Source of the DNA: Pholiota molesta
Taxonomy: Eukaryota > Basidiomycota > Agaricomycetes > Agaricales > Strophariaceae
Direction: 5' to 3'
NCBI GenBank assembly: GCA_014925825.1
Contig: JACGCK010000066.1
Span: forward strand, 185,101 to 249,100
DNA: 64,000 nucleotides
The position numbers and the translations under genes are program-made. The notes beneath the pieces are model-generated. The model was not told where the DNA came from. It ran no database searches and worked only from the letters and a program-made list of their open reading frames with translations. The first letter of the stretch is position 1. Each line of letters starts with the position of its first letter. Shown here one piece after another: positions 1-64,000 of the stretch.

Positions 1-162
1 GAATTCACAGAGGCACTCAAGACGCGCTCCTACGAGAAGTGGAGATTGAAGGATTTGTCGATTTGGCAGGGCGGCGCGGAAGTTGATATGGATGCGATGC
101 GCTTGCTGGGCGCCAGCATCCCTTCGCTGGAAAGTTTTTTTGAAGGACAAACGTACCTCTAA
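1..162 (+). CDS. C-terminal end of an unrecognised protein (cut by window edge)
   Basis: Frame 1 is open from the first base and stops with TAA at 160-162, giving 53 residues that end in ...SLESFFEGQTYL. The composition looks like real protein (charged, with aromatic residues), and the stop is followed by AT-rich sequence suited to a 3' end. I do not recognise the family. The start lies outside the window, so neither length nor domain content can be judged. It could also be only the last exon of a longer gene. Confidence 0.5.
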   Translation, partial: EFTEALKTRSYEKWRLKDLSIWQGGAEVDMDAMRLLGASIPSLESFFEGQTYL

Positions 163-779
163 CATTTCTTGCCGGAGTGATTTCTTCCTTTCTCCGAGGG
201 TTAGCCATGTGTTTGATTATCAAGATTGACAGTTAGATGTGTTCGAAGCATGTCAGGACAGTGTTAGGACTATTAGGACTAGATTTGGAGTAAATGTATG
301 GCTTTATACCCCCGGGCCCCCAATCCATGAATAAGGATCGATTGACTCCGTTCACAGTATTACATGTAGATGTTGTGCGCAAAGAATGTTCTACAAGCAA
401 GCGGTGTGTGAAGGTGTGGCACAAGTCGAGTCATCATTCGGGGAATGCCGAGCAGCCAGTGCTCGGCATAAGTTTTGGTGCCCGCGCAAACGTGTGCAGA
501 AATACGGCTTGTAGCTGAACCACCACCATCTCATCCCTTCCCTCTGCGTCCTCCACGATTTGTCGTCAGATCTCCAACATTCTGTCTCTGCACTCCCCCC
601 ATCCCACCCACATCCTCTTCTGTCCAGGCAGAGGATTCATGCTTCGACCTCCAATTGCTATACCAAAGGATAAAAGATATTTGCCCAGATCTCGTCTTGT
701 GAGTATCCAGCCTCTCTTCTCGTTTCCCAGTATCTCATACCCTTAGATACAGCGCTAAAATACCATTCAACTGCCCAGC
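163..779. other. Intergenic: 3' flank of the left-edge gene and promoter/5' UTR of eIF5
   Basis: No convincing coding sequence. The last 250 bases before the eIF5 ATG are pyrimidine-rich (runs of CCTCT and CCACC), as is common in fungal core promoters and 5' UTRs. Short open frames here have no protein-like character. Confidence 0.5.
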
Positions 780-2137
780 ATGGCTTCAGGAATCGTTAAC
801 ATTCGCCGCGATGTGGATGACAAATTCTACCGCTACCGGTATGTTTTCCTCCTCTCCGATGTCCTCTGGATCCGCTGACTCACACCGCCCTACAGCATGC
901 CCGTTTTGACCACCAAAATCGAGGGAAAGGGAAATGGCATCAAAACTGTCATCCCTAACATGTCCGACGTCGCCCGCGCTCTCAGCCGTCCTCCCACCTA
1001 CACCACCAAATTCTTCGGCTGCGAGCTTGGTGCCCAAACCACTTTCGACGAGAAGAACGACAGGTATATCGTCAACGGCGCACACGATGCCAACCGTCTT
1101 CGCGAACTGCTCGACGTTTTCATCGACAAGTTTGTCCTCTGCAAATCCTGCAAAAACCCCGAGACCGAGCTCGTCATTCTCAAATCCGGCAGGACCGAAG
1201 ACATCATTCGTGACTGCAAGGCCTGCGGCGAGCGCACTGGCGTCGACATGCGTCACAAGCTGACCACGTTCATCGTCAAGAACCCTCCCGTTAAAATCAA
1301 GAAGGGGAAGAACAAGAACACTGGCGGTGACGCAGCCGGCGGCGTTGGTGGCGCGGGCAACCCTGACCCTGTCGACGGCGCTGAGTCTCCTCAAAATGAT
1401 GGGAACGAGAGCGACGACTATCTCACCAAGAAAATCAAGGCCGAGGCTGCGGAACTGAACACCGAGACAACTCTGGCCAAGGAGGACTGGTCCGCGGACA
1501 CCTCCCCCGAAGCCGTCAAGCAGCGCGTGAAGGCCCTCGAGGGCAACTTGGCCGCCACCGTCCTCGGGGATGACGAAGGCGGCAGCGACGACGACGCGAA
1601 CAGCCCCTACTCCGTCTTCGGCCGCTGGATCGAGGAGAACCCCGACGACGACACCAAGGCGCGCTCGCTCGCCATCTACAAGAAGGCGGAGGAGCTGGGC
1701 ATCGAGAAGAAGCACAAGACCGTGACCATCCTCGTGCAGGCGCTGTTCACCGAGCACATCGTCGCCGAGGTCAACAGCTACGCGGCGCTGCTCACCAAGC
1801 TCGTCACCTCTGAAAAGCACCAGAAGGCGCTGCTCGGCGGCGTCGAGCGCTTCATCGGCTTCACGCATCCGGACCTCATCCCTGTGGTCCCCAAGATCCT
1901 GATGGCGTTTTATCAAATCGATCTCATCGATGAGGAGGTGGTGACCCAATGGGGCACACATGTCAGCAAGAAGTACGTTGACAAGGACACCAGCAAGAAA
2001 GTCAGGAAGGCCAGCGAGCCGTTTTTGAAGGTACGTTTGACACGTTTCTGATGATCGTGATCGTTGACTCACTCGTTTGTTTCTATGTTTAGTGGCTTCA
2101 AGAAGCTGATGATGATGACGACGACGATGACGAGTAA
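780..2137 (+). CDS. TIF5: Eukaryotic translation initiation factor 5 (eIF5)
   Basis: GTPase-activating protein for eIF2-GTP in the 43S/48S pre-initiation complex; it also bridges eIF2 and eIF3. Three exons: 780-838, 896-2030 and 2093-2137, giving 412 residues. The start is the ATG at 780 (MASGIVNIRRDVDDKFYRYR), not the internal ATG at 897, because exon 1 supplies the conserved N-terminal arginine stretch, including the arginine-finger region, and splices in frame. The N-terminal domain carries a zinc ribbon with CKSC near residue 101 and CKACG near residue 130. A low-complexity acidic linker (about 160-230) precedes a C-terminal HEAT/W2-like domain that ends in a WLQEADDDDDDDDE acidic box on the last exon, as in the family. 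Length and domain order are normal. It converges with the CFEM-like gene at 2718. Confidence 0.97.
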
Positions 2138-2717
2138 AGCGTCGGTGATCCGTGGGCGAAACATGGACATTGCACTCTTGTGTCTGCGGATTGACGGATT
2201 CGAGCTCATCTACCCTTGATGTATCATTTAGGATGGGCGGTAGAGGCGTATCAGTAACATTTCGATCATCTTTCTTCATATAGTTTCTTCTTTCACCGCG
2301 TATGCGATATATTTTTGTACTTTTCCCGAACAGTGATTACCTCCGTCCAGTGTATGTCTCCGTATGCTTGCTTTTGAATATACTACTGCTATAAGTTTCT
2401 ATGTTGTCAGTACTTATAGGGCTGTCATTGGATGATTCTGTCTTCAAGATGTTGGTTGGTTACGTTCTGACAGGCTTGGAGTTAAGAATACTTCTCCGTG
2501 AGTTTGCTACACCATTCAGATCCATAAATATTCAGCAGAATCAGTTCAGTGGAATCAGAGTAGTTGACTAGTGTTCATTCATGTCAGCCACATCCATGCT
2601 CATAACTACGTGTAACGACAGAAATGTATAAACCCAAAATAAACGTTGGGTATATGTATGTAGAGTTGTAACATAATACTCGGGCAGTCCATGTAAGGCC
2701 ATCGTTCAAAAAATCGC
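2138..2717. other. Intergenic between two convergent genes
   Basis: Stop codons of eIF5 (+) and the CFEM-like gene (-) face each other across 580 bases. The sequence is AT-rich with no coding signal; it should hold both 3' UTRs and poly(A) sites. Confidence 0.5.
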
Positions 2718-3466
2718 TTAGAGGAGTGCAAGTCCGGACAGGCCGAGAGCGAAGACCACTCCGACGATGCTGACGGACGAGTGAGCGACAGCAGCGCTCT
2801 TCCCCGCCGATGGACTGCTGGCGGCGGCGGTGTTCGCCGTGCCCGACGCAGCGGTCGTTCCGCTTCCGCTGCTCCCACTGCCGGTGGTGCCACTGGTCGG
2901 GGTGGACGCAGAGCCGCTGACGGGGAATCCGCCTGAGCTGCACGCCTGTTCATAGCCTAAAGGTCCACGGAATTTATGGTAGTAAGTAAAATAACGAAAT
3001 CAGCGGTGAAGCGCGTATAATAAGCACCTGAGACCGTCTGGTCGATGAACGTCTGGTTCACGTTGGGCACGCCCGCTTTGAGGCCACAATCCAAGCAGCT
3101 CCTGATGTCAGAGTCGATCGCGTTTGTGCAGATACAACTCAGGTCGGAGCAGGTACCGGACTGCAAAAAAAATTATGGACGTGATGAGCAAAATAAACGC
3201 GGGTGTAGAACGGAGTATACGTACCCCTAGAGAGCTGGAAAGGGCCTGGCAAGTCGGCACACAAGCCTGGGGGATGTCGCCGGGGGTGAATCCGCTGGGC
3301 AATTGACGCGCGAAGAGAGCTCCAGTAGAGAGAGGCTCGGCCAGAACTACGGTGAGATACGCGATCTTGGCTTCAGCTTTCCATTTCGTTTTATCCGCTC
3401 AACCGTTTACTCACCTGCTGGCACAGCGAACGCGAGAGACGCGGCGAGGATGATGGGAGCGACCAT
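2718..3466 (-). CDS. Small secreted CFEM-like cysteine-rich protein, probable GPI anchor
   Basis: Four exons on the minus strand: 3466-3415, 3346-3225, 3160-3028 and 2956-2718, with consistent phases, giving 181 residues. The N-terminus (MVAPIILAASLAFAVPA) is a signal peptide. The mature part has eight cysteines, spaced C-x3-C, then C-x4-C-x-C (TCSDLSCIC), then C-x2-C and a final C, resembling the eight-cysteine CFEM fold of fungal extracellular membrane proteins. A Ser/Thr/Gly/Ala-rich stretch of about 60 residues follows, then a hydrophobic tail ending ALGLSGLALL, as expected for GPI attachment at the plasma membrane or wall. CFEM proteins are linked to haem binding or surface interactions; which applies here cannot be told. 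The spacing departs from the strict CFEM pattern, so the family call is tentative while the secreted, GPI-type architecture is well supported. Confidence 0.68.
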
Positions 3467-6400
3467 GTTATCAAAGTGGCAGAAAAATTATTGGCTGAAG
3501 CTTTAGAGTTGGAGGGACGGAAAGTGTCAGGAAGGATGCTGAGAAACCTGTCGAAAAAAGGCGAACAGGACGCTCTTATAAGGCTCTTGAGGCTCCTCTC
3601 CGCAAACCATTGGAAGACACTAAAACATGGTGCGGCGTACTAATTAGAGCTAAAAATAGCTCCGAGCGCGCCCAAGAAGTCGCGTCGTATCAATCAGTGT
3701 CACTTTGACGCGCTTAGGAGGATTGACGGCGGTGAAGTCAATTCAATGCAAGGCGCCAATTCCTTGGCATTCACACGCACGACGCACCATTGGAAATTTC
3801 ATTGCTTGAGCGTGACCCTGGTCGTCCGCTATGACTGGATCTGACGTTATAGGGGAGCCGCGGAACATACTTGTGGTCCACAGCCTTGAAGTCAAAACTT
3901 TTATTTGAGCTGAGAGGAGCGTCTCAGCACCGCTTTATTTCTGATATCGATCCTGATTTTCTGAATGAGTATTACTGAGTATTGATCTCGTTTGACGACC
4001 ATGATAAAATACTCGTGGTAGTGGTACATACTATGGTAGCCATGCCGGCGTCCCCCAAAATGATTTGCGCTTTGTCTAAAATCATATGCCGTTTTTGATT
4101 TCCACACAGCGCGGATCATGAAGAGAGAGAAAAATCCATTTACCACTACCTGCCTGCTCCTATCAGCATTTATCTCATGGCTTGGCCAAGGCTTGGCTTC
4201 AAGTGAAAATGGCCTCTAAGTTCCTGCCTCTTTCTATGTTTGTGTTTGTCGGGCGTCTTTCAATAATCCCCAGAATCCGAATCCTTTGAATATCTTTGGA
4301 AGGTGCCCAAGCATTTTTGCGCCACACTGGATCTCCTTATATAGTTGAAATCATTCTATATTCGTCAATTTGGTTTGTCATTTTCAGTCAAGCCTTCAAG
4401 GCAGCTGTATTCGAAGTGTATGTGCAATTTATCCTGCTTGCTCCAGTCAATTTCTATCTCTACAGAACGACGGCTGTGATGCACCAGAGGATGGATTGAA
4501 TGCAATCATTGGTTTACCACATCAATGAGAAATTATGAACAGACGCTGGGGATCTAACTGATCGCTCGATATTACCTTTCAACACAACTTCCACTGCTTC
4601 TTGGGCGAAGGACTCAGTTATGCTCAGCGCGTACTGACGTCAAAGTCATGATTTCTTCATGCCCATATCGCCACTCACGCTGGCATGCCTCGCACAGTGC
4701 GTCAAAGTGAACGCGCCTATCACCCATTAGTATGTACAGAGCTATTTTTAGTCACGATCCCACCATCCATACAGAACCTGAAAAGCTGAATTACCTATCT
4801 GGAGAAACAGTTATTCTGCAGATAGGCTTCCAGATAGTACAGAGAAAATGATAATTATAACCGGTGACTTCATCTCCACCTCTGCATCCCTCGATAGTGT
4901 CAACACGGTCAGCCCGCTCGCTATCACTCCACTTTTTCTACTTCCATATGTCCAGTTGAGCAAGTACAATTGACAGCTAAAGAGCAGAGCAGCCTCCAAT
5001 ATCAAGTCTCCTTACCTTCTTTTAGCATTAAGATCAGTAGTCCTACCCAAGCCTCTCTCCTCCGAGTCTAATACCCTTCTCGCGCGCCAGCTAAACATCT
5101 CCGGAGCAGCCTTCGTGCTCGCAACACCGGCACCTGAACATCTCGCTCAACACTGGATACAATATTACCTGGAGGGCGCATTAGCATCAACTGTGATTAT
5201 GATTTTGATCAATAGAACCAAGCATCGAGAACAGCCTGAACACTCGGAGGAAAATTTGGGCATACGCGGAAAGCAGACAGAGCGATTACTATAATTGACG
5301 GACCCGATTTAACAGCCCGGCCTGCATCTACTTGAAAATTACATGGCGTATAAAACATGCTTGCTACAAATACCATCATTGTAGTCCATGGGCGTCTAAA
5401 TGACACCTCATGAAGTCAGTGGTGATTAGGAATAATTGACACGAGGAGATACTATGAATTCAGAAGGGGGAGGCGTGCCCGCAAGCAGATGTGAGTGGAT
5501 GGACGGATTGGACGAGGGGGTGAACGGAGTAAAGCGAGGGATGAACGATGTCGATAACAGATAATATTTGAAGCGCGAAATAAGGAGAACAGTGTCAGTT
5601 CGTACAATGCCAGCAACAATATCGTGTGGGTGGAATGTAAAGGTCGAAGATGCGGCTGGTGGTGAAATGCGTATACGCTTTTTCGGGTTGGTGAGTACAA
5701 AATCAAGCATGCTGTTAAGACAGAGGAGGAGAAAGTGGAAGGAAGAGTGGCGAAAAAGAGGCCGCTATAGAAGAAAAAAACCAGGGGATGAAATAGGAGG
5801 AGAGCGTGGGTATACAGACAAACAACCATTTCTCGCTTTCTTTCGAGTGGCGTAAAGCTTGAAGCAGTGGGATCGATTCGAATGATGGAAGAGGACGCGG
5901 TGCTGAGTACAAGGGGATAGTGGCTCGACGGGATGGGGCGGCATAAATACGGTAAACCTCAGGGAATACGAATAGCACAGATATGCTTAGAGAGGATAAT
6001 CCATCCACCCATTTTGAGGTGGTCATTGTTGAGTCCTCGGGCATCGAAATGGATGATGGGATGAGGACTGGGTGATCACTTCGCGTGCATGGAAAAGCCC
6101 ACTTTACGTCCGTCGCGAAGAAAGAGCTTCAAGAGCGAAGCTGATAGATGCGCCGTCGGAATTGAATGGGGCGCAAGAGCGGCTTGGATAGGAGGGTCAT
6201 TTGCGAGGTGTCGGGGTGGACAATGTCGCTCGCAAAGTGGACATGGGCACGTCGTGGAAAAGGTGCGGTGAGATCATCCAAGCGGCTTTCGTCAAAAACC
6301 CTCGTTCCCGACATTTGTGATAGAGACAAGGCATCTACAAGGCAGAAAAAGCAAAAGCAAGGAACGTGTCAATAAAAACAACGTCGGATGCCACGGCGAA

Positions 6401-6643
6401 AAAGGTAGATAAGACTTACCTTGTTCGAAGGGAACGCATGCTCAGCCCATCAGATACCAGGTTTCCTTTTCATATGCGAACGACGGGCATCGCATGTGAA
6501 TTTAGGTCCTCCTTTTTACACGACGCCAGCACCCAGCGCCCAGATTCCAATCCCCACAACGCCCTAGCCCATGCTGGAATCGCCCATCCACCAAATATAA
6601 ACCCTATCGTCCCCCCAAAATAATGAAGTGCAAACGAACCCCT
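3467..6643. other. Gene-poor interval, 3.2 kb
   Basis: No multi-exon gene could be assembled. Open frames of 90-125 codons at 5426-6044 (both strands) overlap one another, lack recognisable motifs and sit in biased sequence. The stretch next to 3466 must hold the CFEM-like gene's promoter, and the stretch next to 6644 the 3' end of the bHLH gene. A rapidly evolving small gene or a noncoding RNA cannot be excluded. Confidence 0.4.
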
Positions 6644-8251
6644 CTACTCCCCGTCCTCGTCACCCTCCCCTTCGCTGCCGCCCTCGTCGTCCATGTCTTC
6701 GCCCTCCAGACGGCCGCTGCCGCCTTTCCACTCGCGCTCCCAGGGCGGGTCTGGTATGAGCGGCGAGAGCGCCGGATGGCCGGGGAGCAGCGACGACCGC
6801 GCGCGGTGCAGACGCGCGAGCAAGGCTGAGCGGTCGGCGATGAGCGCCTGAATGTGCTCAATAGCTAGGAAGGGATGTCAGTACGGCGGTGGGAAAATAC
6901 ATGCGCGAATAAATGCGCGAATAAATGCACGAATAAATGCACAAATATACGCGCAAATATATAAACGGCTGCGAAACGACTCACTCTTGGACAACACCAC
7001 GTTCTCGCTCCTGGGCCCCGCGCGTCCGTCCAGCCGCTCGCGCGCGTCCCGCTCCTCGCCGTCCCGCGCGCCCTTCTTCCGGCTCTTCTTGCGCTGCGCA
7101 CCGCCGCCGCCCGCGCGCGCCGCCTGCCGCTCCGCCTCCTCCTCCTCGCGGATCGCCTCGCGCAGCGCGGGCACCGTCTCGCAGAGCGCCTCGTACCCGC
7201 GCCGGATGTTCGCGCGCCGCTTCTGCTCCGACTGGATGTGGTTCGCCTTCTTCTGCGAGGGCGAGAGCAGCGCCTGCTTCGGCGCGGGCCCGCCGCCTCC
7301 GTCTTGCGGCGGTGGGGCGGTGGACGGCAAAGTGGAGGCGCGCGCGCGCTTGGCGGTGGCGGCAGCGTGGGTGCCGTTGGCGGTTCCGTTGCTACGGCCG
7401 CCGTTCGCTGATGTCGACGCAATCATATTGCTGCCTTCGCTCTGGCGCGAGGGCCTGGTCGAGCGGGAGCTGCTCGACGGACGCTTCGTGCTCCGCGCGG
7501 TGGAGCTGGACGAGGGGGACAGCCCTCTTTGTTGGTGTTGTTGCGGCCGCTGATGCTGTTCGGAGTGCGTGGGGATGTGCACTTGGTGTAGGTGCTCCAC
7601 ATGGCGCTGTTGCTGCCCTATGGAGTGCGCATTGTGCTGCTGCTGTTGCTGGAAACCAAACGGGGAATGGGGAGATGCGGGCGAACCGTGGTCTGCATTG
7701 GAAGCGGTCATCGGCGATGGCCCCAGATGAGGGTTTTGCTGGTGCCGCTGCATCGGATAACGCAGCTCCTGTGATGAAGAAACTTTATTGTGCAGGAAAG
7801 GGAACAGATCCGCGCCAGAGGAGAACGAATGCTGTCGGTGCTGCTGTTGCTGCTGCTGGAGGTGGTGCATCGTCTGCTGCCGTTGTGCAAAACGGTGCTG
7901 GTCTTGCTGCTGCTGCTGGTGTTGTTGGTGCTGGTGCTGCAGATTGTACTGCCCGCGGGTGTCGTGCCCCTGCGGCTGCCCCCGGTCGTCCATCATCGCG
8001 CCGCCCCCATTCCACCCCTCGGGGTCGAGCGACATCAGGTCCTTCGTCGCCTTGGCCAGCGCCTCGCGCTGCGCGGGGTTCGCGGCGCCGCCCGCGTCGT
8101 TCAGGGGATCGTCGTAGGCGCCGTATGCGGGGGCGCCGGAGTTGTAGATGGCCCACTCGGAGGCGGTGAGCGTCTCGTCGGGGTAGTCCATGGTGGAGAG
8201 GAAGGACTGGAAGGCGTGGCTCTCCGCCGGCGAGAGCAGCGAGGACTGCAT
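6644..8251 (-). CDS. bHLH transcription factor with glutamine/histidine-rich N-terminus
   Basis: Two exons, 8251-6985 and 6864-6644, about 495 residues. The first ATG in the correct frame is at 8251 (MQSSLLSPAESHAF); the open frame runs a few codons further upstream without an ATG. Residues about 90-250 are rich in Gln and His, a typical low-complexity activation region, followed by a Ser-rich stretch. A basic region and helix 1 (NHIQSEQKRRANIRRGYEAL) lie near residue 337, with the H/E/R spacing of E-box binders. Helix 2 (ENVVLSKTIEHIQALI) spans the splice junction, which supports the intron. The loop between the helices is unusually long, about 50 residues rich in Arg/Glu/Lys. The C-terminus is acidic. 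Its target genes cannot be inferred. The single intron contains a minisatellite. Confidence 0.85.
6897..6962. repeat. 12-base minisatellite in the bHLH intron
   Basis: About five tandem copies of a 12-base unit like ATGCGCGAATAA, decaying to ATACGCGCAAAT at the right end, lie between the splice sites of the bHLH gene. No other run like it is seen in the window. Confidence 0.8.
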
Positions 8252-11200
8252 CGGCCGAGACAAGAGGTGGGGATCGGACTGCGGGCGTGGGGGGCGGGGC
8301 GCAGCGCACGGACGGACGGGCGGACGGGGGCAGGCGGGCGGGCTGTTGGCGACGGCGTGGATGATATAATGGTTTGTTTTTTAGGTATGGCGAATGCGGG
8401 GTAAGGTGACAAGTCAGAAAGCAGGCGGGCGGCGGATGCATGTGAATACAAACTGCACGGGATGTGGCGGTGCACTTGCTATATCTGGCGTTCCCAGGCG
8501 AAAATCGTTGGCAATCACCCCATGTGTCGTGACGGTTCGTCCCAGTATGCTCGGGCGAAGTAGCCCCACCGCGAGTCTCCTTTGCTTTTCCATTCACTCG
8601 TACTCACCCATGTCAGGCGCCATGCGCCAGGCAGGTCACATTCTTGACATTTTTGCTGAACGTACCATCAAAATCTCAGCCATGATGATCCCTGACTCCA
8701 TACCTCGCAAAGCTCGACATTTGAGCTAATCTGTCGCCTTGTCCTCTGTCTCTTACATATGTCCCCTCTAGACTCTCGCGAGTCGCCTGCTCAATTGTCC
8801 ATGCCACTTTTTAGAGCTGACGCGGGCGTCCGCACCGCATCCCACTGCACGGCAGGCCGTTTGCACCCGTCTTTCCGCAGTCTCCTTGGGGTGCTGCTGC
8901 TCTTATTAGCTCTGTCGACCTCGAGGCTCGCGTTCTCCAAACCCATTGCGGGGACAACGGTGTTTGAGACCGAGGTTACATGTACAGTATCGTCACCGCA
9001 CGCTGCCTCGACCCCCGGCTTGCCACATACACATGACGTCCTACCTACTGGGCGTGAAATCTCCTCCTGCATGACGTCTATACTTAGGCTGTGGAGACTG
9101 GCAGCACGTACTTGCTGCCGCCAGCTTGCGTACTCTCCTTAGCTTACCAATACCATCGCGAAGCTCGACCAAGGTTGCTGGCGCTGTTCTCACCATCATG
9201 ATAAGCCGGGCCCATCACGACTTGTCTTGAATGAACACTCACGAAGATCTTATATCTGTGCATGGGTGCTTGAGATATATACGCACTGACCACAACAATT
9301 CCCACTCCTTCGCTCGTCTCTCGTCAAGTCTCGCGCCATTTGCCTGGTTGTGGTATATACATACCGCAAGATGTAAAATGAAATCGGCAATCATCCACAT
9401 CCTGATATTTCATTGATTCTCTGATTCGCTCAGCGCACTCAATCAGAACATCTGTTTGCTATCTCCCCCGTTCTTGCGCTTGAATCGGGTATATTCCCAG
9501 CTAAGGGCTCGATAGCCCGAGACCTGAGCACTATGTATCAGGACATACAGAAGAATAGGAAATGCTTCACTCATCGCAGTTCTCTCTAGGTGTTCTTACG
9601 GTGGTGTTACTGCCGTTGCTTTTTTTACCTTTAGAGCCTCGACTTTGAGCGTTTCCTTGCGAATGCTCGCAACTAGAAGCTGAGCACAGCCTTCATCATG
9701 TCAAGGCCTTTAAACGCTTTAGCGCCTTACATCACCTCTGCTTCTCCGGTGATGCTTTTAAACCCGATGACCATTTCCGTAATATTACCTGCAGACCACT
9801 GCCGAATGGGCCCTCGACTGCGCTGGCACCTGTACGCCTTCTGATTCTGTGCACCAATTTCACGGACAAGAAACTCCAATGAATTGTCAATGGCATCCTT
9901 GCTTGTTCCGCGCGGGCGTCCGCATCCAAAGAGAGTTCCCTCTGCCCCCCGACTTGCTCCGCGAAAACCTGTGGGCCCGATGACGGAATTCCCTAGTACA
10001 GCCCGCGCCCTGCACAGGCCTTCTCTGTGTACATGTACCACTCCTCCCATCCCGATCGTCGCTGGCGACTAATTGCAGCCGTCGCGTGGCTTATCGCGGC
10101 TACGCAGGATCAGGCCTGATCATGAGAATGCGTTGCGCATCCGGACGCGGAATGGACGGGCAGGAGCGACGAACGCGATATCGACATCTCTGTGGTCGCG
10201 TGCCCATCTGGCGATGACATCGCTTCGGAGTAGCCTACGCTGGATCCCCCGAGTGTTTGGCACGCGACTGCGGGGACGATGATCGTCATCCTCCATCGCT
10301 TCGAAGTAGCCTAGCTGGACATTGACCGGAGATGTCGACACTTCCATCGATTATCGATCGTGCGCAGGGTCTCATCGGTGGTGTTTTCGGTTGTTTCAAC
10401 GCCAACGACTATGCTCCAACCGCTCTAGACTCCGGGGACAATGATCAATCGTCGTGATCTCGTACACTGCTGGCTGAACACTGACCGGTGATTTTGATAA
10501 TTCCATCGATTATCGATCGTGAGCAGGGTCTTTTCAGTGGTCTTTTCGGTTGTTTCGATGTCAACGGCTCTGCTTTCAGCGCTTCCTACGCATTAATTAC
10601 ATGATCCCCATCTCGTACACTTCGCTCTTCTAGCGGTCTTCGTCTTTGGATTACCGAATCCCATGACTAATTCGCATTGACCCCCAGGCTGCCACCACGG
10701 TCATATACGGCCTTCCGACGCGCCCCAGAAGGCGTTCCCTCTGCTCACCCTGGCGAATAGCCTCCACGGACAGGGCCTGTGACGCGTCCACGGGTGGTGG
10801 AATCCGGAATACGCCAGCTCCCTTGTAACTGATTCCTGGGTATTTAATGCCATGGACTTACGCCGTTTTTAGGGAATGCTATGTGAATGGCGATTGTGGA
10901 ATGGGGGAGGCTGCCCATCTGTCTATCAGATTTGTTGGCAGTAACAAAGACAGAAGACAGGAGGGTAATCGCACTGGTGGTCGCGCATGCCAGTAATATT
11001 TTTACATCTATTGAATGCATCCAAAATATTGAATATCGCGGCTAAAATGATGCGGTATGTTTCTCAGAAGTTCATCACATTCTTGGTTAGTGACGAAGAC
11101 ACCGAAGCTTCCTGTATCCCCTGGGATCATGATCGCGCGCAGCAGCCAAAGTTATCTTCCACATTGAATGAGTTTATAATACCAGACTCGTGCCCGACAT

Positions 11201-14200
11201 CAGCGAGGATATGGGCGACAGCGTCGACGCGGAGTCCCAAAGATAGCTCTGCTTCCTCGGACTGTCAAATCATGGACTACCATCGTTACCACCTGGGCAA
11301 TGGGTTAAGGGAATTGCAAAGACTTAGAACTTAGGAGGATAAGAAACGTAGACTGGTTTGATTTTTCCAGAGCTTCGCTTGGTTTCCATCTGTCATTTAA
11401 TTTGAGTGCGCAGCTTTCTCATTGCTTCTGGTCTACTATATTTTGAGATCACATAGTGTTTATCGAGCCTTATGACCAACATTTCTTCGAAGTCTCTCTT
11501 TACCATTGGATTGTTAAGGCCGAGTGAGAGTGAGATTAATCATCAATAACATTTCCACTACAATTTTTTAAAGTTTGGGAAGGGGCCGATTTTGGCGCAC
11601 ATTGGAAAACGTGTGGGCCCGCGGAGACTTTTGCCGTGTACCACTCTCACATTACAACAATACAAGAAAACAAATTTGATTTGGCAGAGTCCTTGAATCT
11701 TGACCTTCTTTTCCTAATTTGCCAACGACTTCCGACCATCATTATATCAAGGACGTATTTGGAGCTTGGGTGGAGAATTGAACGAAAAAGTAGAGTTCTT
11801 CCGGCTGCAATTCCTCTCTATTTCTTCAGTCTATAAGTTCTTACCTTGAGCTGTCAAGCCATCGTCCGCATTGTCCACACAAGAAGTTGGTATTGAATCT
11901 GAAGATTTAAAACAGTACTTGAGCAATATATTACTCATGCCGCAACCTGTGCCTGTTATCAGCTACGAAGAATATGATATTGCGTATCATCGCGGCGCTT
12001 CAGGGCTTCCATTCTGTGAAAGAAACCAGCCCGAACAGATCGTACATATATACCCACAGGATTTTTAATAATGGTACGGAGGTCGAGGCGCGACACTATC
12101 TGTGCATTAGTCCAGATCTGAACCTATAAATAGCTCGGAATTACCGACACTGTTATCAAGCGGTTGTGCTGCACCCGTAGCCGCCTCCCATCGTTGCCAA
12201 TGCACTCCCAAAGGATTCGGTCTGCCGGCTGCTCGGACTCCTGAGCGCTATTAACTCTTGAAAAGGTGTGACCTCTCTCGCGTCTTGTTTGATGCGAAGA
12301 GCTAACCTATCTTGATCATGAGGCTCTGATATATCTTTCAATGAATTTAATGGTAGATATAATGTGTAAGAACCGTGTAGATTGGACCTAGGAAGGTGGC
12401 TGAGCTTACTCATTGATTTTTCAGCGCCCGTGTAATTCCGAGTCGGCTTGTGTATTGGTCCTTTTTATTCTATCTTGGTGAGCGAATATAATAACCGTAT
12501 ATCCTGCAGCATCTCCGATGCTCCGTTGAAATTTACTCTTGGAAGCGGTGTTTGATGAGAACTGTACCACGATTCGACAGTGCGATGATCGTAAAATAAT
12601 AGTTATAATCACCAATATACTGTAGCCATAAGACCACGATCTAATCCCGTTCTCTCTTCATAATGATTGAAAGTTTGTGGAAGTACATAGATTTGCGGTA
12701 GCGCACATATAAATTAGATCTTATCTCAAACACTGCCACACCCTAGCTAAGCTCGTCCATCAAGGAAGTCCTGATACCTCCTTGACTCTCCCTGCCTGCC
12801 ACCGTTTCAGAAATGCGACAACACGCCCGGTTACAGCCGGTAGTACTCCATCCGTGGATGGACCCAAGCGTACTATCCAGAGCTCGAGGTTGGCTGCAGA
12901 ATCCGAGCCCGTCACACCCGAATCCCTTGTCACCAAGTTTCCAACTCTTTTTAGGGACTTGGAATCCATTCTTCCCCTCTTGGACATTGGGGATTCTCCT
13001 TCTTGCTTTGCTAAGATCTTATGTGTATCTCAAGATTACTAGCCGTGCATGGCAGCTTTACGATTCGCAATGGTCGCCTCATGCCACCGAAATCTTACTA
13101 TCCATATAATTTTAATAAGGCAAAGATCCTATTAAACCAAAAGTATTGAAAGGTGACGTGCGTAGTGTTTTCGCACCCCTTGGAATTGTTTTATACTTGC
13201 AATCTTTGAGATCAAAAGAGGAGTCGTCGATTCGACACGGACAGTGTCCTAAGGCATGTCAGCGAATCTGATTGTCCGCATTAGTACTTCCCTAGAGCCA
13301 GTGGGAGCATAGCCAAAATTGTCTTTACAAGCTCTGAGGATTGTAGATATAAAGCATTTGTATCTACCCCTATAGAATATTATTGCCTATCAAGCTCTTG
13401 CCACCGTTGAGGCTTTATTAACGATGCTTCAATGTTCAACTCTCGGCGCTTATTTTAACTTCGTAAGTCGGAAGTCCGGCACGTACAGATATCTATGTCT
13501 ACTTGATGTTGATGTCTACCTCGGTATAGCTCCGACAAAATTTGACGGCAGATTGGTACTCCGTAGCATCTAAGCATATAGCTTTAAAGCTCAGATTTTG
13601 GCTTATCAGAGAGAAGGTCCTGGGAATGCGTAATTCTGTACCCCAGGTGGTGAGTTAGGTCGGGCCGACTGTGATCGTTGGGCGCTTTTTTCCCACCGCC
13701 ATTTTGATCATATGCACCATCATGATCGCGAGCCCCGACCCCACCGAAGCGCTGATCGGCCACGGCCGTGAGTAGTCCTAGTCCCATTACTTCAAACGAG
13801 TACTTCAGAGTACTACTGGTGGACGGTACATCACGGCATGCCGCCTGCCACCTTTACCTCGATCTGCTTATTGATATCATGATCAGATTCGCTCCGAGTG
13901 GGCCTTTGGGGATGGGGTTGTATTTAGGATAGAGTCAAAAGTGAGCATAAAAGACGGGCCCACTGCCTGAACCACAGATAATTCTTGAGGCTCATTTTCC
14001 TAAAACGCCACACCTGTCTGTTAGATTGATGAACGTTCATATGCTTTTCATAAGACAGTGTGAAAGATATATGGCATATGCCCAAGTTGTCTCGGCGTAT
14101 GGCCGCATTGTGGATGTCAGCAGGACAGTCGTGAGCGAATTTTCATTGATGTCGTGTACTTGAATGAGTTTCTGGAATACATATACACATCAGAACAGAT

Positions 14201-14339
14201 ATCGGGGAGTGGAGAGGAGTCCGTTCCTCGCTTAAGCAGATTGCATAGTAGACCTTCTTAACGACGCGGTGATGGACATGAAAACCCATCTCGTATCCCC
14301 CAAAACATCAAGCGCCCCGCCTTTGCTTTTTTCTTAGCG
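8252..14339. other. Gene-poor interval, 6.1 kb
   Basis: No recognisable gene on either strand. The part nearest 8252 is the promoter side of the bHLH gene. Open frames of 60-127 codons (for example 8759-9142, 9727-10050 on minus, and 10987-11334) show no family motif and no consistent splicing partners. A diverged tandem duplication lies at about 10240-10610. The region may be decayed sequence or hold lineage-specific genes that need transcript evidence. Confidence 0.45.
10260..10610. repeat. Diverged tandem duplication, period about 159 bases
   Basis: Two copies share ATCGATTATCGATCGTG, a GCAGGGTCT block, TTTTCGGTTGTTTC and CAACG. The shared core begins at 10346 in the first copy and 10505 in the second, so the period is 159. 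The copies have diverged by many substitutions. Neither has a coding frame I can support. Confidence 0.75.
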
Positions 14340-15780
14340 ATGTCGGCGCCTACGAAATTGCCCGATATTGTAACAAAAACGTGAGCCACAAAACCGTTAT
14401 CTACTGTCGGTTCTAAAATATCCCTTTGCAGGGCAGAGGTTCTCGTAAGTTGAAAATCCATCGACAGCCCATATCTTCATTGAATGTATCGCCATTAGTT
14501 GTCCGGATTTCTCGCGAATTGGGCGCTATACGGAGTTCTGGTGCTGCAAGTTTGTGAGTCGCTTTGATCATTTCACTCCGGGCTTTGAGCTCACATCTAG
14601 ACCTCAAGACCTCTACACGGTGGCATTTCCCAAGGATCGACTGCCTCTCAAAATCACTGTCTATACCACGTTCCTATTAGAAACTGCGCAAACTGGCCTC
14701 ATCACTCATGACGCGTTTAAATTCTTCGCTTTCGGGTTCACCGATCCTTTACTGCTCGATGAAGTAAGCACCGGGTGGTTTTCTATACCTGTATTGACCG
14801 GTATAAGTGAGTCATATCTAGCCTCAATCCTAGCTTTAATGAATGGGAGGCTCGTGGGTTTCGATGTTGATTATTTGTTCTACACTTCCAGTCGCTTGCG
14901 TCGCCCAAGGATTTTATGGCTACCGCATTGGGATTATCACCCAGTCAAAATATCCAGTTGGCGTGATCGCATTTGTGAGTAGGGAAGCCAAATTTTTGGA
15001 GATGAACTCATGACATGCTTTTCCTGTCATGTAGTTCTCCCTTGTTCAATTAGGAGGAGCTATCGGGATCGGGATACAGACGAAGAACGCCCAGTTTTTC
15101 AGCAGAGTCTTCTTAAAAGAAGGATCTTTTATCACTACAGGTGTAAGAGCCCAACTTAGGCTCAAGGTCGACGGGCAGTTAAAAGTCTCCTTTTCAGGTC
15201 TGGGAAGCAGGAAGCGCCGCCTGCGATCTGCTTATCGCAGGGATTATGACTTATCACGTATGTAAATCAGTTGATTCTTCGTTCAAACACTGATATCATA
15301 TATGATGTACTAGCTAAGAAAACGAGATACAGGTTTTCAGTATACGCATGATATAGTGACCAGGGTTATTCGACTGACTATCGAAACGGGGACCTTAACA
15401 GGTCAGTATTGATTATCTCGTATTTTGAAAGGCGAGGTCCTCACTTCTATTTGCTCGAAACTATGGCAGCCACTCTCGCAATTGCCGTTCTGGTTCTGGC
15501 ATATCTTCCCGGACATCCACCATACTACCAAGCATGCGCATTGATCCTTGGAAAGGCTTATTCAAACTCCATGATGGTCGCTTTGAACAGCCGAATGAAG
15601 GTCATATCAAATTCATCAACCGCATCATGGAATGAAAGTAGTATTCCGCCTCTTCCTTCGAAATCGTTAACTTATGGAGAAGTGATGTTTCTCAAACCAC
15701 TGGACGAAATAGAGTCTGGTACTACTGATGTATCCCGTTCACAGAATGTGAGTGCTGCATGCATCGATAGATTGACGTAG
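14340..15780 (+). CDS. DUF6534-type multi-pass membrane protein (basidiomycete family)
   Basis: A many-exon gene put together from splice consensus and family resemblance. Start ATG at 14340 (MSAPTKLPDIVTKT), exon 14340-14380, a 13-base micro-exon 14432-14444, then 14499-14553 (SGFLANWALYGVLVLQV) and 14609 onward (VAFPKDRLPLKITVYTTFLL). Later exons encode hydrophobic segments near VACVAQGFYGYRIGII, QLGGAIGIGIQTK and LTATLAIAVLVLAYLPG, then AYSNSMMVALNSRMKV and a polar tail. The AFPKDR motif after the first membrane segment and the N-S-x(5)-LNSR motif near the last one are, as I recall, typical of these seven-helix proteins, which are widespread in Agaricomycetes and have no established function. 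The family call is fairly firm; the micro-exon and the exact stop (TAG at 15778) are less so. Confidence 0.7.
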
Positions 15781-16341
15781 CTCACACTGAGAAGGAACTG
15801 ACGACGTTCGATGTAATCGTTGATGGGAATGGCGCGTCCTATACCGGAAATAAGCGCTCGGGCGAGTTAGATAGTTAGATACTTCCCAAAGGACTATGCC
15901 ATGATTTCGATTCGGTTGCTCTTGTACATTTCTTGTGTATTTCTATGTTTATAATATATTTTACTTCGATAGCGCGTATGGCTGTGCGTTGTCTGAATCG
16001 TTCTACTACGCTGGAGTGCAATCAAAGTGAGCGCTTAAAGTCACCACAGTGACTGGTTGTCAGCCCAACACTGTGAAATGGAATCATGATCGTTGAATCA
16101 ATCATAAATCGCTCCCATGTCTTGTTCATCACCGGGATATCACAGACTGGCTAGGTATCAATCGTTTAGAGATAAGATAAGAAAGCCGTCGCGTCAAAAA
16201 CGTGACCTCAGCGTAGGATGAAGTGTCTATTCCCGATTAGGAAATATTATCTGTTCTTGTCCTCCTCCTTGCTTCAACTGTCAGCGCCCAACGCACTACC
16301 TACCACTGCACCCGTACCTCCTCCGCTGCTAACAACACAAG
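15781..16341. other. Intergenic / promoter of capping protein beta
   Basis: No coding signal. The last 100 bases upstream of 16342 are pyrimidine-rich, fitting a fungal 5' UTR. Confidence 0.5.
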
Positions 16342-17591
16342 ATGGCAGACGTGATAGACTCGATGCTAGATCTCATGCGGCGCCTGCCGCCTACACGGAC
16401 GGAAGAGAACGTCAACACACTGGTTGGGATATGCCCCGACGAGGCGGACGAGCTGCTGCAGAGCGTCGATCAGCCGCTGCAGGTCATGGTGGATCGCGCG
16501 ACGGGGCGCGAGTATCTTGCTTGTGACTACAATCGCGACGGGGAGAGCTATAGGTACGTCGCCCCATCATTCTATCTACGCTCATCAATGTCTGTCACTG
16601 CGCATGCGCGTTGCCTCGTTTTCTGTGATTTTCGGGGTGCTGCGTGTGCATTCGTCTTCGTTATACGTTCGCTGCGATTGCTGCTGTGATCTTTGTGTAT
16701 TGATGGATACGATTGCCCCCTAGGTCTCCGTGGTCGAATGAATACGATCCACCCATCGATGACGGCGCCGTGCCCTCCTCGAAGATGCGCAAGCTCGAGA
16801 TCCAGGCCAACGAGGCCTTCGACACCTACCGGGAGATGTACTACGAAGGCGGCGTCTCCTCTGTCTTCCTCTGGGACCCAGAAGACCCCAGCGGCGGCAG
16901 CAACTTCGCCGGGGTCGTCGTCCTCAAGAAAAGTGCGTCCGTCCGGCATTCTTCCAATAGTAATACATAGATCAACGGGGGAGCTGATGCATCGCGCGCT
17001 ATCAAGCAATGACACCGGCGACGCCGTACGAGCCGTCTGGATCGTGGGACTCGATTCACGTCTTTGAGACCGTCGAGCGTGGGCGACAGGCGCATTACAA
17101 GCTGACGTCCACCGTCATGCTGCAGCTCGTGACGAGGAAGGGCACGGACTCCGACCCCAAAGTGCCTGCGGACAAGAAGGGGCCGGAGAACTGGAAGCGC
17201 GATGGGGAGGTTAGCTTGAGCGGGAGTATGACGCGACAGGTGCGTTTGCTCTCCTGTCGCTCCAATGTGGTACTAACACATCTCGCGTCCATCTATCACC
17301 CCTTGCTGTGATAGACTGAACAGGATTGGCCGCTGCAGGAAAGCGCATCTCATATCACGAATATTGGTAAAATGATTGAAGAGATAGAGATAAAGATGCG
17401 AAATTTGCTGCAAGAGGTAATGTCATCTCCCTCCCCACGGATTCAATTAGGAAGTTTGACATTTGCGACTTCAGGTATATTTCGGCAAAACACGCGACAT
17501 CGTTTACGACCTACGCAGCGTTGATGATCTTGAGAAAGCCCGACGACAAAAAGAATTGCAGAAAGAACTCGTGGGCTTTATCAAACGATGA
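16342..17591 (+). CDS. CAP2: F-actin capping protein subunit beta
   Basis: Beta half of the CapZ heterodimer, which caps actin barbed ends in cortical patches. Five exons: 16342-16553, 16724-16932, 17007-17239, 17315-17416 and 17475-17591, all phases compatible, 290 residues. Hallmarks visible are the N-terminal D(S/C)[10 protein letters not shown], the central [23 protein letters not shown] across the first splice, [11 protein letters not shown], the SWDSIHVFE segment, [12 protein letters not shown], and the C-terminal [26 protein letters not shown] helix region. Length fits the family. Between KK and SWDSIH there is a short Pro/Thr-rich stretch ([10 protein letters not shown]) whose 5' edge depends on the chosen acceptor at 17006. 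Confidence 0.95.
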
Positions 17592-17993
17592 TTAATTGTC
17601 GATTGGTGACAATCGCAAAGTAAATGATTTGAGGGTAAAATGCTGGATTGCCATTGAAGCAGGAATATTGGATGTAATTTTAATTTTCTGGAATTCTTGG
17701 ACGTGAGATAACAAGGTAATCGAGCTTATTCCACAAGTCCCTGTAGAGAGGTTGTGCGGCTCAAGGCAAGTAAAGAAAGATGGCCTGATAAAAAGCGCAA
17801 GAGAATGGACGAATGGATTCAGTAAAGCCGATTAGTAATAATACATGTACAATCGAGCAACTCGCTGTCCAGCAAGGAAGCTCTAGAAGGCTTCCGTCAT
17901 ATTGTTCCGCGCGTTAGAACTATGCTTGTCATCCATGGCATGGCAGCGCGTGTTTGAAGCGGGGTCAGGCATGGCCAGACCGTCCGGTCATCA
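17592..17993. other. Intergenic between convergent genes
   Basis: About 400 bases, AT-rich, with no coding signal. It should contain the 3' ends of capping protein beta (+) and the cyclophilin (-). Confidence 0.5.
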
Positions 17994-18775
17994 TCATCGT
18001 CCTACTAATTTACTATCTGCAATGGGATTAGAGTGGATTGTGACCTGACGCAAAAATTGGATTGAGAAAATATTATATGTCAACTGGCAAGGGTACATAC
18101 ACCTGTTAGCTTGATCTCATTCAACGGCCTGTTCTTGTTATTCACTGGCACACGTTCGATCGAATCAAGGGTTGAGTCGGCGCCGTCGATTACCTTGCCA
18201 AAGATAGTGTATTTGCCATCCAAGTGCGGCTGCTTTGCGTAAGTAATGAAGAACTGTGACTTGTTCGTATCGGGACCCGAGTTGGCCATCGCTACAACGC
18301 CGCGGTTATTGAACTGCGAAGACAGACGCGGGTCGGATCAGAGACTAAACAATTAGTAATATTTGAACTGACCTTGAGCGTTGACCTGACTTCGTCTGCG
18401 AAAGGCGCGCCCCATATGCTTTGGCCGCCTTTTCCAGAGCCGGTTGGATCGCCGGTCTGCGTCATGAACCCCCTGATGTTGCGGTGGAACAGACAACCGT
18501 CAAAATAGCCTGATGCACATAGCGCTAAAAAATTCTGGGCGCGCAGTCAGTGGCGATGGCTTTTGAGGGACGTGAATGACATACTTCGGCTGCTTTGGGG
18601 GCGGCCTCGCAGAATATCTCGATCTAGCAAACATCAGACAGGATTGGGTGACAGTGGGCGGGGCTAAGACCGACCTTGAGGTCTCCGTGGGTTGTGTGGA
18701 GAGTAACAGACTGTGCAAGTGTCAGTGTGCGGCTGTGGAGATGATGGAACGGAAGACAGTACCATTTTCGTCCAT
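17994..18775 (-). CDS. Cyclophilin-type peptidyl-prolyl isomerase, PPIL3-like
   Basis: Small single-domain cyclophilin of the PPIL3/Cyp10 group, whose members associate with spliceosomes. Six exons: 18775-18773 (only the ATG), 18710-18675, 18623-18585, 18534-18373, 18313-18101 and 18044-17994; 167 residues, close to the family size. The N-terminus [23 protein letters not shown] and the active-site block [15 protein letters not shown] (catalytic Arg in FHR, then FMxQ), [20 protein letters not shown] and [11 protein letters not shown] are all present. The terminal exon gives VTIHSNP, as in PPIL3 proteins. The last intron uses donor GTATGT at 18100. A start codon isolated on its own exon is unusual but gives the only good N-terminus. 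Confidence 0.92.
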
Positions 18776-18907
18776 CTTTGGACGTGTCACAATCAAGTGT
18801 GAGCCCGTGACAGAAGGCTATAGCAGTCACAAACACTAATACGACTGGGAATTCAATACCACCAGGCTTGCTTTACTACAACCATCACCCGTCTCCCCCG
18901 CCCACCC
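18776..18907. promoter_or_regulatory. Compact bidirectional promoter, cyclophilin / G-alpha
   Basis: Only 132 bases separate the divergent start codons at 18775 (-) and 18908 (+), so both 5' UTRs and core promoters must share this stretch or reach into the neighbour. No TATA box is evident. This is an inference from spacing only. Confidence 0.5.
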
Positions 18908-20952
18908 ATGGCCATGCGCTCCCCGTCGTTGTACAGCCAGGATGACCCCATTACCGCCGCTATGAAGCCCCCCATCTCCGAGACAGAGTCCGAGCGTGCC
19001 GTCCGCCTTGAAGGGGAGGCCGAGGCCAAGCGTATTTCGGAGCAGATCGACGAGGATTTGAGGGAGGAGCGCGAGCGTTTGAAGAAGCGCAAGACCGATG
19101 TCAAGGTCTGACGATGCCCAGCGCCCCATTTTATCGCGCATATACTCACTTGCGCATTCGTATTCCCCCAGCTGCTCCTCCTTGGCCAAGCGGAGAGCGG
19201 AAAGTCCACGCTCCAGAAGCAGTTCCAGCTTATGTACAAGCCTAATTCGCTGGATCAGGAACGCTTATCCTGGAGGACTGTCATCTACTTCAATGTCGTC
19301 CGTTCTCTGAAGCACATTCTCAATACTTTGGAGGCCTGGGACGATGTCGCCGACGATATTGATGATCCTACTGGCACAGCTCTGGATGATGAAAAACCCC
19401 GCAACCATCGCTCTAATGGCAATGCTATCGCAGATCAGCCATCACCTTCGACTTCACTCATCGACGTCGTAGATGCGACCGGTGCTCAGAGTTCTAGTGG
19501 TCATTCTTCTGGCAGCCCTTCTGCGTCAACTAGTTCCGGAGCTATGCATATTGCGAATCTTCGTCGCAGATTGACCTCCCTTGTCGCAATGGATACGCAA
19601 CTTGCAGATAGGCTAAGCGGCGGCATCGACGTCTCCGGCTCCGGGAAAGGTGGGGTGTACGTACGCAGCGGGTGGCAGGCACGCACCATCGAGAACGCTA
19701 TTGGGAAAATAAAGCAGAAACGCCCTAGCACCGAGAAGAGGGCACGGGAAAGCATATCTGCCGAAATTCCCCCTGATCCTATGGTGGAGGAGGTCGCACG
19801 TTTGCTGGAAACAAGCCAGGAGGATATTCACGAACTCTGGGGGCACCCCACCGTAAAGCATCTTATTGCTAAGCGCCGCCTGAAGTTAGATGAATGGTCT
19901 GAGTTGTACGTTTCTTTTTTGTTTTTGTTTTCTTCGCGTCCGGGAGACTGATCTTCTCTATCCAGCTTCCTCAAGCATATATCCCGTGTGGCATCGGCAG
20001 ACTACATCCCCACGACTGGTAAATTTGATATTTTCTTATCTATTCAAACGCATACATGAGCTGATATTCTCAGATGACATCCTACATGCCCGTATTCAGA
20101 CTATGGGAGTCGCAGAGCACATATTTGACGTTAATATTCATGGCAAGTCAGTGACCTGGCATTTGTTCGACGTGGGCGGTGCCCGTGGACAACGGCACTC
20201 GTGGGTACCCTATTTCGACGACGCAAATGCGATTATTTTCGTGGCGCCTGTGAGCGCCTTTGATCAGGTACTGCCTCATTTTTTTCGTTTAAAAGAACAT
20301 CCTACTGATTTCTTATTTTAGTACCTCGAGGAAGACCCCAGAACAAATCGGATCGATGACTCTCTTCAATTATTCACACAAATTTGCTCCAATGCCCTTT
20401 TGAAGAGCGTCCACCTTGTTCTTTTCCTCAGTATGTCTTCTCTATCATCCAACGTGACTGATGTCACTAATTGCGTTCGCACGTTCTTTTCGCACGTTCT
20501 TAAGATAAGACTGATCTTTTGCGCTCAAAGCTAGATAAAGGGTTAAAAGTTCGAAAATAGTGCGTGTATGCGTGCGTGGTGGGCTAAAATTTCGTTCTGA
20601 TCCATTTTTCTAGCATCACCTCCTTTGGGGAGCGGTCCAATGATTACGAGACGGTGGTGCAGTACTTCCGCGCCCACTTCCTACAGGTGCATCGACGGAA
20701 CAACGAAAACCGACGAGTGCTATACACTCACTTTACCAGCGTCGTCGTACGTCTTATCCCATGTCATTCGAGCTTCTATTCATTGTTCTAATACACCACC
20801 ATTTCAGGATACGAAAGCTACACAGCGTATTATTGGAAACGGTTCGTTGATATTTCCTCCCATGATATCAGCAAAAACTTACCCAGTTTCCGTCTATTTT
20901 AGTCCGCGACTCCATATTCAGAGGATACCTCCAGTCGGCGGCACTGGTGTGA
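18908..20952 (+). CDS. Large atypical heterotrimeric G-protein alpha subunit
   Basis: Nine exons: 18908-19105, 19172-19905, 19966-20018, 20074-20267, 20322-20430, 20505-20559, 20614-20746, 20808-20841 and 20903-20952; 519 residues against about 350-360 for ordinary G-alpha. The P-loop reads GQAESGKST (usual GAGESGKST), switch I is HARIQTMGV and keeps the arginine, and the guanine motif LNKTDLL is intact. Switch II reads DVGGARGQRHSW where typical proteins have DVGGQR, so the catalytic Gln position is Ala. The TCAT motif is replaced by TSVV. There is no N-terminal MGxxxS myristoylation signal (it starts MAMRSPS), and the C-terminal receptor tail is unlike the CGxx form. About 130 extra residues, Ser/Asp-rich, sit in the helical domain. 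It is probably one of the expanded non-classical G-alphas of mushrooms. Confidence 0.9.
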
Positions 20953-22032
20953 TCTGTGCAATTCGAACTGCATATTCCGTCTATCCGCCGATGTCCCTCG
21001 TGGCCTTGGTTGCCATTGGCGCTTTCCGATACCCCGTTCTTGTGTCTATATCCTGCTTTGTGAAATATTCTCAATGTTGTCTAGTATGGCCGTTCTTCGC
21101 CCTATATTATTTATGTTTTCCACTTTCTTTTCTTTTCTAATGTTGCTATACTTTCTTCAGCCACGAACCACCACACAAACATTATTCTTGATACATACCG
21201 CCATTCGCTTTATTCTGATGTCAACTTCCTCTCCTTGTACTCCACATTAGATTGTATGCCTGTCGGGGTTCTCTTTAACGGCTATCTCCTTCCCATGGGC
21301 TTCTCATGGGAGTTAGCCGCCCGCCGGAACCTCTCTTGTCCTAGCTGCCGACACTCACTGCCTCACTCACGAATTCACGTCAGTCTTCCCTACTTATTAT
21401 TGTATTCCCGTCGCCACGACTACCTATAATTTTAGTTTCTCTCTAGGTCTTCTCCTGTCCCAAAGCCTCTATGTAACCTCTTATCACTATCAACAAAATG
21501 ATCAAATTCTTGTACATACTTCCTAACTTCCTACCATATTATGCCAAAAATACAATCTCGTGCCGAAGAGCTATCTATCCGATTCTGTCGTGGCGAGAAG
21601 ACATTTTCGAATAAATCTGATTTAATGATTCAGTGAGACTGCTGTATTTCCGATTCTACATAGAACAACGCTCGAAAGTCGTGATCAAATGCGATTGTGT
21701 CTGTTGAGAACACAGAGCTCCACGGTCCACCGTTTGCATCGTGAATTCATCGCGCGAACATGGACTTGCATTCTAAGTAAGTATGTCGGGCGATAGGATT
21801 TGATGAGCAGGAGCCGTATTTAGGTCGCAAAGTAATTCCCCAAGTATATGCCACAGCAGTGCTTTTCACACCACGCCCTAATAAAATCATTTTAAGTCAA
21901 GGCAAGGTCCACCGGTGACCGAGGTCGACGGATCGGGTTCAATGGATAATGGATTTGTCAAATACACTAAGTCTACAACATTCGGAGCAGAAAAATGGGA
22001 ATCCGCCAAAAATTAAAATAAGAGCCAAAAAA
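20953..22032. other. Intergenic 3' of G-alpha
   Basis: No gene seen. The first few hundred bases are T/C-rich, as in 3' UTRs. Open frames at 20625-21140 and 21235-21429 only overlap G-alpha exons or lack protein-like features. Confidence 0.45.
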
Positions 22033-22123
22033 TGCCACGTACCCGGATTGAACGAGTGACCTTCTCATTGGCCTAGCAACGAATGCTTACAAGTGAGACG
22101 CGCTACCACTACGCCAACGCGGC
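22033..22123 (-). tRNA. tRNA-Thr (anticodon TGT), with intron
   Basis: Read on the minus strand from 22123. Acceptor stem GCCGCGT pairs with ACGTGGC (one G-U pair), with discriminator A at 22033. The D stem is GCGT/GCGC with loop AGTGGTA. The anticodon stem is TCTCA/TGAGA around loop CTTGTAA, giving anticodon TGT. The T arm is ACTCG TTCAATC CGGGT. About 19 bases inserted just 3' of the anticodon (after base 37) have the position and size of a nuclear tRNA intron, leaving a mature length of about 72. CCA is not encoded, as usual in eukaryotes. Confidence 0.9.
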
Positions 22124-23659
22124 TTGTGTTGATAATCTTGTGCGGTAAAATTCATTGGGGTTCCGCCAATATGTGCTCTCCTCATTGCTTCAACAATCTT
22201 ATGGCAATGAATAATTGTCGAATCTTTATTCAATTTCATATCGAAGGTACCTTGGATTGACCATGTCGATGGGCCCGACTCAAAGATTATCATCAAGGGG
22301 ACATGCCGACAAGTTCGATTGCCAGAGAGTCTACCACATTGCGGCCTTTGTACTACCGGTCACCGGTCATTTCTACTCTCAATCTGCTACCACCATCGCC
22401 TGTGCTTCCGGCGCTTATGGTTTTCCATTTCAATGACGCTTTTTTCTTACATTCTTTGGTCTTTGTAACAGCAGGTTTACCTTGCATCAGAGCGGCTTCC
22501 CCTTCTAGAGTTTCTTCTCGACAAGTTCATCTTATTTGCCAGCAACGCAAAACATCACGCGGTATTCTCTATTCTCTGCATTCTGGAAGCTTGCGGATGA
22601 GCCTTAGAGCGCTAGGGCGCCGTCCAACATGATAGGCGGTGCGCCGGATGTAAAGCGAAGTCGTCAGGCTCTAGACTCCAAGCTCTGTAAAGCCTCGTTC
22701 CCTTGTTCTCTCATCGACACTCCTTTGACTCCCTCCAAGGCGCACCTGACGCATTGTCAGTGTCCTGGACAAGAATATGGGGAGTTTGGACAAAATGTCA
22801 AGAAAGGTGTCCACATGCAATACCGCGGACGCCGGCACCGCTCCCCGACATCCAGGTGGCAATGACAGCACATGAACTCATCCGACAGCAATCCAACAGT
22901 GACTTCTGTTACGATAGCGCCGATAATTGGCGCAATTATGGTATGTAATCTAGACGCTTGTAGACGTGTCTATCAAGACATCGTTTTCTTTGACCTATGT
23001 GAGCCTCCTATCATTAACCTTTTAACTTATCGGGGGAGTTAGTTTGAAAAACTTGGCATTTACTCGCTGGTCACTCATTTAATGACGTGTAAGTATCGAT
23101 AAATTATCTTAGCATTGTTCTACAGTAATGTTATCAGAAATTCTGTCTTCATGCAGTTGAATCAGGTACTTCCAAGTTCCGTGTGTAAGTAAAAACTCAC
23201 TTGTAAACATAACATTGGGTCCGTGCGAAGCATTTGAATCAGGAGCTAATTACATACAACGATCGTGTCGGTGAATCACAAACCATTCGAGAGCCTTCCA
23301 TCATCCAAAACCACTCATGATGCATCTCATGGATGCACAGTCCTGAGAACTAGATCAGGCGACACTATTGGGTTGAGGTAAGTCATTGTCCTTTGCCGAA
23401 TGATAACGAATTAATGTATTCCTATATGTATGTATAGCGTCTTTATAGCATACAGGCAACAGGCTCACCTCACTTCCCCTCAACGGAAGATCTCTTCTTC
23501 AACGACAGCTGTTAGCTGCGTTCTTCCTGTCACCGCGTGAGCCTTCAAGCTTCGATGACCGCGTTTCGCGACTGACTTTTCCTCATACTTAGACCCAGCA
23601 CCTAGAATTTTTTTGGAAAACTTCTCTTTCTACTCTCACGACGAAACACGAAACACGCG
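22124..23659. other. Intergenic, 1.5 kb
   Basis: No recognisable gene. Short open frames at 22303-22950 do not splice into anything familiar. The last 150 bases are the MFS promoter/5' UTR. Confidence 0.4.
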
Positions 23660-25477
23660 ATGGACGACACGACTACTACTACTATCGACGAACGAACGCA
23701 TTTACTAGCGGATGACAATACCATTCCAAAGCCACCGACAAGGACCCCCCTTCCAAAACTGCAAATCGCCATCGTATTGCTTTGCCAAGTATGCGAACCC
23801 ATTGCAGGCCAATCCATTTTTCCATACATTAACCAAGTATGTCCCTACGTGCGACATGCGCTCATGCGGGTCTGACGCCATCCATCACCTTTAGCTCATC
23901 AGCGAGCTGGACGTTACCGGCGGTGATGAACGCAAAGTCGGATATTATGCTGGAATGATTGTTCGGTGCTTCTCTTTCTCCGCCAGGCCGCAACTCACCT
24001 TCTCTTCCAGGAATCTTTATTCTTCGCTACTGAGGCTCTGACAGTGCTCCAATGGAGTAGAGCCTCCGACCATATTGGTCGAAAACCAGTCCTTTTGATT
24101 GGACTGTTCGGAATAGCGCTGTCGATGCTTTCTTTTGGACTTTCGCGAAGTTTTTGGATGCTTGTTGTCAGGTAGAATCCTTATTTCTCTCGATTTCTAT
24201 GTATGAATTAATCTTGGTCCACTGCAGTCGTTGTTTTAATGGGTTGCTCAATGGGAATATCGGTATGGCCTGACGCAGACCCTCGTCTTCGTATTCGCTT
24301 CAATAACCTTTGTCAACCAGGCGTAATGAAGAGCGTCATGGGTGAACTCACAGACTCAACAAATCGAGCAGAGGGCTTCTCTTTGATGCCTGTAGTCTGG
24401 GGTTTTGGAGCAACAGTTGGGTAAGTAATTCTATTACAAGTTTATGATCCCGCTAACACAAGTTCAGACCCTTCTTAGGAGGTACATTGGCTCGGCCCCA
24501 CGAAAACTTCCCTAAATACTTCTCGGGAACCTTTTGGAAGACCTATCCGTATTTTCTGCCTTGTGTGGTTCCGGCATGCTTCGTTCTGTTCGCTTTTACG
24601 GTCGCTCTTCTCGTTTTCAAGGAAGTAGGTTCTGATAAGGCTTCGCTTTCTCACTCTAACTATCTAACCATTTATTTTGCGGTAGACAAATCCGCGGAGA
24701 AAATACAATGCCCTTACTCTCCTCGAAAGTCACGATAGCACAAAAAGCAAACCTCATGACGACCCTGTGGCACTTCGCGAACTCCTCATTTACCCTGTTC
24801 TTATCTCGGTCTCCAACTACGTTGTATTGGCGTTCTTGAGCATCGCATTTGGTGCGCTGTTTCCTCTCTTTTTGGCGATGCCATTAGAGATAGGAGGCCT
24901 CCACCTTGAACCGCGTTCCATTGGCTTCATCATAGGCGCATATGGCGCAGGTGGCGCGATTTTCCAAGCCCTATTCTTCGCGCGTATTGTGCGCCATTTT
25001 GGCGAAAGAAAAGTCTTCATTACTGCCATTTCCACTTATCCGCCGATATTTGTCATCCTGCCCATGGTTAACTTCTGCGCGCGCCATTTCGGTCGTGATT
25101 CCATCCTGGTATGGTCTTTGATTGGTCTGCTGGTGTGCACCCTGGCATTTAACGATATCGCATTCGGTACGTCTTTCACTTGCAGTCGGGCCTGAGCTTC
25201 TGTGCTGAGGAATGACATTATAGGGACTATATTCATGTACATCACATCATCGGCGCCTAACAAACGCTCCCTGGGAGCAACAAATGGTCTTTCCCAGACC
25301 AGTGTCTCCATCGCGAGGGCCATTGGACCTGCTCTAGTGACCTCGCTCTTCTCTTACTCCGTTGAGAAGAACATCTTAGGAGGGAATGCTGTCTATGCAG
25401 TTTTCCTGACCCTCTCCTGCTTTGCAATTGTCCTTGCAACACGACTTCCAGCCAAAGTATGGGACGACAAATCCTGA
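23660..25477 (+). CDS. Major facilitator superfamily transporter (DHA1/tetracycline-resistance-like)
   Basis: Multi-exon gene starting MDDTTTTTIDERTHLLAD (ATG 23660) and ending VWDDKS (stop 25475-25477). The N-terminal tail is cytosolic-like and carries ERTHLL, a dileucine-type signal. The first helix region is LQIAIVLLCQVCEPIAGQS. The loop after helix 2 has WSRASDHIGRKPVLLIG, the MFS motif A. Helices 4-6 include SRCFNGLLNGNIG, FSLMPVVWGFGATVGPFLGG and a long pair after a central loop of about 60 residues. The second half includes FGALFPLFLAMPLE, IGAYGAGGAIFQ and ARAIGPALVTSLFSY. Exons seen: 23660-23836, 23895-23960, 24011-24171 and others. This shape matches fungal multidrug/ZIF1-like MFS proteins; the substrate is unknown. 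Confidence 0.88.
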
Positions 25478-25878
25478 GCGTTTTGATTGATAACTTGATC
25501 GACCAAGGCTCGGAAGTTGACCAAAGCCTATGCTAATTCATTGAACACTCACAGTAACACGTTCCGGTTGAATGCCTCCAATGCGTAGCTAGAATTCTTA
25601 CTTCTTGGAATGCATCTGGGATATAGCTACCCTGCGTGAATCAAATCATGGAAAGTATAAGTCTCTAACTCGTCAGAGGAAGAGGAATTCCAATTTGACT
25701 GCTTGTAATTCCGGTCCGAACTTCAGATCCTCCGTCACATGACCTAAGATTAAATCCTCCAGAATCACAGTGACAATCACATTGGCAAAGTTATCCAGCT
25801 GAACTTTTGATCCTGATTCTTGAACGTCATCAGGCATCCACATTCCAAAGTACCTGCTGCATCGAACCCGAAAACACA
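25478..25878. other. Intergenic / promoter of the THUMP-domain gene
   Basis: No coding signal. An antisense open frame at 25673-25951 is an artefact of the following exon. Confidence 0.45.
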
Positions 25879-27251
25879 ATGTCTGAAACCAAACGAAAGT
25901 CACAGGGAACCGATGACCGCCGCAAGAAAAAGTATCGATCTGTGAGGACATTGACCTTCATGAACACGTTCCGGTTGTTAAACTTCGCCACCAGGACGGC
26001 ACGCCAATCTGGGGCAAACGACATGTGGAAGGGCCTGGGGTCTGGGTGAGCTGTGCGTCGAGATCACTGTATGAAAAACCTTCATTGAATTCCCAATAGG
26101 TGTGAAAGGAAAGGAAAAACAAGCAGTCGGAGAAGTGTATGAGCTATTCGAGTCGGTTTGTCGCAACCACTTCTAACCCGCACACTACTCTCTGATATCA
26201 GGATAGATAGGTTCCGAGTTGTGGCCTGTAGAGACTTCAGAAGGGAAAGATATGGGCAACGATGAGGATTCGGACGAGGGTCTGAGCTTGGAGGATCAAA
26301 TCGCAAAAGAACTATCGGACATGAAGCGCCCGCGAGGTGCAAATTCACAGCAACGGTTCGGTGAGACCGTCCTTCCTGTGTATTTTACCCATGTTCTGAT
26401 TAGGGCTGTCCTCTCCGTTCTTATAGCGAATTGTCAAACAAATACCCCATGTGGTTGGTACCTTGTCTCCGGATCGTCCATTCTCTGTCTGACAAGTCAA
26501 AAACTAGTTCTTTTCATATCGTGCAAACCCCCTGTGAATCCTGTGGAACTGGTAGTGGAGCATATCAAAAGGGTTCAAGAAACTGGTGTAACTCGCACAC
26601 GGTGAGCTCGGCGATTCTATTATATCGTCCACAAATTTTAATTTTACAATAACTAGATACCTCCAACGTCTTGTTCCAGTTTCAGGAACTTGTGTTGCAA
26701 ATCCCCCAGAAATTAAATCCCTCTGCGAACGAATTTTCAAAGGCTTCTTTGAAAAGAATCCCGACACTAAATACACTGTGGGTGTTGCAATATTGTAGCG
26801 TTCGATGTTATACTCAATGGTTGTTATATTTCAGTACAAAATCGAATTACGCGTTCGGAACCACAACACTGTCCCTCGCCCGATTTTAATCCAAACGATA
26901 GCTCAGAGCGTTCCCGAAGGTCATACCGTTGATCTAGATGATCCGCAGCTATTCGTTTTGGTCGAAGTGTTCAAAGTACGTCGTTCTTGGTCGATCAATT
27001 CTGACATCAGCTGATTAGGTGTACTTCAACAACAGAGTATCTGTGGTATCTCTATCGTCGAGGATTATTATAAAATGCAGAAGTTCAATGTCATGGAAAT
27101 TGTCAACAAGAAGAATCGAACTACTCAGCCAGAGGAGGGTCGAGTATTCCCCGCTGCCAATAAGCTATCTCAGATTGCAGGTGACCGAATGGAAAAGACC
27201 AGCGAGGAGATCGAGGAGAAGGAAGAAGAAATCAAAGTGGATGCGAAGTAG
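25879..27251 (+). CDS. TAN1: THUMP-domain tRNA acetylation factor (TAN1/THUMPD1 family)
   Basis: RNA-binding adaptor for N4-acetylcytidine formation in tRNA-Ser/Leu together with the Kre33/NAT10 acetyltransferase. The start is MSETKRKSQGTDDRRKKKYR at 25879, a basic N-terminus typical of the family. Later exons give GTPIWGKRHVEGPGVWVSC, VKGKEKQAVGEVYELFES, an acidic stretch (NDEDSDEGLSLEDQIAKEL), FISCKPPVNPVELVVEHI, the THUMP core TRYLQRLVPVSGTCVAN, KYTYKIELRVRNH, and the closing FKSICGISIVEDYYKMQKFN. Splice sites are regular GT-AG, and several introns interrupt conserved blocks cleanly. The C-terminus is Glu/Lys-rich and ends KVDAK with TAG at 27249-27251. No oddity was noted. The exon edges near 26380-26470 are the least certain. 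Confidence 0.93.
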
Positions 27252-27828
27252 GCAACGAATTATTTGTTTCATATGTAATGCGATACACATTCCTTCTGAA
27301 CAACGCTCTCGCCCACACATTATCAGTAAATCCAAGCAACACGGGTCATTGAAATGCCTAGAAGCCCTTTGACCCCCACACATCAAAGTAGATGAAGCAC
27401 AACTTAAGAGTTACGGCAGATATCATCGACAAGGTAAAAATGCCATGGAAATGAACAGATGAGCACGCGAACCCGACCCCGGACCAACAAGTGGGATATA
27501 AGAATAAGTACTTAGATCAATAGAATCTCCATCGAGCAGTACTATACAGGGGCGTTGATTACAGTCTTAAAGTTGCTTATTGTATACTTATCGTATTTGA
27601 TTCTTATACACACTCAGCGAGATAAGATCATCATAGTAGCGTTATATACAGATGATAGTACATTAAGTGTACATTAGTTTCAGTTAATACATGTATAAAT
27701 AGAGGTTGGACGTTAAATAGTTATCTACGGTTACCAAAAAAATGTGCACAGAATCCCAGACAAGAAGATTTTCCAATGATATAGAACGAAGGCAGCTTCA
27801 GACGTAGAATGCATTCCCGAGATGGAGA
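27252..27828. other. Intergenic between convergent genes
   Basis: AT-rich, no coding signal. It lies between the 3' ends of the THUMP-domain gene (+) and the TEA-domain gene (-). Confidence 0.5.
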
Positions 27829-29540
27829 TCATGAATAGTAGAGCTCAAGCTGATGAGGATATGGCAATGGAACCGGCGCATAAAGAATACTTGCTTCTTG
27901 ATTGACGTGGGTCGCCTTCGGGGTTGTTTCAAAGACGGCGTGCTGAGAGCTCTGATATTGAGCGTATGATGATACCATGTCGGTCGTCAATGCAAGATTC
28001 GCAGTCGCATCAGTGTTGCGATACTTCCTACTTAGAGGCAAGAGATATTCGTTGCCCAGCTGGTCGTCTATGTCGGGTATCTGCCATGTGGAGGTCGCTG
28101 CATGAGGCGTTGTTGATAGAGAATGAGATAGATCTGAATTCATAGACGACTGTATCTAATATTTGTATGCCGTTATTGAGTTCGGGATTGGCGGTTATGA
28201 GTGATTTGGTTACGTACCTGACTAATGGGAGCAGGCGAAGGATACAGCGACGAGGTTGAGAGGGATGACCGACGCGAGCCATTGGCCGAGGCGTCAAACC
28301 TGTATACAATGGTAATCCCCTGATTTGTGTTGCTGTTGGCATTATGGCTACTGGAATTTGCAGTCGATCCTGCATATACCGGTTTCACGTTTTGGACGAT
28401 AGTATATCGCCTAAGATCTACAACGAAAGATGGTCAACACCAGAACATTGATCAATGGACAGTATCTATCATACCTTGACTGGAGCACAAGGTTCCCCAG
28501 AAATCAGAGACAAGCTCTGTGCGATACAACCATCCGGATCTATCGACTGGAGACGATAAGCACATCAGCGGCGCAGCTTCAATGTGGACGGGTGTCTTCT
28601 GGCCAGCAGAATACACCATAAATGTGGACTCCGGCGCGAGTGAGCACTGGGAGCGAAATTCCATGGACTTAGACAGATAAGGGAGATTATTTGGGGACGC
28701 CGATTTGTGGGAAATCAAGCCACTGGGAGTATAAGACGACGGCGCGAGTTGGATAATCTGCGGGTGGGAAGAGCTGTTACGGATGAGATGGATAGATGGA
28801 ATTGGGGCTGGCCATAATTCTGTCGGTAATGATAGCTTAACATACACAAAATTGTGTGCAGGGGCGTGCTGGAGGCTTTCCATCCGGGGAGAGGGCGATG
28901 CTCCGTGGCTGCTGTCTGTTTGGGAGTCTGCCGACGAGGGCTCCGGTGTATTGCGATGTGATATAAGTTGAAGTACTAGACGATCGACATGAATTGGAAA
29001 CCCATGCGCAGTGAAAATGAAACGTACTGTGTTCTTTCTTACACGTATCTCGTAGCTGTTGTAACCGACTGCCGACTTGCTTAGGCGTTCTTCTCTTGCC
29101 TGTTTCCTCATAGATATAATCGGAGATGAATCGGTTGCGCATCGGAAAGCGGCCCATGACTTTTTCTGACTTGGACCCCGCAGCATCCGGTCGGTACTTT
29201 TCGAGGGCTGTAGACATTTAGAGTAATGATGAACAAGCGCTCCTATGCGGATAAAATTAGAATTACCTTCTAATAGCGCAGCTTCCCTATAGCTCAGTCA
29301 GCAAAATATTAAATACTATCGATTTGCGACTCACAGAAGCGGTGGCCAGACAGCTTCGCCCTTTCCTTTAAGGGTCTTCCAGCTTTTACGACCAGTAGCA
29401 ACGAATTGAGCAGCATCCCGAGACTTCTCCTCTTCAGAAGGCGTGTAAGATAGGTCGGCCACTGTAGTAGCCATCACAAAGCTAAACTCTCGTTCAACGT
29501 GAGGAGTAGGGACACCCAGATGCCAATCATTGAAAGGCAT
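27829..29540 (-). CDS. TEA/ATTS-domain transcription factor (AbaA/Tec1-like)
   Basis: DNA-binding regulator of the TEAD/AbaA/Tec1 family, known in fungi for controlling development. Start MPFNDWHLGVPTPHVE at 29540. The TEA domain is split by introns: ...GEAVWPPL / LEAALLE / ALEKYRPDAAGSKSEK, followed by GRFPMRNRFISDYIYEETGK and RTPKQVGSRLQQLRDTC, which includes the recognition helix. The small middle exon (GAAGCTGCGCTATTAGAAG) is required to rebuild the WPPxLExALLEALEKY motif. Downstream are a Ser/Pro-rich segment, a conserved-looking region with LPTELWPAPIPSIHL and FMVYSAGQKTPVHIE, then SDFWGTLCSSQ, YTIVQNVKPVY and ITIVYRFDAS, which suggest a beta-sandwich cofactor-binding region as in TEAD proteins. 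It ends ...QLELYYS, stop at 27831-27829. Target genes are unknown. Confidence 0.93.
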
Positions 29541-32500
29541 TTCGACCAGTTTTCGAAGAAGTCTGAGATCAAGAACTAGAGAACGAGGTGGGATGGAGGT
29601 ACAAGAAGAAGCAAAGACCTCGAAGCTTTAAGGCGCAGAGCAGATTGTGATGATGACTGGTTGAATGCCGACTGAGGAAGAGAAACGACGTGAGCAGGGG
29701 TGTTGCCTATGTATAATTTTATACTTCCTCCCAGTTCTTTGGCCAGTGAATGCGCCCCGATCATTTCTTCGACTAGATCTGTCTGAACGACATATGTAGC
29801 CGTCGAGGATCTCATCTGGAGATATACCACCTTAGTATGCGCTAAAGCGACGCCAGATTTGGGGCAGCCTCAAACGTCGATCGCAATCTAAATCGATCAG
29901 GCGACCATCATCACTGTCACAACAATCCCTGGGATTCCAATGCCAGGATTCTAAGGGTATCGTTTGATGGATGCCGCGAATTATGTAGGATTTCTAACAA
30001 CAATCAGTGCCGACTCTGGGCCACCAGGAATCAAGGGATTGCACAGAGTCTGACGCGTGAGCAAACTAAGTCTGCAGACGCGTCCGATTCCAAGGACTTC
30101 CAAATTGCATTACTTGAAATTTTTACAAGACCGGTCCCAGATGGTCGAAAAATGGTCCAAAGGATAGCCCTGTTTAACTTATCCTAACCCGTTCATGCAG
30201 GGTACGAAAACATGGGGTTAGAAGAAAGAACTTACAAGGAACATGACAGTCAAATGCAATGATTGCAGTGAATCCCCATGTTCCTGTTTGCCACGTGATA
30301 TCATATGTGATGCATTTGTGATGGCAGGTGATGGCACAGCGCGCTAATTTTAGATTCACCGCCTGGGGCATTCAAGTTGGCCAGTTCGAAGAAATGGATT
30401 AGAAAGTAGGTCTCCAGCCGTAAGGAACTTGGTGTCTGTAAGCACAGTTAGATAAAGGGTTATGTTTAGCCACATATTTTTGCATAAAGTTCTTCGCCGA
30501 TCTCTTTCCGACGCCCATGTTCGCCGGGGGCCCCACGGGGCACTCACTGGGCGGCATATGTGCGAACAAAGGTGGGATCCGAAATTCATCGATTCTTCTG
30601 ACCTCCATGCACCCATATTCTAACCTCCGCTGTCGAAAACTGCGTCGATGTGTCGCCTATGTGGTAAGGACGGCTGGCATTTGATATGCGGTCCCTTGCT
30701 GAGAGTATGTGCATTCTGCGAAGTCCAAAACTATAGCCTCGTGCTTACTGTATTTGTCGGCAGATGTTTCCAACAGGTTTCAACGTACCCTTCTACTTCA
30801 CAGTTCTGTTCCCAAACTCCCAAAGTCTCCGCTGGCTGCTGCAAGTGGATAAAAAACCGAGATCCGGAAGCATCTGCGAAGCACAGAAGCGTTTGCTTAC
30901 TACCCTGGACGGCGAAGTGTAGCCATTGTCAAAAAGGCACCCTTATCGCTGCTCTAAGGTCAGGAATGTGTGAGTTTGTCGTATTATTGGCCGGATGCTG
31001 GTGGTTCTAAAGTTGTTATGGAGGGCAAGGTTTTCAATTCAGTACGAGGGTCTGCTGTTGAAGTCATCCCCTTTGACACTGAAGAATCTGGCGGTGGCAC
31101 ACCTGTGATTTCGTCACTGATTGTCGAGAATATTCTACCACTGTCTTCCAAGCCATAATTCCCTGATCAGAAAAAGCCAGAAAGCAGTTTCGACTAACGG
31201 CTAGCGTCTGAATGGCTTTTAAGCATCACATGGTAGTAGATTGCACACAAATACTCCAATCTGCGTCGTGGTGTATGTCAGATTGGATGCGAAGATTGCT
31301 CGTAACATGTACGTAACACGGAAGACCAAAACGCAGAGCCCACTAAAATCAAGTCCACCAATAAACGGGCGTTAGGGACACGCAGCCTTTCAGTTCTCAG
31401 TTTTGGCGCTCCACAAGGACGGGAAACATGGTTGTCGCATGGGTTAACTTGATTATCGATGGAACGGCGTTGTCAGATTAAGACTGACAGAGTCAGCATC
31501 GCAACACGACATTGACAAGATCTCCGAAAGGTCAATCTTATGACCTTGGTTCAAATACCTTGCTGGGTAAATTATAGATCTGTTTTTCAGCGTCGAGAAG
31601 CCTCTCTCATTCTAAAACTCCTGAGGCGCAAGATCCATCCCGTAGTATTCGTAATGACAGTGAAAACGATAAGGAATTTGGGGTAATTTACCCTAAAGAT
31701 CGCAGAAACATCAGGTATCGCAACTGACGGCGAAGTCGCGGTGTCAAATTTAGACGTAACGCAATTAACACACAACTTTCCTCGAGGCCGTTCTAAGGAA
31801 GTCGCTGGGTGGAATTTGGTGCATGCGACATGGAGAAGATCAGAATTTCCGGTTACTTGATTTCGTGCAGGCTTCAGCAACAGAAAGAGCTAGATTCTCT
31901 TGGTATGCTTGTGGAATTGACTCCAATAAGGTATACCAGGAGTACACCAGTTTCATCACAGCAGTCGATGTCAGTTAAGATATAAGGTGAGTGCTTCGAT
32001 ATATGTCACATTTTTTAAATGAGGCAACTAGTTTTCTCACCACGGCAAATGGATCGAAACAGGGCATTAGATCATTGCCATCAGCGGCGACCACAGGACT
32101 GAGGAGGTCCTGTCAGAGGACCCCAGTTGTCTGGGTTTGCATAATCCAAACTATGTATGCCAGAGATATAACGCAATTATTGCAGACGGTACTTTCTCAA
32201 ATCAACCATGGAGTAGTCTAAAGCTCATTCCATAGTAGCCTTACAGCTAGCTCGTTCACATTATTAAGCGGTAGGCATTTTGTCTTGGACTAAGTACTTT
32301 GGACGAAGCTAGTACAGGGCGCCCACTGCGGAAGGCAACTTAGGGAAGGCGGAGTCCCATTCGGCATGCCGCATCACCGACAATCACTCAGTCAACCCTT
32401 GCACCCCTGCACTTCAATTTCAATAGAGCGGTGTTCGTCGGAAAACGACGGAAATACAATCCTTCCAGGAGGCAAGAATTCTGCCGCGCAGCCCATCTAC

Positions 32501-35500
32501 CTATCCATAGATTCCTCAACGCATCCCAGGCGCATGACGGCCCCCGTCTGAATCTCCGCCGATGAGCAGCATGCCCACAACTCTGAATCCTACCTGCATC
32601 AATTCTATACCTTCTTAGGCTTGCTAAATCGCGGCCTACGAGAAGCGAAGCGAGTTTGATTCCGAAAGATGCATTATGTTTGTGGTCTCAAACATATGTT
32701 TTCCGTATTTCAAACTACAGCTGGAACAAACAGAATTTCTATTCAACGCTCGAGGGAAAACTGCGTCATCTTCGGGCACCTTATTCGATTCCGAAGCTGC
32801 TAGCTACTCCTCTGCATCGCAAATGTGATGCGAAGACCCTCGGAGCCTCAGTGGCAGTGGTTTATGCATGGTATGTCAATCACCGGCAGCCCTCGGCTGG
32901 GGGTGTGCAATGTGCGTTATCGTCCCTCAACCAGCCCCCAACTTCGACCTCGCCTCCCATTCCGTTCTTGCTCTGGGTTAGGTCGTTTTCGGAAAGCTGA
33001 ACGATCGTCGCGGAGATCTCGAACTGATCGTCTATTGCGAACCTCCGTTTGTTAAATGAGGCTTTTTAGCATGGCTTAACCGATTAAACTAAAGTGAATG
33101 GGGGTGCAAACTAATGTACCTGACCTATGTCAAGAAGAGGAAAATCCCAACCTTCGAGGGATTCCACCCCGGAATCAAAGCATCAAAGGTGCCAGCATAA
33201 GAGCGTGGCTATCCGAGTTGCAGTGCATTGACACAAGCGTTCAGCGTCATGAAGCGCATCATTGGAATTGGAAATCGGTAGCAGTTCAAGCATCTTCCCC
33301 GCTGCGCTTTGATAGTATTCTAATGACAGACAGTAACAATCGACGTCAGTATAGCCAAGTAACGTCGGGCACGCGACGCAGAAAGATGGCGAATATTGAC
33401 GCACTGGATTTAGAACATGGGTACATAAAAGCCCACGGCCTCGTCGGTGTCGTAGAATCAAGCATTGAAGCAATGTACATTGTAGGGCAATGCGATGCGG
33501 ATGAAGTGATCAAATTAATTAAACACATCCACACGAGCGGTGAAATTCGAGCATGACAGCAGTGCACTCGTTCAACAGTTTAACCGTCGTAATCTAAGTT
33601 CAAACTTGAGGCTTGGACTCGAAGTCGCGAGCCTTGCCAGCATGATCGTTCCTTTCCTTTCTTTTCCGTCGCGAAGATGACAAAAATGCTGACCGAGTCC
33701 GTCGCTATCACTGATTAACGTTAAACCTGCAGTGAAATACGCTCGCACACGAGCGCTATACTTGCCCAACTTCAAACGCTCAGCGCTCAGCGGCCGCATA
33801 GGTTGGTCCGGCGGATGTATCGGATGTCCACCACCCGTTACACACTGCCCGTCCATCACTCCATCACCCCCCACACTTCCAAGCTGTCTCCATACGCCGT
33901 GCGTGTGATGACGATGATGATCATTCCTTCGGTGGCCAGACCTCTGGCATCAGAGGCCACTGGCACGAGAACCTCAAGGCCCTGGGTCGTCTTCTCAAGC
34001 CGACCACCGGACATGAATTCACGGTGTGCACACGAACGTTGACGAAGATAGAATGTCGACGAAGATACACCGTCACCAGTCCCCTCGGATGTTGGTCGGA
34101 TAGCCAACCGGTAAGGGAGTGGGCGACAACCGCGCAGCGGAATGGGCAACGTCACCAGCTGCGCACCGCGCAACGCGCAACCGGTATCCGAGCGCACGCA
34201 CGTAAGTAGATAGGCTATTGCGGGGGTGCGTGTACCCTTCCTGGGCAGTGGGGACGACTCGAGTCCATGCTCGTCCAGAGCTCCAGAATACTCTGGATCT
34301 AGAGCTTTGAAACGTTGACAAGGCAGCAAACGCGTTCCGTGTCGTCGCGACTAACGACATACAGGAATGTCAAGTAATTAAAGTTTACCCAATAACGTCA
34401 CCGAGCGGCGGCAGGGTCGGAGTCCCAACCTACGGGCCACAGCGGTGTGCGAAAATTAAAGTTGGAGTCCGCACAGCGCCTTTAAGCTTCCCAGTGGCTG
34501 TGCACGCCTTTTAAGTAGAAGCTGACGCATCTGCGCTGACGGCCTCATGCATCATGACGCACTACAGGATCATGATGCGGACGCGCACGCGCACTACAAA
34601 AAAGAAAGTTCGAAATGCAGTTACAACTATATCCCCTCGCAGATCCGATTCGTTATCACTCAAGCGCCAGCCCGGAGGCCCACACGGTGTAAATAAACCG
34701 GAGTATATGTGCATCCCTTCCTACTTGCGCCGAGTGGGATTGGGGAAGGAGATAGATAATCGTTACATTTCCCGGCACCAGCGGAAGGTAGAGAAATTAT
34801 TACAAAATGGTATGCGATAAGCAAAAAAGCAAAACGATTAATGAGAAATACATAGCGGAGAGCTAGATAGTGGGTATAAACAATTAAACAACGACAGGAT
34901 GGGAAGAAAAAACGACGAAGTGACGGATAAGCTTCGGAGGTAAGAGTATTATAAATGTTCTCAAAAGTCTATAGAGCAATAACGCTGCTATTATTTTGAT
35001 AAATGAGGGTTGGCCGGGAATGCGTATGTAGGCAACAAGATGCACAACGTAAATGGACGCGACGCTAGCTGAGACAGTGCGTGTCAAGTATTTCGAAAGG
35101 TGTAGTAGGGAAAAGCGGCAGAGGGAGCAGGCGGGCGCGTGTGGATTCTCTGTCTGATCACCTCTTAGCCGCATCAAAATCCCCCCGTAAGATTGTATCT
35201 GATGGATGTTTCTTTGAATTGGATTGTGATGTGCGATGGGGCGGGTATGTGATAAGTAAGATGAGTCGTAAAGTATAATGCGCGTACGAGATGAGATGTA
35301 AACAAAAGGAGAAGAAAGAGAGAAAGCCAAAGAGTTCTAGATGATGGGGGCGCAGGAGATAATCGATATAAAGACGTATGTGTCCGTATGATGATCGTGC
35401 TGTGTATCCTTTGGCAGTCGTATGTGATCCGGTCATTCGTAGGACCATAGTGGGCGGCGGCGGCGGCAGACGTGAGCACAAGGCTCTGTCTCGCGCGGCG

Positions 35501-35501
35501 G
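29541..35501. other. Gene-poor interval, 6 kb
   Basis: No gene could be assembled with confidence. 30648-30740 could encode a short Cys-rich segment (CRLCGKDGWHLICGPLLRVCAFC) resembling the zinc-ribbon found in some basidiomycete F-box proteins, but it has no supported partner exons. 33856-34329 (minus) is a 157-codon open frame in GC-rich sequence with no motif. The remainder shows only short open frames. Confidence 0.4.
30648..31010 (+). pseudogene. Possible fragment of an F-box-type zinc-ribbon protein
   Basis: The open frame begins with CRLCGKDG and VCAFC about 20 residues apart, a CxxC...CxxC pair. It goes on with further cysteines, including CSHCQKG near residue 98. Similar motifs occur in degenerate copies of basidiomycete F-box proteins, but no F-box was found upstream and the rest is unremarkable. 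It may be a relic or chance. Confidence 0.2.
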
Positions 35502-36103
35502 CTAGGTAGCGAGCGAGGACGACCGTAGGCCCTGCGCGAGCTCAGCCTTCCATTCCAACCGCCTGACAGCTTCCGCGTAGTCCACCCACTCCCGTTTTCG
35601 TTCGTGACGCTCCAGCCAGTCCTGATCCAGAGCGGCGACGTCGAGCTCGTAGAAATGATACGTCGTTGACGGAGTTGGTATTGTGGTGACGTATCGTGTG
35701 ATGGTGCCACGTACGCCAGCTGTTTGAGACGGAGGGGGGGTAATGCATGCAGCGGAGTATGGCATTGGGAAAGAAGAAGGGGAGACGAGAATCAGGAGGT
35801 GAGGTGACGGATAGAGGAACAAAGGGTAGGACCTTCTTCCAGAGCCTCTCTCGAGGCGGCAGCCTCTAACTGCACATCTGACGGCTCCCAACCACCTTTT
35901 GGCACTGTTTCAGATAGCAACGCAGTCAATATGGCGTCAGAAAATCAAACGTTTCTAGCGGTGCAGACGTGGCAAGAAAAAAACTTACAAACCCAATGGT
36001 TCGGCCGTTTTCTACTTGTGACCACGAGCACTTTGCCAGCAGCGCGTGCGATGGGGATTGCACAGCACACGACACGGGGTACGAGTCGCCCTTTGGTGCC
36101 CAT
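35502..36103 (-). CDS. Nudix hydrolase, diphosphoinositol polyphosphate phosphohydrolase type
   Basis: Likely cleaves diphosphoinositol polyphosphates and/or diadenosine polyphosphates (Aps1/Ddp1/DIPP group). Three exons: 36103-35989, 35904-35833 and 35719-35502, with phases fitting, 134 residues. The start is MGTKGRLVPRVVCCAIPI. The Nudix box spans exons 2 and 3: GGWEPSDVQLEAAASREALEE followed by AGVRG, matching Gx5Ex7REUxEExGU with the catalytic glutamates. Before it stands KRPNHWVLPKGGW, after it TTIPTPSTTYHFYELDV and REWVDYAEAVRRLEWK. The size is short but normal for this subgroup. The frame of exon 3 is open further upstream, which makes the unspliced ORF look longer; splicing is required to restore the box. 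Confidence 0.93.
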
Positions 36104-36607
36104 TGAGAATGCGAGGATGCGGAAAGGAGGGTTCGGAGATGGGGTGCAGAAACGACGACGTTGTGTAGGCGTTCAGCACAAGCGCCTGGGCTGACGAGGC
36201 GGGAGTTGGGGGCGGACGACCAGGGAATGGCGTGGACGGTGCACGGGGATGGGTGTTTATTAGGCTGGATAAATGATGTCTATGCGACTATAAAGCTGGT
36301 ATGGCGGGGACGGTGGGAGGCCGGTGTGGAGGATTTAAGGCGCAGATGATGTTGGGAAAGAGAAGGAGGGGATATTAGAATATTATTTGATGAGTACTTG
36401 TTGGGTGGAGAAAGAGAACTGACCAGGTCCATCCGCCGCAAAATTACGTTGTCCGTCACCAAATCAGGCTCTGCCGCCACTAACCACGGCCACGCACGTT
36501 CTTCGGTCATCCCCGGTTCCGGCCCCGCGCCGGCCAACTCCATCTCTGTTCACAGCTATTCAACTACAAGTGCTATATAATTCTCTATCTACTCGTTCCA
36601 TCTATAG
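36104..36607. other. Intergenic between two minus-strand genes
   Basis: About 500 bases, the promoter side of the Nudix gene and the 3' side of the zinc transporter. No coding signal. Confidence 0.45.
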
Positions 36608-38865
36608 TCAGTCCCCGGCAGTCAGTCTCTTGCGTCTGTTTGACAGCAAAGACCACTCACGCGACCAAGACATGCACACGACCCCAAATGCCATTGCTGC
36701 AAACTGTCAAAATACATCTGTTAGTCTTTGCACAATCTACGATTTGCCCCAACAACTTGCCTCGCGCATGGCTTGTTTCGCACTCTTGCTCTCCGCAAGT
36801 AACCTGCGAAAGATAAGTTGTGAATATACACCATAACAAAAGGAATATCATCCTCCGCGCAGCCGTGTCAAGCACGTCATATTCAATATCAAACACCGCT
36901 CGCCTTAGGCAAAAGCGGCTCCCTATCGCACCGGGGTCCAAAGAAACCAACGGCGCAGGACCTAGTCATGCTAGTCGCTGGGAAATGACTCACGTTGGTA
37001 GTACCGCGACTGCGCCAATGTAGAGGAATCCACCCGCGACGAAAGGAATTACCTGTGAACGAAAAGGCGCGAGTCAGGGCATAGTTTTCCCTCCCTCCAA
37101 ATTCCAAATGGACTTACGAGCTCGGATAATTGCAATGTAGTGCCGAGCAAGCCGGTGGCATCTTGTCTTACCCCTGCTGCAAGATCAGCCAATGGAGTCT
37201 CTCCACTAGATGCGGTTGCATTGTGGACCGCAATTCCGATAAAGGTTCTGATAGTTTACATCAAAATGGATATATAAACCCAGTCTGTGAGAGAGAAAAC
37301 AATGCGCGAGCGAGGGTGTGACTCACCCGACCTGTTGAGAGAAGAATGTCAGGTTCAATCACTTCCTATTTCTCAAAATAGCCCTGCGAAGGCACAAAAA
37401 CCACACAAGGAAAAGATGCACTTACGAATGCGCCGATTGCTGTCAGGAATTGAGACTGCATGGCCTGCTTTTTCGTAAAGCCGCTCCGTATTAAGATCGA
37501 ATAGTCGGCAATTTCGTGAGGAATCTCATGAGCAAAGCATGCCAGGGTCGTGGTGGCACCGATTAGAGGCGAGGCGTAGAAAGAGGCTGCCATTCTGGAT
37601 AAGCGATGAACGTGCAGAGTGTGCGAGGCATGCAAGTGAGTTTATGCCGTCTCGTATAACGCGGGTCTGAGTACGCACGCCAATCCATCTGTACTGTGTA
37701 ACAAAGAAGGCGAGGACTGCCGTCAGAACGGTGCCGCATGGCAGTATTAATGGGACGGGGATCTCACATATTATGCACAAAGTCTCCAAATAAATTGAGA
37801 TATGCAGACAATTTGGAGGGACCGTTCGTCGATTGACGTTCTTCATGGTCTGCAGTGGAGTCAGTAGCTTTAGATGCATCAGAACTTCTGTTGCGAAGGC
37901 CGTCCTTTGTCACAGGAGCAGCAATTCCTGAGGCTTTCGTAGCCTGCACTTCCGGTGCATGGGAGTGCGAATGCGAATGACCAACGTTGTCTTCATCGCC
38001 CCCTCCTAGAACACGCAGGGTCTTTTCCATAAAGAAGAAGGCAGCGAAACCCAGGAAAATACCAAGTCTACAAAGAGGAAATGAGGCAATTGTGCCAATT
38101 GAGTCTGAAATTGGAGGGAAATAATTACCCGACAAGGATATTGCGCTTCTCTTCCACCATTACGAAGTGCACACCAGTCCCAGCATGTTCACCCATAAAA
38201 GAATGGGGAACCAAATGCAGAAAGACGTCCGATAACAGGCCGCCAGTCTGTAATCCGGATGATAACGATAGTCATTAGCAGTCATTATGACTTAAAGCGA
38301 CACTTTCACATACAGCAAAAGCAGTCATAGTATTGAGAGTATTTGCATTGATTTGAGCCGGGATAAACGCCAGAATAAAGTTAGGAACCCTACATCCGAA
38401 ACTCATGGTAAGCATCTCCAGTTATGACTCGTTCCAACAGCAAAAAGCAAATACTAACGAGCTGATGTAGAATGTGCCGAGAATGGAGTTCCATGCAGGG
38501 CCAAAGGGGAACAGCCATGCGAAAACTGTGCGCAGTATAGGTGACTGCTGTTCAGTGAGCGTCTCTTTCAGGGCGCTAAGGTTACGGATAGGAGTGCATT
38601 CGTGGATCTCGTTCTCCTAGTACGTGCATATACGGATGAGCATGACACCTCTACATGACATACCCCCGTCGGTCCGCCCGCTCGCAGAACCGACGCCGAC
38701 GCGAGACAAAGTCAACGGAGCACTCACAAAAACTGACAACGTCTTCCCCTCGTGGGCTGCGCCCCCGGCCCCATTCACGGGCGAAAGTACGGCGTGCGCA
38801 TTTAAAGAGAGTAGCAGCAAAAGAGCGGCGGCGGTGAGCAGGTTCTGGTGGAGACGGGAGGGCAT
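36608..38865 (-). CDS. ZIP-family zinc transporter (KE4/SLC39A7-like)
   Basis: Moves zinc, and perhaps other divalent metals, toward the cytosol, probably from the ER/secretory pathway by analogy with Yke4 and SLC39A7. The start is MPSRLHQNLLTAAALLLLLS at 38865, a signal peptide. Then come FAWLFPFGPAWNSILGTFYIS and FILAFIPAQINANTLNTMTAFAVGGLLSDVFLHLVPH (membrane segments with metal ligands), GIFLGFAAFFFMEKTLRV, a His-rich loop HSHSHSHA, and the signature ACFAHEIPHEIADYSILI (HExPHE) on the next membrane helix. GTFIGIAVHN and FVAGGFLYIGAVAVLP follow. The last intron appears to use a GC donor (GCAAGT after ATGCGCGAG). The stop TGA at 36610-36608 depends on that splice, so the last ~20 residues are uncertain. 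Confidence 0.9.
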
Positions 38866-40289
38866 GGATAGCTGTAAAGGGCGGTGGAGAAGGTCTGCTG
38901 GAGCGCTCATCGACGCGTCTCCGCCAGCGCGTGGCAAACAAATTCCGTTTCCGATCATGCGGGCCGGCACTGCGGCCGGCGCCGCAACACCTCAAGGAAT
39001 TTTCATAGCATGCTTATTGCTGAACACAGCGCATACATAGAGCCGTCTCCAAAAGCTAATATACGGAAGGTGCTGAATAGGTACGAGTGAAATATGCCTC
39101 AGTTTTATTTTCTCATATGCTGCTAAATTTGAATTGAATGATACAAGCACAAACACATTTTCGTGGAGTCCGGACTTCATGGTAATTAAATGTGATTTAT
39201 GAAGACCTATCAGTAGGCAGCAGGCAAAACCGGGCGTTTGGTCTTCGTTCCCAAAGTATATCCTTTTTAAAAACCACAGCACATACTTATAGGCGCTTGA
39301 GATGGTTTGACGACAGAAGGAGAGTTGTGGCACATATCCCAGGTTGCTTTAGAAGGTCATGCGGTTGAACGCTCCCTGGTCTAGGGACACCTTCGTCCAG
39401 CCGTTACCTTCTCACACATACTGACTTTAGCTCGTGTGCTGCCAGAATATACTCAAGGGTAAGTTACAACTCCTGGAAAAAAAATAAGAAACGTGCATGC
39501 CTGTAACCAATGAGCCGCTGCAAGACATCAGTGGCAGAAAAATCCAAAAATGCGTCCACGGACACAACAAGAGTCATACCTGTGTTACGACAGAACTCAA
39601 CAATAATTGGCAGAATGAGAGGTAATGCCCAGTTTAGATAATAATTTCAACCTCCGAGTGCATCGTGCCCCATATCAATGTGAGCCTTATCAATCTCAAG
39701 AATAAGTCCTGTAGCTACTAAATGCAATTAAGACTACTTGGAGAGTTTACCGCCGCGGTTTATATGTCTGCTGACCCACCCTGCAGGCGGGCAACTCAAC
39801 GATGGGGTTTGGCACTGGCTGCCAAACAGAAATTCCGAAAACAGCATATCCTTCGGGCAATACCCCCCCAAAATTCGTCTGCTCGGAGATTATACAATGC
39901 AATGCCAGTACCCAATTTATGTGTTTTCTGCTCTCGTCTGTTACCTCCAGCTCATTAGCGCCATAATCAGGAAGAATTGATTGAGAAGCGCCTCAATTTG
40001 AGCCTACACGTACCATCAGTTACGTAATTCACTCCGCAAACTGTGATAAGATAATCAGACCGCACATCATCATGATCCGTATCAACCACGATGCAGCGTG
40101 CTCAAAGCCCTCCCCTGAAATTCGAAGAACCGCGTAAAAACACAGCACGAGACTATTGGAAGAACCCTCTGTGATCTCGCTCTCACTACCACCGCCGTAC
40201 TGTGTTATTGGAATAAGCTTGATTCCACTTGCAACCATTTTTCGAAACCATAAATCCATCATAGACTTGGACAAGGCGATATACATAAG
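38866..40289. other. Intergenic, 1.4 kb, between divergent genes
   Basis: Contains the promoters of the zinc transporter (-) and the HD-domain gene (+). Open frames at 39722-39980 overlap in two phases and look accidental. Confidence 0.4.
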
Positions 40290-41444
40290 ATGTATCCGAC
40301 AGCACAGGAAAAAGCCATCGTTTCCGAGGCAGAGAAAACCATGGTGGAGACCATGGCTAGATACGATCCATCCCATGATCGATATCACGGTAGGTGCCAC
40401 AAATTTAGAGGCTCACAGAAATTCTACGCCACGGCCTTTGACACTTTTCTTTTCTTTTTTTCAAACTCAGTACAACGTGTTCGAAAGACCGCTCTTCTCC
40501 TGGCGCGTAACACAGTTCCAACCCCAGATCTGTTGACCGTCGAGCTAGGTCTGTCACTATTCACCTTGGTCAACACCGTGCCAGGATTTCCAAAGTTAAC
40601 GTCCGCATCTTTTCCCTGGCCTGGCTTTCCAACCCAGCTGCGCTGCTCCATGACGTATTGGATAAGAAATATGTTTCCGCTGAAGAGGCTTCCGATCCGT
40701 ACGGATTTTTCCTCCCGTTCTTCACATCTATGGCGGAAGCGCACGGTCTTGATCTGGTGAAAGACGGTCGCGCCAAGATCATCACCCAGATTATCGACAA
40801 TGTATCTTGGAGTACCGAAAAGAAACGCAGAGAAAGTGGAGAATGGGGTACATGGCACGACCAATGCGTGGCACTGCATTGCGTTCAAGATGCTGATAGG
40901 CTCGACGCGATTGGTGCATTTGGTGTGCAACTAAATTTATTTAGATTCCCCACCAAGCAGATATCTAACCTACTTGCTTCGCCCTATAGGAATCATGCGT
41001 TGCGCAGCCTACAGCACAGTAACGAATAGGTTTGTTTTCCCCTCATTTTAATTCAGTCGCTTCTTCCTCGGTTCTCATCAGTGCCTAACATTATACATGC
41101 TCCCTCTTTTCATTTGTGTCTTCGCCGTGCTATCTATGTAGGCCCCTACACACACCCTCCGACGATCCCGAGAACCCGCATACTGCGATACAGCACTTTC
41201 ACGATAAGTTGATTCACATCCACGAGCGCCTTAAAACCGCGACTGGCAAGAAACTGGGGGACAAACGACACAAGACGGTCAGTCACCAACCTTTGAAGAT
41301 CCCCGTTATTTTCAATGTGCTAACGACGTCGGTTTTTGCACAATCTATCCTTATGGATGTCCCCGCAAATCTCTTGCCATTCATCGCTATCAGTTACTCG
41401 ATTTCCTGGGGTCGGTTGACGAAGAATATGATGGAACCCTTTGA
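40290..41444 (+). CDS. HD-domain metal-dependent phosphohydrolase
   Basis: Start MYPTAQEKAIVSEAEKTM. The first exon ends in YDPSHDRYH and splices to VQRVRKTALLLAR, placing the first metal-binding His next to the RVRK segment. A longer intron, which shows a misleading open frame, leads to ALLHDVLDKKYV (the HD pair). DPYGFFLPFF, IIDNVSWSTEKK, ALHCVQDADRLDAIGAFG (the distant Asp), IMRCAAYST and HFHDKLIHIHERLKTATGKKL follow. The last exon is LLDFLGSVDEEYDGTL, stop 41442-41444. The order H...HD...D matches the HD superfamily (YedJ-like, small soluble). The substrate is not known. Confidence 0.88.
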
Positions 41445-42313
41445 TTTGTTGTGTTCATGTCCAATAAATAGTGAATGCGGCGGCGGGTACAGGGTTGATC
41501 TGCTCTCATTTCTGCCAATATCACAGCAGAAATTCAATGCTTAACATTTTGTAGACCGCTTCATATGTTCCAGGATCGATTTCGAGGTCGTCCCCCGTTT
41601 TCGCGCCATTGAATCTGTTCGGCCAGGCTGGGTATCAGGTACTATATGTAGCATACCTGAAGATTGCATTGCGATCGGACACCAAGATTAATGCGAACTT
41701 TGGGGTCTGTTTTTCCATCTTTGTTCGGGCTACACATGGCGACAGAACTCAAATAAGCATTCAGAGTTAGTTGAGCCACAGCCTTGGTCTGACCTGCCGA
41801 ATACGGGTTCAGGCTAAATCCTAGCACATGTCTTATCAGTACACCAGTAAACCCACGCAGCACGCTATTAGACTACATTTTGAGTATTACGCACCATCTA
41901 GGCAGGGAAATCAGCGAGAATCAACATATCCTCATCACTTAGTTCAGGTACGTTTAGGCGTTCCGTCTTTACCTAAAAAACGCCTTATTAGATTGAGGAT
42001 TTTGGATTACATACTTCAGCGGAGGAATGCCCAAATCAGAACTGAGATGTACGACCATTCAAGAAAATAAGCGAAAGAAATCCCGCCGTGCCTCCATGGA
42101 TTGCACAGCCCAACCCTAAAACTTGGCACTGCAATCCAAGACAAAAGGCCCGTCTAACCTGGAATCGAAGTCACGTCAAGTTATAGAGCACAAGTATTAT
42201 TGGGTACCAGGAGCTATACAACATTCATATCGGTCATTCCAAGTGTGGGTTCAGTCAAACGGTGAAGGAATATCTGGATTTGGTAACACCAAGCCATCTT
42301 ATGCGACACAACC
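41445..42313. other. Intergenic, with a possible small minus-strand gene
   Basis: On the minus strand a plausible chain of exons starts near 42064 (MVVHLSSDLGIPPLK), splices to VKTERLNVPELSDEDMLIL (near 41970-41910), and may go on to PYSAGQTKAVAQLTLNAYL (near 41815-41650). The pieces look protein-like and have splice consensus, but an in-frame stop (GCC TAG) follows the second piece and I do not recognise the protein. Treat it as an unconfirmed small or broken gene. Confidence 0.3.
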
Positions 42314-43953
42314 TTAGTCAAAGTCGGACATGTCAATATTGTAGAAAAAGTGCTGCGAAAACGGCTTCAGCTATGATCAGAACAAAGGTCGTCGGATTCA
42401 ACTCACTTTGTACAAGCTCATCACTTTGATTACCCATGCCTCCAAGTGATAGATTTTCTTATTTCCAGTTCGCATACGGACTTCCTGTAAATGACAGTTG
42501 AAATTGAAGTTATCAGCGTCAAATCGCATCAAATCGCAGCCACTGGAGCACCACATACATAAAATGCTGCCCAGTGCATGATGTCAGCTTTCAGGGCTTC
42601 ATCCACTTTGTCAACAACGCGCTCGGCGACCGTCTGTCAATGAACATGCATGTTAATTTTTTTTCTGGTTCCAAGTCAGAACTTGAAATGTGTCAAGGTA
42701 CCTTGAGTATCACAGTTGGGGGTATACAGTGACTCAGCAGTTCGTAAAGTTTCGATCGTACTTCCATGACTCGGGCAGGAGATTGCTCCCCAATTATCAA
42801 ATCGGCAACCTTTTGACAATAAAGTTCCCAATCAGGTTTGGCTATTGACAACGGTCCTGTTAGATCTGGCCTGTGAAACTTGTGAGTACGACATTGCCAC
42901 TATTAGTGGGAAAATGACTTCTTACGATTGCATCTTCAATGCCTCCAAAGTCAAAATCGCCTTGCGTAGATTTCCACCAGAATCTTCCGCAATCTTCTCC
43001 CCCGCCTCTGGGGGAAGATCGAACCCCGCTCGTCTAGCTACAGATTGTAATACGTCCAAAATCTGGGCGGCGATCTCGTTAAGACTTTTTCTAACGTAAC
43101 ATTCGAAAATAATCGTACCTCTTCTTCATTGGGGGCAGCCACTCTCATCAAAAGACAACGGCTCTTGATCGGGGCAATTAGGCGACTGGTACTATTCGCG
43201 CACAAGATTATTCTCATATTCGACATGTATTTTTCCATCGTTCTACGTAAAGCAGCTTGGGCGTCACGAGATAATGAATCTGCTTCGTTAATGACAACGA
43301 CTACGACGATATTTAGCAGAGATTGGATCAGAGAGAAATTATAACTCACCTTTGAACCGCTGTTTGGCACTAAGGTCCACTTGTTGTGTCTGTGCGATTT
43401 CCTTCAACAATTCTTGGATTACTATCCGATCATAATTTCCTGCTTCACTGCAGAAGTGGTTTTTAGAATGAAAGAGGCTCAATTCAACACGAAAGCATCG
43501 TACCTCGGCGTGATTTCGAGGTGATAGTTGCTCTGTACGATGTTGATTTCGAGCTTTCGTTTGGAAGGGGATAGGAATATTCTTTGGTCGATTTTGAGCT
43601 AGGTGGATAGAGCATAAGGGGTGGCGACCTTGACAGCATATCATTGGAACGTACCTTCTCAACGCCAGGTCCAAACAGCTGCCTTAGAGTACAGCTAATC
43701 CGTGTCTTCTTGCCAGCACCCGATGGCCCATAAAATAGCATATGTGGGAAGTCTCCAGAAGCAGACTACATAACGCGTCAAATCTATCAGAAATGCAGGT
43801 GTTTGAACACATACTAGCGACTTTAGGCGTTCTGAAAGACCTTGGTGATACTGTAGATCATCTAATGTTCTTGGTCGGTACTGCGACCGAAGGCTATGAG
43901 ATTCAACTGTGATGATTATATTTGGCACATACCTGATCAACCCATAGAGACAT
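42314..43953 (-). CDS. RFC5: Replication factor C subunit (yeast Rfc5 / human RFC3 type)
   Basis: AAA+ subunit of the clamp loader that places PCNA on primer-template DNA. Start MSLWVDQ at 43953, spliced to YRPRTLDDLQYHQGLSERLK. ASGDFPHMLFYGPSGAGKKTR contains the Walker A motif. CTLRQLFGPGVEKLKIDQR, NYHLEITPSEAGNYDRIVI, VVVINEADSLSRDAQAALRR and MRIILCANSTSRLIAPIKSR follow. The Walker B region reads INEAD where active ATPase subunits have DEAD, as is normal for this subunit, and it has the SRC sensor (IKSRCLLMRV). The remaining exons cover the C-terminal collar region, ending HFFYNIDMSDFD, stop 42316-42314. The conserved blocks are complete, so it looks functional. Confidence 0.95.
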
Positions 43954-44394
43954 TTCAGAGAAAAGGATTCCAATAAGGTTTAGCTAGGAAAAGTCCGGAG
44001 CGGTTGTATGGGAGTTTGTGGTTGTATGCCTTGACTGGAGGTGGGAATCGTAGTGTTGTCGTAGTGCCACAAATGCGCTCGAGCGTGACTTGGACGCGTT
44101 ACGTCACGCGTTTTGATTTCGAGCGCGCCGGGTGGATGCCGAGCGTTGGCACTGCGAGCTTTCTCCGCACTCAGGCAGAGTCAGGCTGAAACGTTGGCCA
44201 AACCAAGGGCAAACGCATTAAAAATGCACACAGGCAGATTCAAACCCCCGGTGAAATTTTTAATGAGAATAATAAGGCTCTGTCTGAGGACCCCATGGAT
44301 CTGTTAATGATGCTGCTAGTAAAAATGTCATAAAATATGCGTCCCACAAAAGAGCTTTAAATAGTAAGTCAAAGGTAAGAAAAAAGCGATATGG
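43954..44394. other. Intergenic, promoter side of RFC5
   Basis: About 440 bases, no coding signal. A short antisense open frame (44004-44189) has no protein-like features. Confidence 0.4.
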
Positions 44395-44515
44395 CTACGC
44401 TGCATTGACACCCTTGTTTTCAAGATCTTCTCTAATAAAGACTGCTGCTCTCTCCCCAATCGCTATGGAGGTGTCGTAGGTATTTGCTCCAACAAAGCTA
44501 CAGAAATAATAAATG
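44395..44515 (-). pseudogene. Orphan C-terminal exon of an alcohol oxidase
   Basis: Translates to VGANTYDTSIAIGERAAV followed by FIREDLENKGVNAA and a stop. This matches the last exon of both neighbouring oxidases (N-T-Y-N/D-T-x-I-A-I-G-E-x-A-A). It lacks the preceding exons and sits about 210 bases beyond the stop of the first oxidase, so it is most simply a leftover of a third tandem copy or of unequal crossing-over. It keeps the flavoprotein's conserved Asn-Thr region but cannot make an enzyme alone. Confidence 0.75.
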
Positions 44516-44728
44516 AACTGGCTGTAAATAAATAATTCAAGACATGATAGGCCGCTTCCGATTCTTGAAACGGCGAAATGCCACAAAGGGCATGGGTTTC
44601 AAAAATCTGGACGTGGAGAACCAAGATTGTTCAAAAATCCACTAGAAGAAGACAATAAATTCACAATTGCTAGAGTTCGAAAAAAAAACACATTAACATT
44701 TTGTAAAGCTTATAATGCTACAGGTATA

Positions 44729-47458
44729 TCATACCGCTGAGACACGTTTGATGCCCAAATCTTCAGCAATAATGACAGCAGCCTTCTCCCCAATAGCAAT
44801 CGCTGTGTTATATGTGTTCGATCCCACGTTAGCTGGAGCAATACTGCAGTCTTTACGCAAAATGGCGTTAATTATTTTTAGCGACCTAATTTATTATTCA
44901 CGACGTACCAGCGATCTTGAGGCCTTGTACGCCGTAGACATTCAATCTTTCGTCGACCACTCCCCCTTGATCGCGAGGTTTCATAGCACAAGTTCCAAGC
45001 TATCCAAGACGTGACTATGAGTACCCAGTCATTGTATTGCAAGACCAGATTGCATGCACTTACTGAATGCCATGTTGTTTCAACTGAATTAGAACTAGTG
45101 AGTACTCCGTCAGCAAATTGAATGGGTGATAACGAACCTGTCATTCGAGTAAACTCATCAATCGCTTCGTCATCCTCGGGTGAATAGACAATATCCGGAG
45201 CAGAAAATGCTACTGGAGAGGCAACAAGATGGAGTGCTGCGGCACTTCCTGGTTTGAATCGAGGATGCGCAGTGACCAAATCACCACGATAATATTTCAG
45301 TCGACGTGCATATTCACGAGCACGCTTATATGCCCATCGTAGCACAACGACATCAGCAAGACTACGTCGGGCCCGTCAATTTTATGGTCCATATAATACT
45401 TATTCCAAGTGTTTTACTCACTCATTTAAATATCCGCTTTCAAAATCTGTCGGTGCATATGGGTTACTTCCTGAAGTGATATGCACTCGTCCGACGGAAA
45501 CCGGATAAGACTGAAGTAGTTTGAACAATAATGAGTGCTCGTATTGTACGATATAATGCAGGAAGACATACTGTGAAATACAGCATGCAAAAATGTTTTT
45601 CACGAGGAACTGCAGGGTCTAGACCAACATATCTAATAGGACATGTTAGATTTCGCAAGGAATGAGGTGGACTTGATATTTACGCAGCCATCGGTGCCAT
45701 GGTCATGACTGTTTTATCGGGAGCATTGACGAAATAGGTTTGCCATCGATGATCAAAGTCCGGTGACAAACTCGCCAGTTCCTTTGCATTGGGTCTAAGT
45801 TTAACAGCAGCATTAACCCCACTGTAATGGAATATTAAAATCAATCAATAGGCCTGCATAACTCAGAATAGCTCACTTTTGCGCCATCAGTCCTTGGCCA
45901 GTTTTCAGCCACTTTTTCTCTTCGACTAGAAATACATAACTCCTTAGAATATCCAGCTGAGGATAAGGCACAACATATTCGTACATGCTATGTCGTCCTT
46001 TGACCCTCGGAAAATATGATCTAAGGTATCGGCATCCTCGCTGGCGACGAATGGGAGGAAAATTATGTTGTGGTCTATTGAAATAGTCAACAATACGGTC
46101 CTACTAGAATCGGAATATTTGATCATACCGAGATAGTGTTCACCGACTCCTGGAAGGTCAATAAGTTGCTTCACACCATTCTTCTTGAGGATCGATTGCG
46201 CCCCAATGCCAGATCGCTCGAGAATAGAAGGCGTACCAAAGGAGCCTGCAGAGAGAACAACAAGACGCGAAGCTCGTGCAGTCTGTTTAGCCGAATCGCC
46301 CCCGATTCTACCGATGGGATCGTCCACATATTCAATCCCGGTGGCATGGGTGCCTCTGAAAGCGTGTTCTGATGAGTTTGCAAGACTATCGGTGAGGGAG
46401 CGACTGACTCGAAAAGGATGCGAACTACGCGATGTCGGACCAATACCTCCAAGTTAGTGTTATGTTCTTGTTTATAGATATACTGATGAGCGGTATCGGA
46501 TCTTTTCCCAGTTTTGACATCAATGTACCTAATAGCAGATGTTTGGGGTTAGTAAAGCTAAATTATCTTAGCTGACTTTACCTTTCAAGACGCTGAAATG
46601 GTAAGCAAAGGGTGAATATTTTATGATATTTGTGAACATCGAATTAACCTTACACCGTATTGATCCGTAGTCGAGAAATCGTTCATATCCTGGGTCAACG
46701 GCCGCGCCGGGTCAATAGCCTGGGCTACTTCTAGAAAGTTCTCCGCAATGTTGAACAGATTGGGCGCGTATGATACTTTAATTGGACCTGATGTTTCGTG
46801 GGTATCGTTCGTGGATTCCGCTTGGTATGTTTCGGCCTATGCGATAGATATATCAGAACACTGGAAAAATTGGAACCTTGGCTTCGGATGTAGCACATAC
46901 TTTCTTCAATAAGGGGATGAGGCTTGATGAACCCCAACCTTTATTTCCGTAGACAGTTTCCCAATCGTCATAATCAGAAGCAGGAGCCCGATTATAGACC
47001 ATCACTGATAAAACCGGTTTCAACGTCAACCGCTAGGCCATTCGAGAAACCTCGTACAATTGACGGCGGAGCCTCCACCCAGAGCTCTTCCACTTGGTAC
47101 AATAGGGGAACGCCCAAGAAGAGCTTCGCTGGGTTTGCTCATATGGAATGTGAAAGTCTCTTTGGGCTGCGTCAAGGCCGAAAAGAATCGAGCTGGTTGA
47201 ACATGGTCAACCAGGTCGCGCGTATGCGGGCCAGCTTCGACGATCTGAAGGCAAAATGTTAATTTGACAAGCTCAAAGGGCCAAAAAAATGCCATTTACA
47301 AGTATTTTCAAATTTGGATCGGCTTCTGCTAGGCGACCTGCGGTAATGCAAGCACTGGCACCACCTGAAATTAAATCAATCAACTGTCCTCTTCGAAAGT
47401 GGTGCTACACACCGCCTGCAAAAATTATGTCGTAGACGCCAGTATCTGCGGAAGTCAT
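44729..47458 (-). CDS. GMC-family alcohol oxidase (methanol-oxidase type), copy 1
   Basis: FAD-dependent oxidase that converts primary alcohols to aldehydes and releases hydrogen peroxide, which white- and brown-rot fungi use in lignin attack. Multi-exon gene, start MTSADTGVYDIIFAGG at 47458, with the FAD GxGxxG region continuing GASACITAGRLAEAD. The GMC signature is GRALGGGSAVNCMVYNRA. Other family blocks are ASDYDDWETVYGNKGWGSSS, LERSGIGAQSILKKNGV (second GMC signature), [57 protein letters not shown] (active-site His), and the final exon CSIAPANVGSNTYNTAIAIGEKAA, ending IKRVSAV. No obvious peroxisomal SKL-type tail. It looks intact. Confidence 0.9.
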
Positions 47459-48047
47459 GCTGGTCAAGGTCGTATGCAACGCGGGGGAGTTACTTGAGAT
47501 TCAACATAACTTCAGGTTGATCAAGTCATATTTATACGCAAACTTTTCAATCATCGGCTCTGTATCACCACCTACCACCGATGTAGATCGTGAGCGTCGG
47601 ACATCTGATGACAATTCTTTAAAGAGCTATACCTTTCACAGAAATGTTCGAAGAACGTTACGGTAGACGGTAGACAAGTGTTCCAGAAAATGTTGCATGT
47701 GGAAGGTGTTGATTCATGCACCTGCATGGCATTTGAGAGAGCCCGGCCGCTGATAGTTCTCACTCGTCCAGTAACAATCGAACGTTGTTATTCGAGCTTT
47801 TCATGTTCGAAATGGCGCCCACTCCTCCAAAAGTAGAAAGGTTAATCGGATGCCGTTTTGATTTGAGTAGGCTTACTATTTCTGGTCCGCAGTATTTTGA
47901 TCCTTGAAGTGGATGCATATCACAGCGCTGCGTGATGTTCGGAATTTGCTCATTTTGATTTTTATAAAGTTTGTAGGACGAAACACTTAACGCTCGAGGT
48001 TGAAAAATACATTGCCATTTATAGATGCTTTCAATGTTACAAACGTA
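47459..48047. other. Intergenic between the two alcohol oxidases
   Basis: About 590 bases holding the promoter of copy 1 and the 3' end of copy 2. No coding signal. Confidence 0.45.
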
Positions 48048-50767
<2,720 letters not shown>

Positions 50768-50841
50768 CTGCAGTTATGTAGAGGTAGCTGGGACGAAGTA
50801 AACGCACTAAAATATGGGAACCCTTTTATAGTGGCGGCATT

Positions 50842-51033
50842 TGTAAAGAGGCGCTTTACGGGTAGTTCTTAAGCTGTACAAACTAAGCCAGAACCAATAT
50901 AATTGGTAGACTACGTGGTACAAGCAAAAAGATCTACTGTCTGATTACAAATGCAAGTACTTAAATAGTGGCATCACCGAGGGTGATGCCAAACAAGATA
51001 TAATATGATGCGTCACGGGGCACGCCCGTGACA
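50842..51033 (-). repeat. LTR A, 192 bases (inverted orientation)
   Basis: Reverse complement begins TGTCACGGGCGTGCCCCG and ends CGCCTCTTTACA, so it has TG...CA ends. By eye it is identical to LTR B (52308-52499). The LTR contains three hairpins: TCACGG/CCGTGA at one end, GGCATCACC/GGTGATGCC in the middle, and GTAAAG/CTTTAC at the other end. Confidence 0.93.
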
Positions 51034-51124
51034 TACCCCCCCTTGAGATCGCTGCGCGATCTCTAACAAAATTTAACAAGAATATGGCAAGTCCATATGA
51101 TGATGATTGGTTGCAGGAGGACTG

Positions 51125-52285
51125 TTAGTCCTCCATGTGTGGTTGTGATGGTGGGGGTGGGTCGTCGTGGTCGTTCGCGTGGTTTTCGCCCCCATCGTCC
51201 GTGTTCTCCATGACGGCGTCCTGCGTGCCATCGAGCGTTGTATCATTCGTGTTAACGAGTGAAGATGTAGTGCTAGCAACCGCGTTAGCGGTTGCATCGT
51301 CACTGCTGCTCGTGGGCAACGCGGCAGGAGGTGGGGGCGGAGGCGGCGGTGCGATTGCGGTGTTGGTGGTAATGGCTGTTGCAGCCAGCAATCTCGCACG
51401 TAACTCCGCGACACCCGCGTCGGCGTCGTTGCGCGAGCGCCCGGATAGGTAGCGGCGATATGGTGTATCGCCTGTCAGCAGCCATCCTCGCGCGTTGAGA
51501 CTAAACACCCCTCGTTGTTCCTCGGTGTCGAGGATTATATGCATACGGAGGATCTCGTCCTCCGTTGGGTGCCTCCAGCCATCCCATGCGGGTATCGCAG
51601 GCGGGGCGCCATATTGGTCAAGTCGGTGCAGGCGCTCATTGTCCTGCTCATCCAGTAGTGCCCTATCGAGGGCCGATCCATGGTAGTGCTGGTCCAAGAA
51701 TTGCAGCCCGTACAGATATGCGTGATCGACCCAATCGGTTGGGATGCAGTTATGAATGAGGACTTGGATGATGTCCTCAATCGTCATATTCGACGCATGG
51801 CGGTCGTCGATGACTAGGCGCTGGAACACGAACTGCGGGCCAGCTTGGGGGTGCATTGGTGCGCCTGGATTGTTGACGTTGTGCGCGGCAACAGCATCCG
51901 TGTAACGGAAAGGCATTGCAGTCAGTGCGGCGTACAGCCGCATGAAGACTGATCGCGCGTGGGAGTTGGCGGGGGCCAGCATCCTTCCGAGGCCATAACC
52001 GAACAGGGAGCGACGATGGATGCGGTAGGAGTGGTCCATGACCACCCCCAGGAATGGGTTGGATGAACCTGGCCGTCCATGTAGCATGATGTATTGACCC
52101 ATGACGTCCTGGTTCAACGATTCACGGGGATCAGGTGTGGGCATGCCCGCACCTCGTGTGCTGTTGGATGGGTTGCTCACTATTGCTCGAGAGAAGTCGC
52201 GTGCTATGGGTGCAGGTCCCATAAAGTGTGGCCCCACATCTGGTTGGTAGCTCTGGTTGAATCCAGAATCCATGAACGCGGCCAT
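51125..52285 (-). CDS. Accessory protein of the retrotransposon (ORF5), truncated at its N-terminus
   Basis: A 386-codon open frame, start MAAFMDSGFNQSYQPDVGPH at 52285 and stop at 51125. It corresponds to the later part of ORF5 of the complete element, beginning at its residue 146. No zinc knuckle, reverse transcriptase, integrase or known accessory motif is visible. Blocks: FSRAIVSNPSNSTRGAGMPT, VMDHSYRIHRRSLFGYGLGR, VFMRLYAALTAMPFRYTDA, IEDIIQVLIHNCIPTDWVD, WDGWRHPTEDEILRMHIILD, then a Pro-rich stretch and an acidic, Asn/Asp-rich tail. Unlike the copy in the complete element it has no frame break. I do not recognise the family. Confidence 0.7.
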   Translation of the reverse strand: MAAFMDSGFNQSYQPDVGPHFMGPAPIARDFSRAIVSNPSNSTRGAGMPTPDPRESLNQDVMGQYIMLHGRPGSSNPFLGVVMDHSYRIHRRSLFGYGLGRMLAPANSHARSVFMRLYAALTAMPFRYTDAVAAHNVNNPGAPMHPQAGPQFVFQRLVIDDRHASNMTIEDIIQVLIHNCIPTDWVDHAYLYGLQFLDQHYHGSALDRALLDEQDNERLHRLDQYGAPPAIPAWDGWRHPTEDEILRMHIILDTEEQRGVFSLNARGWLLTGDTPYRRYLSGRSRNDADAGVAELRARLLAATAITTNTAIAPPPPPPPPAALPTSSSDDATANAVASTTSSLVNTNDTTLDGTQDAVMENTDDGGENHANDHDDPPPPSQPHMED

Positions 52286-52307
52286 GGTGCGATCCCATAA
52301 CGCTGGG

Positions 52308-52499
52308 TGTCACGGGCGTGCCCCGTGACGCATCATATTATATCTTGTTTGGCATCACCCTCGGTGATGCCACTATTTAAGTACTTGCATTTGTAATCAG
52401 ACAGTAGATCTTTTTGCTTGTACCACGTAGTCTACCAATTATATTGGTTCTGGCTTAGTTTGTACAGCTTAAGAACTACCCGTAAAGCGCCTCTTTACA
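52308..52499 (+). repeat. LTR B, 192 bases (5' LTR of the complete element)
   Basis: Begins TGTCACGGGCGTGCCCCG and ends CTCTTTACA. It carries the same three hairpins as LTR A, and the TATTTAAG stretch in the middle could be part of a promoter. It abuts the inverted block on its left with no target-site duplication. Confidence 0.93.
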
Positions 52500-52578
52500 C
52501 TTTTTTAAGCCTTCCAAATAACTTGGAAAGACCCTTCCTTACCGAAGGAAAATCAAGATCTATTCTTGAACACACCCC

Positions 52579-53973
52579 GTGAAAATTTCACGTAACAGAA
52601 TGGCAGAAGGTGACCACCTGTCAACAGGTGGGAACTCCGAGGACCCACGCACTCCAGTGCCAGCAACACCGGAGTACGTGGGTACTACCACAACGTCGCC
52701 CAGCAGGACTCGTCCTGCAGGCACCGCATCGCAGCTCTCAGCTGTGGGCGCAGAGAGCGATCGTGGCTCTTTCCTGATGAGAGATATCAGGCAGCCACAA
52801 CCTCGGACATCAACCGAGGGATCTGAGGCGATCGGTCAACGATCGCACGATATCGACGATGGCGTCGATCTCGCCAGACTAACGAATGGTCTCGAAGACC
52901 AGATCGAGCTTGTATGGAATATACACAACGTCGATCGAGATGATCGACGACAAGTACTGCGAGCAATGGCGACGCAGTACGTCATACAAGCTATACACCA
53001 CTCAGGTCAACATATACCTGAGGGATCAGAGAGATGGATATCTCTAATCATCGTGACCTTGACACGTATCGCGAAGCGATACGAATTGATTCGAAACGAC
53101 AAGAGGAGTTCAAGGGCATCCACACCAATGTCCCCCGTCTTGATCCAAACACCATCAGTGGTACCAACACTGACACATCGAGGAGGGTCAACGACCACGT
53201 CCCCTCCCACGGCATCACGAATGGTCGGAGAACCATTTACGCACTCATCCCCCACGTTGGAAATGGCAAGGGCGGGTCTCGACGAACCACGACGATGGGA
53301 CGAAACGAACGAACAGTACCAGAGACGACGCGCTGCGTCTAACCGCCTACAAGCTCGCGAGACGAGCGCGGTACCATTATATACCGCAACCAACAATGTG
53401 GGCGAAGCCCCCAACACGGATAATCGGGTAACGTACCCAAACGTTACCGTAAGAACGCCGAGGGCTATGAATTGGAAGGACAGAGTCGCCTACCAACGCC
53501 TCAGGCGAGACGACATTAATAGAACTGGTGAATCGTTAATCGATGACCAGGGCGTCGAGTTACGAGGACCAAACGCATACGACCTGGATTATCCAGGAGA
53601 ATCATTAGGAAATGATGCACCGACACAGGTTAAATTCGAGGAGGTCAACGACCTCCCGGAAAGGATAATCAGTCCTGACCGACGCGACGACTATCGCGAA
53701 GAACGACGTGATAACTACCGTGAAGAACGACGCGACGATTATCGCGAAGAACGACGTGATAACTACCGCGAAGAACGACGCGACGAATATCGTGAGGAAC
53801 GACGGAAGTATGGCCCACGGGACCATACCCCAAAGTCAGCAGTACGGTTCAGCTTTGAGCCAAGAGACAGCGAGGTCTTGGACCTCGGCACCGCTCCCGC
53901 AACCAATCGACATTTTAGTCGAGGATACTCAACACCGAGGTCGCTCGGACCTCGCCACGACGCCCTGGCGTAG
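52579..53973 (+). CDS. Retrotransposon ORF1 (upstream of gag), function unknown
   Basis: 464 codons in one frame, stop TAG at 53971-53973. An alternative start is the ATG at 52600. The N-terminus is Ser/Thr/Pro/Arg-rich. A predicted helical segment is around DLARLTNGLEDQIELVWNIH and QVLRAMATQYVIQAIHHSGQ. Residues about 370-412 form five tandem copies of an eight-residue unit (D/N/E)YREERRD. No capsid or zinc-knuckle motif was found here; the capsid domain is in the next ORF in another frame, with a 29-base gap. It may be the N-terminal half of a Gag that was once fused. Confidence 0.65.
   Translation: MKISRNRMAEGDHLSTGGNSEDPRTPVPATPEYVGTTTTSPSRTRPAGTASQLSAVGAESDRGSFLMRDIRQPQPRTSTEGSEAIGQRSHDIDDGVDLARLTNGLEDQIELVWNIHNVDRDDRRQVLRAMATQYVIQAIHHSGQHIPEGSERWISLIIVTLTRIAKRYELIRNDKRSSRASTPMSPVLIQTPSVVPTLTHRGGSTTTSPPTASRMVGEPFTHSSPTLEMARAGLDEPRRWDETNEQYQRRRAASNRLQARETSAVPLYTATNNVGEAPNTDNRVTYPNVTVRTPRAMNWKDRVAYQRLRRDDINRTGESLIDDQGVELRGPNAYDLDYPGESLGNDAPTQVKFEEVNDLPERIISPDRRDDYREERRDNYREERRDDYREERRDNYREERRDEYREERRKYGPRDHTPKSAVRFSFEPRDSEVLDLGTAPATNRHFSRGYSTPRSLGPRHDALA
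53688..53813 (+). repeat. 24-base tandem repeat in ORF1 coding (D/N/E)YREERRD
   Basis: Five units of 24 bases with alternating synonymous changes (TATCGCGAAGAACGACG versus TACCGTGAAGAACGACG). The encoded peptide is strongly charged, a likely coiled or nucleic-acid-binding arm. Confidence 0.85.
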
Positions 53974-54002
53974 TTGAAGCTTCGGATCGTCACCGATCCA
54001 TC

Positions 54003-54971
54003 ATGGAGCAACGGCTTACTACACTGATTCATGAAGCTCTTAGCGTCAGGATATCTTATCCTGATGGTGTCAAATTTAATCAGAAACTCGACACCGGTGA
54101 AAAATACACCGGTTCATCCAAGTTCGCTGACTTGGAAAACTGGCTATCAGATTTAGCCTACAAGATGGCGGTGCGCCAGCTAGGAGGAAAAGAATTAGAC
54201 CGCATGCGAGTAATAATACTCGGTGAACACCTAGGTGGGGAAGCCCACGAGTGGTATATTCGTCATGTACTCAGTGTTAGTCGTACCAAACTCGGTTGGA
54301 CGTTCGAAGCTGTAATAATAGCTTTATACAACCGATTTATCCATGCTACGACAATGCAGGATGCACGCGAGGGCTTCAGGAAAGCCAAGTACTCCGCATC
54401 TCGCGGAGTACAAGCATACTATGACGAACTCATTGGGTTCGCCACAAACATGGCTGCCTACCCCGATGATTTCTCATTCATCGAAGTATTCCTTGAAGGA
54501 ATACCTAAGGACATGCGAACTGAGCTCCTCCGCGAGCGAGGATTATCACCTGAAGCTCACACTATGGAGGACTTCATTGCCTTCGCTATAGCACATGAAT
54601 CACGAGTCAAGACAGATGATTATTACAATCGCCGAGCGAGAATACACACCGCGCCGTCGACCGCAAAGCCCAATGAGGCGACGACCGATCGCCGTCGCCC
54701 GGGCTCGCAGAAAACACATCGACGCACAAATCATACATCGCCAAGGGAGGATCGACCCTCTCAACCAACCGCGACGAAAACGCCGCTGAAAGATAACCCA
54801 AGCCAGGAGGCTCCACGTAACAAAACGTGGAACAGAGCCTCTGGCAGTGGCAATACCCTGACATGCTTCAACTGCGGAGGTGAAGGACACTTCTCCAAGA
54901 CTGCCCACAACCCCAAAGAACAAGAGGGTCCATGTACGGGCAGCCCATTCCGAGGACACGCCCTCGGATAA
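54003..54971 (+). CDS. gag: Retrotransposon Gag (capsid with zinc knuckle)
   Basis: 322 codons, start MEQRLTTLIHEALSVRIS. The capsid-type domain includes KFADLENWLSDLAYKMAVRQ, HEWYIRHVLSV, WTFEAVIIALYNRFIH, ARQ-type REGFRKAKYSASRGVQAYYD and IEVFLEGIPKDMRTELL, as in retrotransposon gag families. A basic Pro/Thr/Arg-rich linker follows, then a zinc knuckle CFNCGGEGHFSK. The fourth ligand, normally Cys, reads as Ala in this frame; a TGC codon is present one frame over at 54902, so the frame shifts here through an indel or a programmed event. The continuation at 54880-55311 in another frame is acidic (DDADSCASDCEACAEDHDEG). Confidence 0.85.
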   Translation: MEQRLTTLIHEALSVRISYPDGVKFNQKLDTGEKYTGSSKFADLENWLSDLAYKMAVRQLGGKELDRMRVIILGEHLGGEAHEWYIRHVLSVSRTKLGWTFEAVIIALYNRFIHATTMQDAREGFRKAKYSASRGVQAYYDELIGFATNMAAYPDDFSFIEVFLEGIPKDMRTELLRERGLSPEAHTMEDFIAFAIAHESRVKTDDYYNRRARIHTAPSTAKPNEATTDRRRPGSQKTHRRTNHTSPREDRPSQPTATKTPLKDNPSQEAPRNKTWNRASGSGNTLTCFNCGGEGHFSKTAHNPKEQEGPCTGSPFRGHALG

Positions 54972-55291
54972 TGGAGACGCGACAGCGAACGATGGCGACG
55001 ACGCAGACAGCTGCGCGAGTGACTGCGAAGCATGTGCGGAAGACCACGATGAAGGCCAGACCTTCACCGACATCGAGGTCGAGGGTTACCAATCTGAGGG
55101 TTCCTCAGATTTCATGCGGGCGATGACTGTATCCCTGCCGACAGAAATGAGGACCCAGTCCCCGCAACCCGCGATCGCTTATCTGCGGTTAACGCAAGCG
55201 CCACTAAGGAGGAAATCCTTATGCGGAGGGTACGCGTGCGTACCTCGAACAATAGCCGTGTCCGACCTGTTGTACGCAACGAGGACAAAGA

Positions 55292-55714
55292 ATGTCTCGC
55301 GACATACTTGAAGGTCGGTGGCATGGGATGCATGGGTCCTCTGGGACTCAGGAAGCACCACAACTGGTATCACACCAACGTTTGCGCATGTCGCAGACAT
55401 CGTGGTGGACACCTATTAGACCACACATCCTCCAATTAGGCACAGTCGGGAGTCGATCAATGATTAAATACGGAGCGGATGTCCTCATCGACATCTTCGG
55501 GAAAATGTCGACGATATATGTCGACATCGCTAACTTTGATCGCTACGACATGATCGTAGGCACTCCTTTTATGCGACAGCATAAGGTCATCCTTAACTTC
55601 GTTACAAACGAAGTTATTATCGACGGTAAAGCACTGGCAGCGACGCGCGTCCAATTAAAGGACACAGATGGTCGTTTGAGGAGGTACAGAGCCTCCGAGA
55701 AAGTTAAGGAGTGA
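55292..55714 (+). pseudogene. pol: Retrotransposon aspartic protease region
   Basis: Contains LGTVGSRSMIKYGADVLIDI and FDRYDMIVGTPFMRQHKVIL, the flap and C-terminal portions of a retropepsin-like protease. The catalytic DTG(A/S) is not visible in this frame upstream, so the N-terminal part is either in another frame or lost. It lies between gag and reverse transcriptase, as expected in the gypsy order. Confidence 0.65.
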
Positions 55715-56357
55715 CTGCCTACCCCGAAAGCGACTGTGGAGGATATCGCGGACGCCGGAGATGGACTTAAAATGCCATCTCCGCTGTCGACCACCCAAAC
55801 ATGTTGCTGAGTGAGGAAGAGTTCTTATCTCTTCCCAAGGGGGGGATAAGGACAGAAAAAACGATATGGGTAAGACACGGGTAAGAAAACCCACAACAAA
55901 ACACACAAGAAACATGCAAAACCTGTCCCAAAAAGTATGGAAATACCATACTGCCAACCTACGTCATCACGAGTCAAGGTCGAAGACCTTGTAACAGATG
56001 AGGAGGACCAAAGACGCATGGACAACCTGGCCAAAGAAATCCAGGGAGACCAAGTTCCGAAAGAACGACAGTCGTTCTGGGATAGACCGACACCACCACC
56101 ACAATTCGAGTGGATGCCCGATCCACGAATGCCGACAGAATGGAACGCCATGGTATCAGATATGAGAAACAAATGATTGGGCGAGGTTCAGACCTCGCGG
56201 AGAGTGTTATCGAACACCAGAGGACGACGAAATATCCTCAACTCAAGAATTCACAGGGACTTGGTACCCTGATAACACGGAACGCGAACGACTGCATGCA
56301 CAATCAGTAGTCAGACTGGAGACACCAGTAGACGAATGGAGCACATCCATTCAAAAA

Positions 56358-58568
56358 TTGCGTGCAAGATTCGATGAACCCAAACGGAAACAGCCTCCGG
56401 ACAAGAAGCCGGACAGAAAAGGAAAAGGAAAAGCGACAGGCCTTTCCGAGGAAGACTATCCTCGATTACGCCAACAATGGCATGACGAGTTTCATGATAT
56501 GGTACAAGGCGTCAAGGAGGTTCTACCCCCCTTCAGAGAAGTAAACCATGAAATTCATCTAATTGAGGAAAACAAGCGGTACGCGTACCACATGCCTCGA
56601 TGCCCACTATCACTACGAGACGAGTTCTACGAAAAACTCAACCGATACGTGAACGCAGGATGGTGGGAAGCCAAATCGTGGCGCACAGGCCGCACCGATT
56701 ATGTGCATCCCCAAGAAGGATGGACGCCTTCGTACAGTAGTCGATGCACGACTACGAAACGACAACACAGTAAAGGATGTTACGCCTCTACCCGACCAAG
56801 ACGTCATACGTAGGACGTCGCGCGAGGAAAGATCAGATCGAAAATCGATCTGGCCGATGCATATGAACAAGTCAGGGTACGCCCTGAAGATGTACATAAA
56901 ACGGCATTTGCAACAATTGCTGGGACATACGTTAGCAACGTTATACAGCAGGGCGACTGCAATGCCCCTGCCACATTCCAGCGCCTAATGACGTCCATAT
57001 TCAGGGACGCCATCGGCCGCTTCATGCACGTATATCTGGATGACATATTCATCTTCTCAGATAGTGTCGAGGAACATGAAAGACACCTCAAATATGTATT
57101 CGAGCGCTTACGCGCTAGTCAGCTGTTTTTGAAATGGAAAAAGTGCGAATTATACGCCGAAAGAATCGATTGCCTTGGTCATATCATCGACGACCAAGGA
57201 ATACACCCTGACGCGGACAAGTTATCACGCATACGCGAATGGCGAGTACCGCGGAATTACAACGACATCCAACGATTCGTTGGGCTAGTCAACTATGTAG
57301 GAAATTTCCTACCCAATATATCTGCCTATACCGGGCCTCTCCTCGCGATGACAATGAATGGCGCGCCATTCCACTGGAGACCACTACATCAGCGATGCTT
57401 TGACATGATCAAACGAATATGCTGCAAGACGCCGATCATACGACCCATCGACCCGAAATCCGGTGAGCCTATATGGCTCATATGCGATGCGTCGAAAACG
57501 GGCGTTGGAGCAATGTATGGACAAGGTCCATCCTGGCAACAATGCAGACCCGCCGGATTCATGTCCAAAAAGTTCACTAGCGCCCAGCAAAACTATGCTG
57601 TACATGAGCTCGAGACACTGGCCATACTAGAATCCCTAATAAAGTGGGAGGACAAGCTAGTAGGACACCGCCTACATGTCATCACAGACCATAAAGCTCT
57701 TGAATTCTTCAAGACACAGGTGAACTTATCCCATCGGCAACGCCGATGGACGGATTACATGTCGCGATTCGACTTTGACATCACATACATCAAAGGGGAA
57801 TATAACAAGGCGGCGGACTGCTTATCTCGATACTACGAGAACGATACTAGCGCCGACGTCTACGAGCCCCATGAATACGTTCGCGCAGACGCAAGAATTG
57901 ATCCGGAAGGAGAAGATCTCCCGGTTGAACGGACTCGAGAGATTAAGGAGCGCGTAGTCGAGCTGAGGGCGATGCAAGCTAGGGAACTGCGACGCAGTAG
58001 GCGCCTGAATGACAAGCGCGAAGAGCGCGAACACGAAGCGCAAGAGATGAAAGAGGCCGAGGGCCTCAATGACTTGGATCACGATAGTGATATGGCGACC
58101 CGCGCGAGTTCTGCCGGAGCGAACCACGAGGACATGAGCCTCGGAGAGGCACTATTCAACAGGAATAATGTGCCCGCGCCAAAGCTGCCAAATGATGACG
58201 AGTTCATCACAAAAATAAAAGCAGCATATGCCAACGACAAACTGTTCTCGCTGGTCATGGACCAGCCATCAGAACATCCCGCCTTTGAAATAAAGGATGG
58301 GATAATATGGTTCACGAACCATAACGAAAACCGCGTAACGTGCGTACCACGCGAGCGCGAACTCATAACCAAGGTTCTCACTCAGGCCCACGAAGTTGTC
58401 GGTCATTTCGGAACAACGCACATCCGAATACATACGGAGATGGTATTGGTGGCCACAGATCGCCAAGGACGTGCGCGAGTTCTGTCGAACGTGCGAGTCA
58501 TGTCAGAGGTCGAAGACCTCAACACGACCACCCGCTGGAAAGCTCCACACACTGCCCGTACCAACTAA
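56358..58568 (+). pseudogene. pol: Reverse transcriptase and RNase H region, frame-broken
   Basis: The reading frame starts in 56358-56813 (LRDEFYEKLNRYVNAGWWE), passes into a different frame at 56701-56988 (CIPKKDGRLRTVVDARLRND), and is restored at 56988-58568. That last stretch has the palm motif VYLDDIFIFSD, then ERIDCLGHIIDDQGIHPD and WRVPRNYNDIQRFVGLVNYV. RNase H begins around WLICDASKTGVGAMYGQG, with VHELETLAILESLIKWED and HVITDHKALEFFKTQ. Further downstream is a Glu/Arg-rich spacer (RELRRSRRLNDKREEREHE). The catalytic residues of both activities are present, but the frame breaks make this copy unlikely to give a full polyprotein. Confidence 0.9.
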
Positions 58569-59672
58569 ACCTTGGGACTCGATAGGAATGGACTTCATTG
58601 GTCCATTCCCTGAATCCAAAGGATTTAACTACCTTTGGGTAATTATATGCCGAATGACAAGTATGGTTCACTTAATACCAGTGAACACAACCACAACGGC
58701 ATCAGAACTTTCATGGATATACCTACGAGAAATCGTGAGGCTACACGGCCTACCAAGCACGATCGTCAGCGATCGAGACTCGAAGTTCACTTCGCGATGG
58801 TGGCGTGAGCTCCATAAGATATTAGGCACGCGCCTATTAATGTCGACATCATTCCATCCGCAGACTGATGGACAGACTGAGCGTGCCAATAAGAACGTTG
58901 GACAAATTTTCGTACTCTGGTCCATGCAAACCAGAAAAACTGGGTTGATAAAGTGGCAATGACCGAATTCGCGATAAACGCGAGCATATCGGAAACCACG
59001 AAATATGCACCGTTCGAACTGAATGGAGGATACATGCCCTCCATGATCCGCGAAATTCGAAGTAACGAGGGCGTCGCGAAGGGTATTAGGTCCTTCGCAG
59101 AGGCTGCCCTCGAGCACCTAGCCGAGGCGCATGACGCGATTATTGAAGCGCGCGCGCTACAAACACATCACTCAAATAAACGTCGTGGCGAGGAACTTGC
59201 CCTCGCAACAGGAGACTTGGTATATTTATCGACCAAGAATTTGAAAATAGCAAAGAGCAGAGCGCGGAAGCTCTGCCCGAAATACATTGGACCATATCGT
59301 GTATTGATGGCATACCCCAAGACATCGACATACACTTTGCAATTGCCTACAGCTCTGCAAACACGCAGGATTAATCCTACATTCCATGCCTCGCTACTGA
59401 GGCCCTACCACCCATCCGATGACGCGCTATTCCCTAACAGGGCTCAGCCAGAGCCCTATGACTTCGGCGCCGCCGACGATCAGGAATGGTTCGTAGACGA
59501 TATACTGGGCCATCGGTGGACAACTGATGGCCACATCGAATATGAGATTCGATGGAGTGCCGGCGACACTACATGGGAACCCCATGCCGAATGCAAGGAC
59601 CTAGAGGCCTTGGACCGATACCTCGAAATGCAGGGCGCTAGACGGCCCTCGCAGCTATCTAAGCGGACATGA
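58396..59672 (+). pseudogene. pol: Integrase with C-terminal chromodomain, frame-broken
   Basis: The zinc-binding HHCC region straddles a frame break (HEVVGHFG...IH then FCRTCESCQRSK). The catalytic core has MDFIGPFPESKG, VSDRDSKFTSRWW and HPQTDGQTERANK, giving the D, D and E positions. A second break near 58950 leads to AINASISETTKYAPFELNGG, the GPYRVL region (PKYIGPYRVLMAYPKT), and a chromodomain (WFVDDILGHRWTTDGHIEYE, IRWSAGDTTWEPH), stop at 59672. Chromodomains on integrases can steer insertion to particular chromatin. The two frame breaks are single-site indels. Confidence 0.9.
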
Positions 59673-59825
59673 GCCGGCCCGACACGCGATCACGAGACCG
59701 CAATCGTGAGAACGATTTGGACGGAGTTCCAAAAATTTAATCGCGTCGAAATCGACAAGGCCCTGCATCCCTCCTTATACAACACCCACCCACCACACCC
59801 CATCGCCTACCCACTCATTCCAACT

Positions 59826-61029
59826 ATGGCACAGCGCGGCGACTGGCAGCAAGGGCGTGGACAGCGAGGCGGACGCGGCCGGAGCCGCGGACAGCAGATC
59901 CGAGGCGGGGCTGGATCTGGTAGGGGGGGAACGGGGGCGCTCAGCGCCACTTTTCCGACCCCTTCCAGCAAACGGCCCCCACATACCAAAATCCATTTGG
60001 AGGGTACTACCCTCCTGGACCACCGATGATGGGACAATCCCATCCACCACCACCAACGATGGGGCAACCCCATCCCTCATACAATCAACCAGGTGGATCC
60101 TACCACCCCCCACCACCAAACCATGGAGGATACCATCCCCACCCACGAGAAACGCACCCGGCCCGAGCCTGACGCGCACGCAATCAGACCAACCCCCTCA
60201 CCCTAGGGACAATGGCAACAGAACGCCCCCTAGGAAGAACAAGGGGAAACAGAGAGCACGGAGTGTGGACTCAGCGCCACAGGATGACGAGGACGAGGCA
60301 ACCAAGCGCCTCAATGAGCGGCTACTCAGAGCAGGGATCTCGATGTCCCTAGAAGGAGACGAGCCCGATGATGAGACGGCCATCCTCATCAACGAGATCC
60401 TCCTACGCCTGGAAGCAGCCCGAGCGGAGGTGGACCACCTCCGCACAGCGAATGCGACTCTCAGGAAGGGCCGCAAACGAGAAGCGCCATCCGAAGAGGA
60501 CCGCGATGAAGAACAACGCCCCCCAAAACGGCGTGACTTCCAAGCCAGCGAGGACGGAGGGTCCTCGTACACCCATACACCCAACCCACCTGTAGGGCAT
60601 GCCCTACCACCAGCACCACACGACGAGCGCGTAGAGAGGGCCGGACCCTCACAACCGCGACGAAACATGCGCGCGTCGTCGTCGCGCCAGCCGCGATACG
60701 AAACGAGGGACCCACCCTCAGCGTACGAAGAGGACATCAAGATGGACACGGATGCGTACATCCCGTTCGTACCAAGGGGATTCGGACCAGTGACACTCGT
60801 CACGATGCCACCCAGCTACCCCGCCCCGCCTGCCGTCGAGAACGACCCAACAATCGAGCGGGCATCGCCCCCTCGCGACTCCGACGAAAGCTCGAGCGAT
60901 GAGTCTGTTGAGTTGTGGGACGAAGACCCACAAAGCATTGCTCGCGCGCAGGGCGGTGACTGGCCATCAGAGGCGGACCTCAGGAATCGCCGAAAGCACA
61001 ATCGCGACGTGAAGGAAGAGAAGGAGTGA
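59826..61029 (+). CDS. Retrotransposon ORF4: RGG-rich start, acidic and coiled-coil body, unknown function
   Basis: Begins at MAQRGDWQQGRGQRGGRGRS (59826), an RGG-type nucleic-acid-binding stretch. A Pro/Tyr/His/Gly-rich low-complexity part (near YPPGPPMMGQSHPPPP) follows in another frame. The body in frame 59857-61029 has an acidic run and a likely coiled coil (ETAILINEILLRLEAARAEV), basic KRKR-type patches, and DDETAILI. The end overlaps the start of ORF5 by four bases (61026-61029), so the two could be translated together. No known domain recognised. The frame switches near 59940-60180 suggest small indels; the boundaries are uncertain. Confidence 0.55.
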
Positions 61030-62657
61030 GGGCTAAAGCCCTCGCCGAGAAGAGACGACGAGTCGAACGACAAATGTCTGGACGTGTTCCAGACGGACTT
61101 GGGGTGGTAAGGATACCACCCTCAAACTCAATTGAGCGTAACAACGCCATGCTCGGGATGTGGCCGAGACAGAGGATCTACTACTCGGCCCGCACCAACA
61201 TCGTGTATGTTGGCCAGAGTGCGGCTGTGGCGTCTCAATTCGAGATGCAGAATCAATCAGGGTACCGCCCTGTTCATGGGCACCCCCTCTACTCGCGTGT
61301 TCCAAGGGGCGTCCCACGCAATCCAGAGGAGCTCGATCGTCTCATGACGATTGCCACCAACGCTCGTCTGGATGACACGGTGCGTATGGAGGCCTACTGC
61401 CTCCTAACCGAGTTCCACACCGTCATCGGGCGCATACACCCAGCGTTATGGGATCGCACCATGGCCGCGTTCATGGATTCTGGATTCAACCAGAGCTACC
61501 AACCAGATGTGGGGCCACACTTTATGGGACCTGCACCCATAGCACGCGACTTCTCTCGAGCAATAGTGAGCAACCCATCCAACAGCACACGAGGTGCGGG
61601 CATGCCCACACCTGATCCCCGTGAATCGTTAAACCAGGACGTCATGGGTCAATACATCATGCTACATGGACGGCCAGGTTCATCCAACCCATTCCTGGGG
61701 GTGGTCATGGACCACTCCTACCGCATCCATCGTCGCTCCCTGTTCGGTTATGGCCTCGGAAGGATGCTGGCCCCCGCAACTCCCACGCGCGATCAGTCTT
61801 CATGCGGCTGTACGCCGCACTGACTGCAATGCCTTTCCGTTACACGGATGCTGTTGCCGCGCACAACGTCAACAATCCAGGCGCACCAATGCACCCCCAA
61901 GCTGGCCCGCAGTTCGTGTTCCAGCGCCTAGTCATCGACGACCGCCATGCGTCGAATATGACGATTGAGGACATCATCCAAGTCCTCATTCATAACTGCA
62001 TCCCAACCGATTGGGTCGATCACGCATATCTGTACGGGCTGCAATTCTTGGACCAGCACTACCATGGATCGGCCCTCGATAGGGCACTACTGGATGAGCA
62101 GGACAATGAGCGCCTGCACCGACTTGACCAATATGGCGCCCCGCCTGCGATACCCGCATGGGATGGCTGGAGGCACCCAACGGAGGACGAGATCCTCCGT
62201 ATGCATATAATCCTCGACACCGAGGAACAACGAGGGGTGTTTAGTCTCAACGCGCGAGGATGGCTGCTGACAGGCGATACACCATATCGCCGCTACCTAT
62301 CCGGGCGCTCGCGCAACGACGCCGATACACATATCGCCGCTACCTATCCGGCGCTCGCGCAACGACGCCGACGCGGGTGTCGCGGAGTTACGTGCGAGAT
62401 TGCTGGCTGCAACAGCCATTACCACCAACACCGCAATCGCACCGCTCCGCCCACCTCCTGCCGCGTTGCCACGAGCAGCAGTGACGATGCAACCGCTAAC
62501 GCGGTTGCTAGCACTACATCTTCACTCGTTAACACGAATGATACAACGCTCGATGGCACGCAGGACGCCGTCATGGAGAACACGGACGATGGGGCGAAAA
62601 CCACGCGAACGACCACGACGACCACCTCCACCATCACAACCACACATGGAGGACTAA
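61026..62657 (+). pseudogene. Retrotransposon ORF5, unknown function, broken in this copy
   Basis: Starts MRAKALAEKRRRVERQMSGR and reads open for 265 codons (to 61823), then continues after a one-base deletion near 61780 in another frame (MRLYAALTAMPFRYTDAVAA onward). A second disturbance is a ~46-base tandem duplication at 62275-62368. The ending (QPHMED) is regained at 62657. Joined, the protein would be about 530 residues. The N-terminal part includes GMWPRQRIYYSARTNIVYVG and DTVRMEAYCLLTEFHTVIG. No known motif. It is not an envelope-like protein: no signal peptide or membrane helix is visible. The inverted copy at 51125-52285 keeps the later part intact. Confidence 0.65.
62275..62368 (+). 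repeat. Tandem duplication of 46-48 bases inside ORF5
   Basis: Two nearly identical units run from 62275-62322 and 62323-62368, each starting GATACAC and containing CCGCTACCTATCCGG. The inverted copy has only one unit, so the duplication arose in (or was assembled into) this copy. Confidence 0.85.
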
Positions 62658-62717
62658 CAGTCCTCCTGCAACCAATCATCATCATATGGACTTGCCATAT
62701 TCTTGTTAAATTTTGTT

Positions 62718-62748
62718 AGAGATCGCGCAGCGATCTCAAGGGGGGGTA
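62718..62748 (+). promoter_or_regulatory. Hairpin and polypurine tract before the right LTR
   Basis: A perfect hairpin AGATCGC-gca-GCGATCT is followed by CAAGGGGGGG and then TA, directly before the TG of LTR C. The purine run is the expected primer for plus-strand DNA synthesis. The same arrangement is seen in inverted form next to LTR A at 51034-51060. Confidence 0.8.
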
Positions 62749-62938
62749 TGTCACGGCGTGCCCGTGACGCATCATATTATATCTTGTTTGGCATCACCCT
62801 CGGTGATGCCACTATTTAAGTACTTGCATTTTGTAATCAGACAGTAGATCTTTTGCTTGTACCACGTAGTCTACCAATTATATTGGTTCTGGCTTAGTTT
62901 GTACAGCTTAAGAACTACCCGTAAAGCGCCGCTTTACA
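62749..62938 (+). repeat. LTR C, 190 bases (3' LTR of the complete element)
   Basis: Same sequence as LTRs A and B except for a few one-base indels in homopolymers and a C-to-G change (CGCCGCTTTACA instead of CGCCTCTTTACA). TG...CA ends. The flank after 62938 (TTTGG) does not repeat the flank before LTR A (GCATT) or LTR B. Confidence 0.92.
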
Positions 62939-63168
62939 TTTGGATTGTAGCCGAAATAATCCTGGACCTTCATAACCTATGGGTATATGGGGCCCATCGG
63001 ATAATGGATTTGATCATCGTCATGCTGCTGGTATGCGTATGTTTCCCAAATGGAACCTGCCGTCCATTCAATGACTTGTCCTTTGCACATATCCAAGTAT
63101 CCGAATTGGAGCAGGAGGGTTTGTACTGGGATTAGGCTGAGAAAACATCCGTGTATCAACCGCAGGGG
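62939..63168. other. Right flank of the retrotransposon
   Basis: Ordinary AT-rich sequence with no coding signal; it runs into the 3' end of the following minus-strand gene. Confidence 0.4.
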
Positions 63169-63540
63169 TCAACCGAGCAATTGGAGTCGATCTACCAGAC
63201 TCTGATTTGAAGGAAGAGATAAATGTATTAGTAGTGCACTACACATAGATGTTAGAATGTACCTGTAACTGGGGAGTGTGCTTGACTGGGTCTATGTCGT
63301 GAAAGTGTTGATGAATGCAAGTGGCGAGGTTTGTGATGCAGGTTCTATTGTTCAGAAGCCATGTTCTTCTTGACTAGGCTCTTGCACACATTATGTCTCG
63401 ATGCTTCTGGAGCTGAACAGTAGAGCGCTTCACTGTGAGCGGGAGGAGCTTGTTGCAAAGATTGCACTTGATTAACTCAGTATTTGACCCAGAATCTTTC
63501 CAGATGTTGTAAGGCACTGAGTGACCGGAGGCGTCTGAAA
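63169..63540 (-). CDS. Partial gene with a possible zinc finger (right edge)
   Basis: On the minus strand the last exon ends SLVDRLQLLG with TGA at 63171-63169. It is spliced to an exon with TCITNLATCIHQHFHDIDPV and KHTPQLQ. Further upstream, another exon gives KCNLCNKLLPLTVKRSTVQL followed by QKHRDIMC, a C-x2-C...H...C arrangement that could be a zinc finger. Splice consensus links these pieces. The protein is not recognised, and the 5' part could lie beyond the window. Confidence 0.4.
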
Positions 63541-64000
63541 GACTACAGTCTCGATTGGATTCTTAAGAACTGCAGTAGTATAATTCTTGGAGTTAGAAGG
63601 CATTGCGTATACAATGAGCTGTAGATTTGAATATTGATGTTTTATTGCTGTAGTTTTTTGACGCAGTACTTATACGATTCCTGTTAGTACTATTTGAGTA
63701 CTATGCTTTGAAATTTGGTGCTTTCATTTCAGACTTTCAGTGTCGGGGCTTTATCTCGCGGCTTTACTAATAAATTGACATAGATATTACAAACAAAGGT
63801 TTACAACCAAACACCGAGACATAATTTCACAGGATGAGCTGTATAAGACGTTAAAATGAAGTTTGCAGTTAGCAAGCAGTCAGTGCGAGTCACCGAGGAC
63901 GTTGCAATATCTACGCGAGATAAATTTGGATCAGTCCAAATTTGGCTGTCATTACGCAGTGTTTGTCGGACGTCGTCCCCATTGGGACATTGGTGGGTAT
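63541..64000. other. Right edge, unassigned
   Basis: AT-rich sequence without a supported exon. It may hold upstream exons or the promoter of the minus-strand gene ending at 63169. Confidence 0.4.

Follow-up and report, generated by a model that had tools for sequence, protein, structure and literature searches.

A Ty3/gypsy LTR retrotransposon of the fungus Pholiota molesta has a predicted folding strength nearly matching that of RNA phage genomes, and its sequence makes it probable (roughly 0.7) that the element is under GORS-like selection for genome-wide RNA folding, exerted mostly via synonymous codon choice. The window analyzed comprises 64,000 nt of the forward strand of contig JACGCK010000066.1 (positions 185,101-249,100; assembly GCA_014925825.1), and the element, A-rich on its sense strand, lies at 52308-62938. 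An LTR pair and the order gag-RT-RNase H-integrase place it in Ty3/gypsy. The selection reading rests on an excess of stems and folding over strict nulls, limits on stem and loop length, concentration of the trait in certain RT lineages, slower change within stems and, for the main clade, compensatory changes in pairs. The parts of the element and the DNA adjoining it are listed below. Stems are perfect inverted repeats with a loop of up to 15 unless stated otherwise, and counts of stems of six or more bases (6+) are given as observed versus expected.

52308..52499, + strand: 5' LTR, 192 bp, TG...CA, one of a direct repeat pair
52350..52372, + strand: LTR hairpin, 10-bp stem, loop of 3
52579..53973, + strand: ORF1, 464 aa; 27 stems of 6+ versus 5.3; MFED 29%
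54003..54971, + strand: gag with zinc knuckle; 10 stems of 6+ versus 2.4
55256..56813, + strand: putative protease and N-terminal pol region, several reading frames in this copy
56814..58418, + strand: reverse transcriptase and RNase H; 18 stems of 6+ versus 5.8
58369..58962, + strand: integrase zinc-binding and core domains; 8 stems of 6+ versus 1.85 (540 bases tested)
58893..59672, + strand: integrase C-terminus (SH3_Tf2-1) and chromodomain-like end; 15 stems of 6+ versus 1.95 (705 bases tested)
59857..61029, + strand: ORF4, 390 aa; 14 stems of 6+ versus 4.4
61026..62719, + strand: ORF5 region, several frames in this copy; 10 stems of 6+ versus 3.3 in 61026-61820
62749..62938, + strand: 3' LTR, 190 bp, with a purine-rich tract just before it
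50842..52307, - strand: inverted 3' end of another copy (part of ORF5 and LTR), directly adjoining the 5' LTR

ORF1, the most structured part of the element, has no Pfam match, nor does ORF4. The same holds for two pieces searched from 55256..56813, whose putative protease is named from its position only. The end of the integrase scores 22.6 bits against the chromodomain PF00385, which falls short of the 25.1 cut-off. Two nameless homologues (63% and 36% identity) match ORF5 of the inverted copy; the predicted ORF5 structure has a mean pLDDT of 38, too low for use. The inverted 3' end is likewise stem-rich, with 16 stems of 6+ versus 6.2 expected (50847-52307).

Inspection of stem counts reveals 151, 79 and 34 stems of 6+, 7+ and 8+ bases across the element (52308-62941), where 20 dinucleotide shuffles give 30.8, 8.2 and 1.8. 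The initial annotation had described an excess running along the whole element and absent from its host surroundings, and both statements are borne out. The observed 6+ count was reached by at most 1 of 300 synonymous codon shuffles in each of the seven coding segments tested, every kb bin of 52001-63000 holds 10-21 stems of 6+ per kb, and the LTRs carry a hairpin of their own. Positions 1-50840 of the window are near chance (188, 46 and 13 stems versus 162.8, 36.6 and 8.0; five dinucleotide shuffles). All ten stems quoted earlier lie where they were placed or within a base or two, and for 52579-53093, said to hold at least 17, we found 25 stems of 5+ with loops of 1-13 (14 of 6+, 8 of 7+, 4 of 8+) against chance means of 5.9, 1.4, 0.39 and 0.10 in 200 dinucleotide shuffles. 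The proposed spacing of about 30 bases was too dense for stems of 6+, which occur about once per 70 bases. Stem density in the element thus exceeds that of shuffles keeping protein and codon usage, and the excess persists when dinucleotides are kept as well. Together with the differences between relatives, nearly all at third positions (by eye over ~900 bases, no tally), this upholds the suggestion of shaping mostly by synonymous choice. The excess extends to loops of about 12 and peaks at loops of 3 and 5. In the clade A and B sets stems measure 6-11 bases for loops of 1-11, and none is longer than 11. An isolated 2.0-fold excess at loop 23 stands apart from this pattern.

Folding energies describe a broader pattern. 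Under synonymous shuffles, MFED is 14.8-30.3% in clades A and A2, 16.4-21.9% in clade B and 9.7-11.4% in the cousin clades C and D; that is to say, it exceeds 3% in all 12 sets of clades A-D (9.7-30.3%). Codon and dinucleotide shuffles give 8.4-29.4% in six of six sets. Values for three other loci (L025, L033, L037) and one host ORF are -1.3 to -4.1%, and those for the phages MS2 and Qbeta are 26.7% and 22.3%, with the pol of the element (15-22%) below both. Local 40-nt folding z scores (synonymous shuffles) range from -5.3 to -11.5 in clade A, -4.5 to -12.9 in B, -5.0 to -11.2 in C and -4.8 to -8.3 in D with L027, versus -1.5 to +2.1 for the six longest open reading frames in host stretches (putative genes) and -0.3 to +2.1 for five copia stretches. 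Two loci outside clades A-D, L035 and L029, are over-folded too. Folding windows without a perfect 6+ stem are still over-stable in eight of eight sets, and those of A and B1 without any 5+ stem show little excess (sense z -1.4, -1.5 and -1.3). The wider trait is predicted excess RNA folding, beyond perfect stems.

Among relatives in the same genome, the stem excess goes by RT lineage, and most other Ty3/gypsy loci tested are without it. A label of stem excess z over 3 changes at least five times on an RT tree of 30 rows, a number inflated by the near-threshold L011 and L019 (2.5). The lineage of L013, L018 and L020 has no perfect-stem excess (1.1-1.2-fold), and despite this the near-identical copies L013 and L018 are strongly over-folded and sense-biased. 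Most stems are not conserved between clades A and B (3 of 44 from L001 to L008; 6 of 28 in the reverse direction), and a single-stem pair count made across clades does not differ significantly from its shuffles. In comparisons of close relatives, stem bases evolve roughly half as fast as controls, with perfect 7-bp stems at 0.39 (A) and 0.55 (B) of an in-phase control. The initial annotation had asked whether compensatory synonymous changes keep the stems. They do so in the main clade, A, where 74 cells at third-third codon pairs comprise 51 unchanged, 13 single, 9 compensatory and 1 other double change, such that nine of ten doubles keep pairing; in clade B compensation is not above control. 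In the six aligned LTRs from clades A and B, the inner 9 bp of the LTR hairpin are always perfect; the loops vary, and A2 carries one pair changed on both sides. A seeming paired change in the terminal hairpin of the two LTRs was rejected: several homopolymer-length differences occur, of which it is one, and sequencing error may account for it. Of DNA in viral contigs, three stretches matched a pattern and none was a relative.

We next weigh readings other than selection for RNA folding. An artefact of composition or codon usage, or an ordinary trait of the P. molesta genome, is hardly credible. The A-rich sense strand speaks for the former, which is already contradicted because the nulls keep codons, protein and dinucleotides; the latter conflicts with the absence of the trait from the rest of the window, from five copia stretches (local folding) and from most other Ty3/gypsy loci tested. 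Selection might instead favor hairpins in single-stranded minus-strand cDNA, a reading we consider very unlikely. An A.C mismatch on the sense strand is G.U (G.T) on the minus strand, and among one-mismatch stems of seven pairs in clades A and B, A.C is enriched 3.2-fold, G.U 1.6-fold and others 1.7-fold. This wobble test thus does not favor the sense strand in these clades. Minus-strand hairpins would also fit the slight conservation of A.C stems (0.71 and 0.78 of control in A and B), in contrast to near-control rates for G.U stems (0.98 and 0.85), as well as the changes to A.C being less suppressed than those to G.T in clade A (0.51 versus 0.36). Loops of 3 and 5 are commoner than 4, which suits DNA hairpins. 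Against this, clade B shows the opposite suppression (0.46 for A.C, 0.78 for G.T), and MS2 and Qbeta show no consistent preference for G.U over A.C, both mostly exceeding other mismatches. With these phage controls and the divergence test mixed, G.U versus A.C counts were dropped as a pointer to the minus strand. The DNA phage phiX174, a further control, has little stem excess. Folding excess is greater in sense than antisense in 15 of 17 clade A-D comparisons of local folding (several near-identical copies) and 11 of 12 MFED sets. Differences are small in A and B and reversed in MFED for L014 (C1); they are clear for L013 (C2) and L019 (C3), with difference z of -4.2 and -4.3.

A mutational drive is unlikely, if less so than minus-strand selection. 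Here nascent cDNA would fold back during reverse transcription and one arm would be copied from the other; near-palindromes would thereby become perfect ones, and the hairpins would be functionless. Such a process would account for stems that are strikingly perfect (10.7-fold, versus 1.6-3.2-fold for one-mismatch stems), short-looped, spread all over the element and turning over, and for compensatory third-third changes in clade A (9) not much rarer than single ones (13). Repeat conversion has been proposed for coding palindromes of nematomorph mitochondria (PMC6649704). Arm copying would not, however, yield the sense-biased over-folding of L013 and L018, which have no perfect-stem excess, nor the over-stability of windows without perfect 6+ stems. 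Of 22 polarized gains (overlapping comparisons, most stems unpolarized), 15 are single changes, 4 have one change per arm, and in only 3 does one arm hold at least two changes (two 2+0, one 4+1), the last class being the one that copying predicts. No arm bias is significant: 5' versus 3' arm changes number 16 versus 8 with one outgroup and 6 versus 7 with two, from few events, and 19 versus 13 in a second count of overlapping comparisons. Nor do 66 recent variants among near-identical copies, probably mostly post-insertion mutations, show an excess of gains (2 create a stem versus 3.0 expected and 5 destroy one versus 6.7, at low power). The palindrome-making process raised in the initial annotation is therefore disfavored by the over-folded cousin, the mostly single-change gains and the lack of recent gains, and template switching appears less likely than selection for folding.

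Under selection for RNA folding, it would chiefly be the sense (genomic) RNA that folds. The element would thereby gain a genome that is compact and harder to access, which would help packaging into virus-like particles; folding may also hide the RNA from silencing. Individual hairpins would be exchangeable and therefore turn over while their density stays high. The data suggest that selection can act on RNA folding across the whole genome of an element confined to cells. At slightly below even odds, we tentatively propose a strictly intracellular retrotransposon lineage whose genome-wide selection for RNA folding nears that of ssRNA phages, with switches between perfect-hairpin and imperfect or G.U-rich folding among sister families. 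To our knowledge, the fungal host has no interferon and no PKR. If true, GORS would be a general response to the demands of packaging or to RNA silencing, and not mainly vertebrate immune escape. Because a single fungal genome carries related retrotransposon families whose folding excess is strong, weak or absent, the reason why some RNA genomes are folded throughout becomes testable between natural relatives, which can be compared for small RNAs, packaging and copy number. Among the matches listed from the open-licence PubMed Central literature, we found no report of genome-wide excess folding in an LTR retrotransposon.

Comparison with known systems places the element closest to GORS. Common to both are an MFED far above the 3% threshold, folding distributed along the coding genome, short duplexes that do not exceed 11 bp, and presence in some but absence from other related groups. 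The 11-bp limit here agrees with what PMC3950689 remarks about predicted, unpublished duplexes of GORS. In contrast to GORS, a feature of positive-strand RNA virus genomes, the element is a fungal LTR retrotransposon with gag, RT, RNase H and integrase, and its main clade has prominent perfect Watson-Crick stems, mostly with loops of 3-6 bases. By these predictions, the element works like GORS yet is no RNA virus. MS2 and Qbeta resemble the element in local folding z (-7.3 to -7.9 across three genes) and in MFED (27 and 22%), the latter above that of the element's pol, whereas their six-pair stems are enriched 1.8-fold (MS2) and 3.0-fold (Qbeta) versus 3.6-fold in L011 and 5.2-7.6-fold in the five other sets from A and B. 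Yeast Ty3 genomic RNA, likened here by published description, also has well-folded regions in a SHAPE map, stable regions making up to 30% of Ty1 and Ty3 RNA (PMC11381356, in the text available); that text maps functional sites and a folded core and does not describe hairpin saturation by synonymous choice. PMC6649704 describes perfect inverted repeats in conserved nematomorph mitochondrial genes with dynamic gain and loss, as here, but those repeats reach 284 bp, whereas no stem here exceeds 11 bp, and long imperfect repeats show no excess there, unlike the one-mismatch stems of the element.

The Ty3/gypsy retrotransposon at 52308-62938 is packed with stems, defined as perfect inverted repeats with loops of up to 15 bases. 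Relative to dinucleotide shuffles, stems with at least 6, 7 and 8 bases per arm (6+, 7+ and 8+) are enriched ~5-fold, 10-fold and 19-fold, respectively. The initial annotation had described this saturation and its lack in nearby host sequence; both descriptions hold, with the first 50,840 bases of the window near chance. The excess likewise survives codon shuffling, where the observed number of 6+ stems is reached in at most 1 of 300 synonymous shuffles for each of seven coding segments. Under a null fixing protein, codon usage and dinucleotides, ORF1 holds 27 such stems versus 5.3 expected, and pol of copy L002 holds 52 versus 13.6. The stem excess is real. The features concerned are as follows.

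52308-52499 and 62749-62938: LTRs of the Ty3/gypsy LTR retrotransposon
52350-52372 and 62789-62811: inverted repeat within the LTRs, conserved across clades A and B and followed downstream by a TATA-like sequence
50842-52307, minus strand: 3' end of a further near-identical copy in inverted orientation, adjoining the 5' LTR
51125-52282, minus strand: ORF5
53677-53820: 24-base tandem repeats in ORF1, the encoded repeat being rich in Arg/Asp/Glu

The source assembly comprises 65.6 Mb in 625 contigs. Besides ORF1, the element encodes a zinc-knuckle gag, reverse transcriptase (RT), RNase H and integrase, the integrase end giving an SH3-like and a weak chromodomain-like match; its two further ORFs have no match in Pfam. 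Named mushroom relatives of pol occur in Agrocybe, Leucocoprinus and Hypsizygus (60-79% identity). ORF5 has only two homologues, P0001 and P0002, among the 7999 best candidates scored in the protein search, and neither bears an informative name. The locus looks rearranged, since the inverted copy end adjoins the 5' LTR and the 5-base LTR flanks (52303-52307 and 62939-62943) differ, leaving no target-site duplication. Some frame breaks may be sequencing errors, because gaps outnumber substitutions against near-identical copies in the stretches compared and the two LTRs differ largely in homopolymer length.

Across 40 pol loci from this genome (L001-L040), we compared the number of 6+ stems with synonymous expectation. 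Clade A, the main clade (93-100% protein identity), reaches 3.1-4.9x and clade B (79-82%) 1.9-4.0x. Within clade C (59-66%), L014, L015, L017 and L019 show 1.7-3.2x, and L013, L018 and L020 show 1.1-1.2x. The remote clade of L021-L024 with L027 lies at about 2x. The other 15 loci (L025, L026, L028-L040) span 0.5-1.8x, with L032 reaching up to 1.9 (z 3.1) in the RT-tree analysis; that 30-row tree needs at least 5 changes in the label "z over 3", a number inflated by borderline rows.

The wider trait is predicted RNA folding. Measured against synonymous shuffles, local (40-nt) folding z runs from -5.3 to -11.5 for clade A, from -4.5 to -12.9 for B, from -5.0 to -11.2 for C (-7.6 for L013, which lacks a stem excess) and from -4.8 to -8.3 for D together with L027. 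Three genes of the phages MS2 and Qbeta give -7.3 to -7.9; six host stretches (longest open frames, putative genes) and five copia stretches give -1.5 to +2.1, and 13 of 15 other Ty3/gypsy loci -1.4 to +7.0. Six of these loci (L028, L030, L033, L036, L037 and L039) show the opposite trend, their coding sequence being under-folded (+2.3 to +7.0). Two loci outside clades A-D, L035 (-5.6) and L029 (-3.7), are over-folded; in the distant L035, this may be an independent gain. The MFED, the excess folding energy over sequence-order controls, is 14.8-30.3% in A, 19.1 in its close relative A2, 16.4-21.9 in B, 9.7-11.3 in C and 10.7-11.4 in D, versus 26.7 and 22.3 in the MS2 and Qbeta replicase genes and -1.3, -3.4, -4.1 and -3.0 in L025, L033, L037 and one host ORF, respectively. 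Under the strictest null it is 29.4% in ORF1, 16.5 in L002, 12.8 in L008, 8.4 in L014, 9.6 in L013, 11.9 in L023 and 0.2% in L025. In all eight A-D sets, windows without perfect 6+ stems are still over-stable, with sense z between -2.2 and -6.5. When 5+ stems are excluded as well, A2, B2, C1, C2 and D keep their excess (z between -3.5 and -6.0), and that of A and B1 is weak (between -1.3 and -1.5).

Stems might also, though less probably, arise by template switching, in which one arm is copied from the other. This predicts perfect stems, one-arm changes and many new stem-completing mutations. The cousin lineage L013 folds via imperfect stems. Among 22 polarised gains, 15 involve single changes, four one change per arm and three two or more in one arm, and recent variants yield 2 stem gains in 66 versus 3.0 expected. 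In clade A, the perfection of the stems and the number of compensatory changes leave room for some template switching. The initial annotation asked for a test of whether compensation keeps stems. At pairs joining two third codon positions it is positive for clade A, whose 74 cells comprise 51 without change, 13 with a single change, 9 compensatory changes and 1 other double, but not for clade B (104 cells: 53, 41, 5 and 5); same-stem cells and overlapping lineage pairs make these counts non-independent.

Between A and A2 (L001, L005), 18 of 44 stems are unchanged where in-phase shifts predict 5.3, and the substitution rate is 0.072 within stems versus 0.139. From L008 to L011, 7 of 27 are unchanged (0.9 expected); between clades A and B, 3 of 44 (L001 to L008) and 6 of 28 (L008 to L001) still pair. 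Relative to control, the rate of change is 0.39 (A) and 0.55 (B) for perfect 7-bp stems and 0.71-0.98 for one-mismatch stems.

The folding strand is likely the sense RNA. Sense excess exceeds antisense in 15 of 17 comparisons, which partly include near-identical copies, and is strong in L013 and L019 only. One-mismatch stems count against the sense strand, A.C being enriched 3.2x versus 1.6x for G.T (A and B, seven pairs). MS2 and Qbeta likewise lack a consistent preference for G.T over A.C, so this test is compatible with sense RNA. Suppression among stem changes is strongest for G.T in clade A and for A.C in clade B. The LTR hairpin retains a perfect 9-bp stem in all six aligned LTRs, with loops of 3-4 and one two-sided change; these are 6 of the 11 LTR places found, and the five outside the alignment agree with them in the stem. 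This repeat could alternatively be a DNA control site.

The element is best read as carrying GORS-like RNA structure, here predicted in an LTR retrotransposon lineage. As outlined in PMC3950689, GORS entails MFED over 3%, whole-genome spread and no conservation between related genera; the same source gives 11 bp as a limit that predicted duplexes never pass. In sequence terms, clades A-D match that outline, but the element is an LTR retrotransposon, not an RNA virus. In the A sets, stems of 5 bases are enriched 1.6x and those of 3-4 show no enrichment; across the A and B sets, no stem with a loop of 1-11 exceeds 11 bases. When A and B are pooled, loop lengths are enriched up to ~12, with peaks at 3 and 5 (75 and 76 found, 6.8x each) versus 4.1x at 4 and 5.0x at 6. 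Yeast Ty3 RNA has well-folded regions in a SHAPE map (PMC11381356), and the coding palindromes of nematomorph mitochondria (PMC6649704) provide the nearest coding-repeat case.
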